DNA from: Micavibrio sp.
GTDB lineage: Bacteria; Pseudomonadota; Alphaproteobacteria; Micavibrionales; UBA2020
DNA: 64,000 nt
Direction of reading: 5' to 3'
Assembly: GCA_028283745.1 (NCBI GenBank)
Contig: JAPWJZ010000008.1
Span: forward strand, 62,001 to 126,000
The position numbers were made by a program, and so were the translations under genes. Under the pieces are notes generated by a model. It was not told the origin of the DNA. It was given only the letters and a program-made list of their open reading frames with translations, and made no database searches. This document shows, in pieces, positions 1-64,000 of the stretch. Each line of letters starts with the position of its first letter. Positions within the stretch are counted from its first letter, which is position 1.

Positions 1-774
1 GCGGCGGACGATTTGCGGGTAGACGTTCAGGAAGGCCGTGCCGACATCGCGCGTAAAGGCGAAGTCTTTTTCCCAGTCGTTTTCAAGGTAATCGTAAAAA
101 ATACCGCCCACGCCGCGCGCCTCGTTGCGGTGCGGCAGGAAGAAGTATTCATCGCACCATTGCTTGAATTTCGGGTAATAGGCAGGGTCATGCGCATCGC
201 AGGCCTGCCGGAATGCGCCGTGGAAAATTTTGGTGTCGTCGGCATTTTCGACCATCGGCGTTAAATCCGCGCCGCCGCCGAACCAGCTTTTTGAGGTGAC
301 GATATGCCGCGTGTTCATATGCACTGCCGGCACAAGCGGGGAGCGCATGTGCGCCACAAGGCTGATGCCCGCGGCCCAGAACGCCCCGCCATCCGCCGCG
401 CCTGGCACCTGTTTGCGGAAGTCCGACGAGAAGGTGCCGTGAACAACGGAAATATTCACGCCGACTTTTTCAAACACGCGCCCCTTCATGAGCGATATAA
501 CACCGCCGCCCTGCAGCTGGCCGTCATTGCTGCCGGTTCTGGGCGCGGCAGATTTTGCAGCTTCCTCGGCGCGGTTCCACGGCTTGCGCTCGAACCGGCC
601 CGGCGGCAAATCGCTGTGCGTGCCGGTTAGTTCATCTTCCAGCGTTTCAAAGCTAGCGCAAATTTTATCGCGCAGGCCTTCAAACCAGGCGGCGGCCTGT
701 TGCTGGCGAAGGGTGGTGTCGTTTTGAGCGGGCATAGTCTCGGGTGCTGCCATTTTTTTCTGCGCGTGCATCAT
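1..774 (-). CDS. hemF: Oxygen-dependent coproporphyrinogen III oxidase, C-terminal end cut off by the window
   Basis: Converts coproporphyrinogen III to protoporphyrinogen IX with O2 in the cytoplasm (aerobic haem synthesis). Reading the minus strand from 774 gives 258 codons with no stop before the window edge. Family hallmarks are visible: PAVHMNTRH near residues 148-156, [11 protein letters not shown] just after, and [12 protein letters not shown] near 219-230. The family is usually about 300 residues, so roughly 40-50 C-terminal residues are missing. Start is uncertain: ATG at 774 and 771 follow a GGCGGGA stretch, and ATG at 753 or 735 would remove an unconserved N-terminus. The requirement for haem fits the cytochrome bc1 and cytochrome c maturation genes nearby. 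Confidence 0.96.
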
Positions 775-917
775 GTTTTAAAATCCCGCCTGAAGCCATC
801 AATCTAAAGCCGTCGCTGTGGCTGATTCCTTTAGTGCAGCGGGGGCTGCTGACGCCATCTAACGCCCTTTCGCGGTAAAGCGCAATAAACCCGTAATATC
901 AGGCCAAATTGGTACTA

Positions 918-1388
918 TTAGCGTTGTGGAATAACAGTGGGATAGCCATTGGTTTGCCGCAGCGCTTCACCCAGAACCATAGCGGTTGCCACCGCTACGT
1001 TCAGCGACCGCACATTTGCCACCATCGGCACCGTCACGCGGGCGGTGCAGGCCTCATGCACGCTGTCCGGGACTCCGGCGGATTCGCGGCCCGCCAGCAA
1101 AATATCATCCGGCTGGAACTGGAAGTTCGTGAAGGGACGGTCGGTCTTCGTCGTCAGCAGCACAATGCGGCGGGCTGCATGCGCGGCGGTGAAGGCCTGC
1201 CAGTTCATGTGGCGGGTTACATCGGCGACGGCAATATAATCCATGCCGGCGCGGCGCAGGTTTTTGTCCGACAATATAAAGCCGCATGGCTCGATAATAT
1301 CCAGCGTCACGCCAAGGCAGGCGGAAAGGCGCATCAGCGTGCCGGTGTTCTGCGGAATATCCGGTTCATAAAGAGCAAGGCGGATCAT
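918..1388 (-). CDS. trmL: tRNA (cytidine/uridine-2'-O-)-methyltransferase, SPOUT family
   Basis: Methylates the ribose of the wobble nucleotide 34 in certain leucine tRNAs using S-adenosylmethionine. The product is about 156 residues, the usual TrmL length. It opens with IRLALYEPDIPQNTGTLMR (typical of the family) and has the trefoil-knot SAM-binding motifs: LLAGRESAGVPDSVH in the middle and RSLNVAVATAMVLGEALRQ at the end. An in-frame start further upstream (1415) exists, but ATG at 1388 overlaps the stop of the upstream gene in a 4-base ATGA and gives the canonical N-terminus. It is therefore co-transcribed with, and translationally coupled to, the TraX-like gene. Confidence 0.93.
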   Translation of the reverse strand: MIRLALYEPDIPQNTGTLMRLSACLGVTLDIIEPCGFILSDKNLRRAGMDYIAVADVTRHMNWQAFTAAHAARRIVLLTTKTDRPFTNFQFQPDDILLAGRESAGVPDSVHEACTARVTVPMVANVRSLNVAVATAMVLGEALRQTNGYPTVIPQR

Positions 1389-2152
1389 TTGAAATAGAAC
1401 ATCCCGATCACCCACAGCGCCACCATGTGGCCGGGGTAGAATACTTGCAGGAAGTAACGTGACAGGTAACGCCCCGTCTGCGGCAGGCTGCGCGATAGCA
1501 GCAGCAGCATATAGGGCATGACGCTTGCGAAGAAAGCCACCGTCAGCGCGCTGCCCAGCACGGCGGCTGAAAGCAGGCTGGCGGCGGGCATGCCCTTTAT
1601 CAGGTCGCTGATGCCGCCAAGGTTAATGCTGAACAGCAGAATGAGCAGCGGCACTATATATAGTCTGCGTCCCTGCATCACCAGCAGCAGGGCAGAGGGC
1701 AGGGCAACGCCCGGCAGGCCAAATTCCATCGGCACTTTCACGGCAACCGAAGCCACGGCCACGGCGTAGCACAGCAAGATCTGCCAGTCCTTTGCCCGCA
1801 GCGCGAGGCCCGCGCACAACGCGCCTGCTGCCAGCGTGAAAATGACGTTCACTTCATCGGTCGGTCGGGCCAGCTGGACAATGGCTTCAACGGCAACCGC
1901 GGTAAACAGCAGCTTGCCCGCATAAACCGGCACCTTTGCAAGGCCGGCACGCTGCGCACCCATGGCCACGCCGTAAGCGAACAGCGGAAAAACCGCGCGC
2001 CCCGCAAGGTTCATTTCCGGCACTGAAAGCTTGAAGAGCATATAGTTCATATGGTCGATTACCATAAGAACAGCAGCGCAGATTTTTATGAAATCCAGCG
2101 CCCGGCCATCTGCCTGAGGGATAAAACTTTTGCGAGAGTGATTGTTAGACAT
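1385..2152 (-). CDS. TraX-like integral membrane protein (putative acyltransferase)
   Basis: A 255-residue multispanning membrane protein. The N-terminal pattern ALDFIKICAAVLMVIDH, then GRAVFPLFAYGVAMG, and the C-terminal QVFYPGHMVALWVIGMFYF match the TraX family, named for the F-plasmid pilin N-acetylase but widespread on chromosomes where its substrate is unknown. About eight hydrophobic stretches are visible. It precedes trmL with a 4-base overlap, so the two form an operon. There is no conjugation or pilin gene nearby, so the pilin role should not be carried over. The start at ATG 2152 has only a weak ribosome-binding site. Confidence 0.82.
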   Translation of the reverse strand: MSNNHSRKSFIPQADGRALDFIKICAAVLMVIDHMNYMLFKLSVPEMNLAGRAVFPLFAYGVAMGAQRAGLAKVPVYAGKLLFTAVAVEAIVQLARPTDEVNVIFTLAAGALCAGLALRAKDWQILLCYAVAVASVAVKVPMEFGLPGVALPSALLLVMQGRRLYIVPLLILLFSINLGGISDLIKGMPAASLLSAAVLGSALTVAFFASVMPYMLLLLSRSLPQTGRYLSRYFLQVFYPGHMVALWVIGMFYFK

Positions 2153-2197
2153 AATCTTGTTGTTAATTGAGGATTATTGCTGGCCGGGTCTTTTAAT

Positions 2198-2257
2198 TTG
2201 TCTCGATATTAGAGTAGTATCACAACCAAGACAGTGTCGCCCGTATTTTGTCTCGAA
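2198..2257. repeat. Ten-base direct repeat in the traX-petA divergent region
   Basis: TTTGTCTCGA occurs at 2198-2207 and again at 2248-2257, 50 bases apart, in the 202-base region between the divergent TraX-like gene and petA. It may be a binding site for a regulator of the bc1 operon. I could not place a convincing -35/-10 pair around it. Confidence 0.35.
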
Positions 2258-2354
2258 TGCTGCGGCGACCATGTCGACTCTTTTCGCTGCTGCCTTTCCG
2301 GCCGGCAGCCGGACTTCAGACAAGCTCCAGGTCCAGTAAAAAGGAAGAAAAACA

Positions 2355-2891
2355 ATGGACTCGACCAAAGACGGCGCATCACGGCGCGATTTTCTTTACC
2401 TGACAGCCGGCTCCATGGCCGCCGTCGGCGCCGGCACAGCCGCCTGGCCGCTGATTGACAGCATGAGCCCCGCTGCCGATACGCTGGCGATGGCCTCGAC
2501 CGAAGTTGACCTGTCGAAAGTCGCGGTCGGCCAGAACATCATCGTCGTCTGGCGCGGCAAGCCGGTGTTTATCCGCCGCCGCAGCGCCGATGAAATCAAA
2601 TCCATCCGCGAGGAAGACTGGCACGGTTTTCGCGATCCGCAGAGCGATGACGCGCGCGTCATGAAAGGCCATGATGAATGGCTGGTGCTGGTGGGCGTCT
2701 GCACGCACCTCGGCTGCATCCCGAAGGGTAACATGCAGGGTGACCCCCACGGTGATTACGGCGGATGGTTCTGCCCCTGCCACGGTTCGCACTACGACCG
2801 CTCCGGCCGTATCCGCAAGGGCCCGGCGCCGCACAACCTCGCCGTGCCGCCCTATGCCTTCAAGACTGACACGCTCATTCGCATCGGCTAA
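2355..2891 (+). CDS. petA: Ubiquinol-cytochrome c reductase iron-sulfur (Rieske) subunit
   Basis: The high-potential 2Fe-2S subunit of complex III, exported folded by the Tat system and anchored by its uncleaved N-terminal helix. It is 178 residues, a normal length. The twin-arginine SRRDFLYLT is at residues 9-17 followed by a hydrophobic Ala/Gly-rich helix. The two cluster-binding boxes are CTHLGC (116-121) and CPCHGSHYD (140-148), giving the two Cys and two His ligands. Ribosome-binding site AAGGAAG lies just upstream of ATG 2355. First gene of petABC; 24 bases separate it from petB. Confidence 0.98.
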
Positions 2892-2915
2892 GCCAAGATA
2901 TAAGGAACAATAACA

Positions 2916-4184
2916 ATGTCCGCACCTGCGAACAGACAGAAATTCGACAACCCGGTGATTGAGTGGGTTGATACCCGCCTGCCCATCTTCACCATGATGA
3001 GCAAGGAATACGGCGTCTTCCCGACCCCGAAAAACTTAAGCTATCTCTGGAGCTTTGGCGGCATTGCGCTCACCATGCTCATTATCATGATCGTCTCGGG
3101 CGTTGTGCTGGCCATGAACTACACGCCGCACACCGCGCACGCGTTTGAATCTGTCGAGCGCATCATGCGCGACGTCAACTTCGGCTGGCTGCTGCGTTAC
3201 GTTCACATGAACGGCGCATCTTTCTTCTTCATCGCCGTTTACATCCATATTTATCGCGGCCTGTACTACGGTTCATACCAAAAGCCGCGCGAGCTGCTGT
3301 GGATCGTCGGCGTTGTCATCATGCTGCTGATGATGGCGACCGCCTTCATGGGCTACGCGCTGCCGTGGTCGCAAATGTCCGGCTGGGGCGTGACGGTTAT
3401 CACCAACTTGTTCTCCGCCATTCCGCTTGTCGGCGACGGCCTTGTCACCTGGCTGTGGGGCGGCTTCTCCGTCGACAACCCGACGCTGAACCGTTTCTTC
3501 GCGCTGCACTTCCTGCTGCCGTTCGTCATCCTTGGCGTTGTGTTCATCCACGTCTGGGCGCTGCACGTGACCGGTTCCAACAACCCCGCCGGCGTCGAGC
3601 CGAAGACGGAAGCCGATACCCTGCCGTTCTTCCCGTACTTCGTCGCCAAAGACCTGTATGCGCTGGTCGTGTTCCTGACCGTGTTCTTCGCCATGGTGTT
3701 CTTCGCGCCGCTGGCCTTGACCGAAGCGGACCACTTCAAGCAGTTTGATTCGATGCAGACGCCGGAACACATCGTGCCTGAATGGTACTTCCTGCCGTTC
3801 TACGCCATTCTGCGCGCGTTCACGTTCGACATCAAAATTCCGTTCACCAGCATCATCGTCTTCCCGGCGAAGCTGCAGGGCGTGATTGCGATGTTCGGAT
3901 CTATCCTGTTGCTCATCGCGCTGCCGTGGCTTGACGGCGCCAAGGTGAAATCCGCACGCTATCGCCCAAACCACCGCTTCTGCCTGATGCTGCTGCTGAT
4001 CACGATGTTCTCGCTCGGCTATGCAGGCTCGCAAAAGCCGGAAGGCTGGCCCGTCGTTCTCGGGCAGATCGCGACTGTCTATTATTTCCTGCACTTCCTT
4101 GTGCTGGTGCCGTACTTCAGCCGCAAGGAACAGCCTTTGCCCGTGCCGAACAGCATCAGCGAAGATCCCTGCTGGAAGCATTAA
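2916..4184 (+). CDS. petB: Ubiquinol-cytochrome c reductase cytochrome b subunit
   Basis: Membrane cytochrome b (422 residues) carrying both b haems and the Qo and Qi quinone sites of complex III. The Qo-site tetrapeptide PEWY occurs in [18 protein letters not shown]. The helix B and D histidines are seen in [22 protein letters not shown] and [21 protein letters not shown] (each quoted helix carries two His). The segment [13 protein letters not shown] is the conserved stretch after helix C. It sits between petA and petC with short spacers, as in nearly all alphaproteobacteria. Start ATG 2916 follows AAGGAACAA. Confidence 0.98.
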
Positions 4185-4201
4185 CCGGAGAATAGAATAA
4201 A

Positions 4202-5140
4202 ATGAAAAAGACTCTCTCCCTCGCCCTGTTCGCGCTGCTTCTGGCCGCAACAGCCCCGACGCTCGCAGTCGCGGCGGATGCGCCAGCCAGCGAGGCTGCG
4301 GCAAAAGCATCCGGCAGCGAAGCTGCGGCGGAAGTAACAGCAAGCAAAGCGCCGGAAACGGATAAAGCCGCGCCCGCTGAAGCTGAAGCGGCGGCAAAGC
4401 CCGCGGCTGCAGCCGCAGCCGGTGAAGCGCCCGCCTGCCCCGAAGAAAAAGAAACGCCGGAACCTGCAAAACAGGTCTGGCCGCACAAAGGCGTTTTCGG
4501 CCGCTATGACATGGCGTCCGTCCAGCGTGGCTTTCAGGTGTACAAGGAAGTCTGCTCTTCCTGCCACGCCATGAAATTCATGTCGTACCGCGACCTCGCC
4601 GGCCTTGGCTATACGCCCGACCAGATCAAGTCCGTTGCCGGTGAATACACCGTGACCGACGGCCCGAACGATGACGGCGAAATGTTCGAGCGCCCCGCGC
4701 GCCCGTCCGACCACTTCAAGGCCCCCTTCGCCAACGACAAGGCGGCCCGCGCTGCCAACGGCGGCGCCCTGCCGCCCGATATGTCGCTGCTGGTGAAAGC
4801 CCGCGAGCATGGCGAAGACTATATCTATGCGCTGCTGAACGGTTACGAGGAAGCGCCCGCCTGCGCAACCAAGGTGCCCGGCGGCAACTGGAACAAGTTT
4901 TTCCCCGGCCACCACATTAAAATGCCGAAACCCCTGGCCGACGGCCAGGTCAGCTTCAGCGAAGGCGCGCCGAATAACTTGCCGGATGAAGCACGCGACG
5001 TTGTGCAGTTCCTCGCCTACGCGTCGGAACCGCACATGGAAGCGCGCAAGTTCATGGGTATCAAGGTCATTTTGTTCCTTCTTGTTTTTGCGGGCATCAT
5101 GCGCGCTGTCAAACGCAAGGTTTGGCAGGACGTAAAATAA
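4202..5140 (+). CDS. petC: Cytochrome c1 with a long Ala/Glu-rich linker
   Basis: Membrane-anchored c-type cytochrome of complex III, 312 residues. Signal peptide is about residues 1-24. The haem-attachment box CSSCH is at 118-122, the Met ligand is likely in GHHIKMPKPL, and the C-terminal anchor helix (IKVILFLLVFAGIM) ends in a basic tail. Between signal peptide and haem domain lies an unusual low-complexity stretch (about residues 25-90) rich in Ala, Glu, Lys and Pro, with a single Cys. This is longer than the usual short lead-in. The ccm operon at 14822-21237 would attach the haem. Last gene of petABC. Confidence 0.97.
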   Translation: MKKTLSLALFALLLAATAPTLAVAADAPASEAAAKASGSEAAAEVTASKAPETDKAAPAEAEAAAKPAAAAAAGEAPACPEEKETPEPAKQVWPHKGVFGRYDMASVQRGFQVYKEVCSSCHAMKFMSYRDLAGLGYTPDQIKSVAGEYTVTDGPNDDGEMFERPARPSDHFKAPFANDKAARAANGGALPPDMSLLVKAREHGEDYIYALLNGYEEAPACATKVPGGNWNKFFPGHHIKMPKPLADGQVSFSEGAPNNLPDEARDVVQFLAYASEPHMEARKFMGIKVILFLLVFAGIMRAVKRKVWQDVK

Positions 5141-5296
5141 GAACGGCGCTTCAAAGCCGCAGGATAGAACTTAAGACTTACGGACAGTTAAACAAGGTTG
5201 TGTGGGATGGCTGGTGCCTTGAAAAGGGGCGGCGGCGGGCCCAGCAACTTTTTTAACCGTTTTAATGAGAGATATTTTTTAGGAAGAACAACAAGA

Positions 5297-7036
5297 GTGA
5301 ACGAACCTAACGCATCGCAAATTCTGCTGCAAATCGTCGGCGCCGTTTGCCTCCTTCTTTGGGGGGTGAACATGGTGAGCATCGGGCTCAACCGCGCCTT
5401 CGGCACGGCGCTGCGCCGGTTCATTTCCAATTCCACCTCCAACCGCTTCAAGGCTTTTGGCGTGGGCGTTTTTGTGGCAACGCTGCTGCAGTCGTCTACT
5501 GCGGCTTCCATGATCGTCAGTTCCTTCGCCGCCCGCAACGTCATTACCATCACCGGCGCCATCGCCGTCATGCTGGGCGCGGATGTGGGGACGACGTTCG
5601 CAGCACAGTTCATGTCGCTCGACATCGCCTGGCTTATCCCCGTGCTGCTGGCGGCGGGCTATGTCATCAACAAGTCGATGGAAGAAAGCCATTACAAGCA
5701 CGTGGGCCGCTCCTTCGTGGGGCTTGCGCTTATCTTTATCTCGCTTGGCATGATCAAGACGGTGGCAGCGCCGCTCGGCCATTCGGATGTGATGCGCGAA
5801 ATCATGGAACCGCTGTCATCCCAGCCGCTGCTGGCGCTTATTCTGGCGGCGTTGTTTACGTGGCTGGCGCATTCGTCGCTCGGCTCCGTGCTGCTGTTCA
5901 TGTCCTTCGTGCATGCGCAAATGATTACGCCGCAGCTGGGCTTCGCGCTGGTGCTGGGTGCGAACATCGGCGGCGTGATTGCGCCGGTCGTGATGACCTT
6001 GCGTGATATTCCTGCCGGCCGCCGCGTGGCGCTGGGCAACCTGTTGACCCGCGTCATCGGCGTTTTTGCCTGCCTGCCCTTCCTGTCGTATATCGGGCCG
6101 CTTATGGCGGAACTGCCGGGCGACCCTGCGCGGCAGCTTGTCAACTTCCACACCTTCTTCAATATTATCCTGGCGGCGTGCTTCCTGCCGTTCATCGGCC
6201 CCATGACGCGCCTGTCGGAAATTATCCTGCCTGATCGCGCGCGGGATGAAGATGAAAGCCTGCCGCGTTACCTTGACCCCACCGCCTTCGCAACGCCGCC
6301 TGCCGCGCTTGCCTGCGTTGCCCGCGAAACCCTGCGCGTCTCCGACGTTATCCAGCGCATGATGCGCGACACGCTGGAAGCTTTGCGCACCAACAACACG
6401 CATTTGGTGCAAAGCATCCGCGACCAGGAATCTATTGTTGATAGCCTTTACGAAAGTATCAAAAACTATCTTGCCCGCCTGTCGTCCCATGCGCTCGACA
6501 AGCATGAAAGCAAGCGCTACATGCAGATTTTGACCTTCTCGACCAACCTTGAGCATATCGGCGACATCATCGACAAGAACCTCATGGAAATGGCGTCGAA
6601 GAAAATCCGCAACCAGGATAACTTCTCCCGCCAGGGCTTCACCGAAATTTCCGACCTGCATCACCGCGTCATGGACAGCATGGCGCTGGCGCAAAACGTC
6701 TTCATGACCGGGGACGTGAAAATGGCGCGGAAATTGTTCGAGGAAAAAGCCGTGCTGCGGAGCCAGGAAATGCAGGCCGCCGAAAGCCACTTCCGCCGCC
6801 TGTCGGAAGGCGTTGCCGAAACCATTGCCACCTCCAGCCTGCACCTTGATATTCTGCGCGACCTGCGCCGTATCAACTCCTACGTATCGCTCATCGCCTA
6901 CCCCATTCTGGAGGAAGCGAAAGAGCTGAAGCCGACTCGGTTGCGCACGACCAAACCAAAGGTCGTCAAACCCAAGATCACGAAGGAGAAAAAAGAGCTA
7001 GATGAGAGTGGTTCGCAAGACGAAAAACCTAACTAG
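5297..7036 (+). CDS. Na+/phosphate cotransporter family protein with C-terminal PhoU-like domain
   Basis: Predicted inner-membrane Na/Pi symporter (NptA/YjbB type). Two inverted repeats are visible, each with the family QSS motif or a variant: ATLLQSSTAASMIVSSF followed by GADVGTTFAAQF, and AHSSLGSVLLFMSF followed by GANIGGVIAPVVM. After about residue 330 the sequence is soluble and helical, with a PhoU-like pattern (LEHIGDIIDKNLMEMA), then a Lys-rich tail. I chose GTG 5297 (579 residues) because AGGAAGAA lies about ten bases upstream and homology starts right after it. In-frame starts at 5198 (TTG) or 5207 (ATG) would add an unconserved Gly-rich leader. It stands alone after petC. Confidence 0.88.
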   Translation: MNEPNASQILLQIVGAVCLLLWGVNMVSIGLNRAFGTALRRFISNSTSNRFKAFGVGVFVATLLQSSTAASMIVSSFAARNVITITGAIAVMLGADVGTTFAAQFMSLDIAWLIPVLLAAGYVINKSMEESHYKHVGRSFVGLALIFISLGMIKTVAAPLGHSDVMREIMEPLSSQPLLALILAALFTWLAHSSLGSVLLFMSFVHAQMITPQLGFALVLGANIGGVIAPVVMTLRDIPAGRRVALGNLLTRVIGVFACLPFLSYIGPLMAELPGDPARQLVNFHTFFNIILAACFLPFIGPMTRLSEIILPDRARDEDESLPRYLDPTAFATPPAALACVARETLRVSDVIQRMMRDTLEALRTNNTHLVQSIRDQESIVDSLYESIKNYLARLSSHALDKHESKRYMQILTFSTNLEHIGDIIDKNLMEMASKKIRNQDNFSRQGFTEISDLHHRVMDSMALAQNVFMTGDVKMARKLFEEKAVLRSQEMQAAESHFRRLSEGVAETIATSSLHLDILRDLRRINSYVSLIAYPILEEAKELKPTRLRTTKPKVVKPKITKEKKELDESGSQDEKPN

Positions 7037-7088
7037 ATCAAGAATTTATTCTATTGCTAACAAATCATTAAATGAAACCTTAAAGACG

Positions 7089-7103
7089 TTAACTTGTCTT
7101 TAA
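7089..7103. promoter_or_regulatory. Candidate CtrA box TTAA-N7-TTAA
   Basis: TTAA at 7089-7092, seven bases, TTAA at 7100-7103: the full CtrA recognition pattern. It overlaps a possible -35 (TTGTCT, 7094-7099) with TATTCT at 7115-7120 as -10. Two more TTAA copies lie just upstream at 7068-7071 and 7080-7083 (eight-base spacing). That CtrA binds this pattern is established in Caulobacter; that it acts here is inference. Confidence 0.5.
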
Positions 7104-7126
7104 CCGCGAGGCGGTATTCTGGACTT

Positions 7127-7217
7127 AGGAACAAGATTGGTTCCTTCAAGTTTTGACCTTCATCTGTGCCTCCTCGTGACGTCTTCACCACCGCCCTTCA
7201 CCGGGCGGTTTTTTTTT
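7127..7217 (+). ncRNA. Candidate trans-acting small RNA with anti-Shine-Dalgarno CCUCCU
   Basis: A stretch of about 91 bases with no credible reading frame but full small-RNA architecture. A possible promoter (7094-7120) predicts a start near 7126. A 5' hairpin AGGAAC/GTTCCT (7127-7132 with 7140-7145) follows. Then comes an unpaired stretch containing CCTCCTCG (7169-7176), complementary to ribosome-binding sites, and finally a strong intrinsic terminator (7190-7217). CCUCCU motifs are a known seed in several alphaproteobacterial small RNAs. I do not recognise this one as a named family. The alternative is a long leader of the hydrolase gene at 7317, but the terminator would cut that off. Confidence 0.5.
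7190..7217 (+). terminator. Intrinsic terminator
   Basis: Seven-base-pair stem ACCGCCC (7190-7196) with GGGCGGT (7203-7209), six-base loop, then a run of nine T from 7209. It would end the candidate small RNA and any read-through from the Na/Pi gene. Confidence 0.88.
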
Positions 7218-7254
7218 GGTTCAACAGGCAGGAATGGTCAGGCCGCTTCCGGCG

Positions 7255-7283
7255 TTGTATCAAAGCCGCGGCAGGGCTACGCT
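7255..7283 (+). promoter_or_regulatory. Candidate sigma-70 promoter of the alpha/beta hydrolase gene
   Basis: TTGTAT (7255-7260), 17-base spacer, TACGCT (7278-7283), placing the start about 25 bases before the hydrolase ATG at 7317 and directly downstream of the terminator at 7217. Confidence 0.4.
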
Positions 7284-7316
7284 AGGGCAGATTTCATTTC
7301 ACCCAAGAGGCTTTCC

Positions 7317-8033
7317 ATGACCGACAAGCGTAAAACCATTATCGCCCTTCACGGCGCGGGCATGACCGCCGCTGTTTTCGGCGGCATTGCGCCGCTGCTG
7401 GCAGACCATGCGTTTCACGCCATGACGCTGCCGGGGCATGATGACAGCGCCGCGCCGCTGCAAAGCATCGAAGCCATGGCAGACTGGGTGAAGACGCGCA
7501 TTGATACCAGCGAAGGCCGCGTTATCCTGCTTGGCCATTCCATGGGCGCGCTGGTGGCGCTGCAGGCCGCCAATGCTCCCGGCGTTGAAGCCGTGGTGTT
7601 GATGGGCTGCGCTGCCACCATGCCGGTGAACGGCGACCTTTTGAAAACCGCGCACGAAAATCCGCCCGAAGCCATTCGCCTTATTTTGAAATGGAGCGTC
7701 TACGGCGCGGGCGCACAGGCCGAAACCATCAAGCCTGTGCTGGAAAAGCTTATGAACAGCGTCAATCCCGCCGCCGTCGGAAGCGACCTTGCGGCCTGCA
7801 ACGGCTTTGCGGGCGGCAATGCGCTGGCCAGCCATTTGCACAAGCCCGCGCTGATTCTCTCCGCGACTCATGACAAAATGACCAAGGCAGTTGAGGGTGA
7901 AGGCCTTTCAAGGTTAATGCCGATGGCAAAATACCGCGTTTTAGGCGATGCCGGCCACATGATGATGGTCGAGCAGGCAGCCGAAACCGCAAGGGAAATC
8001 AAAGAGTTCCTGCAAGATATGCCGGCGGCGTAA
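7317..8033 (+). CDS. Alpha/beta hydrolase (AB hydrolase-1 type), substrate unknown
   Basis: A 238-residue cytoplasmic alpha/beta hydrolase. It has the oxyanion HG motif (ALHGAGM, 10-16), the nucleophile elbow GHSMG (73-77, Ser75), a candidate acid Asp in SATHDKMT and the catalytic His in GDAGHMMMVE near the C-terminus, so the triad looks complete. ATG 7317 is chosen because AAGAGG precedes it by six bases; a longer in-frame extension would run through the terminator. It stands alone, with its own candidate promoter. The substrate cannot be told from sequence. Confidence 0.88.
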   Translation: MTDKRKTIIALHGAGMTAAVFGGIAPLLADHAFHAMTLPGHDDSAAPLQSIEAMADWVKTRIDTSEGRVILLGHSMGALVALQAANAPGVEAVVLMGCAATMPVNGDLLKTAHENPPEAIRLILKWSVYGAGAQAETIKPVLEKLMNSVNPAAVGSDLAACNGFAGGNALASHLHKPALILSATHDKMTKAVEGEGLSRLMPMAKYRVLGDAGHMMMVEQAAETAREIKEFLQDMPAA

Positions 8034-8047
8034 AACCGTTCTTCTGT

Positions 8048-8105
8048 TAATCAAATCTCAAGCTGCGCATGGTAATATGAACATGAATTGCTTGAAACTT
8101 GATTA
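8048..8105. repeat. Inverted repeat flanking the DUF465 promoter region
   Basis: Arms of 16 bases, TAATCAAATCTCAAGC (8048-8063) and GCTTGAAACTTGATTA (8090-8105), pair at 14 of 16 positions. They enclose TAATAT (8073-8078), a possible -10, and the right arm abuts the ribosome-binding site of the next gene. It could be an operator or a leader stem-loop. Confidence 0.45.
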
Positions 8106-8120
8106 GAGGAGGACTTACCA

Positions 8121-8288
8121 ATGGCACGTACTCACCTTCAGGCCCTGCAGCGTAAAAAAGAAACCCTTGAACAGAAAATTCACCGTGAATCCACGCACGC
8201 CGCACGCAATGACCTCATCATCCGCAGGCTCAAAGAGCAAAAGCTACACCTAAAAGAGCAGATTGAACGCATGCACGGTACCGCGTAG
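8121..8288 (+). CDS. DUF465 (YdcH-like) small coiled-coil protein
   Basis: A 55-residue protein, with a very good ribosome-binding site (GAGGAGG, 8106-8112) before ATG 8121. The C-terminal RRLKEQKLHLKEQIERM is the characteristic DUF465 end, preceded by an amphipathic helix (LQALQRKKETLEQKIHRE). Proteins of this family are short basic helical hairpins of unknown function, very common in alphaproteobacteria and often in several copies. Its leader carries the inverted repeat at 8048-8105, and a bidirectional terminator follows. Confidence 0.88.
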   Translation: MARTHLQALQRKKETLEQKIHRESTHAARNDLIIRRLKEQKLHLKEQIERMHGTA

Positions 8289-8350
8289 ACCGTCGCCAAA
8301 TTTTCCGCTGCCCGGTTCCGGCATTACGCTTGTGAATCTGGCCGCCATTA

Positions 8351-8384
8351 AAAACGGCGCCCCTTTAAAAAAGGGCGCCGTTTT
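8351..8384. terminator. Bidirectional intrinsic terminator
   Basis: Perfect 12-base arms AAAACGGCGCCC (8351-8362) and GGGCGCCGTTTT (8373-8384) around a ten-base loop. A on the left and T on the right let it serve both the DUF465 gene (plus) and the trcR-like gene (minus). Confidence 0.9.
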
Positions 8385-8409
8385 TGTTATTGCAGTATGC
8401 GCTTGGAAA

Positions 8410-9039
8410 TTAAGCGGCGTCGTTGTCTTGCTGAACATCAGCAGCAGCGTCGACGGTTGCGGTATCTTCATCATCTTCGTCAGCCGCGGTGGCGGGGCCG
8501 CCGTTTTTCTGGCGCTCGATACGGCGCTGGGCTTTCTTGACGGCTTTGTCGAGTTCTTCCGAGGTGCAAAGGCCGATTGACAGCGGGTCGACCGGTTTAA
8601 TGCTGCTCATCATCGGGTGCGTCTTGTTGCGGATAGCGTCAACGGTCGGCTTGGTGGAGCCAACCAGTTTTGCAATCTGCACATCCGCCAGTTCCGGGTA
8701 GCGCTTCAGCAGGTAGGCAACCGCGTTGGGTTTCTCCGCGCGTTTGGTGACGGGCGTGTAGCGCGGGCCTTTGGAGCGGGCCTTCGGCTTCGGCAAATCC
8801 GTCTTCATCATTTTCAGTTTGGCGTTGGTGGTTTTTTCGCAGCGCGCGATTTCTTCCGCCGTCAGCTCGCCGTTCAGGATGGGGTTGGTGCCCATGATGC
8901 CGGAGTTCACTTCGCCATCCGCCAGCGCTTGCACTTCCAGCGGGTGCAGGCCGCAGAATTCCGCGATCTGGTCAAAGGTAAGGGCCGTGTTGTCGACCAG
9001 CCATGCGGCGGTCGCTTTGGGCATCAGGGGGTAGGCCAT
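8410..9039 (-). CDS. trcR: DUF1013 protein, TrcR-like cell-cycle transcriptional regulator
   Basis: A 209-residue protein of the alphaproteobacterial DUF1013 family, which as far as I recall is named cell cycle transcriptional regulator TrcR. The N-terminus starts MAYPLMPKATAAWLVDNTAL, then TFDQIAEFCGLHPLEVQALADGE reads like a helix-turn-helix. A second one lies around PELADVQIAKLVGSTKPTVD, and the conserved IGLCTSEELDKAV follows. The tail is acidic (DEDDEDTATVD). ATG 9039 is preceded by CGAGGAG; an upstream in-frame start at 9072 lacks homology. The family's role is mostly from Caulobacter-type bacteria; direct targets here are unknown. Confidence 0.85.
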   Translation of the reverse strand: MAYPLMPKATAAWLVDNTALTFDQIAEFCGLHPLEVQALADGEVNSGIMGTNPILNGELTAEEIARCEKTTNAKLKMMKTDLPKPKARSKGPRYTPVTKRAEKPNAVAYLLKRYPELADVQIAKLVGSTKPTVDAIRNKTHPMMSSIKPVDPLSIGLCTSEELDKAVKKAQRRIERQKNGGPATAADEDDEDTATVDAAADVQQDNDAA

Positions 9040-9202
9040 GGAATAACTCCTCGTAAAACTGGTTGCCCCCAAATGCGGATATAGCTCAAGCTGCCGCGCC
9101 CTTTTGGAAAAAGGCGACGATTGACAGAAGGCTCAATCGCTTTGGGGAAGTTGCCAGCAATATATCGGCTTATCCCTGCATGAGTCCAGAGGTTTATCCC
9201 CG

Positions 9203-9409
9203 TCAGGCCAGTTGCGGCAGGAATTTGCGCGCCATGTCCGCCGTCGCTTCCGCGCCGGTGGTGTCATTGGTCGGGGTTGTCAGGCGGGCGGCCTGGTCAA
9301 AGCAATAAGCATTGCTCCCATAGGCGGAGGAGACGTACAGGCCATGCGCCATATCGTGCGAGGGAGAATGTGATTTGTAAGAATTGTTGAAATTAAAGGT
9401 TAAAATCAT
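9203..9409 (-). CDS. Small hypothetical protein
   Basis: A 68-residue frame starting MILTFNFNN with a good ribosome-binding site AAAAGGAAT before ATG 9409. The N-terminal coding part and leader are strikingly AT-rich compared with neighbours, which may mean recent acquisition. It has no signal peptide or membrane helix and no family I recognise. The C-terminal half (DQAARLTTPTNDTTGAE) is polar. It lies between the trcR-like gene and another small unknown, all on the minus strand. Confidence 0.5.
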   Translation of the reverse strand: MILTFNFNNSYKSHSPSHDMAHGLYVSSAYGSNAYCFDQAARLTTPTNDTTGAEATADMARKFLPQLA

Positions 9410-9496
9410 AATTAAATTCCTTTTAAGATATAAAAACTGGAATAAAACTACCATTCGCGCTTTCTTCTGTCAAATAAAAAGCCGGTCGCGCACAGC

Positions 9497-9531
9497 AAAA
9501 AGCCCCGCGGAATAAGGCCCCGGGGCTTTTT
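9497..9531. terminator. Bidirectional intrinsic terminator
   Basis: Perfect 11-base arms AAAAAGCCCCG (9497-9507) and CGGGGCTTTTT (9521-9531) with a 13-base loop. It lies just downstream of the 9561-9866 gene on the minus strand. Confidence 0.9.
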
Positions 9532-9560
9532 GTAAGGCTGAACAGCAGGTTATTTTTTAA

Positions 9561-9866
9561 TCAGGGGTTCAGCTGGTTGCTGCGGGGCTTGGGCAACGGC
9601 ACATCTACGCTCGGCAAAGCGGGCGGCTTGCCGCCCAGCTCGATCAGCCGGTTGCGCAGGGCTTCCAGCGAATCAGGGTCCAGCTGGGAAAAAGGCAGCA
9701 GCGTTACGCCGCCTTCGCCCGCGCCCGTGCGTGATACCAGCAGCCGTGCGTTGAAATCATAGACCAGATAAGCATTGCCGCCTGTGGAGCTGTACTGGAC
9801 CTGCAGCATGGCGCTGTTGAGCTTGGTGGCCGCGTAATCGTTGTTGAATGATTCAGAGAGGCTCAT
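9561..9866 (-). CDS. Small hypothetical protein
   Basis: A 101-residue soluble protein that I do not recognise. It starts MSLSESFNNDYAATKLNSAM, has a middle segment with alternating hydrophobics (NAYLVYDFNARLLVSR), a helix DPDSLEALRNRLIELGG and a Pro-rich C-terminus. A strong terminator follows 30 bases downstream and the composition matches neighbours, which supports a real gene. Upstream is a 64-base gap to the quinone oxidoreductase stop. Function unknown. Confidence 0.65.
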   Translation of the reverse strand: MSLSESFNNDYAATKLNSAMLQVQYSSTGGNAYLVYDFNARLLVSRTGAGEGGVTLLPFSQLDPDSLEALRNRLIELGGKPPALPSVDVPLPKPRSNQLNP

Positions 9867-9930
9867 GGCAATACCTTTTGCTTAAACGGGAAGCGCCAAA
9901 TTGCCATAACAATCAAGCTTTGTAAAGTGG

Positions 9931-10953
9931 TTACGGCCGCGCCACCGCCAGAATGACCTTGCCGACATGCTGCCCGTCCTCGAGGTGGTCATGCGCCGCC
10001 TGCGCTTCCGCGAGGGGGAAAATACGGTCGATGACGACGGTAATCTTTTTCTTCTCCAAAAGCGGCCAGACATTTTTCTTCAAGGCCTTCGCAATGGCGC
10101 CCTTTACGGCCACCGCTTGCGGCCGCAGGGTGGACCCGGTCATGACAAGGCGCCTGGTCATCAGCTGCACAAGGTCGACTTCTGCCGTGCGGCCTTTTTG
10201 TGTGGCGATGCTGACATGGCGGCCACAAGGCGCAAGGCACGCAATGTTGCGCGGAACATAATCCCCGCCCACCATGTCCAGCACCACATCCACGCCGCGG
10301 CCCTTGGTGGCGGCCATGATTTCTTCTACAAAATCCTGCCGCTTGTAATCAAACGCCGTCGCGCCGAGGTCTTCGCAGGCGGCGCATTTTTCGGGCGAGC
10401 CTGCGGTGACAAAAACCTTCACGCCAAAACTTTTCGCCACCTGAATAGCGGTGGTGCCAATGCCGGATGACCCGCCGTGAACCAGCAGCGCTTCGCCCTT
10501 CTTCAGCAACCCGCGGTCAAACAGGTTGGTCCAGACGGTGAAATGCGTTTCCGGCAGGCCCGCCGCCGCGACAAAATCAAACCCCTTCGGCACGGGCAGG
10601 CATTGCACCGCGGGCACTACGCAATATTCAGCATAGCCGCCGCCCGCCACCAGCGCGCAGACGGACTGGCCCGCTTTAAAACCCGTCACGCCTTTGCCAA
10701 CAGCAACGATAATGCCGGAAACTTCCAGCCCCGGAATATCGCTGGCACCTTTGGGCGCGGGGTAATGGCCCTTGCGCTGCAGCACATCAGGCCTGTTCAC
10801 GCCGGCGGCCATTACACGCATCAGCACTTCGCCCGTTGCCGCTTTCGGCACGGGGCGGCTGGCGGGAACCAGCTTGCCGTTCACAATTTCCGCCACCTGC
10901 ATGGCGCGGGGTACAGTGATTTTTTTTGTGATTTTCTTTACGGTTTTTTTCAT
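9931..10953 (-). CDS. NAD(P)H:quinone oxidoreductase, PIG3/zeta-crystallin type
   Basis: A medium-chain reductase of 340 residues without zinc ligands. It has the GroES-like N-terminal fold (GEVLMRVMAAGVNRPDVLQR, PGLEVSGIIVAVG), then a Rossmann domain with LLVHGGSSGIGTTAIQVAK and the NADPH-site region VTAGSPEKCAACEDLGA. ATG 10953 is chosen (AAGGA upstream, Lys-rich lead MKKTVKKITKK), because the open frame further upstream runs into the divergent DUF1192 gene. Likely reduces quinones or enones; the exact substrate is unknown. It faces the DUF1192 gene across a 68-base shared promoter region. Confidence 0.9.
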   Translation of the reverse strand: MKKTVKKITKKITVPRAMQVAEIVNGKLVPASRPVPKAATGEVLMRVMAAGVNRPDVLQRKGHYPAPKGASDIPGLEVSGIIVAVGKGVTGFKAGQSVCALVAGGGYAEYCVVPAVQCLPVPKGFDFVAAAGLPETHFTVWTNLFDRGLLKKGEALLVHGGSSGIGTTAIQVAKSFGVKVFVTAGSPEKCAACEDLGATAFDYKRQDFVEEIMAATKGRGVDVVLDMVGGDYVPRNIACLAPCGRHVSIATQKGRTAEVDLVQLMTRRLVMTGSTLRPQAVAVKGAIAKALKKNVWPLLEKKKITVVIDRIFPLAEAQAAHDHLEDGQHVGKVILAVARP

Positions 10954-11021
10954 GATGCAATCCTTGCAGGTCGCCTGTAGTATTTTTGGGCGACAAGGTT
11001 TAAAGCTGAAAGGCATTATAA

Positions 11022-11213
11022 ATGAGTTTCGATGACGATATCGACCCCAAAACAAAACGCCACAAGCCGCGCCTGCTGGATAATTTGTCCGTGCCGGATT
11101 TAAAAAATTACATCGCACAGCTGCACGAGGAGATTATTCGTGTCGAGGCGGAGGTTACGCGCAAGGAAAAACACCTCAGCGCCGCAGATGCGTTGTTTCG
11201 CAAGAAAGACTGA
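11022..11213 (+). CDS. DUF1192 small protein
   Basis: A 63-residue protein with the DUF1192 signature: a polar head, NLSVPDLKNYIAQLHEEIIRVEAEVTRKE as a coiled helix, then SAADALF near the end. Function is unknown; the family is restricted mainly to alphaproteobacteria and commonly lies beside an NAD(P)H quinone oxidoreductase, as here, where it is divergent from that gene. Confidence 0.85.
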   Translation: MSFDDDIDPKTKRHKPRLLDNLSVPDLKNYIAQLHEEIIRVEAEVTRKEKHLSAADALFRKKD

Positions 11214-11223
11214 CAAGACGCTA

Positions 11224-11925
11224 TTACTGGCCCGGGTCGGGTGCGCGGCTGGCAACGCGCCAGCCTTCAATGACCATGCTGTCGGGGCCGCCGGTGCCAT
11301 CCTGCACGCGGCCAACCTGCATCGTCAGGTCGGTATCCCCGCCATCAACGGCCTGCTGGTTGCCGTCTGCGTCGTCATGCAGGAAGGTGACCATCAACGG
11401 CATCCGCACCAGCCAGTGGTAGGAACCCGCAACGGGTCCGCTATCCACAATCGCGGCATTGCCCTTCACGATGGTCGTGACCGAATACTGGCGGTCACGC
11501 ACGCGGGAAACTAAATCAACGCTATGCGCATAAGCGCCGAATTCATTCCAGCCCTGCGTCGAAAATACTTTTTTTGCGGCAGCAATGCTGTCGTTGAACG
11601 TCTCCGGCGTGTAGGTCATGACTGTTGCGGCCTGCTGTCCCGCCCACAACAGCACTTCATCGGGCGTGCGGTTGGGGTTCGACAGGTCGTTTTGCTCGCC
11701 GGCGTAGGGGTTCTGGTAGTTCATCCAGTCCGGTGTCGGTTCGGCTGCCATAGGCGTTGCAGCGGGCGCATTGCCCGCGGCAGGTGCGGCAGGGACAGTT
11801 GTAGCAGGGGCGGCGGTGCCTGCAGGGGCAGGCGCGGGAGCTTGCGCGCGCGCAAGGGCAGGCAGGCCCAGCGACGCAGCCGCCAGAACCAGAGTGAAAG
11901 CAACGCAAAGCATACCGTAACGCAT
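11224..11925 (-). CDS. Exported IcmL/DotI-like protein (orphan)
   Basis: About 233 residues. N-terminal signal peptide (MRYGMLCVAFTLVLAAASLG, cleavage probably near ARAQA) is followed by a Pro/Ala-rich linker (about 30-65). Then comes a domain matching the IcmL/DotI pattern: LLWAGQQAATVMTYTPETFNDSI, a gap, FSTQGWNEFGAYAHS, and SGPVAGSYHWLVRMPLMVTF. In Legionella, IcmL/DotI is part of the type IVB secretion core; freestanding periplasmic relatives without a membrane anchor also occur. No other type IV gene is in the window. Start ATG 11925 follows GGGAG; ATG 11955 is possible. It lies downstream of acnA on the same strand. Confidence 0.72.
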   Translation of the reverse strand: MRYGMLCVAFTLVLAAASLGLPALARAQAPAPAPAGTAAPATTVPAAPAAGNAPAATPMAAEPTPDWMNYQNPYAGEQNDLSNPNRTPDEVLLWAGQQAATVMTYTPETFNDSIAAAKKVFSTQGWNEFGAYAHSVDLVSRVRDRQYSVTTIVKGNAAIVDSGPVAGSYHWLVRMPLMVTFLHDDADGNQQAVDGGDTDLTMQVGRVQDGTGGPDSMVIEGWRVASRAPDPGQ

Positions 11926-11955
11926 GCGCAGGGAATCTCCCGGTCGTATTATCAT

Positions 11956-11982
11956 CCCCGTGCCCGCCCGTCGGGCGCGGGG
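11956..11982 (-). other. GC-rich intercistronic hairpin between acnA and the IcmL-like gene
   Basis: Arms CCCCGTGCCCG (11956-11966) and CGGGCGCGGGG (11972-11982) pair except for one position. No T-run follows, so it looks more like an RNA-stability or attenuation structure than a strong terminator. Confidence 0.4.
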
Positions 11983-12016
11983 CCTCAATATCGTCTTGCA
12001 GGGTGAAAGGCGGTTG

Positions 12017-14713
<2,697 letters not shown>

Positions 14714-14744
14714 GGGTTGGGCTCCCTATCTTTTTATTGGCTGG

Positions 14745-14776
14745 CGTTACATTGTGGATTGTTTAATTTTGTAACG
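14745..14776. repeat. Short inverted repeat between acnA and ccmA
   Basis: CGTTACA (14745-14751) and TGTAACG (14770-14776), 18 bases between the arms, in the divergent acnA-ccmA promoter region. The right arm overlaps the ccmA -35; read on the minus strand the two arms also form a possible acnA TTACAA-N17-TGTAAC promoter, so it could be a shared operator. Confidence 0.35.
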
Positions 14777-14797
14777 GCGTTCAGGTTGGTTTATATT
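14769..14797 (+). promoter_or_regulatory. Candidate sigma-70 promoter of the ccm operon
   Basis: TTGTAA (14769-14774), 17-base spacer, TATATT (14792-14797), predicting a start near 14804, about 18 bases before the ccmA GTG at 14822. This is one of the better matches to the consensus in the window. Confidence 0.55.
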
Positions 14798-14821
14798 CCG
14801 GTGACAATCATAGGCCAATAA

Positions 14822-15484
14822 GTGACTGCATTAAACCGACTTTTTTCATTGAAAGACATTACCTGCCTTCGCGGGGGGCGCATCCTTTTCCAAAATGTCA
14901 GCGCCGCACTCTCGCAGGGTGATGTGCTGCACCTTAGCGGTGCCAATGGCAGCGGCAAAACCAGCCTGCTGCGCATGATGGCAGGCGCGCTGCCGCTGGC
15001 GGCGGGTGAAATATTATGGGGCGGCGCAGACTTTTTGGAAAATGGCATAGCCGCGCATGGCGAACGCTTCAATTTTTTGCCTTCCGATGACCGCGCCTTA
15101 AAAGTTCTGGAAACGCCAGTCGAGACTTTGGCCTTCTGGGCAGAAGTGCAGGGCGTTAGCAACCGCGCCGCCATCGACCAGGCTCTCGCTGCCATGGATA
15201 TGGCAAATATTAAAACCCGCGCCGTCAAATATTTGTCCGCAGGGCAGCGTCGCCGCCTCAGCCTCGCCCGTGTGTTGCTGCGCCCAGCGCCGCTCTGGCT
15301 GCTGGATGAACCTTTCAACGGGCTTGATGCTGCATCGACCGGGCTTTTCCGCGCCGCGCTGGATGCGCATGTGGCAACGGGCGGCATGGCCGTGGTAGCC
15401 AGCCATTTGCCCATGGAACCGCCGCGGCAGGGCGCGCTCTACCGCCTCGACATTGGCGCGAATAAGGCGGGGGCAGCGGCATGA
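14822..15484 (+). CDS. ccmA: Haem exporter ATP-binding protein CcmA
   Basis: ABC ATPase of the CcmABCD complex, which releases haem-loaded CcmE during cytochrome c maturation. 220 residues. Walker A is SGANGSGKTSLLRMM, the signature is LSAGQRRRLSLARVLL and Walker B is PLWLLDEPFNGLD. Start is GTG 14822, since the frame opens only there. First gene of ccmABCDEFGHI; its end overlaps the ccmB start by four bases (ATGA), indicating coupled translation. Confidence 0.96.
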   Translation: MTALNRLFSLKDITCLRGGRILFQNVSAALSQGDVLHLSGANGSGKTSLLRMMAGALPLAAGEILWGGADFLENGIAAHGERFNFLPSDDRALKVLETPVETLAFWAEVQGVSNRAAIDQALAAMDMANIKTRAVKYLSAGQRRRLSLARVLLRPAPLWLLDEPFNGLDAASTGLFRAALDAHVATGGMAVVASHLPMEPPRQGALYRLDIGANKAGAAA

Positions 15485-16152
15485 ACGCGGTTTTTGCTAT
15501 TTTACGGCGTGATCTGCGCCTTTTTGCCGCCCGCGGATCGGATGCGGTGGCAACGCTGTTTTTCTTCCTCGTTGTCGTCAGCCTGTTCCCCTTCGCGCTC
15601 TCGAGCGAAGCAGGCTTGCTGCAAAAAGCCGCGCCCGGCATTTTGTGGGTCGGCGCGGTGCTGGCGGGGCTGCTATCGCTCGAAAATATCCACCTGCGCG
15701 ATTATGAAGACGGCACGCTTGATTTGCTCATGATGTCTCCGCTGCCGCCGTGGCGGCTTGCTGCGGCAAAAATGCTGGCGCACTGGCTGCTTTCCGGCCT
15801 GTTGCTGGTACCGGCGGCGGTGCTTGCGGCCTTTATGCTGGGCCTTGGCGGCGGCGCGGCGCTGGTCGCGGCGGCGACCCTTGCGCTTGGCACTATATAT
15901 ATGAGCCTTCTGGGCGGCATTGGCGCGGCGCTGACCTTTGGCAGCCGCCGGTCGGGGCTTTTGCTGGCCGTGCTGGTGCTGCCACTCTTCATTCCCATGT
16001 TGATTCTGGGCGTGATGGGACTGGAGGCCGCCCTTGCGGATTTGCCGTATAAAGCCTATCTTCTGCTGCAACTGGCGCTGGTTGTGCCCGCGCTGCCCAT
16101 TGCGCCCGCCGTTGCCGCCGCCTTCTTCAAGATGCACCTGAGGTCGAATTGA
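15481..16152 (+). CDS. ccmB: Haem exporter membrane protein CcmB
   Basis: Permease subunit of the CcmAB transporter, 223 residues with about six membrane helices. The family features DLRLFAARGSDAVATLFFFL near the N-terminus, ENIHLRDYEDGTLDLLMMSPLPPW in the first cytoplasmic loop and KMLAHWLLSGLLLVPAAVL are visible. It starts on the ATGA shared with ccmA and ends in a TTGA overlap with ccmC. Confidence 0.96.
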   Translation: MNAVFAILRRDLRLFAARGSDAVATLFFFLVVVSLFPFALSSEAGLLQKAAPGILWVGAVLAGLLSLENIHLRDYEDGTLDLLMMSPLPPWRLAAAKMLAHWLLSGLLLVPAAVLAAFMLGLGGGAALVAAATLALGTIYMSLLGGIGAALTFGSRRSGLLLAVLVLPLFIPMLILGVMGLEAALADLPYKAYLLLQLALVVPALPIAPAVAAAFFKMHLRSN

Positions 16153-16910
16153 ATACCGCCGCCCCGTCAACCAGCACCTTGCCAAACGGCCCCCTGCTGG
16201 GCCGTCTTGCCAACCCCAAGCGCTTTCTGGCGTTGTCGCGCTGGTTGCTGCCGCTGTCGGCCGTGGCTGCGGCGGTGCTGCTGGGTGCCGGTTTATATAC
16301 CGCCCTGCTCGCATCCCCGGCGGATTACCAGCAGGGCGAAACCGTGCGCATCATGTACATTCACGTCCCCGCCGCGTGGATGGCGCTGTTTACGTATGTT
16401 TCAATGGCCATCGCCGCCTTTACCGGCCTTGTCTGGAAGCATGTATTGGCGGAGCTGTATACCCGCGCCGTTGCGCCCGTGGGCGCGGCCTTTACGTTTA
16501 TTTGCCTCACCACCGGTTCGCTCTGGGGCAAGCCCATGTGGGGCACGTGGTGGGTATGGGATGCGCGGCTGACATCTGTGCTGGTGCTGTTCTTCCTCTA
16601 CATCGGCTACATTGCGCTGGTGGATGCGTTTGATGATGAACAAAAAGGCCTTAATGCCGGCGCGGGTCTGCTGCTTGTGGGCGCGGTCAATATCCCCATC
16701 ATCAAATACTCGGTTGATTGGTGGAACACGCTGCACCAGCCGGCGGGCGCCCTGTCGCTTACGTCATCCACCGTGGATAAATCCATGATGCTGCCGCTGC
16801 TGCTGATGGCGGCGGGCTTTCAATTGCTGTTTGTTGCGCTGGCCTGCCTGCGCCTGAAAACCGAAATCCTGCGCCGCCGTATGCGCGTGCGCCAAATGGG
16901 TGCGGCATGA
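16149..16910 (+). CDS. ccmC: Haem ABC transporter permease CcmC (haem handling)
   Basis: Membrane protein (253 residues, six helices) that loads haem onto CcmE. It shows the tryptophan-rich periplasmic WWD motif: GTWWVWDARLTSVL, after GSLWGKPMWG, and candidate haem-ligand histidines in MYIHVPAAWM and WWNTLHQPAGAL. Start is TTG 16149, overlapping the ccmB stop by four bases; no better ATG lies between. It ends in an ATGA with ccmD. Confidence 0.95.
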   Translation: MNTAAPSTSTLPNGPLLGRLANPKRFLALSRWLLPLSAVAAAVLLGAGLYTALLASPADYQQGETVRIMYIHVPAAWMALFTYVSMAIAAFTGLVWKHVLAELYTRAVAPVGAAFTFICLTTGSLWGKPMWGTWWVWDARLTSVLVLFFLYIGYIALVDAFDDEQKGLNAGAGLLLVGAVNIPIIKYSVDWWNTLHQPAGALSLTSSTVDKSMMLPLLLMAAGFQLLFVALACLRLKTEILRRRMRVRQMGAA

Positions 16911-17053
16911 CCGGCCAATACGCCAGCTACATCATGGCGGCCTATGCCATTGCGGCTATTGTGCTGACGGCCATAACCGCACAAAGCTGGCTTGCCTGCA
17001 AAGCTGCCGAAAAAGCAGCGGCGGAAGGAACGGGTAATAATGGCGACGCGTAA
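16907..17053 (+). CDS. ccmD: Haem exporter protein CcmD
   Basis: A 48-residue single-helix membrane protein. It begins MTGQYASYIMAAYAIAAIVL, where Tyr residues precede the helix as in CcmD, then has a short charged tail. It starts on the ATGA with ccmC and overlaps the ccmE start by 14 bases. CcmD stabilises the CcmABC complex and helps release holo-CcmE. Assignment rests on position, size and topology. Confidence 0.88.
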   Translation: MTGQYASYIMAAYAIAAIVLTAITAQSWLACKAAEKAAAEGTGNNGDA

Positions 17054-17606
17054 AACAGACCGCCTTTATTTCATCATCCTTGTCCTTGTCTGCCTTGGCG
17101 TTGCGGCGGCGCTGTCGCTTTATGCCCTGCGCGATAATATTTCGTATTTCTATACCCCCACCGAAGTCACCGACATGCGGCAGATGACGGATGCCCGCGT
17201 TGCGCCCGGCAAGGTTTTCCGCATCGGCGGCCTGGTGCAAAAAGGCACCCTGCGGCATATCGACAAAAACCTCGTAGTGCGCTTTACCGTGACGGATACC
17301 GTGCATGAACAGCAGGTGCAGTACAAAGGCATTTTGCCGGACCTGTTCCGTGAAGGGCAGGGCGTTGTAGCCAAGGGCACGCTGAATGATGACGGCCTTT
17401 TCATTGCCGCCGAACTGCTGGCAAAGCACGATGAAAAATATATGCCGCCGGAAGTCAAGAAATCGCTCGAAAAGGCGCATAACGACGGTGTTTTAAAAAT
17501 GACCCCTGTCACCGACGGCACTGCGCCGGATGGCACGCCCGTCTACGGCAAAACCACCACGCCGCAAAAATTGGATTCGATTGAACCCGAAACGGATAAA
17601 AAGTGA
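17040..17606 (+). CDS. ccmE: Cytochrome c maturation haem chaperone CcmE
   Basis: Periplasmic haem chaperone tethered by one N-terminal helix (residues about 9-28), 188 residues. The covalent haem-binding His is in LLAKHDEKYMPPEV: His130 and Tyr134, the HxxxY pattern. The OB-fold region RIGGLVQKGTLR and VQYKGILPDLFREGQGVVAKG is clear. ATG 17040 has AAGGAACGG upstream; a longer in-frame start (16992) inside ccmD is less likely. The C-terminal tail is Asp/Thr/Lys-rich. Confidence 0.96.
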   Translation: MATRKTDRLYFIILVLVCLGVAAALSLYALRDNISYFYTPTEVTDMRQMTDARVAPGKVFRIGGLVQKGTLRHIDKNLVVRFTVTDTVHEQQVQYKGILPDLFREGQGVVAKGTLNDDGLFIAAELLAKHDEKYMPPEVKKSLEKAHNDGVLKMTPVTDGTAPDGTPVYGKTTTPQKLDSIEPETDKK

Positions 17607-19573
17607 TTATCGAGCTTGGCCATTTCGCCCTTTGCCTCGCGCTGGTTCTGGCGCTGCTGCAGGCCGTGCTGCCGCTGCTGGGCGCGCGCTATAACAAGGC
17701 CGCGTGGATGCTGATGGGCCGCCAGGCTTCCATCTCCCTCTGCGGTCTTGTGACCATCGCTTTCGTCGCGCTTATCCACGCCTATGCGCTGTCCGATTTT
17801 TCGGTGCAGAACGTCTACCAGAACAGCCACACCTTAAAGCCGTGGCTGTATAAAATAACCGGCGCCTGGGGCAACCATGAAGGCTCCATGCTGCTCTGGA
17901 CATGGATACTGACGTTCTGGGGCCTGCGCTTCCAGCGCCGTGGTCGCCAGCTGCCGCTGGTTTTTCAAGCCAAGGTGATTGCCGTGCAGGGCATGCTGTG
18001 CTTTGGCTTCCTGCTGTTTATCCTGCTGACCTCCAACCCCTTCCTGCGGCTGGATCCTGCCCCCATCGAGGGACTGGATTTAAACCCCATCCTGCAAGAC
18101 CCGCTGCTCGCCATTCACCCGCCCATGCTTTATGCGGGGTACGTCGGTTTCTCGGTTGCGTTCTGCTTTGCCATCGTCGCGCTGCTTGAAAAGAAAGTTG
18201 ATGCCGAATGGGCGGGTTTTTTGCGCCCCTGGGTGCTGGCGGCGTGGTCGTGCCTTACCTTCGGCATTATTCTTGGCGCAACCTGGGCTTACTATGAGCT
18301 CGGCTGGGGCGGCTTCTGGTTCTGGGACCCGGTTGAAAACGCATCGCTGATGCCGTGGCTGGCGGGTACGGCGCTGCTGCACTCGGTCTCGACGCTGGAG
18401 CGGCGCGGCGCGTTGAAGGTCTGGACGATATTCCTGTGCATCTTCACCTTCAGTCTGTCGCTGCTCGGCACATTCCTTGTGCGTTCCGGCGTGCTTACCT
18501 CCGTCCATGCCTTTGCGGTTGATCCGGCGCGCGGCATTTTCATTTTGACATTGCTGACGCTGGTCACGGGCGGCGCGTTGCTGCTCTACGCCGTGCGTGC
18601 GCCGTACATTCAAATGGGCGGCAGCTTCAAACCGGTCAGCCGTGAAAGCGCTATTTTGCTGAACAACGTCTTCCTGTTCACATTTGCCGTGACGGTTTTT
18701 ATGGGCACGCTGTATCCGCTGTTTTTAAGCGCGCTCAACCTTGGCAGCATTTCTGTTGGCGCGCCGTACTTCAGCGCCACGCTGACGCCGCTGTTGATGC
18801 CTTTTGCGGCGCTTATGGGTTTTGCCCCTGCACTGTCGTGGCGCGAAGCCTCGCTGGGGCAGGCAGCGCGTAAACTGCGCATTCCATTTGTCATGGCGGT
18901 TGCGCTTGCCGCCGTTGTCGCCTTCCTGCCGTACCCTGATAAAGTTTTTTCCACCGCCATGTTCGGCGCGGCGGCGTGGATTTTATTTGGCACCTTCCAG
19001 GATATCGTGCGCCGCACCAACGGCCTTAGCATGGTGCGCAACCTGTCATCAGGCTTTTACGGCATGGTCATTGCGCACGCGGGCTTCGCCGTGTTGTTGA
19101 TGGGCGTAACGGGCGCAACCGTCTGGAAAGAAGAAAAAATTCTCTGGCTCACAAAGGGTGACCACCTTACCTTTGCGGGCCGCACCGTACTCTTCCTCGG
19201 CACCGAAGCGGGCATTGGCCCCAACTATGATTACGAGCGCGGCATTTTCAGCGTACAGGCGGGCGGTATTGGCACCGGCTACGGCACGGGGCCGTACTTC
19301 CTCAACCCTGAAAAACGCTGGTATCCGTCGCAGGAAAAAGAAACCAGTGAAGTTTCCCTGCTCCCCTCCGGCCTTGGCATGCTCTATGCCGTTATGGGCG
19401 AACACGACACGAAAGACCAGAACCGCTGGGTCGTGCGCTTTTATTATCACCCGCTTGTCATGCTCGCCTTCGGCGGCGGCGTGATGATTGGCCTTGGCGG
19501 CATTCTGGCGGCGCGCCGCCGCCGCACGCATGTGGAACCACCCCAGAAAACTGAAGAAAAGGGTGCAGCATGA
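17603..19573 (+). CDS. ccmF: Haem lyase CcmF
   Basis: Large membrane protein (656 residues, about 15 helices) that ligates haem to apocytochromes with CcmH/I. It contains the WWD domain GWGGFWFWDPVENASLMPWL, the conserved AWGNHEGSMLLW and IHPPMLYAGYVGFSV, and SGVLTSVHAFAVDP. The start is GTG 17603, overlapping the ccmE stop; the end overlaps ccmG by four bases. Length is typical. Confidence 0.97.
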   Translation: MIIELGHFALCLALVLALLQAVLPLLGARYNKAAWMLMGRQASISLCGLVTIAFVALIHAYALSDFSVQNVYQNSHTLKPWLYKITGAWGNHEGSMLLWTWILTFWGLRFQRRGRQLPLVFQAKVIAVQGMLCFGFLLFILLTSNPFLRLDPAPIEGLDLNPILQDPLLAIHPPMLYAGYVGFSVAFCFAIVALLEKKVDAEWAGFLRPWVLAAWSCLTFGIILGATWAYYELGWGGFWFWDPVENASLMPWLAGTALLHSVSTLERRGALKVWTIFLCIFTFSLSLLGTFLVRSGVLTSVHAFAVDPARGIFILTLLTLVTGGALLLYAVRAPYIQMGGSFKPVSRESAILLNNVFLFTFAVTVFMGTLYPLFLSALNLGSISVGAPYFSATLTPLLMPFAALMGFAPALSWREASLGQAARKLRIPFVMAVALAAVVAFLPYPDKVFSTAMFGAAAWILFGTFQDIVRRTNGLSMVRNLSSGFYGMVIAHAGFAVLLMGVTGATVWKEEKILWLTKGDHLTFAGRTVLFLGTEAGIGPNYDYERGIFSVQAGGIGTGYGTGPYFLNPEKRWYPSQEKETSEVSLLPSGLGMLYAVMGEHDTKDQNRWVVRFYYHPLVMLAFGGGVMIGLGGILAARRRRTHVEPPQKTEEKGAA

Positions 19574-20130
19574 AAGAATTTTTGAAGAAAAACAAAATGG
19601 CCTTCGTGCCGCTGGCAATCTTCCTCGGCCTTGTGGGCCTGTTTGCCGCGCCGCTGCTGGAAGGCAAGGACCCCGCCGTCATCCCCTCCGCCATGCTCGG
19701 CAAGCCGGTGCCTGCCTTCAACCTGCCCGCCGCGCTGGAAGGCGGGAACGGCATATCGAATTCAGATTTCGTCGGGCAGGATGCGCCCGCCGTCGTCAAT
19801 GTTTTCGCTTCGTGGTGCCTCAGCTGCCGCGTGGAGCAAAAAACGCTGGAACTTCTGCAAAAAGAAACCGGCGTAACGCTGTACGGCATCGACTACAAAG
19901 ACAAGCACGAAGATGCCAAGCGCTGGCTTGACACCTACGGCAATCCCTTCACCGCCATCGGCTTTGATGCCGAAGGCCGTTCCGCCATCGACTGGGGTGT
20001 TTATGGCGTGCCGGAAACCTTCGTTATCGATAAAAACGGCATCATCCGCTACAAACACGTCGGCCCCATCACCGCGGAAGAAATTGACAATATCTTCCGC
20101 CCGCTGTTGAAGGAGCTGGCGAAGAAATGA
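19570..20130 (+). CDS. ccmG: Thiol:disulfide interchange protein CcmG/DsbE
   Basis: Membrane-tethered periplasmic thioredoxin (186 residues) that reduces apocytochrome or CcmH thiols before haem attachment. N-terminal anchor is residues 11-27. The redox centre is WCLSC in VNVFASWCLSCRVEQ, where the usual middle residues are often V/A-P, and the family GVPETFVIDKNG is present. It overlaps ccmF and ccmH by four bases each. Confidence 0.95.
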   Translation: MKEFLKKNKMAFVPLAIFLGLVGLFAAPLLEGKDPAVIPSAMLGKPVPAFNLPAALEGGNGISNSDFVGQDAPAVVNVFASWCLSCRVEQKTLELLQKETGVTLYGIDYKDKHEDAKRWLDTYGNPFTAIGFDAEGRSAIDWGVYGVPETFVIDKNGIIRYKHVGPITAEEIDNIFRPLLKELAKK

Positions 20131-20522
20131 AATACGTTTTCGCCCTGCTGCTGTTCCTCGCTGCTGCACCCGCTTTTGCCGTGCAGCCCGATGAAATGCT
20201 GAAAGACCCAGCCATGGAAGCGCGCGCCCGCAGCATCAGCCGCGGCCTGCGCTGCCTTGTCTGTCAGGGTGAAGATATTGATGAATCAAATGCCGGCCTT
20301 GCCGCCGACATCCGCAAGCTGGTGCGCGAACGGTTGACCGCGGGGGATAGCGATGCCGCCGTGCTGCAATTCGTCCAGGCCCGCTACGGTGATTATGTTC
20401 TGATGAACCCGCCCGTGCGCCCCGGCACCTATCTGCTGTGGTTTGCGCCGTTGATTGTGCTGTGCATCGGCGGGGGCGTTGCCTTCGCCTATATCCGCCG
20501 CCAGAACCGGCAGGGGGAATAA
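20127..20522 (+). CDS. ccmH: Cytochrome c-type biogenesis protein CcmH
   Basis: 131 residues: signal peptide (1-18), then the redox motif RCLVCQ in ISRGLRCLVCQGEDIDESNA, the conserved DIRKLVRERL and QARYGDYVLMNPPV, and one C-terminal membrane helix. It passes electrons from CcmG to apocytochrome Cys pairs. It ends five bases before ccmI. Confidence 0.96.
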   Translation: MKYVFALLLFLAAAPAFAVQPDEMLKDPAMEARARSISRGLRCLVCQGEDIDESNAGLAADIRKLVRERLTAGDSDAAVLQFVQARYGDYVLMNPPVRPGTYLLWFAPLIVLCIGGGVAFAYIRRQNRQGE

Positions 20523-20526
20523 CCGC

Positions 20527-21237
20527 ATGTGGTATCTTTATATTGTCATGAGCATGCTGGCCGCGGGCGTTTGCATTAAGCTGCTTATGCCCCTGCTGGC
20601 TCACGGACGCCACAAACATAACGACGACATCACCGAAGCCGACCGCAGGCTCCTCTATGGCATCACCTGCTTCGTGCCGCTGGCGGCACTGGCAGTGTAC
20701 CTGCTGACGGGCCGGCCAGATTTGCCCGGGTCACCCGCCATTTTTGGTAACCTCGATAGTCTAATGGACAGGCAAAAATCCCTGCTCATGCGCCATCCAT
20801 ATCAGGTGCTGGTCGAAGAAAACCCGGATGATCTTGGCGCGCTTGTGCAGCTGGCACAAATAACCTCAACGCTTGGAAATTACAAAGATTCGATCAAGTT
20901 TTACCAGCGCAGCGTTATTGTTGCGCGGGAAACCAACGATCCGCTTTTGCGGATCTATGCAACGCAACTTGGCGAAACACAGGTGCTTGCAACCGGCGGC
21001 ACTGTGGGAGACGATGCGATAGGCACGTTCGAGTACGTACTGACCCTGCAACATGATAATCCCTTCGGGATTTATTACCTTGCCCTTGCCAAGCAGCAAC
21101 ATGGCGACCTTGACGGCGCGATCAGGGATTGGGAGGGACTGCTGAGTGATGGCCCTTCCGCTGCTTACTGGAAGGCAATGGTTCGGGATGCGCTGGCAAA
21201 GGCGCAGGCTGAAGCGCAGAAAAAGAAAAAAGACTAA
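20527..21237 (+). CDS. ccmI: Cytochrome c-type biogenesis protein CcmI (TPR)
   Basis: 236 residues. Two membrane helices at the N-terminus (about 1-25 and 45-62) are followed by a short link and a TPR domain: NPDDLGALVQLAQITSTLGNYKDSIKFYQR and DNPFGIYYLALAKQQHGDLDGAI are good repeat units. It ends in a Lys-rich tail. CcmI presents apocytochromes to CcmFH. Shorter than many CcmI proteins. Position at the end of the ccm operon supports the call. No terminator is seen; the next gene converges with an eight-base gap. Confidence 0.85.
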   Translation: MWYLYIVMSMLAAGVCIKLLMPLLAHGRHKHNDDITEADRRLLYGITCFVPLAALAVYLLTGRPDLPGSPAIFGNLDSLMDRQKSLLMRHPYQVLVEENPDDLGALVQLAQITSTLGNYKDSIKFYQRSVIVARETNDPLLRIYATQLGETQVLATGGTVGDDAIGTFEYVLTLQHDNPFGIYYLALAKQQHGDLDGAIRDWEGLLSDGPSAAYWKAMVRDALAKAQAEAQKKKKD

Positions 21238-21245
21238 AAACGTGG

Positions 21246-21902
21246 CTACCTTGCGCAGGCGTGCGTCGTGCGCAGGTACTCGGCACGGGTATCGATGGAT
21301 TGCTGGCGGATTTTACGGTCGGCGTTCAGCTGGTTCATAATGGAATCGAAAGCCTTCTTGAAACGCGCCAACGCAATGCTTTTCTGGCCTTCAATGGCTT
21401 TCTTGCCAGGGGGGGCTGGCGCGTTAGTCCCGCGGGCGGCCTCAAGGGAAACTTGCTTGATGCGGGGGATGTATTCTGCCAGCGTATCTCTGTCCATTCG
21501 CACGTGGCGCATCTCGTGAGCGATGGTGTCTTTATAGCGACAGCTTCCGGCAGGGTAGTCGCTTGCAATGAAAACAACGGGCGTATAATCCATTTTCACG
21601 CTGACTTTTTCTGTCCAGAAGCAGAATTTGCCAGGCGTGACTTCCTGATAGCTAAATGACATTTCATATCGCGCGCTGATTTTTCCGCGTGTCAGGCCAT
21701 TTGTAATCGGAAACTCGGCGTTTATGAGTGCGTTGTTATTGCCGCGCTCCGCCTTCAGGTCACGGGTGCTTCTGTTATGTTCGATGACGGGTTTTTTTTC
21801 ACCGGATGTAAAGGAAAGGGATGTCGGCGCGTGCTGGGGGCAGAGAGCCGTGCTGATGAGCATATAGACGGCGGGCAATGCTGCGGGCGCTAAAAAAGGC
21901 AT
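21246..21902 (-). CDS. Exported protein with HExxH motif (copy 1 of a tandem pair), family unknown
   Basis: 218 residues with an N-terminal signal-like segment (PAALPAVYMLISTAL). A central motif reads CRYKDTIAHEMRHVRMD; HEMRH (129-133) fits the zinc-protease HExxH. The tail is helical and ends in IDTRAEYLRTTHAC. The upstream gene at 21909 is a clear paralogue (both have P-x-x-x-IAS...G-x-CRY...HExRH...IDTRAEYLR). It resembles in outline the DUF922 putative metalloproteases, but I cannot confirm that. Third zinc ligand not obvious. It follows its paralogue by six bases, in an apparent coq9 operon. Periplasmic location is inferred. Confidence 0.7.
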   Translation of the reverse strand: MPFLAPAALPAVYMLISTALCPQHAPTSLSFTSGEKKPVIEHNRSTRDLKAERGNNNALINAEFPITNGLTRGKISARYEMSFSYQEVTPGKFCFWTEKVSVKMDYTPVVFIASDYPAGSCRYKDTIAHEMRHVRMDRDTLAEYIPRIKQVSLEAARGTNAPAPPGKKAIEGQKSIALARFKKAFDSIMNQLNADRKIRQQSIDTRAEYLRTTHACAR

Positions 21903-21908
21903 GATGGT

Positions 21909-22577
21909 TTATTGACCCTGGCACAGTGCGCTCGCGCGCAGGTATTCGGCGCGCGTGTCAATCATCTGCTGGCGGCTCAGGCGTATTTTTTCAATTTCCT
22001 CGGTTTTGCGCACAAGAGCTTCTTGCACAATATCGGTTATGCGGTTTTGCGCAATTGTTAATCCGCCCGCGTCGGTCGGGCCCATCGGGCGTATTTTGTT
22101 AACGGCATCCTGCACAGCGGTGCCGATTTGAGGCAGAAATTCATTAAAGGTAATGATGTCTGTATTCACGTGGCGCACTTCATGCTGCATGTTGACGGTA
22201 TAACGGCAGGTGCCGCGTGCCACTTCGCTGGCGATGTAGATGCGCGGCGCATAGTTAACCGCGATGCTGATCTGTGATGGCGAAATACATGCGAGGCCGC
22301 TTACCGGGTCCGTTTCTGTCATGAATAGAATGCGGTATTCAGGGGCAAAGTTGCTTTCCATCAGACCGCCGACCGTGAAAATCTCGTTTCGCGTATGCGA
22401 AAAGGTAGTGCTGATATGAAAGCTGCCAAGCTCCGCGCTTGATTTGTCGTTAATTTCCACCGGCGCATTGTTGGTGAAGGTCATTTGCACGGTCGGGGTC
22501 GCTTGCGGGCTGCAAACGGTCATCGCGGCAAGCAGGAAGGCCGCGTGCGTTTTTGCAATGCCGCCGGCGAATATCAT
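21909..22577 (-). CDS. Exported protein with HExxH motif (copy 2 of a tandem pair), family unknown
   Basis: 222 residues. The N-terminus (AAFLLAAMTVCSPQA) looks like a signal or lipoprotein-like leader with one Cys at 22. The core has VNYAPRIYIASEV then GTCRYTVNMQHEVRHVNTD, where HEVRH (132-136) is an HExxH. The C-terminus ends IDTRAEYLRASALC, as in the downstream copy. It overlaps the coq9 stop region by four bases, so translation is likely coupled. Function unknown; a metallopeptidase is plausible from the motif only. Confidence 0.7.
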   Translation of the reverse strand: MIFAGGIAKTHAAFLLAAMTVCSPQATPTVQMTFTNNAPVEINDKSSAELGSFHISTTFSHTRNEIFTVGGLMESNFAPEYRILFMTETDPVSGLACISPSQISIAVNYAPRIYIASEVARGTCRYTVNMQHEVRHVNTDIITFNEFLPQIGTAVQDAVNKIRPMGPTDAGGLTIAQNRITDIVQEALVRKTEEIEKIRLSRQQMIDTRAEYLRASALCQGQ

Positions 22578-23230
22578 TTACCGCCCTCGCGGCGCGCCTT
22601 GATCTTGCCGATAACGCCGCCGATTTTTAAGACGTTGTCGATGCGTTTTTGCAGGAAGGCCCGGGTTTTCTCGCCGTCATCGGAATTGTCGTTCAGCCAG
22701 TACAGCATGGTGGAGCTGAGCACGCCCGACAGCAGCAGGCGCTTGGTGTAATGGTTATAGTCGGTCGAGGTATCACCGGCGGCGCGCCACAGCGCATCCG
22801 CTGTTTGCCAGACAATTTTGGGCATGTGGCGGGCACGGGGCGGGCGGGCCATGTACGCAAGTGCGGCGCCGACGGCGGCTTTATAGGGCATCAGCACCTC
22901 AAGCCGCGTTTCAACGCCAAGGGCAATTTTATCGCGCACGCGCAAAGCGGCCATGCGGGCGGGCTTTAACTGCGCCACCGTTTTATCATCCGCCCAAAGC
23001 GCGAACTGGCGGATAAGCCCGGTGCACCCATCCGGAAAGGCGCCGTCGACGACACTGCGGGCAATACCAAGGCGGGCGGCGGCGCGGTCCAGCAAATCAT
23101 CCGACCAGCCGTCAAAGGCGACATCCGGCAGCGCGGCCTCAAGGATGCGGGTTTGCATGTCCGCGGGTTTTTTCGTGCCCGCGGCCTTGGTCGCTTTGGC
23201 TTTTGCGGAGGAGGGTTTCTTTTTTGTCAT
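22574..23230 (-). CDS. COQ9 family protein
   Basis: 218 residues. After a Lys/Ala-rich lead, ILEAALPDVAFDGWSDDLLDRAAARLGI is the TetR-like N-terminal part, and MPKIVWQTADALWRAAGDTSTDYNHYTKRLLLSGVLSSTMLYWLNDNS is the diagnostic COQ9 C-terminal region, shown here only in part of its length. COQ9 binds isoprenoid lipids and aids ubiquinone synthesis (with Coq7 in mitochondria). Head of a three-gene minus-strand unit with the two HExxH proteins. This would support the quinone pool used by petABC. Confidence 0.9.
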   Translation of the reverse strand: MTKKKPSSAKAKATKAAGTKKPADMQTRILEAALPDVAFDGWSDDLLDRAAARLGIARSVVDGAFPDGCTGLIRQFALWADDKTVAQLKPARMAALRVRDKIALGVETRLEVLMPYKAAVGAALAYMARPPRARHMPKIVWQTADALWRAAGDTSTDYNHYTKRLLLSGVLSSTMLYWLNDNSDDGEKTRAFLQKRIDNVLKIGGVIGKIKARREGGK

Positions 23231-23325
23231 GTCAGCACCTTATATTTTGCCGCCGGACGGGGTAGATTGAACGTATCAGGCGCAATATGCCGCGCGTAAG
23301 CCTATCTTATATAAAGAGTGTACCG

Positions 23326-25146
23326 ATGAAAGCCGCAAAAGCCAACAAAACCCGCAAACCCGTCAAAGCCGCCCTGCCGCGCTGGGACCTTTCGGACCTG
23401 ATGGTCGCGCCTATTGACCGCAATATTGACACCGCACTTAAAAAGGCGGCAAAAGATGCGCTGGCTTTTCAGAAAAAATACAAAGGCATGCTGCATAAGC
23501 TGGATGGCGCGGGGCTTGCCGCCGCGATTGCCGCTTATGAGAAACTGTCTGAGGAGATGTCGCGTGTTTATAACTACGCCAACCTCGACCGGCAGACGAA
23601 GCTGAACGATGCCGAAGCAGGCAAGCGCCAGCAGACGGTCATGGAAACCGTGACGGATATTTCGACAGAACTGCTGTTCTTCCGCCTCGATCTTAACAAA
23701 ATTCCCGATGCGGTTTTGAAAAAACAGCTGCAGCATGCCGCCGCAAAACGCTATGCGCCGTTCCTTGAACAAGTGCGCGCCTTCCGCCCCTATCAACTGG
23801 CGGACGATGTGGAAACGGCAGTGCACGAACGCTCCATCATCGGCGCGCCGGCGTGGGTGCGGCTGTTTGATGAAACCTCCGCCCGCCTGCGCTTTCCGCT
23901 TGGCAAAAAGCAGGTGACGGAAAGCGATATTTTCCACCAGCTGCTGTCGCGCAAAAGCGCCGACCGCAAGGCGGCGGCAAAATCAATTGAAAAGGTGCTG
24001 GCCGAAAATATCCAGACCTATGGCTTTATCCTCAATACCATCGTCAAGGAAAAGGATATTGATGACCGCCAGCGGGGCTTTAAAACGCCCGCACAATCCC
24101 GCAACCTTGAAAACCAGGTGGAAGATGACGTTGTGGCGGCGCTGGTGGCCGCCGTGCGGCAGGAATACCCGCGCCTGTCGCACCGTTATTACAAGCTGAA
24201 GGCAAAGTGGCTGGGCGTGAAGAAAATGCCCTATTGGGACCGCAACGCGCCGCTGCCTTTCTCCGCCGATAAAAAAATCAGCTGGGATGCCGCGAAGGAT
24301 GCCGTGCTGGCGGCCTACGGCAGTTTCCACGCCGACATGAAAAAGACGGGACAGCAGTTTTTCGACGGCGGCTGGATTGACGCCGCGCCCTATGCGGGCA
24401 AGGACAGCGGCGCTTTTTCCGCCCCTACCGTGCCGTCGGCGCACCCGTATATTCTCATGAATTATAACGGTGGCATTGAAGACGTGATGACGTTGGCGCA
24501 TGAACTGGGCCATGGCGTGCATCAGGTGTTATCGGCAAAACAGGGTTATTTGATGGCGGATACGCCGCTGACGCTGGCTGAAACCGCCAGCGTTTTTGGC
24601 GAGATGCTCACCTTCCAGTCCTTGCTGAAAGCGGAGAAGAATCCCGCCATCAAGCGCGCCATGCTGGCGAAAAAGGTGGAGGATATGCTGAATACGGTGG
24701 TGCGGCAAATCGCCTTCCATACCTTCGAGGAGAAAGTGCATGCAGAACGCAAAAGCGGCGAGCTGACGCCGGAGCGAATTTGCGAAATCTGGATGGAGGT
24801 GATGAAGGAAAGCCTTGGGCCCGCCTTCACCTTTGATGAGGGTTACAAGTATTACTGGGCCTATATTTCTCACTTTTACCATGTGCCGTTCTACGTCTAC
24901 GCCTATGCTTTCGGCGATTGCCTTGTGAACGCGCTTTACGCGGTTTATCAAGATTCTGAAAAGGGTTTTGCCGAGAAATACCTGCACCTGTTGCAACAGG
25001 GCGGCACCCAACGGTATGACGAATTGCTGAAGCCCTTTGGGCTGGATGCGCGCGACCCCGGCTTCTGGAAGAAGGGGCTCAAGCTTATCGAATCCTTCAT
25101 TGACCAGTTGGAATCCGGTGAAAAGCTTGTTAAGGTTCGGAAGTAA
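23326..25146 (+). CDS. M3 family oligoendopeptidase, paralogue 1
   Basis: 606-residue zinc oligopeptidase of the PepF/M3B type, without a signal peptide, so cytoplasmic. The active site MTLAHELGHGVHQ has HELGH at 392-396, and the third zinc ligand Glu lies in TLAETASVFGEML. The C-terminal HFYHVPFYVYAYAFGDCLVNALY is the conserved substrate-binding end with the catalytic His/Tyr set. ATG 23326 has AAGAG seven bases upstream; ATG 23287 is in frame but lacks one. Degrades short peptides. It shares a 46-base identical DNA stretch with paralogue 2. Confidence 0.94.
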   Translation: MKAAKANKTRKPVKAALPRWDLSDLMVAPIDRNIDTALKKAAKDALAFQKKYKGMLHKLDGAGLAAAIAAYEKLSEEMSRVYNYANLDRQTKLNDAEAGKRQQTVMETVTDISTELLFFRLDLNKIPDAVLKKQLQHAAAKRYAPFLEQVRAFRPYQLADDVETAVHERSIIGAPAWVRLFDETSARLRFPLGKKQVTESDIFHQLLSRKSADRKAAAKSIEKVLAENIQTYGFILNTIVKEKDIDDRQRGFKTPAQSRNLENQVEDDVVAALVAAVRQEYPRLSHRYYKLKAKWLGVKKMPYWDRNAPLPFSADKKISWDAAKDAVLAAYGSFHADMKKTGQQFFDGGWIDAAPYAGKDSGAFSAPTVPSAHPYILMNYNGGIEDVMTLAHELGHGVHQVLSAKQGYLMADTPLTLAETASVFGEMLTFQSLLKAEKNPAIKRAMLAKKVEDMLNTVVRQIAFHTFEEKVHAERKSGELTPERICEIWMEVMKESLGPAFTFDEGYKYYWAYISHFYHVPFYVYAYAFGDCLVNALYAVYQDSEKGFAEKYLHLLQQGGTQRYDELLKPFGLDARDPGFWKKGLKLIESFIDQLESGEKLVKVRK

Positions 25147-25200
25147 CAAGGGTTTTTTGCATTCTTCACGGGTGCGGTTTTAAGGGGCGGCATTTTCGGC

Positions 25201-26115
25201 ATGATCTTCGGCGGTAAAAAAAGCAAGCTTGCCCAGTTGTGCGCCGAAATTGTCGGCCAGGCGGAAGACGCCGTTGTCGTGATTGATTCCTCGCACCGTA
25301 TCGTGCTGTTCAATGCCGGCGCGGAAGAAATGTTCGGCTATACCGGCAAGGAAGCGGTGGGCGAGCGGCTGGATATGCTGATGCCCGAACGCTTCCAGCT
25401 GCAGCACGACGCGATGATTGATGAATTCGGCGCGGGCAGCTTTGATGCCAAATCCAGCAACCGCCGCAACCGCCAGATTTACGGCCGCCGCAAGGATGGC
25501 AATGAATTTGTCGCCAGCGCGCAAATCATGCGCCTTGGCGATAAAACCAGCCGCTATTACGCTGCGCTATTCCGCGACATCAGCCAGAACAAGCGCACCG
25601 AAGAAGAGCTGCTGCGCCTTGCCGCGACCGACCCGCTGACCGGCGCATACAACCGCCGCGAATTCACCATCATGGCGGAGCGCGAAGCGCTGCGGTCCCA
25701 CCGCTACCATCACCCGCTGTCGCTGATGATGCTGGACCTTGACCACTTCAAGCGCCTGAATGATTCGTTCGGCCATAGTGCCGGCGATAAAGTGCTGCAG
25801 CGCTTCACCACCCTGTGCTGCAACACGCTGCGTAACGTGGATATTTTTGGCCGCTGGGGCGGCGAGGAATTTGTGGCGCTGCTGCCGGAAACGGATATTG
25901 AAGGCGCAAGCATCATCGCCGAGCGTTTACGTAAAATTATCAGCGAAAATATTCTGAGCTACAACGATCATAAAATTACCTTCACCGCCAGCATTGGCGT
26001 AGCCCAGTACAAGGATGGCGAAACCACCATCGACGGCCCGCTTGGCCGCACGGATAGCGCCGTATTCGATGCCAAGAAGGCGGGTCGCAACCGCATTTCC
26101 GTTTTCCGGAACTAA
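25201..26115 (+). CDS. PAS-GGDEF diguanylate cyclase
   Basis: 304 residues. The PAS domain is residues about 15-127 (DAVVVIDSSHRIVLFNAGAEEMFGY, then the PAC end DISQNKRTEEELLRLA). The GGDEF domain starts ATDPLTGAYNRREF and has the active site RWGGEEF (GGEEF at 220-224) and a complete inhibitory RxxD (RNVD, 211-214) five residues before it. It should make cyclic di-GMP from GTP under PAS control and show product inhibition. No signal peptide or membrane helix. It separates M3 paralogues 1 and 2; whether it shares their regulation is unknown. Confidence 0.94.
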   Translation: MIFGGKKSKLAQLCAEIVGQAEDAVVVIDSSHRIVLFNAGAEEMFGYTGKEAVGERLDMLMPERFQLQHDAMIDEFGAGSFDAKSSNRRNRQIYGRRKDGNEFVASAQIMRLGDKTSRYYAALFRDISQNKRTEEELLRLAATDPLTGAYNRREFTIMAEREALRSHRYHHPLSLMMLDLDHFKRLNDSFGHSAGDKVLQRFTTLCCNTLRNVDIFGRWGGEEFVALLPETDIEGASIIAERLRKIISENILSYNDHKITFTASIGVAQYKDGETTIDGPLGRTDSAVFDAKKAGRNRISVFRN

Positions 26116-26259
26116 TTTCCCGGCCGCGCTTTATTCTCCGTAATGCACCCTTGGCGGCGGCTTTGCTTCCATGCTAGGGTTTTTCATCAAAAATAGAACG
26201 GCATAAGGCACGAAACCGCGCGGGGCAAGATCCCCGCCAACAAGCTGCTGGATGGACCG

Positions 26260-28194
26260 ATGGGGAACGACGACGCTAACCGCAAGCCGCCCGCACCGCC
26301 GCTTCCCACATGGGATCTTGGCGACCTGTTTCCGTCACCCGAAAGCCGCGAATTCAAGGAAGCGCTGAACAGCGTTGCCGTCGCCGTCCGCGATTTTCAA
26401 TCAAGGTACAAGGGCCGCGTCAAAAAGCTGACGGGCGCGCAGCTGGGCGATGCCGTTGCGGCGTTCGAAAAAATATCCGAAGCGGAAGCGCGCATTCATG
26501 TTTATGCGCAGCTGCACCAGTCGGTGGATGCCACAAAGGCCGGCTGGGCGCAGGATGTATCGGCGCAGCTAAAACAGGCGCGCGAACCGCTCACCTTCTT
26601 CACGCTCGAAATTAATAAGCTGGCGGAAGATGATTTGCTCGGCAAAATCGCCGCGCCCAACCTTGCGGCTTACGGCCCCTGGATCGGGCAGGTGCGCAGC
26701 ATGAAAGACCACCAGCTGGCCGAACCCGCCGAAAAATATCAAGCGCAAATGTCCGTCGTGACGGAAGAAGCCTGGCGGCGCTTGTACGACCAGATGCGCA
26801 CGGACCTTCGCGTCAGTTTTAAAGGCGAAAAGCTGACCGAAGCGGAAATTGCCAATATCATCGACACCGCGGCAGATGCCGCCGACCGCAAGGAAGCCTA
26901 CAGTGCCTATACCGCCGCGCTGGGCGACAGCCGCAAAGCCTTCGCGCTGATTACCAATACGCTTATTGACCTGAAAAGCATCGATGACCGCTGGCGCGGC
27001 TTCGGTGCGCCGGAAGACCAGCGGCACCTTGAAAACCGTATTGATAAAGACACCGTCGCCGCGCTTGCCGGCGCCGTACAGGGCAGTTACGCCAAAACGT
27101 CGCACCGCTATTACAGCTGGAAGGCGAAAAAATTCGGCAGTGCCCGCCTGCACCCCGCCGACCGTAACGCGCCGCTGCCGGGGCAGGAGGGACGCCAGTA
27201 CACATGGGATGAGGCACGGGAAATTGTTTTAAGCTCCTTCGCCCGCATCTCGCCCGACATGGCCGCAATTGGGCAGCAGTTCTTTGATAAAGGCTGGATT
27301 GATGCCGCGCCCCGCGCGGGCAAGGACAGCGGTGGTTTTTCCGAACCCGCAACGCCGTCAACGCACCCCTATATCCTTGTCAACTTTTTCGGCTCGGCAG
27401 GCGATGTCATGACGCTGGCGCATGAACTGGGCCATGGCATTCACCAGGTGTTGGCATCAAAGCAGGGCTTCTTCCTGTCGGATACGCCGCTGACGCTGGC
27501 TGAAACCGCCAGCGTTTTTGGCGAAATGCTGGCCTTCAAGGAACTGCTGTCGCGCGAGACGGATATGATCATCCAGCGCAACATGATTGCCGGAAAAATT
27601 GAAGACATGCTGAACACCGTTGTGCGCCAGACGGCCTTTTTCACGTTCGAGCAGCGCCTGCATGCCGAGCGCATTGAAAAAGGCGAACTGCCGCCGGAGC
27701 GTATTTCCGCCCTGTGGCAGGAAACGCAAAAACAATCCCTCGGCCCCGCCGTGAACCTGGATGTGCCGGGAGCGGAAAATTTATGGATGAGCATTCCGCA
27801 CTTTATTCACACGCCATTCTATGTGTACGCCTATGCTTTTGGCGACTGCCTTGTGAATGCGCTATATGACGAATACAGCAAGGCGGCCGACAAAAAAGAA
27901 TTCGCGGATAAATACATCGACCTGCTCAAGGCCGGCGGCACGCGCAAGCACGATGCCGCGCTGGCGGACTTCGGCTTTGACACGACCGACCCGCTGTTCT
28001 GGAAGAAGGGCCTTTCCGTCATCGAGCGGTATATCGACGACCTTATCGCCCTCGACCAGAAAATTGAAAAGACGCTGAAGAAGCAGCAGGACTTCAAGGA
28101 CAACGGCAAAGATGTCGCCGCCCCAGCGAACGATGATGCGCCCGCCGCAAAAAAAGCCAATAAACGCGCTCCGAAAGGTCCCGGTGCCGCATGA
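26260..28194 (+). CDS. M3 family oligoendopeptidase, paralogue 2
   Basis: 644 residues, same architecture as paralogue 1. Active site HELGHGIHQ is at 388-396, the Glu ligand is in TLAETASVFGEML, and the end HFIHTPFYVYAYAFGDCLVNALY is conserved. The C-terminus carries an extra Lys/Ala-rich tail of about 35 residues. No signal peptide. The last four bases overlap the start of paralogue 3 (ATGA), so 2 and 3 are one translationally coupled unit. Confidence 0.94.
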   Translation: MGNDDANRKPPAPPLPTWDLGDLFPSPESREFKEALNSVAVAVRDFQSRYKGRVKKLTGAQLGDAVAAFEKISEAEARIHVYAQLHQSVDATKAGWAQDVSAQLKQAREPLTFFTLEINKLAEDDLLGKIAAPNLAAYGPWIGQVRSMKDHQLAEPAEKYQAQMSVVTEEAWRRLYDQMRTDLRVSFKGEKLTEAEIANIIDTAADAADRKEAYSAYTAALGDSRKAFALITNTLIDLKSIDDRWRGFGAPEDQRHLENRIDKDTVAALAGAVQGSYAKTSHRYYSWKAKKFGSARLHPADRNAPLPGQEGRQYTWDEAREIVLSSFARISPDMAAIGQQFFDKGWIDAAPRAGKDSGGFSEPATPSTHPYILVNFFGSAGDVMTLAHELGHGIHQVLASKQGFFLSDTPLTLAETASVFGEMLAFKELLSRETDMIIQRNMIAGKIEDMLNTVVRQTAFFTFEQRLHAERIEKGELPPERISALWQETQKQSLGPAVNLDVPGAENLWMSIPHFIHTPFYVYAYAFGDCLVNALYDEYSKAADKKEFADKYIDLLKAGGTRKHDAALADFGFDTTDPLFWKKGLSVIERYIDDLIALDQKIEKTLKKQQDFKDNGKDVAAPANDDAPAAKKANKRAPKGPGAA

Positions 28195-30161
28195 GGAAGT
28201 CTTTCACCGCCAGCAGCCGCAAGACAGGTCATAAAAACGACAGGCCTGTCCACAACCTGCGCCGCAGCTTTTCAAGCGCCGTAGATGGCGGCGGCGCAAA
28301 TGATAACCTGCCGCGCTGGAACCTTGGGCTTCTCTACCCCGGGCTTGATTCAGCCGAACTGCAGGCCGATAAACAGGCGGCCGACGCGCGGGCGGACAGC
28401 TTTGCCGAAACCTACGAAAAAACCATCGCCTACCTTAGCGGCCCCGAACTGGGCGATGCGATTGCGGAGTATGAAGCGATTGAAAATATCCGCGGAAAAA
28501 TATCATCCTACGTCGGCCTTTTGGAGGTAGATAACCTTGGCAACTTCACCAAGACGGACGGCTTGAAGAAATGGCAGTCCGAAATCGGCGGCAAGATCGG
28601 CTTTTTTGAAGCCGAAATTGCCGAGATGAAGGAGCGCGACCTGATGACCAAGCTTGGCGCCGCTCCCGCGTTGGCCGCCTATGCGCCGTGGATTGCAGGG
28701 CTTCGCGCCGGCCGCAGCTATATGGTGGATGGCGATGTGGACAGCCTTTCCGCGGAATATTACAACAGCAACCGCGAAGCCTGGCGGCGGCTGTACCACG
28801 AAAACTACAACGAAATGCGCGTGGACGTGGACGGCAAAAAACTTTCCATTGATGCCGTCAGCGAAATGATCGGCGATGCGAAGACGGATGTTGCCTTGCG
28901 CGCCAGCCTGCGCCAGAAAATTGCCGATACGTTGAAGGAAAACGCCCCCCGCACCGCGCTGATTTACAATACGCTGATTAAGGACAAGCTGATCGACATG
29001 GATGTGCGGCAGTTCAGCCGCCCTGATGCTGAGGAAAATGCAGGCAACGGCATTACCGATGATGTAGTCGATACCATGCACAAAACCGTCAAGGCTTCCT
29101 ATGCCCGCCTGTCGCACCGCCTGAACAGCTGGAAGGCAAAGCAGCACGGGGTTGAGGTGATGGAGCGCGCGCAGCTTGGCATCAGCCTGCCGGACACGCC
29201 GGAAAAGGGCGGCAAGGGTTTTGGTTTTGACGACGCGCGCAAAACCATTCTGCGGGCCTTCCGCAAGTTTTCCCCTAAATTTGCCCGTATTGCGCAAAAG
29301 TTTTTTGACGATGGCCGCATTGATGCGCAGCCGCGGGCGGACAAGGAAACCGGCGCTTTCGCCATGCCCACCGGCCCCGGCAGCCTGCCTTATGTGTTCA
29401 TGAGCTACACGAACGATATTGGCAGTCTTGTCACGCTGGGGCATGAACTGGGGCACGGCGTGCATCAGGTGCTGGCGGAAAAGGCGCGGGGGCTGTTCCT
29501 GTCCGAAATGTCGACGACGGTATCCGAAACCGCCAGCATTTTTGCCGAAATGCTGGTCTTCGAAGAAATGCTGAAAAGCCAGAAAGACCCTGCCACCCGC
29601 AAAGATTTGCTGATGGATAAAGTCGAAGGCATGATCCAGAACGGCTTGCAGCAGCTGTCGTATTACGACTTTGAAAAGCAGGTACATGAAGCCCGCAAAA
29701 AAGGCGAGCTTTCCGCCGAAGATATCAGCGACATCTGGGTTGCGACGCAAAAGGAATATTACGGCCCCGCGGTGGAGCTGGATGATTACGAGCGCCATTA
29801 CTGGATGGTCGTGCCGCATTTCTACGATACGCCGTTCTATGTGTATTCCTACGCCTTCGCGCAAATTCAGGTCGCGGGGCTGTATCAGGAATATAAAGCG
29901 GCGGCGGCGGAAGGCGGCGGCGCACGTGAAGCTTTTGTCGCCAATTACATCGACTTGCTGGAAACCGGCATTACCCGCAATCTGTATGAATCGCTCCGTC
30001 CCTTCGACCTTGACCCTGAGACGCCGGAATTCTGGGAGAAGGGGCTGTCGCTGATGGAAAGCTACCTCGACGAGCTTGAAAAACTCGACGTTCCGGCAGC
30101 GAAGCCCGCCGTAAAAGCCGCCGCCACAAAAGGTAAGGCCGGCAAAAAGCCGAAACTTTAA
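28191..30161 (+). CDS. M3 family oligoendopeptidase, paralogue 3
   Basis: 656 residues and more diverged than copies 1 and 2. Active site GHELGHGVHQ (HELGH 418-422) with the Glu ligand in VSETASIFAEML, and VPHFYDTPFYVYSYAFAQIQVAGLY at the C-terminal active-site region. The N-terminus (about 40 residues) is Ser/Lys/Arg-rich, and the C-terminus is Lys/Ala-rich. All catalytic residues of M3 are present, so it should be active. Start is ATG 28191 within the overlap with paralogue 2. Confidence 0.94.
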   Translation: MRKSFTASSRKTGHKNDRPVHNLRRSFSSAVDGGGANDNLPRWNLGLLYPGLDSAELQADKQAADARADSFAETYEKTIAYLSGPELGDAIAEYEAIENIRGKISSYVGLLEVDNLGNFTKTDGLKKWQSEIGGKIGFFEAEIAEMKERDLMTKLGAAPALAAYAPWIAGLRAGRSYMVDGDVDSLSAEYYNSNREAWRRLYHENYNEMRVDVDGKKLSIDAVSEMIGDAKTDVALRASLRQKIADTLKENAPRTALIYNTLIKDKLIDMDVRQFSRPDAEENAGNGITDDVVDTMHKTVKASYARLSHRLNSWKAKQHGVEVMERAQLGISLPDTPEKGGKGFGFDDARKTILRAFRKFSPKFARIAQKFFDDGRIDAQPRADKETGAFAMPTGPGSLPYVFMSYTNDIGSLVTLGHELGHGVHQVLAEKARGLFLSEMSTTVSETASIFAEMLVFEEMLKSQKDPATRKDLLMDKVEGMIQNGLQQLSYYDFEKQVHEARKKGELSAEDISDIWVATQKEYYGPAVELDDYERHYWMVVPHFYDTPFYVYSYAFAQIQVAGLYQEYKAAAAEGGGAREAFVANYIDLLETGITRNLYESLRPFDLDPETPEFWEKGLSLMESYLDELEKLDVPAAKPAVKAAATKGKAGKKPKL

Positions 30162-30169
30162 GGCGTAAA

Positions 30170-30424
30170 ATGACCGACGATGTCACAGAACTTGCCGGCC
30201 CCATCGAGGAAGATGAGGATGGCAAACTGGTTTTAAAAGTGCCGCTGTTCGACGGCGGGGATGAATTTATCCATTGCACCGAAAGCATTTCGGAAATTGA
30301 CGGTCCGTACCTTAAAATCACTTTGCCCGACTGGTTGGTGCAAAAGCTTAACCTGCGCGACGGCAGCCGTGTCGCGATTGACAACAAAGACCGTAAATTC
30401 AACATGACCCTGCTGGAGCGGTAG
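30170..30424 (+). CDS. Small protein with AbrB/SpoVT-like C-terminus
   Basis: 84 residues. The C-terminal half, KITLPDWLVQKLNLRDGSRV then AIDNKDRKFNMTLLE, reads like an AbrB-type swapped-hairpin DNA-binding element (antitoxin/regulator pattern: beta strand, LP, helix, L-x-x-G-x-x-V). The N-terminal half is acidic. No toxin partner is visible next to it. It lies eight bases after M3 paralogue 3 with an AAGGCG ribosome-binding site, so it probably belongs to that transcript. Function is a guess from pattern only. Confidence 0.6.
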   Translation: MTDDVTELAGPIEEDEDGKLVLKVPLFDGGDEFIHCTESISEIDGPYLKITLPDWLVQKLNLRDGSRVAIDNKDRKFNMTLLER

Positions 30425-30467
30425 AAATTTACTCGACTTTTGGCGGGCAAGGCATCATCTTTTACCC

Positions 30468-31874
30468 ATGACGAAGAAGCCTACAAAAACAGGCTCGGGC
30501 AAAGCGGGTTCGGGCAAAAACGGCAAAGACGGCAAGGAAACAGGCACGGTGGGCCGCCGCCTGCAGCGCTATGCCCGCGTGTCCACCACCATGACCGGCC
30601 TTGCGGCGCGCCTTGCGGGGCAAAAATACCTCGGCATCGGCATCGACAAGCCGCTGCACGCCAAGCACCTCATGGAACAACTGGGCGACCTTAAGGGGCC
30701 GCTGCTGAAGGTGGCGCAGCTGCTGGCCACTATTCCCAACGTGCTGCCGAAGGAATATGCGGCGGAACTGCAAAAGCTGCAAAGCCAGGCCCCGCCCATG
30801 GGCTGGCTGTTCGTGCGCCGCCGCATGATGGCGGAACTGGGCCCCGACTGGGAAAAAAAATTCAAAAGCTTTGAAAAAGAGGCCGCCGCCGCCGCAAGCC
30901 TGGGGCAGGTACACCGCGCCGTGACGCTGGATGGCGTCAACGCCGCCTGCAAGCTGCAATACCCCGACATGATTTCGGCGGTGGAAGCCGACCTCAAACA
31001 GCTGAAGCTGATCATGGGCGTGTTTGAAAAATACGACCAGTCGGTCATCACCACCGACATTCAGCAGGAAATCGGCGACCGCCTGCATGAAGAACTGGAT
31101 TACGCGCTGGAGGCCAGGCACGCGGGGCTTTACAATTTTATGCTGCGCGATGAAAAAAACATCCGCGTGCCGACCGTCATACCGGAGCTGTCGACCGGCA
31201 GGCTGCTGACCAGCACATGGCTGGAAGGTACGTCCATCATGACGCATCTCAAGAAAAACGCGGCAACGCGCAATGAAATCGCGCTTAACCTGTTCCGCGC
31301 GTGGTACGTGCCGCTGTATGACTACGGCGTTATTCACGGTGACCCGCACCTTGGCAATTACACGGTGCAAAAAGACAACGCCATCAACCTGCTGGACTTT
31401 GGCTGCGTGCGCGTCTTTCCGCCGCGCTTTGTCGCGGGCGTCATTACGCTGTACCATGCGCTGCAAAAAAGCGACAAGGACATGGCGGTGGATGCCTATG
31501 AAAGCTGGGGCTTCAAGGGCCTTAACAAAGACACCATCGACGTGCTGAACATGTGGGCGGGCTTCCTGTACGGCCCCGTGCTGGATGACAGCGTGCGCCC
31601 CATCGGCACCATCGACCGCGGTGAAGTATATGGCCGCGAGATTGCATCAAAAGTTCACCGCGAACTGCAAAAAGTCGGCGGCATCAAGGTGCCGCGTGAA
31701 TTCGTCTTCATGGACCGTGCGGCGCTGGGCCTTGGCTCCGTCTTCCTGCACCTGAAGGCGGAAATGAACTGGCATGATATTTTCAATGAGCTGATCGACG
31801 GATTTGATATCAAAACCCTCGAAAAACAGCAGAAAAAAGCGCTGGATAAGTTCGACCTTAAATCCGCAGAATAG
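30468..31874 (+). CDS. ABC1/ADCK/UbiB family atypical kinase
   Basis: 468 residues. Motifs of the family in order: GPLLKVAQLLAT (the KxGQ region, here K-V-A-Q with the Gly replaced), AAAASLGQVHRA (alanine-rich loop in place of the Gly-rich loop, 140-151), the ATP-site Lys in CKLQYP (Lys162), the loop YGVIHGDPHLGNYTV (HGDPHLGN, 290-297) and LLDFGCVRV. The N-terminus has a Gly/Lys-rich extension. UbiB-type proteins support ubiquinone synthesis or lipid handling; with coq9 at 22574 that link is plausible. The variant KVAQ motif is worth noting. Confidence 0.9.
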   Translation: MTKKPTKTGSGKAGSGKNGKDGKETGTVGRRLQRYARVSTTMTGLAARLAGQKYLGIGIDKPLHAKHLMEQLGDLKGPLLKVAQLLATIPNVLPKEYAAELQKLQSQAPPMGWLFVRRRMMAELGPDWEKKFKSFEKEAAAAASLGQVHRAVTLDGVNAACKLQYPDMISAVEADLKQLKLIMGVFEKYDQSVITTDIQQEIGDRLHEELDYALEARHAGLYNFMLRDEKNIRVPTVIPELSTGRLLTSTWLEGTSIMTHLKKNAATRNEIALNLFRAWYVPLYDYGVIHGDPHLGNYTVQKDNAINLLDFGCVRVFPPRFVAGVITLYHALQKSDKDMAVDAYESWGFKGLNKDTIDVLNMWAGFLYGPVLDDSVRPIGTIDRGEVYGREIASKVHRELQKVGGIKVPREFVFMDRAALGLGSVFLHLKAEMNWHDIFNELIDGFDIKTLEKQQKKALDKFDLKSAE

Positions 31875-32898
31875 ACGCTGCGGGCTTGGCTTTGCCGGCG
31901 GCCCTGGCGGGGTTCTCCGCCTCCAGCCGTTCCCGCAGCTTTGCCTTCACTTCCTGCCAGTACGGACCTTCCAGTAGCGGCGGCGGGTCGTTGAGGACGA
32001 TTTTATCTTCCGTCTTCATGACGCCGACAGTGCCGTCCATATAGCTCAACAACACTTTTGCGCCCCATTTGAAGGCGGGCGGGTCTGCCGTCAGCAGCAA
32101 TTGCTGCGCGAGGTCGCGCAGCGGCTTTTCGGTGCGGTCGCGCTCCATGCCGGTCTGGAAGCTGTCAAAGGCAATGCTGAGGTCGATGACATGCATGTCT
32201 TCCGGCGTATAGGCGGTGCCGAGCTTGCCGGCCAGCGCCGCCGTTTCGGCGCCCGACAGGCCGATAATTTTAAGGCTGTCTTTTTCTTCCAGCAGCTTTT
32301 CAAGCGCGTCGCCGGTAAAATGCTCGATATTCCGCTTGCCGTACAGGGTGACAAGCCGCTGCGCCCGCACCAGCATCAGCCGTTCAATCGCGTCGCTTTC
32401 AAGGCCGTAGCGCTGGTAATGGCGCAGGGCGCTGTAAACATCCGCCACGCATTCATGGCGCGTCATGCTGGTCACGTCGCGGCGGCCGTTGGGGGAGACA
32501 ATGTGGCCCAGCTCATGGTCGAAGACGAATTGAATATCCTCGGCCAGCGCGCTGTTCGGCCCCAGCATGCGCGGTTTGTCGGGACTGGTGTAGAGCAGGA
32601 TAAAATTCATGTCGCCATCGCTGCGGCCGAGAGCGCAGGAGTTTTTGCTTTCGGTGAACTTGTCGATGGAGGTTTGAAGGTATGCCTGCAACGCTGGCGC
32701 GGCTTCAAACTTTTTTTGCAGCGCCAGATGCGCGCTGGCATCGGGGTGTACCCAGCGCGCGGTGCCAAGGTCATAGAAGTAAAGCTTTTGCCGCAGGTGC
32801 GGGAACATGCCATAGGCTTCGGCCACCGCGCCGTCAAAATCAAAACGGTCACGCGGGTTTTGGGTGGCTTGGGCAAAAGGTAAAATCAACTGCGACAT
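31858..32898 (-). CDS. Hypothetical protein with HELGH and HECVAD motifs (copy 1)
   Basis: 346 residues, no signal peptide. FVFDHELGHIVSPNG carries HELGH (128-132), and 17 residues on comes RHECVADVYSALRH (148-160): the HExxH + ExxAD arrangement seen in gluzincin-type peptidases. The neighbour at 32909 is a paralogue with the same two motifs. The C-terminal part, AFKWGAKVLLSYMDG, is also shared (FKWAGTVLKAILE in the other). The stop overlaps the end of the ABC1 kinase gene by 17 bases, convergently. I do not recognise the family; peptidase activity is an inference from motif. Confidence 0.75.
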   Translation of the reverse strand: MSQLILPFAQATQNPRDRFDFDGAVAEAYGMFPHLRQKLYFYDLGTARWVHPDASAHLALQKKFEAAPALQAYLQTSIDKFTESKNSCALGRSDGDMNFILLYTSPDKPRMLGPNSALAEDIQFVFDHELGHIVSPNGRRDVTSMTRHECVADVYSALRHYQRYGLESDAIERLMLVRAQRLVTLYGKRNIEHFTGDALEKLLEEKDSLKIIGLSGAETAALAGKLGTAYTPEDMHVIDLSIAFDSFQTGMERDRTEKPLRDLAQQLLLTADPPAFKWGAKVLLSYMDGTVGVMKTEDKIVLNDPPPLLEGPYWQEVKAKLRERLEAENPARAAGKAKPAASILRI

Positions 32899-32908
32899 TC
32901 AAAACCTT

Positions 32909-33904
32909 TTAAGCGAAAGCGGCTTCGAAGCGCGGCGTTTTACGGGCGGGCGGCGCAAGCTCGCGCTCCCGCGCTGCAACTTTCGGCAGCAGAATACGGG
33001 CGGCAGCATCGCTGAATTCTTCCGACAGGCCTTCGGGCGCATCCAGCTTGCGTTCAAGAATGGCTTTCAACACCGTGCCGGCCCATTTGAAGGTATCTGG
33101 CAGCGGTGTTGTCAAAACCACCTGCGCCAGGGCGCCGACGGGTTTGTAATTGTGCATCGGCTCGAAGCTTTCGAACAGCGCATAGGCATCTTTGTGGCTC
33201 AAGGTATGTTCGCGCGCAAGGCGGCCGGCGGTTGCCAGCGTTTCGGCGACGGCGGCGGGGGTTTTTGCCAGTTCTTCACGCTGCGCCGCTATTTGCTCCA
33301 GGGTCGGGCCGGAAAAATTGATCATGCCGGCGGGGTGGTACAGCGCATAGCCGGTGCGAAACAGCAACACGCTTTCCAGCAGCCTGGATTCCGGGCCATT
33401 ACGCTGCAAATCGCACAGTACGGCATAGGCATCCGCCGCGTTTTCGGCAACGAGGCGCACATCGCTGCCGCCTTCCGGCACCACGGCATGGCCGACTTCA
33501 TGGTCGAAGATGAATTGCAGTTCCTGCGCTGGCGTGACGCTGCCGCCCAGAAAGCGCGGCCGGTCATCAGCCGTGTAAATAAAAATGATGGAATTGCCGT
33601 TGCCGTCCTGCTGGCAATAGGATGTTTTCTGGTCGCGGCATTTCGCGATGATGGGCTGCAGCTGCTTTGCGCCGTCTTCGGTTTTCGTGATCAGGTGAAC
33701 AAGCTCGTCCACCACGCCGGGGTCGGGGTGGGCAATGTTGCCGGTGCTGACATCGACAAAAAAGGTTTTGCCGGTGTGGTCGGGAAATTTATCGTAAAAC
33801 GCTTCGACGGCGCTGGTGAAATCGAAGGCGGCGGGCTGCCGGGTATCTGTGATGTAGCTGGAGGCTTTCGTGAAATCGGGTCTGACTTCAGGTGCCGCTT
33901 GCAT
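32909..33904 (-). CDS. Hypothetical protein with HEVGH and ENAAD motifs (copy 2)
   Basis: 331 residues, no signal peptide. FIFDHEVGHAVVPEGG has HEVGH (135-139), followed by VAENAADAYAVL (ENAAD, 154-158). The stretch FDFTSAVEAFYDKFP resembles FDFDGAVAEAYGMFP of the downstream copy, so the two are tandem duplicates. Ten bases separate them. A divergent 210-base AT-rich region separates this gene from pntAA. Probably a zinc-dependent peptidase of an unassigned family; nothing shows its substrate. Confidence 0.75.
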   Translation of the reverse strand: MQAAPEVRPDFTKASSYITDTRQPAAFDFTSAVEAFYDKFPDHTGKTFFVDVSTGNIAHPDPGVVDELVHLITKTEDGAKQLQPIIAKCRDQKTSYCQQDGNGNSIIFIYTADDRPRFLGGSVTPAQELQFIFDHEVGHAVVPEGGSDVRLVAENAADAYAVLCDLQRNGPESRLLESVLLFRTGYALYHPAGMINFSGPTLEQIAAQREELAKTPAAVAETLATAGRLAREHTLSHKDAYALFESFEPMHNYKPVGALAQVVLTTPLPDTFKWAGTVLKAILERKLDAPEGLSEEFSDAAARILLPKVAARERELAPPARKTPRFEAAFA

Positions 33905-34114
33905 GACTTTTCCCCTTCAATGATGCTTATTATACATAACAATTTAGGAGTCGTCGATAACCATATTCTACCATTGATAGCGGTACCGTTCATTAATTTC
34001 TTCTAAACACCTGATTATAATATGAAATATGTGCGGCAATGGTTGAGTTTAGGGGGTAAATGCTGCATTCTGTAACAGACATTTAACGTTGATTGCTTTT
34101 GGGGGATTGGTTCT

Positions 34115-35242
34115 ATGAAACTGAGCATCGGCAAGGAAACCATTGCCGCCGAAAAACGTGTCGCCGCCTCGCCGGAAACCGTGCGCAAATTCATTTCGCT
34201 TGGCGCGGAAGTTTATGTGGAGCGGGGCGCAGGCCTTGCCGCCGCTGTGACGGATGCCATGTACGCGGACGTCGGCGCAAAAGTTGTGGCGCAGGATGAA
34301 GCATACAAGGATGCCGATGTTATCCTGCGCGTGCGCCACCCCGCGCCCGCTGAAATTGCCAAAATGAAAAAGGGCGCGCTGCTGCTGGGCATGCTGGCGC
34401 CGTACCAGGAAAAAGAAGCCTTGAAGGCTTATGCCGCGCAAGGCGTGACGGCGGTTTCCATGGAGCTGGTGCCGCGCATTACCCGTGCCCAAACAATGGA
34501 CGTTCTTTCAAGCCAGGCCAACCTTGCAGGCTACCGCGCCGTGCTGGAAGCGGCCTTTGAATTCGGCCGCGGCTTCCCGATGATGATGACGGCGGCGGGC
34601 ACTGTGCCTGCTGCAAAAGTTTTCATCATGGGCGCGGGCGTTGCCGGGCTGCAGGCGATTGCAACGGCGCGCCGCCTTGGCGCGGTCGTCTCGGCGACCG
34701 ACGTGCGTCCGGCATCGAAGGAACAAGTGCAGTCGCTGGGTGCAACCTTCGTGATGGTTGAATCCGAAGAAACCAAGGCGGCTGAAACCGCCGGCGGCTA
34801 CGCCAAGGAAATGAGCGACGATTACAAGCAAAAGCAGGCCGTGCTGGTCGCTGAAACCATCAAGAAGCAGGATATCGTCATTACCACCGCCCTCATCCCC
34901 GGCCGCAAGGCGCCGGTGCTGGTGACGGACGACATGGTGAAGTCGATGAAGCCCGGTTCCGTCATCGTTGACCTTGCGGTCGAGCAGGGCGGCAACGTTA
35001 CCCTTGCGAAAGTCGGCGAAGTGGTGGAAGTGAACGGCGTTAAAATCGTCGGTCATCCGAACATGCCGAGCCGCATTGCGGTTGACGCATCCGCGCTTTA
35101 TGCCCGCAACCTTTACAACTACCTTGTTCCGCTGGTGGACAAGGAAAGCAAGAGCCTCAAAATCAACTGGGAAGACGACATTGTAAAAGCCTCCGTGCTG
35201 ACGCGCGACGGCGCCATCGTCCACCCCAACTTCCAAGGTTAA
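34115..35242 (+). CDS. pntAA: NAD(P) transhydrogenase subunit alpha, NAD(H)-binding domain
   Basis: Domain I of the proton-translocating transhydrogenase (NADH + NADP+ to NAD+ + NADPH driven by the proton gradient), 375 residues. The alanine dehydrogenase-like fold is clear: [20 protein letters not shown] at the start, [20 protein letters not shown], and the nucleotide motif [28 protein letters not shown] lies before ATG 34115. First of three genes, as in alphaproteobacteria where alpha is split. It supplies NADPH for biosynthesis. Confidence 0.96.
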
Positions 35243-35252
35243 GGAGCAGAAA

Positions 35253-35654
35253 ATGTCCGACCAACAAGTCCTCGACCAGGCCGCCAACGTTTCCAATACC
35301 GCCGACCAGCTGGCGCAGCAGGCAAACGCGCTGGCGGCGCATGCAGCGCAGCTGGCGAATGGCGGCAGCGCTTCCTTCTTTGTCTTCGGCCTGACCGTTT
35401 TCGTGCTGGCCTGCTTTGTCGGCTACTATGTGGTGTGGCGCGTCACGCCTGCGCTGCACTCGCCGCTTATGGCCGTTACCAACGCCATTTCGTCGGTTAT
35501 CATCGTCGGCGCGTTGATTGCGGTCGGCCTGTCCGACAACGCCTCGTCGCAAATCATGGGCTTCCTTGCCGTCGTCCTCGCATCCGTCAACATCTTCGGC
35601 GGGTTCATCGTGACGCGCCGGATGCTGCAAATGTTCTCCAAGAAAAAGAAATAA
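35253..35654 (+). CDS. pntAB: NAD(P) transhydrogenase subunit alpha, membrane part
   Basis: 133 residues. A Gln/Ala-rich N-terminus is followed by about three membrane helices: [21 protein letters not shown], then [20 protein letters not shown] (family signature), and [20 protein letters not shown]. It ends [13 protein letters not shown], typical of this subunit. Ribosome-binding site AAGGAG is nine bases upstream. It sits between pntAA and pntB with gaps of 10 and 13 bases. Confidence 0.95.
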
Positions 35655-35667
35655 GGAATAACAGACA

Positions 35668-37068
35668 ATGATGTCCCTGAACCTCTCCATGTTCTGCTAC
35701 CTTGTTTCGTCCGTCTGCTGCATCATGGCGCTGCGCGGCCTCTCTGGCCCGCAAACAGCGAAGGGCGGCTTGTTCTTCGGTATCGGCGGCATGGCGCTTG
35801 CCATCGTTACGACGCTGATGGTGCCGGATATGCACCACTTCGCCTGGATCATCCTCGGCGTTGCCATTGGCGGCGCGATTGGCGCGGTCACGGCAATTAA
35901 AATTGAAATGACGGCGCTGCCGCAGCTGGTCGCCGCATTCCACAGCCTTGTCGGCCTTGCGGCGGTCATGATTGCGGGCGCGGCCTTCAACAACCCCGAA
36001 GCTTATAAAATTGGCGAACCCGGCAACATCCACGGCGGCAGCCTGGTTGAAATGAGCCTGGGCGTTGCCATCGGCGCGCTGACCTTTACGGGTTCCATCA
36101 TCGCATTCGGCAAGCTGCAGGGCATCATCCCCGGCAAGCCCGTGACGTTCAAGGGTCAGCACTTCGTCAACGCCTGCCTTGGCGCGGGCCTTGTGGCGCT
36201 TATCATCCTGCTGCTCATGACGCAGTCGGCCATGGCCTTCTGGATGATTGTGGCGGTTGCCCTGCTGCTCGGCGTTCTCATGATCATTCCTATCGGCGGC
36301 GCGGACATGCCGGTTATCGTGTCCATGCTTAACAGCTATTCGGGCTGGGCGGCGGCGGGCATTGGTTTCACGCTGCAAAACAACCTGCTCATCATCGTCG
36401 GTGCGCTGGTTGGCGCATCGGGCGCAATTCTTTCCTACATCATGTGCAAGGGCATGAACCGTTCGTTCTTCAACGTCATCCTCGGCGGCTTCGGCGGCGA
36501 GGTAGTGGCGGGCGCGGCGGCGGTGCAGTCCGACAAGCCGGTGAAAATCGGCTCGGCGGATGATGCGGCGTTTATTCTGAAGAACGCTTCCTCCGTCGTC
36601 ATCGTGCCGGGTTACGGCATGGCGGTGGCGCAGGCGCAGCACGCGCTGCGCGAAATGGCCGATATGCTGAAGAAGCACGGCATTAAAGTGCGCTATGCCA
36701 TTCACCCCGTCGCGGGCCGCATGCCCGGCCACATGAACGTGCTGCTGGCCGAAGCCAACGTGCCCTACGATGAAGTGCTGGAGCTGGAAGAAATCAACCG
36801 TGATTTTGCGCAGACCGACGTTGCCTTCGTTATCGGCGCGAACGACATTACCAACCCTGCTGCCAAGAAAGACCCGGCATCGCCCATTTACGGCATGCCG
36901 ATTCTCGATGTGGAAGCGGCGGGCACGGTTTTGTTCGTGAAGCGCTCCCTCGGTTCCGGTTATGCCGGTATTGATAACGAGCTGTTCTTTTATGACAACA
37001 CGATGATGCTGCTCGGTGATGCCAAGAAAATGTGCGAAGGCATCATCAAGGCGCTCGAGCACGCTTAA
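35668..37068 (+). CDS. pntB: NAD(P) transhydrogenase subunit beta
   Basis: 466 residues: eight to nine membrane helices (domain II) then the NADP(H)-binding domain III, with SVVIVPGYGMAVAQAQHAL, YAIHPVAGRMPGHMNVLLAEA and DVAFVIGANDITNPAA as the recognised motifs. Ribosome-binding site AAGGAATAA precedes ATG 35668. Last gene of pntAA-AB-B; a long hairpin follows it at 37096. Confidence 0.97.
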   Translation: MMSLNLSMFCYLVSSVCCIMALRGLSGPQTAKGGLFFGIGGMALAIVTTLMVPDMHHFAWIILGVAIGGAIGAVTAIKIEMTALPQLVAAFHSLVGLAAVMIAGAAFNNPEAYKIGEPGNIHGGSLVEMSLGVAIGALTFTGSIIAFGKLQGIIPGKPVTFKGQHFVNACLGAGLVALIILLLMTQSAMAFWMIVAVALLLGVLMIIPIGGADMPVIVSMLNSYSGWAAAGIGFTLQNNLLIIVGALVGASGAILSYIMCKGMNRSFFNVILGGFGGEVVAGAAAVQSDKPVKIGSADDAAFILKNASSVVIVPGYGMAVAQAQHALREMADMLKKHGIKVRYAIHPVAGRMPGHMNVLLAEANVPYDEVLELEEINRDFAQTDVAFVIGANDITNPAAKKDPASPIYGMPILDVEAAGTVLFVKRSLGSGYAGIDNELFFYDNTMMLLGDAKKMCEGIIKALEHA

Positions 37069-37095
37069 AACAACCGCCTGTTGCCTCAAAAATTT

Positions 37096-37154
37096 TTGCG
37101 GCGATGCGTCATAACCCTGATTCTTTCCTTTCGGGTTTTGGCGCATCGCCGCAA
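37096..37154 (+). terminator. Long hairpin after the pnt operon, likely terminator
   Basis: Perfect 13-base arms TTGCGGCGATGCG (37096-37108) and CGCATCGCCGCAA (37142-37154). An inner hairpin AACCC/GGGTT (37113-37117 with 37133-37137) sits in the loop. It is followed by the T-rich ATTTTATTT but no continuous T-run. Confidence 0.6.
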
Positions 37155-37249
37155 TTTTATTTAGCGGCTTTGGGGGCTTTTAATCTGTTTGTTTCTGGTT
37201 ATAATCTTTCAAGCTTCTTAAACCTTTGCTCAAAAAGGCTGGCGATTGC

Positions 37250-38251
37250 ATGGCGTATTTGGACCGGTTTTTCGAACCGGATGGATGGCAGGAGGACAGT
37301 TTTACCAGTACGTCTGGTAAAAAAATCCGCTGTGGCCATGCCGAACCAAAGGGCGTCAAAAAAGGCACTGTCGTCATCACCACCGGTTACGCCGATTTCA
37401 TGGAAGCCTATCACGAAACCATGAACGAATATTTGAACCGTGGTTACGCCGTCTACATGATGGACTGGGCGGGCCATGGCGGTTCGGAAAAACTCATTCC
37501 CGATGCGAACGGCAAAACCAAAAAAGGCCAGACGCTCGACGACCACATCGAAGACCTGCGCAAATTCCGCCAGGAAATTGTGAAGGCGGATGCGGACAAG
37601 CCCGTTATTCTTTCCACCCATTCCATGGGCGGGCAGGTGGCGCTGCATTACCTCAACAAATTCGGCGGTGATTTTGACGGCGCCATCCTCGCAACGCCGC
37701 TGGTTGAAATGCGCGTGAAAGGCGAAGCAAAAGCCATTTTGCGCGCCGCCTTCCAGACCTCCATCGAAAACGGGCTTGAAGAACAAACCATCCGCAACGG
37801 CCGCCGTACCATGACGCGCGAGCTGACGGCGGAGCGCAAGGGACTGCGCGAAAAGAACCCCATCCGCATGAACATCCACAAAACGCTCATGCTGCTGAAT
37901 GACAAGCTGAAGGCGGAAGACCCGACCATCGGCTACGTCCACAGCCTTATTTCCGGCACCGACCGCGCGAATGAAGAAAGCTTTTTGAAGGCCATCAAAA
38001 CTCCCGTGCTGCTGGGCATCGGGCTTGAAGATGACGTCGTTGACAATAACTCCATCCGCCGCGCCGGCACGCTGATTCCGAATGCGCGCACCGTTGAAAT
38101 TGCCGAAGGCTCCCACGGCCTCTGGATCGAGCGTGACAAGCAGCGGCAGGAATGGTGGTCGCACATCGACCATTTCTTCGCCGAGCGCCATCTGGCCTTT
38201 GCTTTCAAGGCCGCACCCAAATCACCGCCCCCCATCATGAAGGGACCTTAA
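37250..38251 (+). CDS. Alpha/beta hydrolase (lysophospholipase/S33-like), tandem copy 1
   Basis: 333 residues. YMMDWAGHGGSE, then the nucleophile STHSMGGQVALHYL (HSMGG, Ser125), a candidate acid in LGIGLEDDVVDN and the catalytic His in AEGSHGLWIERD. No signal peptide. The next gene is a paralogue (same N-terminal EPDG and the same order of motifs; identical spacing to the nucleophile within two residues). ATG 37250 is used; TTG 37226 is in frame but unlikely. Similar in style to monoacylglycerol lipase/lysophospholipase L2; exact substrate unknown. Confidence 0.88.
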   Translation: MAYLDRFFEPDGWQEDSFTSTSGKKIRCGHAEPKGVKKGTVVITTGYADFMEAYHETMNEYLNRGYAVYMMDWAGHGGSEKLIPDANGKTKKGQTLDDHIEDLRKFRQEIVKADADKPVILSTHSMGGQVALHYLNKFGGDFDGAILATPLVEMRVKGEAKAILRAAFQTSIENGLEEQTIRNGRRTMTRELTAERKGLREKNPIRMNIHKTLMLLNDKLKAEDPTIGYVHSLISGTDRANEESFLKAIKTPVLLGIGLEDDVVDNNSIRRAGTLIPNARTVEIAEGSHGLWIERDKQRQEWWSHIDHFFAERHLAFAFKAAPKSPPPIMKGP

Positions 38252-38255
38252 AAGA

Positions 38256-39248
38256 ATGCTGAACCCAGACAGCTTCAAGGAACCGGACGGCTTCACCTTT
38301 GGCACCTTCGCAAACGCCAAGGGCGCGAACATCCGTTACGGTCACGTGAAGGCGGAAGGCGAAACCAAGGGTACCGTCGTCATCCTGCCGGGTTTCCGCG
38401 AAACCGCGGAAAAGTGGTTTGAAGTCACCCGCGAAATGCAGCAGAAGGGCTTTGATGTTTACATCATGGACTGGCGCGGGCAGGGCGGGTCTGACCGCTA
38501 CATCAAAGGCAGCCAGAAAGCCCATTCCGAAGGCTACGACGAACAAATCGCGACGCTGCACCAGTTCATGGATACGGTGGTGGATAAAAACGCCGCCAAG
38601 CCCGTCATCATGATGGCGCATTCCATGGGCGCGCACCTAGGGCTTCGTTATCTGAAGGAACATGACGGCGTGTTTGATTCCGCTGTGCTGTCTTCGCCCA
38701 TGATCGATATTGTCACGGCCGGCCTGCCAAAGCCGCTGGCGCGCCAGATGGCGAAGTTCGCCAAGGCTGGCAACTACCTTGAAAAATACATTCCCGGCGG
38801 CACCGACTGGGTCGAGGAAAAGTTTGAAAATAATACCAAAACGTCCGACCCCGAACGATTCCACGCCGGCAATGACATCTTCCACAAAAACGAAGCGCTG
38901 AAAGTGGGCGACCCCACTTACGGCTGGATCTACCACACGTTTTCCTCCATCGACGTGCTGAACGATGAAGATTATTTAAAAGCCATCAAGACGCCGATTT
39001 TGATGGGCGTAACCGACCACGACAAAATCGTCGATCCCTCAGCCCAGCAGCGCGCGCTTAAACTGCTGCCCAACGTGCAGTCGATGGACATCAAGGGCGC
39101 CAAGCATGAATTGTGGATGGAGCGCGACGAACTGCGCGCGCCGTGGAAAGCCAAGGTCGACGGCTTTCTGGATGAACGGCTGAAGGGTGCGGCACCTGCG
39201 CCAAAAAAGCCTAGTCCGCCAAAGCCGCCCCGGCCCCCTGCGCCGTAA
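38256..39248 (+). CDS. Alpha/beta hydrolase (lysophospholipase/S33-like), tandem copy 2
   Basis: 330 residues, paralogous to the previous gene. YIMDWRGQGGSDRY, the nucleophile MMAHSMGAHLGLRYL (HSMGA, Ser123), acid in MGVTDHDKIVDP and the His in KGAKHELWMERDEL. The C-terminus is Pro/Lys-rich. It lies four bases after copy 1, so the two are co-transcribed. Likely acts on acylglycerols or lysophospholipids, by family analogy only. Confidence 0.88.
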   Translation: MLNPDSFKEPDGFTFGTFANAKGANIRYGHVKAEGETKGTVVILPGFRETAEKWFEVTREMQQKGFDVYIMDWRGQGGSDRYIKGSQKAHSEGYDEQIATLHQFMDTVVDKNAAKPVIMMAHSMGAHLGLRYLKEHDGVFDSAVLSSPMIDIVTAGLPKPLARQMAKFAKAGNYLEKYIPGGTDWVEEKFENNTKTSDPERFHAGNDIFHKNEALKVGDPTYGWIYHTFSSIDVLNDEDYLKAIKTPILMGVTDHDKIVDPSAQQRALKLLPNVQSMDIKGAKHELWMERDELRAPWKAKVDGFLDERLKGAAPAPKKPSPPKPPRPPAP

Positions 39249-39342
39249 GCGTCCCGGCGGATTCAATATTTAGCAGCGAAGCGAATCCGGCAAAGAAACC
39301 TTCAAAAGATAAAAAACAGCCTGATAGAGGAATTTGATATTT

Positions 39343-39597
39343 ATGCCGACCGATAGCCAGTCACGCGACTACCAGCGCCTTTCCGACCTCGTCATCCAGT
39401 CCATGGCCTTCGCCATCCGCCAGAAAGACGTCGCGATTGCCGAAATTCTGTCGCGCGCGCTTGAAATGTCGCTGACCCGCAATGCCGGCGGCCGCAACTT
39501 CATCGAACGCCGCACCCTCTCCCCCGACATCGATACCGTGCTGGAAGACCTGGCCGAGCTGAAACGCGCCGCCAAGGGCCAGTCGGATAAGCTCTAG
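39343..39597 (+). CDS. Small conserved-looking hypothetical protein
   Basis: 84 residues, helical: LSDLVIQSMAFAIRQKDVAIAEILSRALEMSLTR, ending in a charged helix ELKRAAKGQSDKL. ATG 39343 has GAGGAA about 11 bases upstream; a TTG at 39334 would be too close. No signal peptide or membrane helix. I do not recognise the family. It directly adjoins the next small gene. Confidence 0.68.
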   Translation: MPTDSQSRDYQRLSDLVIQSMAFAIRQKDVAIAEILSRALEMSLTRNAGGRNFIERRTLSPDIDTVLEDLAELKRAAKGQSDKL

Positions 39598-43716
<4,119 letters not shown>

Positions 43717-43754
43717 CAGGGTGCCTCTTTCGTTATCGAAGAACGAAGGTGCGG

Positions 43755-44579
43755 TTAGAACATTTTGGCGATGGTCTTGTCGTACAGGGTCTGGTTGCCG
43801 CCCTGTTCGTATTTTTTATTGAACAGGCGGTAGCTGTCTTTGTACCAGCTGCTGTTGGGGTAGTTGTGGCCAAGGATGGCGGCGGTTTTTTTCGCTTCAT
43901 CCACAAGGCCAAGCGACAGGTACGCCTCCGTCAGGCGGTGCAGCGCTTCCGGCACGTGCGTCGTTGTCTGGAACTGGTCCACCACGCGCTGGAAGCGGGG
44001 GATGGAGGCCTGGTACTGCTTGCGTTCCAGGTAATAACGGCCGATTTCCATTTCCTTGCCCGCCAGGTGGTCGGTGGTAAGGTCAATTTTCAGCGCCGCG
44101 TCGCGGGCGTATTTGCTGTCGGGGAAGCGGTCAACCACCTGCCGCAGGTTATCCAGCGCCAGCTGGGTCATCTTCTGGTCGCGGCGCACGTCGGAAATTT
44201 GTTCGTAATAGCACAGGCCGCGCAGGTAATAGGCATAGGCGGCGTCATTGTCGCCGGGGTGCAGCTCGATGAAGCGGTCAAGCGCGACGATGGCCTCATC
44301 GTACTTCACGCTTTTATATTGCGAGTAGCCGGACATCAGCTGGCTGCGGGTCGCCCATTGCGAATAGGGGTAGGAACGGTCCACATCGTCGAACTGTTTT
44401 GCGGCGGCGGAATATTCCCCGCTGTCGAGCGAATTGGCAGCCTTGTTGTACATCGCTTCGACCGGAATTTGCGGTTCGGCGGCGGCGTCTTTGTCATCCT
44501 TTTTGTCGCTGGCGCAGGCCGTCAGGGCCAGCAGCGCGAAAAGGCAGAAGAAGGTGGCCAGCTTATGACGGTTGAACAT
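43755..44579 (-). CDS. bamD: Outer membrane assembly lipoprotein BamD
   Basis: 274 residues. The lipobox ALTAC is at 18-22 (Cys22), followed by an Asp/Lys-rich linker and TPR-like repeats: AMYNKAANSLDSGEYSAAAKQFDDVDRSYPYSQWA and YKSVKYDEAIVALDRFIELHPGDNDAAYAYYLRGLCYYEQ. BamD is the essential partner of BamA for folding outer-membrane proteins. It lies between lpxC and recN. Confidence 0.95.
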   Translation of the reverse strand: MFNRHKLATFFCLFALLALTACASDKKDDKDAAAEPQIPVEAMYNKAANSLDSGEYSAAAKQFDDVDRSYPYSQWATRSQLMSGYSQYKSVKYDEAIVALDRFIELHPGDNDAAYAYYLRGLCYYEQISDVRRDQKMTQLALDNLRQVVDRFPDSKYARDAALKIDLTTDHLAGKEMEIGRYYLERKQYQASIPRFQRVVDQFQTTTHVPEALHRLTEAYLSLGLVDEAKKTAAILGHNYPNSSWYKDSYRLFNKKYEQGGNQTLYDKTIAKMF

Positions 44580-44679
44580 GACAGAATCTCGGGAACAAAA
44601 GGGATACGGATACCAAGGTTTTTATACCACGGTTTCTGCCCGCCCGAAACGGAAAATCGTTATTTTATGCGGTGATACC

Positions 44680-45633
44680 TTAAGCGGTAACGGCCACGGC
44701 GCCGGCTTCAGCCTCGCCATAGAACTTGCCGACCGGCACGGTCACGCGGCGCGGCGCTTCCGACCCCAGTTCGACGATTTCATAGGCATCCGGCTGGGAG
44801 AACAGGACATGCAGGATTTTGTTGTTCATGGCATGGCCGGCTTTCACGCCGTGGTAATGGCCAACCATTTGCAGGCCGATCAGGTAAATGTCGCCGATGG
44901 CGTCGAGGATTTTGTGGCGGACGAATTCGTTCTTGAAGCGCAGGCCGCCGTCATTCAACACGCGGTCGCCGTCAACGACGATGGCGTTATCAAGGCTGCC
45001 GCCGCGGGCGAGGCCCATTTTACGTAAGGCTTCAACTTCATGCAGGAAGCCAAAGGTGCGGGCCGCCGCGATGTCGGCGCGGTAGGTGGCTTCTTTCAGC
45101 TGGTGGGTGTACTTCTGGCGGCCGATGACGGGGTTGTCGAAGGCGATTTCAAAGCCGAAGAATTGCGATTCCGACGGGGACAGGGTCACTTCCTTGTCGC
45201 CTTCGGTATAGGTCACGGTTTTCTTGATGCGCAGCACGCGGCGGTGCTCGTTCTGGCGCAGCAGGCCGGTTTTATCGAGCGCGGCAACAAAAGCTTCGGC
45301 GCTGCCGTCCATGATCGGAATTTCAGGGCCGTCAATTTCAACGATGGCGTTATCAAGGCCCAGCGCCGCGAAAGCGGACAGGATGTGTTCAACCGTTGAA
45401 ACGCTCACGCCGTCGGCGTTGGTCAGCACGGTGCAAAGCTTGGTATCGGTCACGTTGTTCCAGCGGGCGGCAATGACGTTGGCGCGGTCTTTGATGTCGG
45501 TGCGCACAAACATGATGCCGGCGAAGGGCGCGGCGGGTTTGACGGTCAAGGTTGCGGGCGCACCGGAGTGGACGCCGACGCCCGTTACGGTGAACGGGTG
45601 CTTGACAGTGTGTTGCGAAACCGAAGCCAGCAT
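44680..45633 (-). CDS. lpxC: UDP-3-O-acyl-N-acetylglucosamine deacetylase LpxC
   Basis: The first committed step of lipid A synthesis; 317 residues. Motifs: FTVTGVGVHSG at the start, STVEHILSAFAALGLDNAIVEIDGPEIPIMDGSA, the metal site in FVRHKILDAIGDIYLIGL and GHYHGVKAGHAMNNKIL. ATG 45633 gives the canonical N-terminus; the frame is open to a GTG at 45705 but that adds a non-conserved leader. A repeat of TGTNACA-type sites lies upstream (45688-45743). Upstream of bamD. Confidence 0.97.
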   Translation of the reverse strand: MLASVSQHTVKHPFTVTGVGVHSGAPATLTVKPAAPFAGIMFVRTDIKDRANVIAARWNNVTDTKLCTVLTNADGVSVSTVEHILSAFAALGLDNAIVEIDGPEIPIMDGSAEAFVAALDKTGLLRQNEHRRVLRIKKTVTYTEGDKEVTLSPSESQFFGFEIAFDNPVIGRQKYTHQLKEATYRADIAAARTFGFLHEVEALRKMGLARGGSLDNAIVVDGDRVLNDGGLRFKNEFVRHKILDAIGDIYLIGLQMVGHYHGVKAGHAMNNKILHVLFSQPDAYEIVELGSEAPRRVTVPVGKFYGEAEAGAVAVTA

Positions 45634-45745
45634 TTTTTTGAAACCGTGATTGTTGAACAGGTGAGAAGGAGACTTCCTTCCACCCTGTTGTAACAAATGG
45701 CGCACTGCATCAGAAGTAACTGTTTGTGACAGTGTGTTACAAAAC
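45603..45745. repeat. Nineteen-base near-identical direct repeat around the lpxC start
   Basis: TGACAGTGTGTTGCGAAAC at 45603-45621 (inside the first codons of lpxC) recurs as TGACAGTGTGTTACAAAAC at 45727-45745, 124 bases upstream, with 17 of 19 matching. The upstream copy is noncoding. Confidence 0.45.
45723..45743. promoter_or_regulatory. Candidate operator upstream of lpxC
   Basis: Inverted repeat TTTGTGACA (45723-45731), GTG, TGTTACAAA (45735-45743), one mismatch. A further TTGTAACAA lies at 45688-45696. It resembles a site for a dimeric regulator; the regulator is unknown. Confidence 0.4.
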
Positions 45746-45912
45746 TAAGGTATTGATTTAAATATGTATTTTAAACTTTCTTAACGCCGTTTAGATAACG
45801 GTTTCAATTATAATTGACATAAAAATAAAGCTGCCTTATAAAACAAATTCAATGTTTTAACAGCCGGCAGTACTGCGCCCCGCGCAGCACATACAGATGA
45901 AGGAAAATCCCG

Positions 45913-46248
45913 ATGAAACTCTCCAGCGTCTTTTTGGGTGCCGCGCTGATGACCGGCACGCTGATGGGCCCCGGCCTGTACTACCGCTATCAGGACCACA
46001 GTGAATACGTGCGCGCCCGCGTCACCGGCAAGGTGCAAGCGGAAGATGAACCCATCCGCAGCGCGCGCCCCTACATGATTTATACCAACAAAGGCAAGTT
46101 CGACACCTACGAAAGCCCCGATGGCGCGAACCTGCAGATCGGCGCGTTCTATGAGTTCAACCTGCGCGGCGCAAAATTCCAGATGTGGCCGCCGTCTTAC
46201 AGCCGCAGCATCCGCTCCACCCGACTCATTGACGGTCCGAAGCCCTAA
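45913..46248 (+). CDS. Hypothetical protein with N-terminal hydrophobic leader
   Basis: 111 residues, on the strand opposite to lpxC and ftsZ. The N-terminus MKLSSVFLGAALMTGTLMG is signal-like or an anchor. The rest has a compact pattern: ARVTGKVQAEDEPIRSARPYMIYTNKGKFDTYESPDGANLQIGAFYEFNLRG. That alternation (short beta strands with GKF and YEF turns) is reminiscent of small OB-like proteins, some phage-borne, but I do not recognise the family. Good ribosome-binding site (GAAGGAAAA) before ATG 45913. Confidence 0.68.
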   Translation: MKLSSVFLGAALMTGTLMGPGLYYRYQDHSEYVRARVTGKVQAEDEPIRSARPYMIYTNKGKFDTYESPDGANLQIGAFYEFNLRGAKFQMWPPSYSRSIRSTRLIDGPKP

Positions 46249-46284
46249 AACCAATTTCATCCGCGACAACAAAGGAATGCCACC

Positions 46285-46434
46285 ATGAAACAACATACCA
46301 AGAACGTCCTGAGCCTCGCCTTCCGCATGGCCGTGCTCGCGACCGCCATTACCGCTTTCACCAACATGGACAGCACGCCCGCGCCGCAAGCCACTGCAGC
46401 CGCGGCCGTCACCGCGCCGGCGATGGCAAAGTAA
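46285..46434 (+). CDS. Very small hypothetical protein
   Basis: 49 residues, with AAAGGAA about eight bases before ATG 46285. It begins MKQHTKNVLSLAFRMAVLAT, a signal-like helix, then Ala/Pro-rich sequence ending AVTAPAMAK. It lies 36 bases after the previous gene and just before a strong bidirectional terminator, consistent with the end of a two-gene transcript. Function unknown. Confidence 0.55.
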   Translation: MKQHTKNVLSLAFRMAVLATAITAFTNMDSTPAPQATAAAAVTAPAMAK

Positions 46435-46461
46435 TTCGCTGATTTTCCAAGGCAGGAATAG

Positions 46462-46493
46462 AAAAAACCCCGGGATTGCTCCCGGGGTTTTTT
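46462..46493. terminator. Bidirectional intrinsic terminator
   Basis: Perfect 14-base arms AAAAAACCCCGGGA (46462-46475) and TCCCGGGGTTTTTT (46480-46493), four-base loop TTGC. It separates the two small plus-strand genes from ftsZ on the minus strand. Confidence 0.94.
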
Positions 46494-46517
46494 ACATCGA
46501 AGCGGTAGAGCCTGGCG

Positions 46518-48314
46518 TTAGTTTGCCTGGCGGCGCAGGAAAGCCGGAATGTCCAGCTCGTCCTCTGCCTGTTTGCCGCCTTCCTCGACGGAGAGTTTCG
46601 GAGAAACCTCCATCTTGGGTGCTGCGGGAGCCGGAGCCGTAACCTCCTTCTCGCGCTGAAGCGTGAAGCGCTCGAACAGCGAGGGCGACTTGCGGGCCGC
46701 GGGCTTTTCAGCCTCGGCCTTGGGTGCTGCCTTCTGTTCGCCGGCGAACAGGTCCGCGCCGGCGGGCATTGCTGCCTGCGTGCGTGGGTCAACCGGTTTC
46801 GGCGGAATGAAGCTGCCGCCGTGGCGTTCCGCGCGGGGCTGCGCCGAACCCGTGGAAGCGGGGGCGGACACGTTGCGCTGCGGATAGTTCTGGGTGACAG
46901 GCGGCGTCGACGGGCGCGTATAGGTCTGCGCGTCGTCAAGGTCGTCGTTGTCAAGTTTGCGGGCGGTTGCGGCGGCGGTCGGTGCATAGACCGTCGACGC
47001 TGCGTGGCCTGCCTGCATTTGCGGTTCCGGGCTGCGCTCCCAGCCGTCAGCGGCGGCTGCCGGTGCGGCAGGCTGGCGCTGTGCGGTGATGGGCTGCGGA
47101 ACGGCTGCGGCCTGCACCTGCGGCTGGCGGGAAGCCTGTGCCGGCAGGATGGAGGACGGGATGCCGCCGTTGCCAAAACCTTCGGTAACGCGCGGGGCGG
47201 GTGCCGCCGGGCGCTCGTAGGCCGTGTAGCCGGTGGTGGCTGCGTAACCAGCGGGGCGCTGCGGCTGCTGGTTGCCGTAGCCTGCGCCGCGGCGTGCGGG
47301 GTCAACCGAGCTGCTGGCGATGTTAAGCGGGCGTGCCGCAACATTCGCAGCCTCGATGCCGGTCGCAACGACGGACACGCGCATACGGCCCTGCAGGGTC
47401 GCATCAAAGGTCGAGCCGAAGATGATGTTGGCGTCGGCGTCGACTTCGTCGCGGATGCGGTTTGCGGCTTCGTCGACTTCGAACAGGGTCATGTCAAGGC
47501 CGCCGGTGATGTTGATGAGGACGCCACGTGCGCCTTTCATCGAAACGTCATCGAGCAGCGGGTTGGAAATCGCCTTCTCGGCGGCTTCCACTGCGCGGCG
47601 TTCGCCTTCAGCGTCGCCCGTACCCATCATCGCCTTGCCCATTTCGGCCATGACGGCGCGGATGTCGGCGAAGTCGAGGTTGATGAGGCCCGGCATGACC
47701 ATGAGGTCGGTGACGCCGCGGACGCCCGATTGCAGCACTTCATCCGCCATCTTGAACGCATCGGCGAAGGTGGTTTTTTCATTCGCAATGCGGAAGAGGT
47801 TCTGGTTCGGGATGATGATGAGCGTATCGACATGTTTTTGCAGCTCGGTAATGCCGTTCTCTGCAAGTTTCATGCGGTGTGTGCCTTCAAAGTGGAAGGG
47901 CTTGGTGATGACGCCGACGGTGAGGATGCCGGCTTCGCGTGCTGCCTGCGCAATAACGGAAGCTGCACCGGTACCGGTGCCGCCGCCCATGCCGCACGTA
48001 ACGAAGACCATGTTGGAACCCTCAAGATACGCGAGGATTTCTTCGATGCTTTCTTCAGCAGCCGCACGGCCGATTTCAGGGTTTGCGCCAGCGCCAAGGC
48101 CGCGCGTAACATTTACGCCCAGCTGGATTTTGTGCGGTGACGAATTACCTTCAAGTGCCTGCGCGTCGGTGTTGCACACCAGGAACTCGCAGCCTTCAAG
48201 GCCGGAATGAATCATGTTGTTGACGGCATTGCCGCCCGCGCCGCCGACACCGATGACAGTGATCTTCGGTTTCAAACGGTTAGTCTGTGTTTGCATTCTG
48301 ATGTTGATAGCCAT
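46518..48314 (-). CDS. ftsZ: Cell division protein FtsZ with long C-terminal linker
   Basis: 598 residues: tubulin-like GTPase that forms the division ring. [21 protein letters not shown] at the start (quoted here in part), the GTP signature [11 protein letters not shown], and [15 protein letters not shown] (T7 loop) are present. After about residue 330 comes an Ala/Pro/Gln-rich linker of about 240 residues, and the C-terminal peptide [14 protein letters not shown] binds partners such as FtsA. The linker is long, as in other alphaproteobacteria. Start ATG 48314 has GGAGGA nine bases upstream. A cluster of GANTC sites lies before it. Confidence 0.98.
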
Positions 48315-48344
48315 TGTTATTAGTCCTCCGCTTCGATGTTGGCT

Positions 48345-48486
48345 GATTCTATATTAGTTTGAATCAAGCTTTCCAGAGTCATCATGCATTGATCTTGCAC
48401 TTTTTTTTCTAGTTCTATTCCCCTAATCTTGAACGGAAAGAATCAAGATGCGGGGCGCCGGCGGTGATTGTCAAACGTATTGAATC
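48345..48486. promoter_or_regulatory. Cluster of five GANTC (CcrM) sites upstream of ftsZ
   Basis: GANTC at 48345, 48361, 48376, 48440 and 48482 in 142 bases of the ftsA-ftsZ intergenic region, where about 0.55 would be expected by chance at one per 256 bases. In Caulobacter, CcrM methylation of GANTC together with GcrA controls ftsZ transcription; a similar role here is inferred. Confidence 0.55.
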
Positions 48487-48488
48487 GC

Positions 48489-49919
48489 TTACCAGTTCTC
48501 TTTCAACCAAGTTGTGACCTTTTGCAAAAGGTTGCCGTTGAAATTGATCGGCAGCTGAAAAGCGTAGTTGGGCGCGGCCTTCGGAATTTCTTCCGCATGC
48601 TCGGCCGCGTAATGCAGCAAACCGGCGCATGCCGAGAAGGCCGGACCGCTGGTGGATTCAGCAAGTCCTTTGATTTTGTGCGGGCGGCCCAAGCGGATCT
48701 GACGGTCGAGAATAAGCTGGCCAATATCGCACAGGCCCGGCAACTGCGATGCGCCGCCCGTCAGCACAACACGGCGGCCCGCCATTTTATCAATGCCTGA
48801 ATCGATAAGTTTTGCGCGCACCAGTTCGAACGTTTCTTCAATGCGGGGTTGAATAATACCAACCAGAAGCGACTTCGCAACATAGTTGGGCTGCGAGTGT
48901 TCTTCTTCGCCCACCGGCGGCACGTCAATCGTCGCGCCGTCATCCATGCCTGTTGCATGCGCGGAGCCATAGAGCGTTTTAATGCGCTCCGCATCGCTAA
49001 GCGACGTCACAAGGCCGCGTGCAATATCGTTCGTCACGTGGTGGCCGCCAACGGGAATGGCGGAGGTGTAAATGAGCTTTCCTTCAAGGAAAACGCCGAT
49101 ATTCGTGGTGCCGCCGCCCATGTCGATGACGGTGCAGCCAAGGTCTTTTTCATCTTCCACCAGCGCGGCAAGGCCCGCCGCATAGGGGCTGGCGCAATAG
49201 CCTTCAATCTCGAGGTGGTTTTGATGCACGACGGTTGAAATGTTGCGCGTCGCGCTGGACAGCGCCGTCACGGGCGAGATGGTCACTTCAAGGTTCTGCC
49301 CCGCCATGCCGCGCGGTTCCTGAATGCCGCGCTGCTTGTCGATGGCGTAACCGGACGCGATGATGTGGATCAGCTCGTCGCGGCCCGGCACCACAATATT
49401 GCGGCTCTGGCCCAGGGCGTTGCGGATATCGCGCTCCGATACTTCGTGGCCGGAGATTTTTACGTTGATGCCAAGGCGGTGCGACAGCGTTTGCGACCCG
49501 GGCACGTTGACGAAGACGGCCCGGATGGGTTGGCCCTGCAGGCGGTCTTTCGCCATCGTTTCGGCCGCTTCCACCGCATGCGCCACGGCGGTTTCCGCCG
49601 CCTTGAGGTCGATGATGGTGCCGGATTTAACGCCGCGCGATGCCTGGTGGCCAATGCCGATCACTTCAATCGTGCCGTGCGCCTTTATTTCCGCGATAAA
49701 GCAGACGACTTTCGAGGAACCGATGTCGAGCGCGGCAATAATATTCATGCCGGGCTGTTCCTGCTTTTTCGTCACAGGCTTGGTCGGGTTCGGGCCCGGC
49801 ATTTTGCTGCCGGCCTTCAGGTCGGTTTTCGGCGTATCAATCTTCAGGCCATCGGTTTTGATGGCCTTGGCATCCGCCACGATGTCCTTCAGGGCATCCT
49901 TGGGTGTATCTTTTTTCAT
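48489..49919 (-). CDS. ftsA: Cell division protein FtsA with basic N-terminal extension
   Basis: 476 residues. Actin-like protein that ties FtsZ to the membrane. IIAALDIGSSKVVCFIAE begins the ATPase (phosphate 1 motif), VIDMGGGTTNIGVF is phosphate 2 and VVLTGGASQLPGL the adenosine motif. Before it lie about 57 extra residues rich in Lys, Asp and Thr. Start ATG 49919 follows CGGAGAC. If translation began at ATG 49748 (MNIIAALDIGSSK), the protein would match the family without the extension, but no strong site is visible there. The C-terminus ends in an amphipathic tail (LLQKVTTWLKENW). Confidence 0.95.
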   Translation of the reverse strand: MKKDTPKDALKDIVADAKAIKTDGLKIDTPKTDLKAGSKMPGPNPTKPVTKKQEQPGMNIIAALDIGSSKVVCFIAEIKAHGTIEVIGIGHQASRGVKSGTIIDLKAAETAVAHAVEAAETMAKDRLQGQPIRAVFVNVPGSQTLSHRLGINVKISGHEVSERDIRNALGQSRNIVVPGRDELIHIIASGYAIDKQRGIQEPRGMAGQNLEVTISPVTALSSATRNISTVVHQNHLEIEGYCASPYAAGLAALVEDEKDLGCTVIDMGGGTTNIGVFLEGKLIYTSAIPVGGHHVTNDIARGLVTSLSDAERIKTLYGSAHATGMDDGATIDVPPVGEEEHSQPNYVAKSLLVGIIQPRIEETFELVRAKLIDSGIDKMAGRRVVLTGGASQLPGLCDIGQLILDRQIRLGRPHKIKGLAESTSGPAFSACAGLLHYAAEHAEEIPKAAPNYAFQLPINFNGNLLQKVTTWLKENW

Positions 49920-49965
49920 CTGCTGTCTCCGCTTCAATGGTCTTTTTGCTTTTGTAAGTTCACAA

Positions 49966-50001
49966 GCGGGGCTGAATGGTATTTTTACCTATTCAGTCCG
50001 C
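49966..50001 (-). other. Intercistronic hairpin between ftsQ and ftsA
   Basis: GCGG (49966-49969), CTGAAT (49972-49977), GGTA (49978-49981), loop TTTT, TACC (49986-49989), ATTCAG (49991-49996), CCGC (49998-50001). Fourteen base pairs with a small internal loop and one bulge, immediately after the ftsQ stop; no T-run on the minus strand. Confidence 0.5.
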
Positions 50002-50002
50002 T

Positions 50003-50827
50003 TTATATTGTTTTTTTGGGCGCCTCCGGGCTGGGCAGGGGTTCTACAACCGCCTGCTCGGGAATACGAAGGTCGATGCCCTTGATGTTCTTTTCAAGAA
50101 TGCTGTCTTTTTCCGCCATGCTTGCCAGTTCGCGCAGCGCAAGCTCCACGTTTTCTTCCGGCAGCTTCACGGTGACGTCATTTTTCAGGCGTAAATCCCA
50201 GCGACGGCCGCCAATGCGCGCGGCCGAAACCAGCTGGTTTGCAATATCCGGCTCTGCCTTCAGCAGGGACAGCAGTTCCTGCACGTGCTGCGGCGCGTCT
50301 TCGCCCACGATCAGCGGCAGGGTCTGGTAATCATCAAGGTTGCGGTTTGACAGCACGCGGCCGGTTTCATCAATGATGGCCAGTTTGCGCTGGTACTGCC
50401 ACAGGGCAACCGCATCACGCTCTGTCAGCTCGACAATAATTTTATCCGGCAGGCGGCGGGTGACGGTGACGTCCTTCACCCAGGGGATGGTGGCGATGTT
50501 TTTTTGCGCATCGTCAATATTAATGCCGAAAACCGGCGCGCCATGGGCGACATTGAGGCTGGCCAGCAAATCATCCGCGGAAATGCGGCTGCGGCCCGTC
50601 ACCAGAATGTCGTTGACGCGAAAACCGGCGGCGGCGGTAATCCGTAGGGTTTCCTGGCCTGTCCAGGTCGCAAGGCGGCCGGCAGCGCCGCTGTGCCAGC
50701 CATAAAGGCCGCCAGCCGTCACCGCAAGGCCAAGGCCCAGCGCGATTCCCAATTTTTTGAACCGGAGCATGAACAATCTCATGCCCCTGCGCGAGACCGG
50801 GGCCCCGCGCTTCGTAAACAGCTTCAT
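50003..50827 (-). CDS. ftsQ: Cell division protein FtsQ
   Basis: 274 residues. A cytoplasmic basic N-terminus, one membrane helix (about 22-40), the POTRA domain with ILVTGRSRISADDLLASLNV and IPWVKDVTVTRRLPDKIIVELTERDAVALW, then the beta domain with AIIDETGRVLS. Bitopic divisome protein bridging early and late components. ATG 50827 has GGGGA upstream; an in-frame start at 50896 lies inside ddlB. 83 bases lie between it and ftsA. Confidence 0.95.
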   Translation of the reverse strand: MKLFTKRGAPVSRRGMRLFMLRFKKLGIALGLGLAVTAGGLYGWHSGAAGRLATWTGQETLRITAAAGFRVNDILVTGRSRISADDLLASLNVAHGAPVFGINIDDAQKNIATIPWVKDVTVTRRLPDKIIVELTERDAVALWQYQRKLAIIDETGRVLSNRNLDDYQTLPLIVGEDAPQHVQELLSLLKAEPDIANQLVSAARIGGRRWDLRLKNDVTVKLPEENVELALRELASMAEKDSILEKNIKGIDLRIPEQAVVEPLPSPEAPKKTI

Positions 50828-50846
50828 GTAGTCCCCAAGTCTTGCC

Positions 50847-51797
50847 TTATGTATGGACCGCCGCGTTTTCGACGAGCCACTCCACAAGGTCCCCAAAAGT
50901 CATCCCCATATGCGCAGCCTGTTCCGGGACCAGCGACGTCGGTGTCATGCCTGGCTGCGTATTCGTTTCAAGGTAGTAAAGCCCCGAAACTCCCGGTTCA
51001 TTATCATTGTACCTGAAATCGCTGCGCGTGACACCTGTGCAGCCCAGTTTTTCATGGGCGAAGGCGGCAATCCGCATCGCTTCGGCAAAGACCTCGGCAT
51101 CGATTGGTGCCGGTATTACATGCACGGAACCGCCATTCGCGTACTTGGCTTCATAGTTGTAGAAGTCGAGCGCGGTCTTGATTTCCGTAACTGTCAGCGC
51201 CTTGGCTTTTTGTTCCTTCGTGCCCATCACGGCGACGGAAAGTTCGCGGCCGGGAATGTATCGCTCCACCAGCGCGTAGGGGCCGTATGACCATTTGTCG
51301 AGGCCGAGAGGCGGCTTGTTGTCACCTGCGCGCACAATATATACGCCGACGGATGAACCTTCGGTATTCGGCTTCACAACATAAGGCGGCTTGAAGGGTT
51401 CTGCGCCTTTTTGAATGTCTTCAATCTTCATCAGCGCCCCTTCGGCGCAGGGCACGCCCATGGGGTGCAGGACTTCCTTGGCCTTTTGCTTGTTCATGGC
51501 AAGGGCGGAGGCAAGCGGGTCCGAATGGGTATAAGGGATGTCGAGAATTTCAAGCACGCCCTGAATAGCGCCGTCTTCGCCGCCCTTGCCGTGCAAGGCG
51601 TTGAACACAACGTCCGGCTTCGGGGTCAGCTGTGCCAGCAGGGCCGAAAGGTCGCGCTGGACATCAATTTCGCGCACCTCATAGCCTTTTTCGCGGAGCG
51701 CGCGTGCGCAGGCCTTCCCGCTCGAGAGCGAAACGTCGCGCTCGGCAGACCAGCCGCCCATCAGAACAGCTACGGTTTTGCGGCCTTGTGTTAGCAT
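50847..51797 (-). CDS. ddlB: D-alanine--D-alanine ligase
   Basis: ATP-grasp enzyme joining two D-Ala for peptidoglycan, 316 residues. [19 protein letters not shown] at the start, the loop [33 protein letters not shown], and the Mg-site end [24 protein letters not shown] 51797 gives the canonical start; longer frames run through the divergent HAD gene. Read 19 bases before ftsQ. Confidence 0.96.
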
Positions 51798-51860
51798 TTT
51801 GTTGTCTTTATCGTCATGTCTGGCAGTTCCCCTTCCTCTAAAATAGCAAACTTCGGAAAA

Positions 51861-52553
51861 ATGAAAACATTTCTTTTCGCTGACTTCGATAATACGTTGA
51901 TGGCAACCGAGCAATTCGCCCTGCCGTCGCTCATCGACCGGTTCAATGCGCTTTATGAAGGTGCTGCCGGGCGCGCGCTGTCGCTGGCGGAATTCAAAAC
52001 CCACTTCCACGGGCAGGGGCGCGAGCTGTTATGCGGCAACCTTTCAAAACACTTCGGCATTCCGGTGGATTACCAGCAGCTGTATGATGACCGCGAAGGC
52101 CGCATGATGGCGCATTTGCAGGCCATCCCCGGCGGTATTCCCATGGCGCCGAACCTTATCGACAGCCTGAAGTCCTTAACGGCGCAGGGCGCGACACTTT
52201 CTTTCGTGTCCAATAACCCTATCCAGCGGGCCATGGCCGCCATGCGCTTTGCCGATAATGGCCGGGGGGATGAACTGGCCGCGCTGTTCGGCACGCGCTG
52301 GTTTGAGGCCGGCGAAAAACAAAAGCCGCTGCCGGATGCGTACCTGTGTGCCATGAGCCAGGTGGGCGCAAGCGCCGCGCAAAGCATCGCCATCGAAGAC
52401 AGCGTGACGGGCGTTACCGCCGCGCTTGCCGCCAACATGACGGTCTACGCCTTCACCGGCTTTAACGATGATGCGGCTGCCGCCGGCAAGTTTTTAAAAA
52501 TGGGCTGCGCCGGCACCTTTGCCGACTGGAAAGACTTTACGCCCCGGCTGTGA
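51861..52553 (+). CDS. HAD superfamily hydrolase inserted in the dcw cluster
   Basis: 230 residues. Motif I DFDNTLM (DxDxT with Asp nucleophile), motif II in SFVSNNP (Ser), Lys and motif IV in [18 protein letters not shown]; a helical cap between them suggests a phosphoglycolate phosphatase-like fold. Substrate unknown. It is on the plus strand, between ddlB (divergent) and murB (convergent, ends overlap by 17 bases), whereas all neighbours are minus. ATG 51861 has only a weak GGA ribosome-binding site; ATG 51816 is in frame. Confidence 0.85.
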
Positions 52554-53523
52554 TAAGTGCTTGAATGTCGGCGTCTTTTTCCAGTGGAATGCCAATGCGC
52601 TTGATTTCCCAGCGCAGCGTAATGCCGGAAGTTTCAAGGACGCGTTTGCGCACTTCTTCGCCCAGCCGCTCAATGTCGGCGGCGGAGGCAGCGCCGGTAT
52701 TAATCATGAAGTTGCAGTGCAGGGTGGACATTTCAGCATCCCCCACGCGCAAGCCGCGGCAGCCCGCCTGGTCAATCAACTGCCATGCGCGTTTATCCCC
52801 TTCAGGGTTCGCAAAGGTGGAGCCGCCGGTTTTGGTGCGGATGGGCTGGCTTTCGCTGCGCTTGTGCTTGATGTCGTCCATGCGCGCTTCAATTTCCGCC
52901 TTCACGCCTTCCCGGCCCGCAAGAGTGCAGCCCAGGAAAATGACTTCCTTCGGCAGGCCGTTGTGGCGGTAGGAAAGTTCCATGCCGGCGGCGGTCATGT
53001 CTTTGACCGTGCCGTCGCGGTATAACACCTCCGCCGTGACCAGCGCGTCCTTCACTTCGCCGCCATACGCGCCCGCGTTCATGCGTAGCGCCCCGCCAAT
53101 GGTGCCGGGAATGCCGGACAAAAATTCAAGGCCCGCAATGCTGTTCTTGGCGGCAACCAGCGCCACGTTCATATCAAGCGCCGCCGCGCCCGCCGTGACA
53201 GCCAATCCTTGCGCGGTAATGCCCGCAAATTCACGGCCAAGGCGAATAACCACGCCCGGCACCCCGCCATCGCGGATGATAAGGTTGGATGCAACGCCCA
53301 GCAGCGTGACCGGCACATCCTTCGGGCAATGGGCGATGAAGTTGATAAGGTCTTCCTTGTCTTCCGGCTTGAACAGCACTTCCGCAGGGCCGCCCACGCC
53401 AAACCATGTCATATGGCCGATGGCAGCGTTTTCAGACAACCTGCCTTTCACGCGCGGTAGCTTTTCCAGCAGCCCGCGCTGGAATTTATGCGGCATGTCG
53501 TTATGCGTTGAGAAGATGGACAT
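52537..53523 (-). CDS. murB: UDP-N-acetylenolpyruvoylglucosamine reductase MurB
   Basis: Flavoenzyme producing UDP-MurNAc, 328 residues. FAD-binding TWFGVGGPAEVLFKPEDKEDL, LIRDGGVPGVVIRLGREF, the region SGIPGTIGGALRMNAGAYGGEV, and the catalytic FANPEGDKRAWQLIDQAGCRG. This is the type I MurB layout. ATG 53523 is used; the open frame upstream runs into murC. 35 bases separate it from murC. Confidence 0.95.
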   Translation of the reverse strand: MSIFSTHNDMPHKFQRGLLEKLPRVKGRLSENAAIGHMTWFGVGGPAEVLFKPEDKEDLINFIAHCPKDVPVTLLGVASNLIIRDGGVPGVVIRLGREFAGITAQGLAVTAGAAALDMNVALVAAKNSIAGLEFLSGIPGTIGGALRMNAGAYGGEVKDALVTAEVLYRDGTVKDMTAAGMELSYRHNGLPKEVIFLGCTLAGREGVKAEIEARMDDIKHKRSESQPIRTKTGGSTFANPEGDKRAWQLIDQAGCRGLRVGDAEMSTLHCNFMINTGAASAADIERLGEEVRKRVLETSGITLRWEIKRIGIPLEKDADIQALITAGA

Positions 53524-53558
53524 TATATGTGCGCGTTCTTTTGGTTCGGATGGTTTAA

Positions 53559-55043
53559 TTATTTCGTGCCGTTTGCGGCCTTGGGGGCAAGGCCGAAAAT
53601 CTGCTCCAGCTCGCGCGGCAGGGCATGCGCCCACTGCGTAATGGTGCCTGCGCCAAGGCAGATGACAAAGTCACCGGGCTTTGCGATGGAGGCAACAAGC
53701 GGCGCCAAATCTTCCGGTTTTTGCAGCGTATGCACTTTGTCCTTGCCGGCTTTGCGAATGCAGCTGGCAAGGGCTTCCTTGTTCACGCCGGGAATGGGTT
53801 CTTCGCCCGCGGCATAGACATCGGCAATAATCACTTCATCGGCAAGGGTGAAGCAGCTGCAGAACTGGTCAAACAGCGACGACAGGCGCGAATAGCGGTG
53901 CGGCTGCATCAGGGCGATGACGCGGCCTTTCGAATTGTCGGCCTTGCCTTTGCCGGAAATGGCATCGCGGCCCGCCTTCAGCACGGCGGCGATTTCAACG
54001 GGGTGGTGGCCGTAATCATCAATCACGGTAATGTTGTTGACGATGCCCGTGGTGCTGAAGCGGCGCTTCACGCCCGAGAATTTGCCCAAAGCCTCGATGA
54101 TGCGCTCGGGCGGAATGCCAATGTCATGCCCCACCGCGAAGGAGGTGAGGGAGTTGAGCACGTTATGCGGGCCAAACATCGGCAGCTTCACGCCCTTGAT
54201 CTCGGCGGGGAAATTGGTGAGGCGCGGGCAGTTGACGCGAATGTCATAGGTCAGCCCATCCGGCGTTGTCGTCATGTTGACGGCCTGAATATCGGCGGCA
54301 TCGCTGAAGCCATAGGAAATAACGCGGCGGCGGAATTGCGGAATAAGCTCTGCCACCACCGGGTGGTCAATGCAGGCAACCACAATGCCGTAGAACGGCA
54401 GGTTCTGGGCATAGGCCACATAGGCTTCCTTGACCTTGTCAAAGCTGCCAAAGAAATCCATATGCTCGGGGTCGATGTTGGTGATGATGCTGGCAACGGA
54501 GGGCAGGTGCGCAAAGGTGCCGTCGCTTTCATCCGATTCAACCACCATCCAGCGGGAGGACCCCATGCGGGTGTTGGTGCCATAGGCGTTGATGATGCCG
54601 CCGTTGATGACGGTCGGGTCAAGCCCGGCTTTTTCCAGCACTTGGCCAATCATGGACGTGGTGGTGGTTTTGCCGTGCGTGCCGGAAACGTTGATGCACC
54701 ATTTCGACTTCATCAGCTCCGACAGCAGCGTAACGCGCGGAATGACGGGAATGTGCTGTTCATGCGCCGCGATAATTTCGGGATTGCTGTCCTTCACGGC
54801 GGTCGATTTGACGACCACGGCGCAGGGCAGGCCTTTGTCGTCAATAATGTTGTCCGCCTTGTGGCCGACGGCCACGGGAATGCCAAGGCTGCGCAGGCGC
54901 ACGACGTTGGCATTTTCGCCCTGGTCAGACCCTTGCACTTTATAGCCAAGGTTGTGGAGCACCTCGGCATAGCCGCTCATGCCAATGCCGCCGATGCCGA
55001 TGATATGCACGGTGCCGATGGGGAAGGGGAATGTCGTTGTCAT
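53559..55043 (-). CDS. murC: UDP-N-acetylmuramate--L-alanine ligase MurC
   Basis: 494 residues. VHIIGIGGIGMSGYAEVLHNLG starts the nucleotide-like domain (partly quoted); the P-loop is NVSGTHGKTTTTSMIG, and the Mur ligase site VVESDESDGTF and NIDPEHMDFFGSF follow. Adds L-Ala to UDP-MurNAc. Start ATG 55043 is preferred over an in-frame 55073 that lies next to murG. Follows murG by 30 bases. Confidence 0.96.
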   Translation of the reverse strand: MTTTFPFPIGTVHIIGIGGIGMSGYAEVLHNLGYKVQGSDQGENANVVRLRSLGIPVAVGHKADNIIDDKGLPCAVVVKSTAVKDSNPEIIAAHEQHIPVIPRVTLLSELMKSKWCINVSGTHGKTTTTSMIGQVLEKAGLDPTVINGGIINAYGTNTRMGSSRWMVVESDESDGTFAHLPSVASIITNIDPEHMDFFGSFDKVKEAYVAYAQNLPFYGIVVACIDHPVVAELIPQFRRRVISYGFSDAADIQAVNMTTTPDGLTYDIRVNCPRLTNFPAEIKGVKLPMFGPHNVLNSLTSFAVGHDIGIPPERIIEALGKFSGVKRRFSTTGIVNNITVIDDYGHHPVEIAAVLKAGRDAISGKGKADNSKGRVIALMQPHRYSRLSSLFDQFCSCFTLADEVIIADVYAAGEEPIPGVNKEALASCIRKAGKDKVHTLQKPEDLAPLVASIAKPGDFVICLGAGTITQWAHALPRELEQIFGLAPKAANGTK

Positions 55044-55073
55044 CGCGGCCTGCTTTCTTTGAAGGGACTGCAT

Positions 55074-56174
55074 TTATAGTTTCTTTTCGACAAGGTCGGC
55101 AAGGTTTTTTGCCGCCCCGGGCTGGCCGCAGCTTTTGGCGGCGGCGGCGGCTTTTTCAAGGACTTCAGGGGTTTGCAGGAACTCCTGCAGTTTCACGGCC
55201 ACTTTTTCGGGCGTGAAATCGGGCTGCAGCACAATCCACGCGCCGCCTGTTTCGGCCAGCACGGCGGCATTGTGCTTTTGCTGCATGTCGGCATGGCCGG
55301 GATAGGGCACAAAAATGGCGGGGCGGCCTACGGCGGCAATTTCGGCCACGGTCGATGCGCCGGCTCTGCCAATGAACAGCTGGCAGGCCTTCAAACGCTC
55401 CGGCATGTCGCTGAAGAATGATTTTACTTCGGCGTGGATGTTGGCGGCGCGGTAGCGCATTTCCACTTCCGCCGCAGCATCTTCACGACACTGGTGGACG
55501 ATATACAGCCTTTTTTGCAGATCGCCCGGCATTTTCTGCACGGCTGCGGGAATAACATCCGCAAAAACCTTCGCGGCCTGGCTGCCGCCGGTGATGAAGA
55601 TGCGCAGCTGCCCCGCGGGCGGCATATAGGGTTCGTTCCGCATGGCAATAATGCCGGCGCGCACGGGGTTGCCTGTCACCACGGTCTTGGCCATGTCGGC
55701 GGGTTTAATGTCGCGCGTGTTCGGCAGCGACAGCGCAATTTGCTGCGCGCGCCACGCCAGCACCTTGTTGGCCTTGCCAAGCACGGCGTTTTGCTCGTGC
55801 AGAATAGTCGGCTTATTGAGCATCTGCGCTGCCAGCACGCCGGGGAAGGATGGGTAACCGCCAAAGCCCACCACCAGCGCCGGTTTATATTTCATGAGCA
55901 GCGCAATGGCCTGCACCACGCCAATCGACATATCCAGCACCGCCTGCGCATAGCCCGGCAGCCCGCCGCTTAAGGTGGCAGAGCTGACGATATGAATAGG
56001 CGCGCGCTCTCCCAGGCTTTTAAAGGCATGGCCGCGCTTGTCGGTGAAAATGACCACCTTGTGGCCGCGGTCCAGCAGTTCATGCGCCAGTGCCTCGGCG
56101 GGGAAAAGGTGGCCGCCCGTGCCGCCAGCGGCAAGCACGATGGTTTTTTGCGTGGGGTTTTGAATATCAGGCAT
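55074..56174 (-). CDS. murG: UDP-GlcNAc transferase MurG
   Basis: Lipid II synthase, 366 residues, peripheral on the inner membrane. VLAAGGTGGHLFPAEALAHEL is the G-loop 1, VGFGGYPSFPG the family sequence, and GRAGASTVAEIAAVGRPAIFVPYP the UDP-GlcNAc site. GGGGAA before ATG 56174. The start overlaps the ftsW end by eight bases. Confidence 0.97.
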   Translation of the reverse strand: MPDIQNPTQKTIVLAAGGTGGHLFPAEALAHELLDRGHKVVIFTDKRGHAFKSLGERAPIHIVSSATLSGGLPGYAQAVLDMSIGVVQAIALLMKYKPALVVGFGGYPSFPGVLAAQMLNKPTILHEQNAVLGKANKVLAWRAQQIALSLPNTRDIKPADMAKTVVTGNPVRAGIIAMRNEPYMPPAGQLRIFITGGSQAAKVFADVIPAAVQKMPGDLQKRLYIVHQCREDAAAEVEMRYRAANIHAEVKSFFSDMPERLKACQLFIGRAGASTVAEIAAVGRPAIFVPYPGHADMQQKHNAAVLAETGGAWIVLQPDFTPEKVAVKLQEFLQTPEVLEKAAAAAKSCGQPGAAKNLADLVEKKL

Positions 56175-57339
56175 TGTTTTCCCCGTAGTTGGTGGTGGAT
56201 GACCAGTTGCGCCACATGGTCGTCGATGAATTTTGTTGCCGCCGGCGCGTCAGCGCCAGCAAAAAGCCCATGCCCAGCCCCAGCGACAGCAGCGATGAGC
56301 CGCCATAGCTGATAAAAGGCAGCGTCATGCCCTTGGCGGGCAGCAATTGCAGGGATGATCCCATGTGAATAAGGCTTTGCAATGCAAACTGCATCAGCAG
56401 CCCGCCGGTGCCCAGCACAATGAATAAATCTTCGCTGTTCATGACGCGCGTGATGCTGCGCACCAGAATAAAGCAGAAGACAAGGACGATGAAAACGGCG
56501 GCCAGCAGCCCCATTTCCTCGCCCGCGACGGCAAAAATAAAGTCGGCATGCGCATCCGGCAGGTTCATTTTAATAACGCCATGCGCGGGGCCGGTGCCAA
56601 AAAGCCCGCCGTTCGAAAACGCATCCAGCGATTTTTGCACCTGATAGTTATCGCCGCTGGACGGGTCAAGGAAGCGGTCAATCCGGCTGGCCACGTGCGG
56701 GAAGAAGAAGTACGCGCCCGCAACCGCGGTCACGCCGCCAACCGCCAGCACCAAAACCAGCAGCATCGGCAGGCCGGACAGGAAAATCTGCATGCCCCAG
56801 ATAGATGACATGACGAAGGACATGCCAAAGTCCGGCTGCATCATCAAAAGCCCGATGATGACGACAAAAAGCCCCGTTGCCAGCTGGTGGCCCGGGAAAT
56901 CTTCCTGGTACTGGTGTTTTGCAATCAGCCAGGCGGAACAAATGGCAAAGCACGGCTTGGCAAATTCAGAGGGCTGCACCGACATGCCCAAAAAGTGCAC
57001 CCAGCGCGTCGCGCCCTTAATTTCCATGCCAAAGAAAATAGCGACCAGCATCAACACCATCGACACCACTAGCGTGACGGACGCCGTGCGCCAGATCGCC
57101 CTGCGGCTCATCATCGACACCGCGAACATAATGGCCATGGTCGGCACAAGGAAGATGATATGGCGGATGACAAAGTAAAACGGCGGCAGCCCGTGCCCTT
57201 CCGCGACTGCGGGTGACGCTGCGGAAACCAGCACGATGCCCAGGAAGACCAGCACCAGCAGCGCCGATAGCGTCCAGCGGTCTACCGACCACCACCAGCG
57301 GCCGACGATGGATTTGTCGGTGCGGATCATCTGGTTCAT
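56167..57339 (-). CDS. ftsW: Septal peptidoglycan polymerase FtsW
   Basis: SEDS glycosyltransferase, 390 residues, about ten membrane helices. WVHFLGMSVQPSEFAKP, MQPDFGMSFVM, and the C-terminal GMTLPFISYGGSSLLSLGLG are SEDS motifs; the catalytic Asp is expected in the PDFG area. Start ATG 57339 with AAGGAA upstream. Overlaps the murD stop by four bases. Confidence 0.96.
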   Translation of the reverse strand: MNQMIRTDKSIVGRWWWSVDRWTLSALLVLVFLGIVLVSAASPAVAEGHGLPPFYFVIRHIIFLVPTMAIMFAVSMMSRRAIWRTASVTLVVSMVLMLVAIFFGMEIKGATRWVHFLGMSVQPSEFAKPCFAICSAWLIAKHQYQEDFPGHQLATGLFVVIIGLLMMQPDFGMSFVMSSIWGMQIFLSGLPMLLVLVLAVGGVTAVAGAYFFFPHVASRIDRFLDPSSGDNYQVQKSLDAFSNGGLFGTGPAHGVIKMNLPDAHADFIFAVAGEEMGLLAAVFIVLVFCFILVRSITRVMNSEDLFIVLGTGGLLMQFALQSLIHMGSSLQLLPAKGMTLPFISYGGSSLLSLGLGMGFLLALTRRRQQNSSTTMWRNWSSTTNYGENNA

Positions 57340-58754
57340 GCAGTGGTTCCTTTTTGCGCTGCCGTCGCATCGGCGCCCGCCAGCGGTTTTAACAGGCGGA
57401 CATAGCCGACAAAGGCATCGCCGCGTTCTTCAAAATTACGAAACTGGTCAAAGCTGGCGCAGGCGGGTGACAGCAGGACCACCGCTTTATCAAGGCGTTC
57501 TTCCTGTGCCATTCTATGCGCGTCCGCCGTTGCCTGTTCCAGCGTTTTGCTGTGCGTGAAGGCAATGTTGTGCGCTTTCAGCCATTCAGCCATGGCCGCA
57601 GCCGCTTCGCCAATCAAAAAGGCATGGCGCACGCGCGGCAGGCTTTTTTCGCAATCGGGGTAGCCGCCGTCTTTGGGCTTGCCGCCGGCAATCCAGTAAA
57701 TTGGGTCAAAGGTGCGAAGGGCCATGGCCGCAGCCTGGTCGTTGGTCGCCTTGCTGTCGTTGATGTAGCTGATGCCATTGATGGCCAGAATAAAGCTTTG
57801 GCGGTGAATAAGCCCGGGGAAGCTTTGCATGCCCTTTACAATGGCATCAACCGGCACGCCCGCCTCGCGGCAGGCTGTATAGGCCATGGCGGCGTTCTGC
57901 CAGTTGTGCTGGCCCTGCAGCGCCTTGCAGGTGTGCAGGTCGGCAACTTTATTCTTGCCGTCAAACAGTACGCCTTCGCGGGATGCGAAAACGCCGTGCA
58001 TCAGCGGGCGTTCGCACGAAACCGCGATGATTTTGCGCTGCGCCTGTTTTTTAACGCGTTCGTAAACGCCCATGCACCATTCATCATCAAGGCTGATAAC
58101 GGCGGTGCCGCCGCCCTTGAACATGCGTTCCTTCGCCGCCACGTAACCTTCCATCGACCCATGGCGGTCGATATGGTCGGGGCTGACGTTGACGAGCAGC
58201 GAAATATTGGGCGCGAAGGTGGTGGAAAGGTCGGTCTGGTAGGATGACATTTCCAGCACGTAAACGCCCTCGGGCGGCAGGTCCGGCAGCGTTAAAATCG
58301 CTTCGCCGATATTGCCGCCGACAGCAGACGGTACGCCCGCCTCTTTCAGAATATGGCCGATCAGCGCGGTGGTGGTTGATTTGCCGTTGGTGCCGGTAAT
58401 GCCTATGGTTTTGGCTTTCGGCCTGGCGCGGTGAAACAGTTCAATGTCGCCAATCACTTCCAGCCCCGCCGCCTGCGCCTTTACCACCGCCGCATGCGGC
58501 TTCGGGTGCGTCAGCGGAATGCCGGGCGATAGGCAGAGCAGGGCGAACTGGTTAAAATCCAGACCCTCGGGGTTTTCAACGCGCGCGCCCTTGGCAATCG
58601 CCGCGTTGCGGCTGGCCTCGCCATCATCCCACAGCACGGTGTCAATACCGGCGGCCTTGCAGGCGTCATAAACCGGCATGCCCGATTTGCCAAGCCCGAC
58701 CACCAGGATGGGCTTATTGTTCAAGGCGGGTTTTAACGGTGACAGGTCAATCAC
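57336..58754 (-). CDS. murD: UDP-N-acetylmuramoylalanine--D-glutamate ligase MurD
   Basis: 472 residues. PILVVGLGKSGMPVYDACK, P-loop GITGTNGKSTTTALIGHIL, LEMSSYQTDLS, VNVSPDHIDRHGSMEGYVAAK, and INDSKATNDQAAAMALRTF. Adds D-Glu. Start is GTG 58754; the mraY stop is seven bases upstream. Ends by overlapping ftsW by four bases. Confidence 0.96.
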   Translation of the reverse strand: MIDLSPLKPALNNKPILVVGLGKSGMPVYDACKAAGIDTVLWDDGEASRNAAIAKGARVENPEGLDFNQFALLCLSPGIPLTHPKPHAAVVKAQAAGLEVIGDIELFHRARPKAKTIGITGTNGKSTTTALIGHILKEAGVPSAVGGNIGEAILTLPDLPPEGVYVLEMSSYQTDLSTTFAPNISLLVNVSPDHIDRHGSMEGYVAAKERMFKGGGTAVISLDDEWCMGVYERVKKQAQRKIIAVSCERPLMHGVFASREGVLFDGKNKVADLHTCKALQGQHNWQNAAMAYTACREAGVPVDAIVKGMQSFPGLIHRQSFILAINGISYINDSKATNDQAAAMALRTFDPIYWIAGGKPKDGGYPDCEKSLPRVRHAFLIGEAAAAMAEWLKAHNIAFTHSKTLEQATADAHRMAQEERLDKAVVLLSPACASFDQFRNFEERGDAFVGYVRLLKPLAGADATAAQKGTTA

Positions 58755-58761
58755 GTGGCGG

Positions 58762-59847
58762 TTACCTCAGCTTCAGCGTCGAAAGACCGATCAGCGCAAA
58801 GATGATCGAGATAATCCAGAAGCGAATGACGACCTTGGTTTCCGGCCAGCCTTCTTTTTCAAAATGGTGGTGAATGGGCGCCATTTTGAAAACCCGCTTG
58901 CCGCGCGTCTTGAACGATACGACCTGGATGATGACGGAAAGGGTTTCAATCACGAAAAGCCCGCCAATGATGCCCAGCACAATTTCATGCTTGGTTACGA
59001 CCGCAATGGTGCCTAAAGCCCCGCCCATGGAAAGGGAGCCCGTATCCCCCATAAAGACGCTGGCGGGCGGCGCATTGAACCATAAAAAGCCAAGGCCCGC
59101 GCCCACAAGCGCGCCGCAGAAAACCGCAAGTTCCCCCGCATCCTTCACATAGTGAATTTGCAGGTATTCAGAAAACGCGAAGTGGCCGACAAGGTAGGAA
59201 ATAACGCCAAAGCTTGCGGCGGAAATCATGATGGGGCCAATGGCAAGGCCATCAAGCCCGTCCGTCAGGTTTACGGCATTCGCGCCGCCGACAACAACGA
59301 AAATGCCAAACGGCACAAAGAACCAGCCAAGATCAATCATGAAGTCCTTGAAGAAGGGAAAAGCAAGGCTGCTGCCCAGGGGCCCCGCCGTCAGGACCAT
59401 GATGGACAGAACGGCGATAAGCGCGATGGTGGCTTCCAAAAACAGGCGTAGCTTGCCGGGAATACCCTTGTGGCCGCTTTTGGTCAGCTTGGCGTAATCA
59501 TCGCAAAAGCCGATGACGCCAAAGCCGATGAAGACGAACAGCACCAGCCACATATAGGGGTTAAGGATATTTACCCACAGCAGCGTCGAAACGGTGACGG
59601 AAAAAAGGATCATGAGGCCGCCCATGGTCGGCGTGCCTTTTTTCTTGAAGTGCGTTTCAGGGCCGTCCGCGCGAATGGGCTGGCCTTCCCCTTGTTTCGA
59701 TTTCAGCCAGCGGATAAAGGCGGGGCCGATAAGGAAGGAAATGATCATGGCGGTCATGATCGCGCCGCCGGTGCGGAAGCTTAGGTATTTAAACAAGTTG
59801 AAAAACTGCCAGTCATGCGCCAGCGGGTAGAGGATATTATAAAGCAT
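58762..59847 (-). CDS. mraY: Phospho-MurNAc-pentapeptide translocase MraY
   Basis: Makes lipid I at the inner membrane, 361 residues, ten helices. [73 protein letters not shown], and [21 protein letters not shown] are all diagnostic. ATG 59847 is the family start and overlaps the murF end by 11 bases. Confidence 0.98.
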
Positions 59848-61303
59848 CTTGTTGTTCTTTCGCTTTTTCGGGCATTTTTGGCGGTTGTTTGGCGGTAGCT
59901 GCAGCCTGCAGCGCATGGACGATATAGCCCATCTTGCTGCCGGCGGAGCCTTTGACGAGGATGACATCGCCGGGCTTCACGGTTTCAAGCAAAACTTTCG
60001 CAAGTTCGCGGCTGTCATTTGTGTGGCCACCGCGCCAGTCAGGCGGCAGGGCCTGGTACAGCGCGTCCATTTGCGGACCGCAGCAGAACAGCAGGTCGGT
60101 CTTTGCCAGCAACAGCGGGTTGGCAAGTCCTGCGTGCAGCTGCGGGCCGTCTTTGCCCAGTTCCAGCATGTCGCCCAGCACGGCAATGCGGCGGCCGCCG
60201 GCGGGCGGTGCCACCATTTCAAAAACCTTGAACGCGGCCAGCATGGACGCGGGGTTGGCGTTATAGCTTTCGTCAATAATGGTCAGCGGCGGCTGGCCAT
60301 CCTGCAAATTAATGCTGTGGCGGTTGCCGCGGCCTTCGGTCGGCTCCGAATTGCGCAGGGCTTCAACCGCTTTTTGGAGGTTGCCGCCCGCAGCCTTCAC
60401 CACGGTCAACGCGCCAAGGGAGTTGATGACGATATGCTTGCCGGGAATGTTGAGCTTGAATTTTACGCGCTCGCCCAGAATATCGGCGGTAATCCGGCTG
60501 CTGTCCGCATGCAGGGTGCAGTCCACCAGGCGGCTTTGCGCGTCTTCATCTTCGCCGAAGCCGTAAATTTTGCGAATGCCCGCGCGTTCCGCCGCCGCTT
60601 TCAGGCGGGCGAAGTGCGGGTTGTCGATGTTCAGAATGGCAATGCCGCCTGCATCCATGCCGGTGAAAATTTCGGCCTTCGCATCTGCAATGGCTTCAAC
60701 GGTTTTGAAATGCTCAATATGCGCGGGCTCGATGGTGGTGATCAGGGCGATATGCGGCTTTACCTGCGCTGCCAGGGCGGTCATTTCCCCCGCATGGTTC
60801 ATGCCCATTTCAAAAACGGCGTACTTCGCGTCGCGCGCAAGGTTTGACAGCGACAGCGGCACGCCCCAGTGGTTGTTAAAGCTTTTCTTCGATGCATGCG
60901 TGGGCCCAAGGGCAGACAGCATGATAGAAAGCATTTCCTTCGTGCCGGTTTTGCCGGCAGAGCCCGTCACGCCAATCACGGTGGCGGTGGTGCGGGCGCG
61001 GCTGGCGGCGCCAAGGCCTTCAATGGCTTTTTGCGTATCGCCCACGGCAAGCTTGGGCGCGGCGTCGCCATCATAATCATGGTTGACGACAACGGCGGCG
61101 GCGCCTGCGGCAATGGCGTGCGGGGCAAAACTGTGGCCGTCAAAATTCTCGCCCTTCAGCGCAATGAAAAGGTCGCCATTTTTGACGGTGCGGGAATCAA
61201 TCGACACGCCGGTGGCGGTGAAGCTGTGGCTGGCAGTGCCGTTGGTCGCGGCGGCAGCTTCTTCGGCGGTCCAGATGGATTGTGAATTGTCGATCGTGGT
61301 CAT
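59837..61303 (-). CDS. murF: UDP-MurNAc-tripeptide--D-alanyl-D-alanine ligase MurF
   Basis: 488 residues. N-terminal [23 protein letters not shown]-loop [44 protein letters not shown], and [15 protein letters not shown]. Adds D-Ala-D-Ala. GGAGG lies seven bases before ATG 61303, and the start overlaps the murE stop in an ATGA. Confidence 0.96.
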
Positions 61304-62793
61304 TTCGTTGCCTCCAGCACGGCAGCGCGCGCTTCGCTGACATCATCAAACGGGTAAACCTCACGCCCGACGATTTGCCCTTGTTCATGTCCTTTGCCGG
61401 CAATCACCAGCACATCATCCGGCCCCAAATGGCGAATGGCGTCCCGAATGGCGTCGCGGCGGCCGCCAATTTCGCGGACTTTTTTGCTGTCCTTGCAGCC
61501 CGCCATAATATCGGCGCGCACGGCGGCGGCTTCTTCGGTGCGCGGGTTATCGTCGGTTACAATCACGCTGTCGGCAACGCGGGCGGCAATTTCGCCCATC
61601 ATGGGGCGCTTGCCGCGGTCGCGGTCGCCGCCACAGCCAAAGACGACATGCAGGTTTTTCGGCGTATGGGGGCGCAGGGCCTTCAGCATCACTTCAAGCC
61701 CGTCGGGGGTATGCGCGTAATCAACATAAATGCTGGCGCCATTAGGGTGGCGGGCGGCAAATTCCAGCCGTCCGGGCACGCTTTGCAGCCGCTCGAGCGC
61801 GTACACGCCCTGCATGTGCAGCAGGCGGTTGTCCACGTCTTCGGCCAGCACAAGGCCCAGCGCACACAGCGCGTTCGCCGCCTGAAAGTCGCCGACAAGC
61901 GGCAGTTCAAGCTCATACCGTTCGCCGAACAGGCGCAGTTCAAGGAACTGGCCATCCGCCAGCGGGCGGCGCTGCACCAGCTTGATATCTTCGGCGTTAT
62001 AGCCGTAATCGATGGTGCGAATGCCGCGTGCCTTGCAAATATCGCGGATCTTGCCGCCTTCCCACTGGTCGGCGTTGATGACGGCAATACCGTCCGCTGC
62101 CAGCATTTCGGAGAACAGGCGGCTTTTCGCCTCGAAGTATTTTTCCATCGTGCCGTGGTAGTCCAGGTGGTCACGGGTGATGTTGGTGAAGCCGGCGGCG
62201 GTAATATGCAGGCCGTCAAGGCGATACTGGTCCATGCCCTGGCTGGAAGCTTCAAGCGCGAGGTGCGTCACGCCCGATGCCTCAAGCTCGGCAATTTCGG
62301 AATGCAGCGTGACGGGGTCCGGCGTCGTCAGCGAGCCCGGACGGTTGATGCCGGGGGCGACAAGACCGATGGTGCCCAGCGACGCCGCCGCATGTTCCAT
62401 GGATTGCCACATCTGGCGGCAGAAGTTGACGGTGGAGCTTTTGCCGTTGGTGCCGGTCACGGCCACAATAACGTCCATTTGCTTGCCGAAGAAGGCGGCG
62501 GCCATGCGGGCGAAGCGCTGGCGCGGGTTTTGGTCGGTAATCAAAACGGCTTTGCCGGCCAGCGCGGAATCAAGCGTGGTGCCTTCGGGAGCGAGAATGG
62601 CGGAGGCGCCTCTGGCAATGGCGTCGGCAATAAAGCCGCGGCCATCCTGCTTTACGCCGGGGAAGGCGGCAAAAAGGTAACCCGCCCGCACTTCACGCGA
62701 GTCAGATGTCAGGCCGGTGATTTCAACGCCAATAGCTGCATCCGCGCCAGGCGCATGCGCGCCCGCATCAGCGATCATATCCAGTAGCTGCAA
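61300..62793 (-). CDS. murE: UDP-MurNAc-dipeptide--meso-diaminopimelate ligase MurE
   Basis: 497 residues. ITGLTSDSREVRAGYLFAAF, P-loop AVTGTNGKSSTVNFC, EASSQGMDQYRLDGL, and the amino-acid specificity motif DNPR in VTDDNPRTEEAAAV, which marks meso-diaminopimelate. Start is TTG 62793, preceded by AAGGAAGGAAAGAG; ATG 62778 is the alternative. The start lies inside the ftsI end, 26 bases overlap. Confidence 0.95.
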   Translation of the reverse strand: MQLLDMIADAGAHAPGADAAIGVEITGLTSDSREVRAGYLFAAFPGVKQDGRGFIADAIARGASAILAPEGTTLDSALAGKAVLITDQNPRQRFARMAAAFFGKQMDVIVAVTGTNGKSSTVNFCRQMWQSMEHAAASLGTIGLVAPGINRPGSLTTPDPVTLHSEIAELEASGVTHLALEASSQGMDQYRLDGLHITAAGFTNITRDHLDYHGTMEKYFEAKSRLFSEMLAADGIAVINADQWEGGKIRDICKARGIRTIDYGYNAEDIKLVQRRPLADGQFLELRLFGERYELELPLVGDFQAANALCALGLVLAEDVDNRLLHMQGVYALERLQSVPGRLEFAARHPNGASIYVDYAHTPDGLEVMLKALRPHTPKNLHVVFGCGGDRDRGKRPMMGEIAARVADSVIVTDDNPRTEEAAAVRADIMAGCKDSKKVREIGGRRDAIRDAIRHLGPDDVLVIAGKGHEQGQIVGREVYPFDDVSEARAAVLEATK

Positions 62794-64000
62794 GGCTCTT
62801 TCCTTCCTTAAATTCTTTCAGGTACATGCCAAGGTCGCGAATAATGTCGCGGCGTGAATCTGCCTCGGGGGTAATGTGGTACAGCGGCGCCATTTGCTCC
62901 ACCACGCGGGCGACGACAGGGGCGGCGGTCCAGCCGGCGGTCGCAAAGCCGTGCGTTTCGGGAATGCCCTTCGGTTCATCCAGAATGGCGAGGACGGCAT
63001 AGCGCGGATTTCCGATCGGGTACGCGCCCATGAAGGATGACAGCAGCAGGTTATGCTCGTACCGGCCGCCCTTGTTTTTCTCCGCCGTGCCGGTCTTGCC
63101 GCCGACGTTATAACCATCCACCGCCGCCTGCGCGCCGCTGCCATCCGCCACGTTCAGCGCCATCAGCTGGCGGATCATTTGCGAGGTCTGCGGCTTGATG
63201 ACGCGGGTGCCCTGCGGCGTCAGGCTTAAGCTTTCGTTGTCCTTTTCCAGCAGCGTCGGCGTCACCAGAATGCCGCCGTTGACAAGGGCGGAGGTGGCGC
63301 GGATGACATGCAGCGGCGATACGGCAATGCCGTGGCCGAAGGAGCAGGTAAGCGTTGAAATATCGCGCCATGGCGACGGGTACAGGGGCTGCCCGCGTTC
63401 CGGCAGTTCGACCGGCACGGGGGTGAAGAACCCGAGCGATTTATAAAAATCCTGCAGCGTATTGCCGCCCAGCGACGCCGCCATGCGGGCGGTGCCGATG
63501 TTGGACGAATAAATGAAAATTTCCGGCACGGACAGCACGCGTTTTTTTGCGTGGTAGTCGGTAATGGTGAAGCGGCCGTAGTGAATGGGTTCGGCGGCAT
63601 CAAAATTGGAGGCGAACGTCACCTTGCCGCTGTCAAGCGCGGCGGAGCTGGAGAAGAGCTTGAAGGTGGAGCCCATTTCAAATACGCCGAGCGTGGCGCG
63701 GTTGAACTTCGCGTCATCGGGTGAATCGCCGGGGTGGTGCGGGTCAAAATCCGGCAGGCTGACCATGGCGATGATTTCGCCGGTGTTTACATCCATCACA
63801 ATGCCGACGCCGGCCTTGGCGTGGAACTTTGCGACCGATGCTTCAAGCTCGCGGTGCATGATGTGCTGGATGCGAAGGTCAATCGTCAGCTTCACGGGCT
63901 TGTCGCCCTTTTCCAGCTGCTTGTTGGCGAATTTTTCAATGCCTGAAATACCGTGGCCGTCAACGTCGGTATAGCCGATCAGGTGCGATGTCAGGCTTGC
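62768..64000 (-). CDS. ftsI: Peptidoglycan transpeptidase FtsI (PBP3), N-terminal part cut off by the window
   Basis: Septal transpeptidase, working with FtsW. The frame is open to the window edge, giving the last 410 residues. TSHLIGYTDVDGHGISGIEK begins the visible part, then the active sites: SxxK in MGSTFKLFSSS, SxN in YSSNIGTARM, and KTGTAEK. The missing part is the N-terminal membrane anchor and part of the dimerisation domain. First gene here of the unit reading into murE. Confidence 0.97.
   Translation of the reverse strand, partial: ASLTSHLIGYTDVDGHGISGIEKFANKQLEKGDKPVKLTIDLRIQHIMHRELEASVAKFHAKAGVGIVMDVNTGEIIAMVSLPDFDPHHPGDSPDDAKFNRATLGVFEMGSTFKLFSSSAALDSGKVTFASNFDAAEPIHYGRFTITDYHAKKRVLSVPEIFIYSSNIGTARMAASLGGNTLQDFYKSLGFFTPVPVELPERGQPLYPSPWRDISTLTCSFGHGIAVSPLHVIRATSALVNGGILVTPTLLEKDNESLSLTPQGTRVIKPQTSQMIRQLMALNVADGSGAQAAVDGYNVGGKTGTAEKNKGGRYEHNLLLSSFMGAYPIGNPRYAVLAILDEPKGIPETHGFATAGWTAAPVVARVVEQMAPLYHITPEADSRRDIIRDLGMYLKEFKEGKSLAATGYDR

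Follow-up and report, generated by a model that had tools for sequence, protein, structure and literature searches.

A conserved, predicted small RNA element was identified in a 64,000 nucleotide stretch of the Micavibrio sp. genome (part of contig JAPWJZ010000008.1; the stretch is referred to here as the window, and its numbering is used throughout). Judged by comparison across relatives, it appears to be a real small RNA family of a known kind, as exemplified by CcnA, EcpR1 and NfeR1. The family itself is new and is not registered in Rfam. The element is likely to be an independent gene for a trans-acting, CtrA-activated small RNA which blocks translation initiation.

Anatomy of the element

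All features of the element are on the plus strand. A full CtrA box of the form TTAA-N7-TTAA (TTAACTTGTCTTTAA) is located at 7089 to 7103, with its 5' base at approximately -38 from the predicted start. The -10 element TATTCT (7115 to 7120) lies 11 bases 3' of the box. The predicted small RNA is approximately 91 nt in length (7127 to 7217), its start being assigned from the -10 element and its end from the terminator. The 5' inverted repeat AGGAAC...GTTCCT (7127 to 7145) is present in genus g1 only and is absent in g3. The 18-base core TTCATCTGTGCCTCCTCG, the proposed pairing region, is located at 7159 to 7176 and contains the anti-Shine-Dalgarno sequence CCUCCU (CCTCCT in the DNA) at 7169 to 7174. 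The element closes with an intrinsic terminator (7190 to 7217) comprised of the stem ACCGCCC-TTCACC-GGGCGGT and a T-run, which would form the U tail. A sequence-only reading of this DNA had described the box, a -10 element, an unpaired CCUCCU, the terminator and a 5' hairpin within 150 noncoding bases (7068 to 7217), and the sequence of each was found in that stretch. It had also proposed a start at approximately 7126; the position of the -10 element would put the start near 7127.

The predicted RNA folded 1.8 standard deviations better than shuffles as a single sequence. The 5' hairpin claimed previously was not formed in the minimum-energy fold of the RNA from the window. No Rfam 15 family was found at or above its gathering score, the best sub-threshold match scoring 17.3 bits compared to 50. 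This single-sequence evidence was modest and suggestive only, and the element was accepted as real because conservation settled the question that it had left.

Conservation and distribution

When relatives were searched at the DNA level, the element turned up in the majority of genomes from its own family. Based on a combination of pattern and covariance searches it was present in 16 of the 18 genomes of its own family, four of a second family and one of a third, all belonging to one order. G013 and G015 (genus g3) were without the element, but these assemblies are incomplete (93 and 87%, respectively) and loss is not proven. The aligned homologues have the box, the -10 element, the 18-base block and the terminator in common and diverge in the remainder. 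In the second family the box was visible in all three genomes with upstream sequence. A covariance search of relatives had been put forward as a check on the layout; the box, -10 element, core and terminator were found to recur in the first two families. No convincing homologue was found with the covariance model over 385 genomes across the class, where the inspected top matches did not have core, promoter and terminator together, or in f3, the largest family of the order. A pattern scan of public contigs matched named records of Micavibrio, unclassified Alphaproteobacteria and Proteobacteria, one Rhodospirillaceae and one Rhodospirillales. Scattered matches were also present in unrelated records (Arthrobacter, Bacillota, Thaumarchaeota and others), and those in unrelated phyla were taken as chance.

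Conservation was concentrated in the core. Among eight representatives from seven genera the mean pairwise identity was 0.94 in the 18-base core, 0.26 to 0.35 in windows 5' of it, 0.42 to 0.45 in the 14 bases 3' of it and 0.21 to 0.23 beyond the terminator. Changes on both sides of the terminator stem (compensatory) were found in four of six pairs, with 95.8% of cells paired compared to 86.4% in shuffles, in an alignment which was fitted to the model, so that the count leans towards structure. The first alignment, built without structure, gave covariation in the same direction but weaker. Most of the g3 RNAs are missing the entire upstream part, including the 5' hairpin. The sequence-only reading had offered, as one test, that its box and hairpins should be conserved among relatives; this is true of the box and of the terminator, but the 5' hairpin fails outside its genus.

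Promoter and CtrA control

An exact TTAA-N7-TTAA box was present in all 19 homologues from the first two families with usable upstream sequence, the N7 having diverged. The gap from box to -10 element was 11 to 12 bases in all 19, and the -10 variants were TATTCT, TATACT, TACTCT, TATCTT and TACCTT. The distance from box to core ranged from 42 to 96 bases across the same homologues. As the gap from box to -10 element is fixed while the box-to-core distance and the N7 vary, the promoter and the core are each conserved as a module of its own. A full box occurred by chance in 0.1 to 4% of shuffles of each 130-base upstream region, a chance not freely multiplied across homologues because the genomes are related. 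The window contained two full boxes compared to 0.27 expected. Genome-wide there were 79 full boxes compared to 63 for a reversed control pattern, only a mild excess. The second full box in the window, TTAAATTCCTTTTAA at 9412 to 9426, is located near the 5' end of a small minus-strand ORF (9203 to 9454), the true start of which may be downstream of this box.

A full CtrA box positioned with its 5' base near -35 is the mark of a CtrA-activated promoter in Caulobacter, where the CtrA-bound promoters include those of six ncRNAs (PMC4287350). Boxes of the CtrA repressor class overlie the -10 element (PMC4287350). The box of the Micavibrio element, at approximately -38, follows the rule for the full-box CtrA-activated class (PMC4287350). 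The genome encodes a CtrA which is 69% identical to Caulobacter CtrA, and an Hfq gene is also present. The predicted CtrA control, proposed by the sequence-only reading, is strongly supported by the fixed geometry of box and -10 element in the 19 homologues. In the third-family homologue, G028, TATAAT is present with no full box, so control by CtrA is not universal.

G028 retains the core, and TTAA-N7-TTAA is common across the genome, as would suit a real small RNA which is not activated by CtrA, either because another regulator acts at the box or because CtrA represses. Such an arrangement is improbable: the exact box is held at its spacing in every one of the 19 homologues, CtrA is encoded, and the box is positioned as in the activator class and not over the -10 element as in the repressor class (PMC4287350). 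Activation by CtrA is the favored reading of the promoter.

In three second-family homologues (L083, L022 and L081) the predicted transcription start is also an ATG. The resulting leaderless mini-ORFs differ in length (MDGDLF, MNRDFFMWFLKSRFICASS and MERVF).

Genomic neighborhood

The gene upstream of the element encodes a Na/Pi cotransporter-PhoU protein and the gene downstream an alpha/beta hydrolase (7317 to 8033, plus strand; Pfam Abhydrolase_6). A cytochrome c1 gene is also among the neighbors. The nearby trcR-like gene mentioned in the sequence-only reading is real; it encodes a TrcR cell-cycle regulator (8410 to 9072, minus strand; Pfam PF06242, 188 bits). TrcR is located approximately 1.3 kb from the small RNA in g1, g2 and G028 (the latter in another family; L112, 55% identity). 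It was not found at the g3 or second-family loci examined, some of them short. Because only some of the relatives show this linkage, the proximity of trcR carries little weight.

In most of the family's genomes the hydrolase gene follows the element on the same strand; in several, its start is just approximately 15 to 40 bases past the terminator. The element could on this basis be a cis-acting leader or attenuator of the hydrolase gene, with the terminator gating read-through from the CtrA promoter. The second family argues against this, as the element is followed there either by a different gene (heme A synthase-like, judging by sequence) or by a convergent one; in G028 too the next gene is on the opposite strand. 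A TATAAT-like element lies after the T-run and before the ATG of several hydrolase genes, suggesting that these have a start of their own, and no competing anti-terminator was evident in the alignment or the folds. An attenuator of the hydrolase gene also does not explain the wider conservation, and this explanation is considered quite unlikely. In the second and third families the element has other neighbors, which is what an independent gene would be expected to show.

The conserved core

The conserved core of the RNA is 18 bases in length, UUCAUCUGUGCCUCCUCG, and is longer than CCUCCU. Its reverse complement, CGAGGAGGCACAGATGAA, is an exact Shine-Dalgarno sequence followed by a 5-base spacer and ATGAA. 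The mean unpaired probability of CCUCCU was 0.60 to 1.00 in 18 folded homologues. The rest of the core was less open than CCUCCU and was partly paired in several of the predicted folds. With its high identity and a CCUCCU predicted to be mostly unpaired, the core appears to be a conserved unstructured pairing region. The CCUCCU seed proposed previously held as an anti-Shine-Dalgarno sequence predicted to be mostly unpaired, but not in its extent, as the near-invariant core spans the complement of the Shine-Dalgarno sequence, spacer, AUG and AA.

A coding role for the core was rejected as highly improbable. On the plus strand, the majority of family members have the frame TTC ATC TGT GCC TCC TCG TGA for a peptide ending FICASS-stop, and in the second family, where a number of the substitutions are synonymous, this frame closes with TAG or TAA. 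The short g3 RNAs are nevertheless without an in-frame start, and the stop is missing at that place in G007, G017 and G028. On the minus strand, a gene start (AGGAGG-5-ATG) has a perfect Shine-Dalgarno sequence and ATG, but its frame ends after five codons here and at other positions elsewhere, with no conserved protein. The orientation of promoter and terminator fits a plus-strand RNA.

Target search

In the genome carrying the window, none of the gene starts was found to complement the core over its full length. The full complement with up to three mismatches occurred at 15 sites in this genome compared to 16 in the control. Sites for GGAGGCACAGATG with up to one mismatch in 15 genomes of the family were mostly within coding frames, among those with loci. 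The patterns AGGAGGCA-N1-6-ATG and CGAGGAGG-N3-10-ATG matched real gene starts, none of which was common to many genomes among the matches fetched. Target candidates were judged from short stretches around the pattern matches. The ctrA initiation region showed moderate pairing with the core and no clear conserved site. In the genome carrying the window, L349 (G000:C5:683980), encoding a secreted-looking protein of 130 residues, has the ribosome site TCACGAGGAGG with 11 contiguous pairs to the small RNA. An ankyrin-like gene in four relatives (L292, L351, L358 and L359) has the start region TTTTTAT..C-CGAGGAGG..ATG, possibly a shared target or just a strong ribosome site. By a rough estimate one or two partial start matches of this sort are expected by chance, so the secreted-protein and ankyrin-like matches are leads and not findings.

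Proposed mechanism

As the conserved core complements a ribosome-binding site and start codon, the small RNA probably silences mRNAs, and would do so at one stage of the cell cycle. Phosphorylated CtrA would bind the box overlapping the -35 region and activate transcription, probably in the late, predivisional cells where CtrA is high. The RNA would begin near 7127 and stop at the strong intrinsic terminator. U-tailed terminators are a typical docking site for Hfq, and the U tail may serve this purpose here. Ribosome binding would then be blocked by pairing of the 18-nt core, most open at CCUCCU, with target mRNAs, covering their Shine-Dalgarno sequence, spacer and start codon wholly or in part. 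A broader role is conceivable, in which the near-invariant core is a generic complement of initiation regions acting on many mRNAs simultaneously. In that case the RNA would broadly restrain translation initiation, with a timing set by CtrA, within a single cell type or cell-cycle stage of the Micavibrio-like bacteria; this is regarded as rather unlikely.

Relationship to known small RNAs and significance

Caulobacter is the main source of known CtrA-controlled small RNAs. A literature search found none for Micavibrio-like bacteria. The cell-cycle ncRNA CcnA of Caulobacter crescentus has CtrA-linked expression and a C-rich seed acting at the ribosome-binding sites of ctrA and gcrA (PMC8959179). 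CcnA is 182 nt in length, lies in the replication origin and has CCCC in a loop, loop A (PMC8959179). Compared by description only, the Micavibrio element is approximately half as long (about 91 nt), its core is linear and 18 nt in length, and the genes around it are unrelated. There is no CCCC in this core and the neighbors are cytochrome c1, the Na/Pi cotransporter, the hydrolase and TrcR.

EcpR1 of Sinorhizobium meliloti is similar to the element in being an alphaproteobacterial trans-acting small RNA with a strictly conserved pairing region, and it acts on the ribosome sites and start codons of the cell-cycle mRNAs dnaA and gcrA (PMC4414408). It differs in that its seed, UCCGCCGCAUCU, is in a stem-loop, it belongs to the stringent and stress response and is not known for a CtrA box, and it is found in Rhizobiales only (PMC4414408). 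The alpha-r14 family, which includes NfeR1, shares a CCUCCU-type anti-Shine-Dalgarno seed blocking the mRNA initiation region, but its members have three hairpins, each with CCUCCUCCC, and are under LsrB/NtrC control (PMC10746234, PMC3927594). The element is under a CtrA box, has a single CCUCCUCG as part of a longer linear core and is without the three-hairpin fold. Repression by a seed at the ribosome-binding site has been reported for both NfeR1 (PMC10746234) and EcpR1 (PMC4414408).

A compact, strongly conserved small RNA under a CtrA box would extend post-transcriptional control of the cell cycle to the Micavibrio order. It carries a built-in prediction, namely pairing between its 18-nt core and initiation regions. 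A comparison of homologues that have the box with those that lack it would offer a test of how a small RNA enters or leaves the CtrA regulon.
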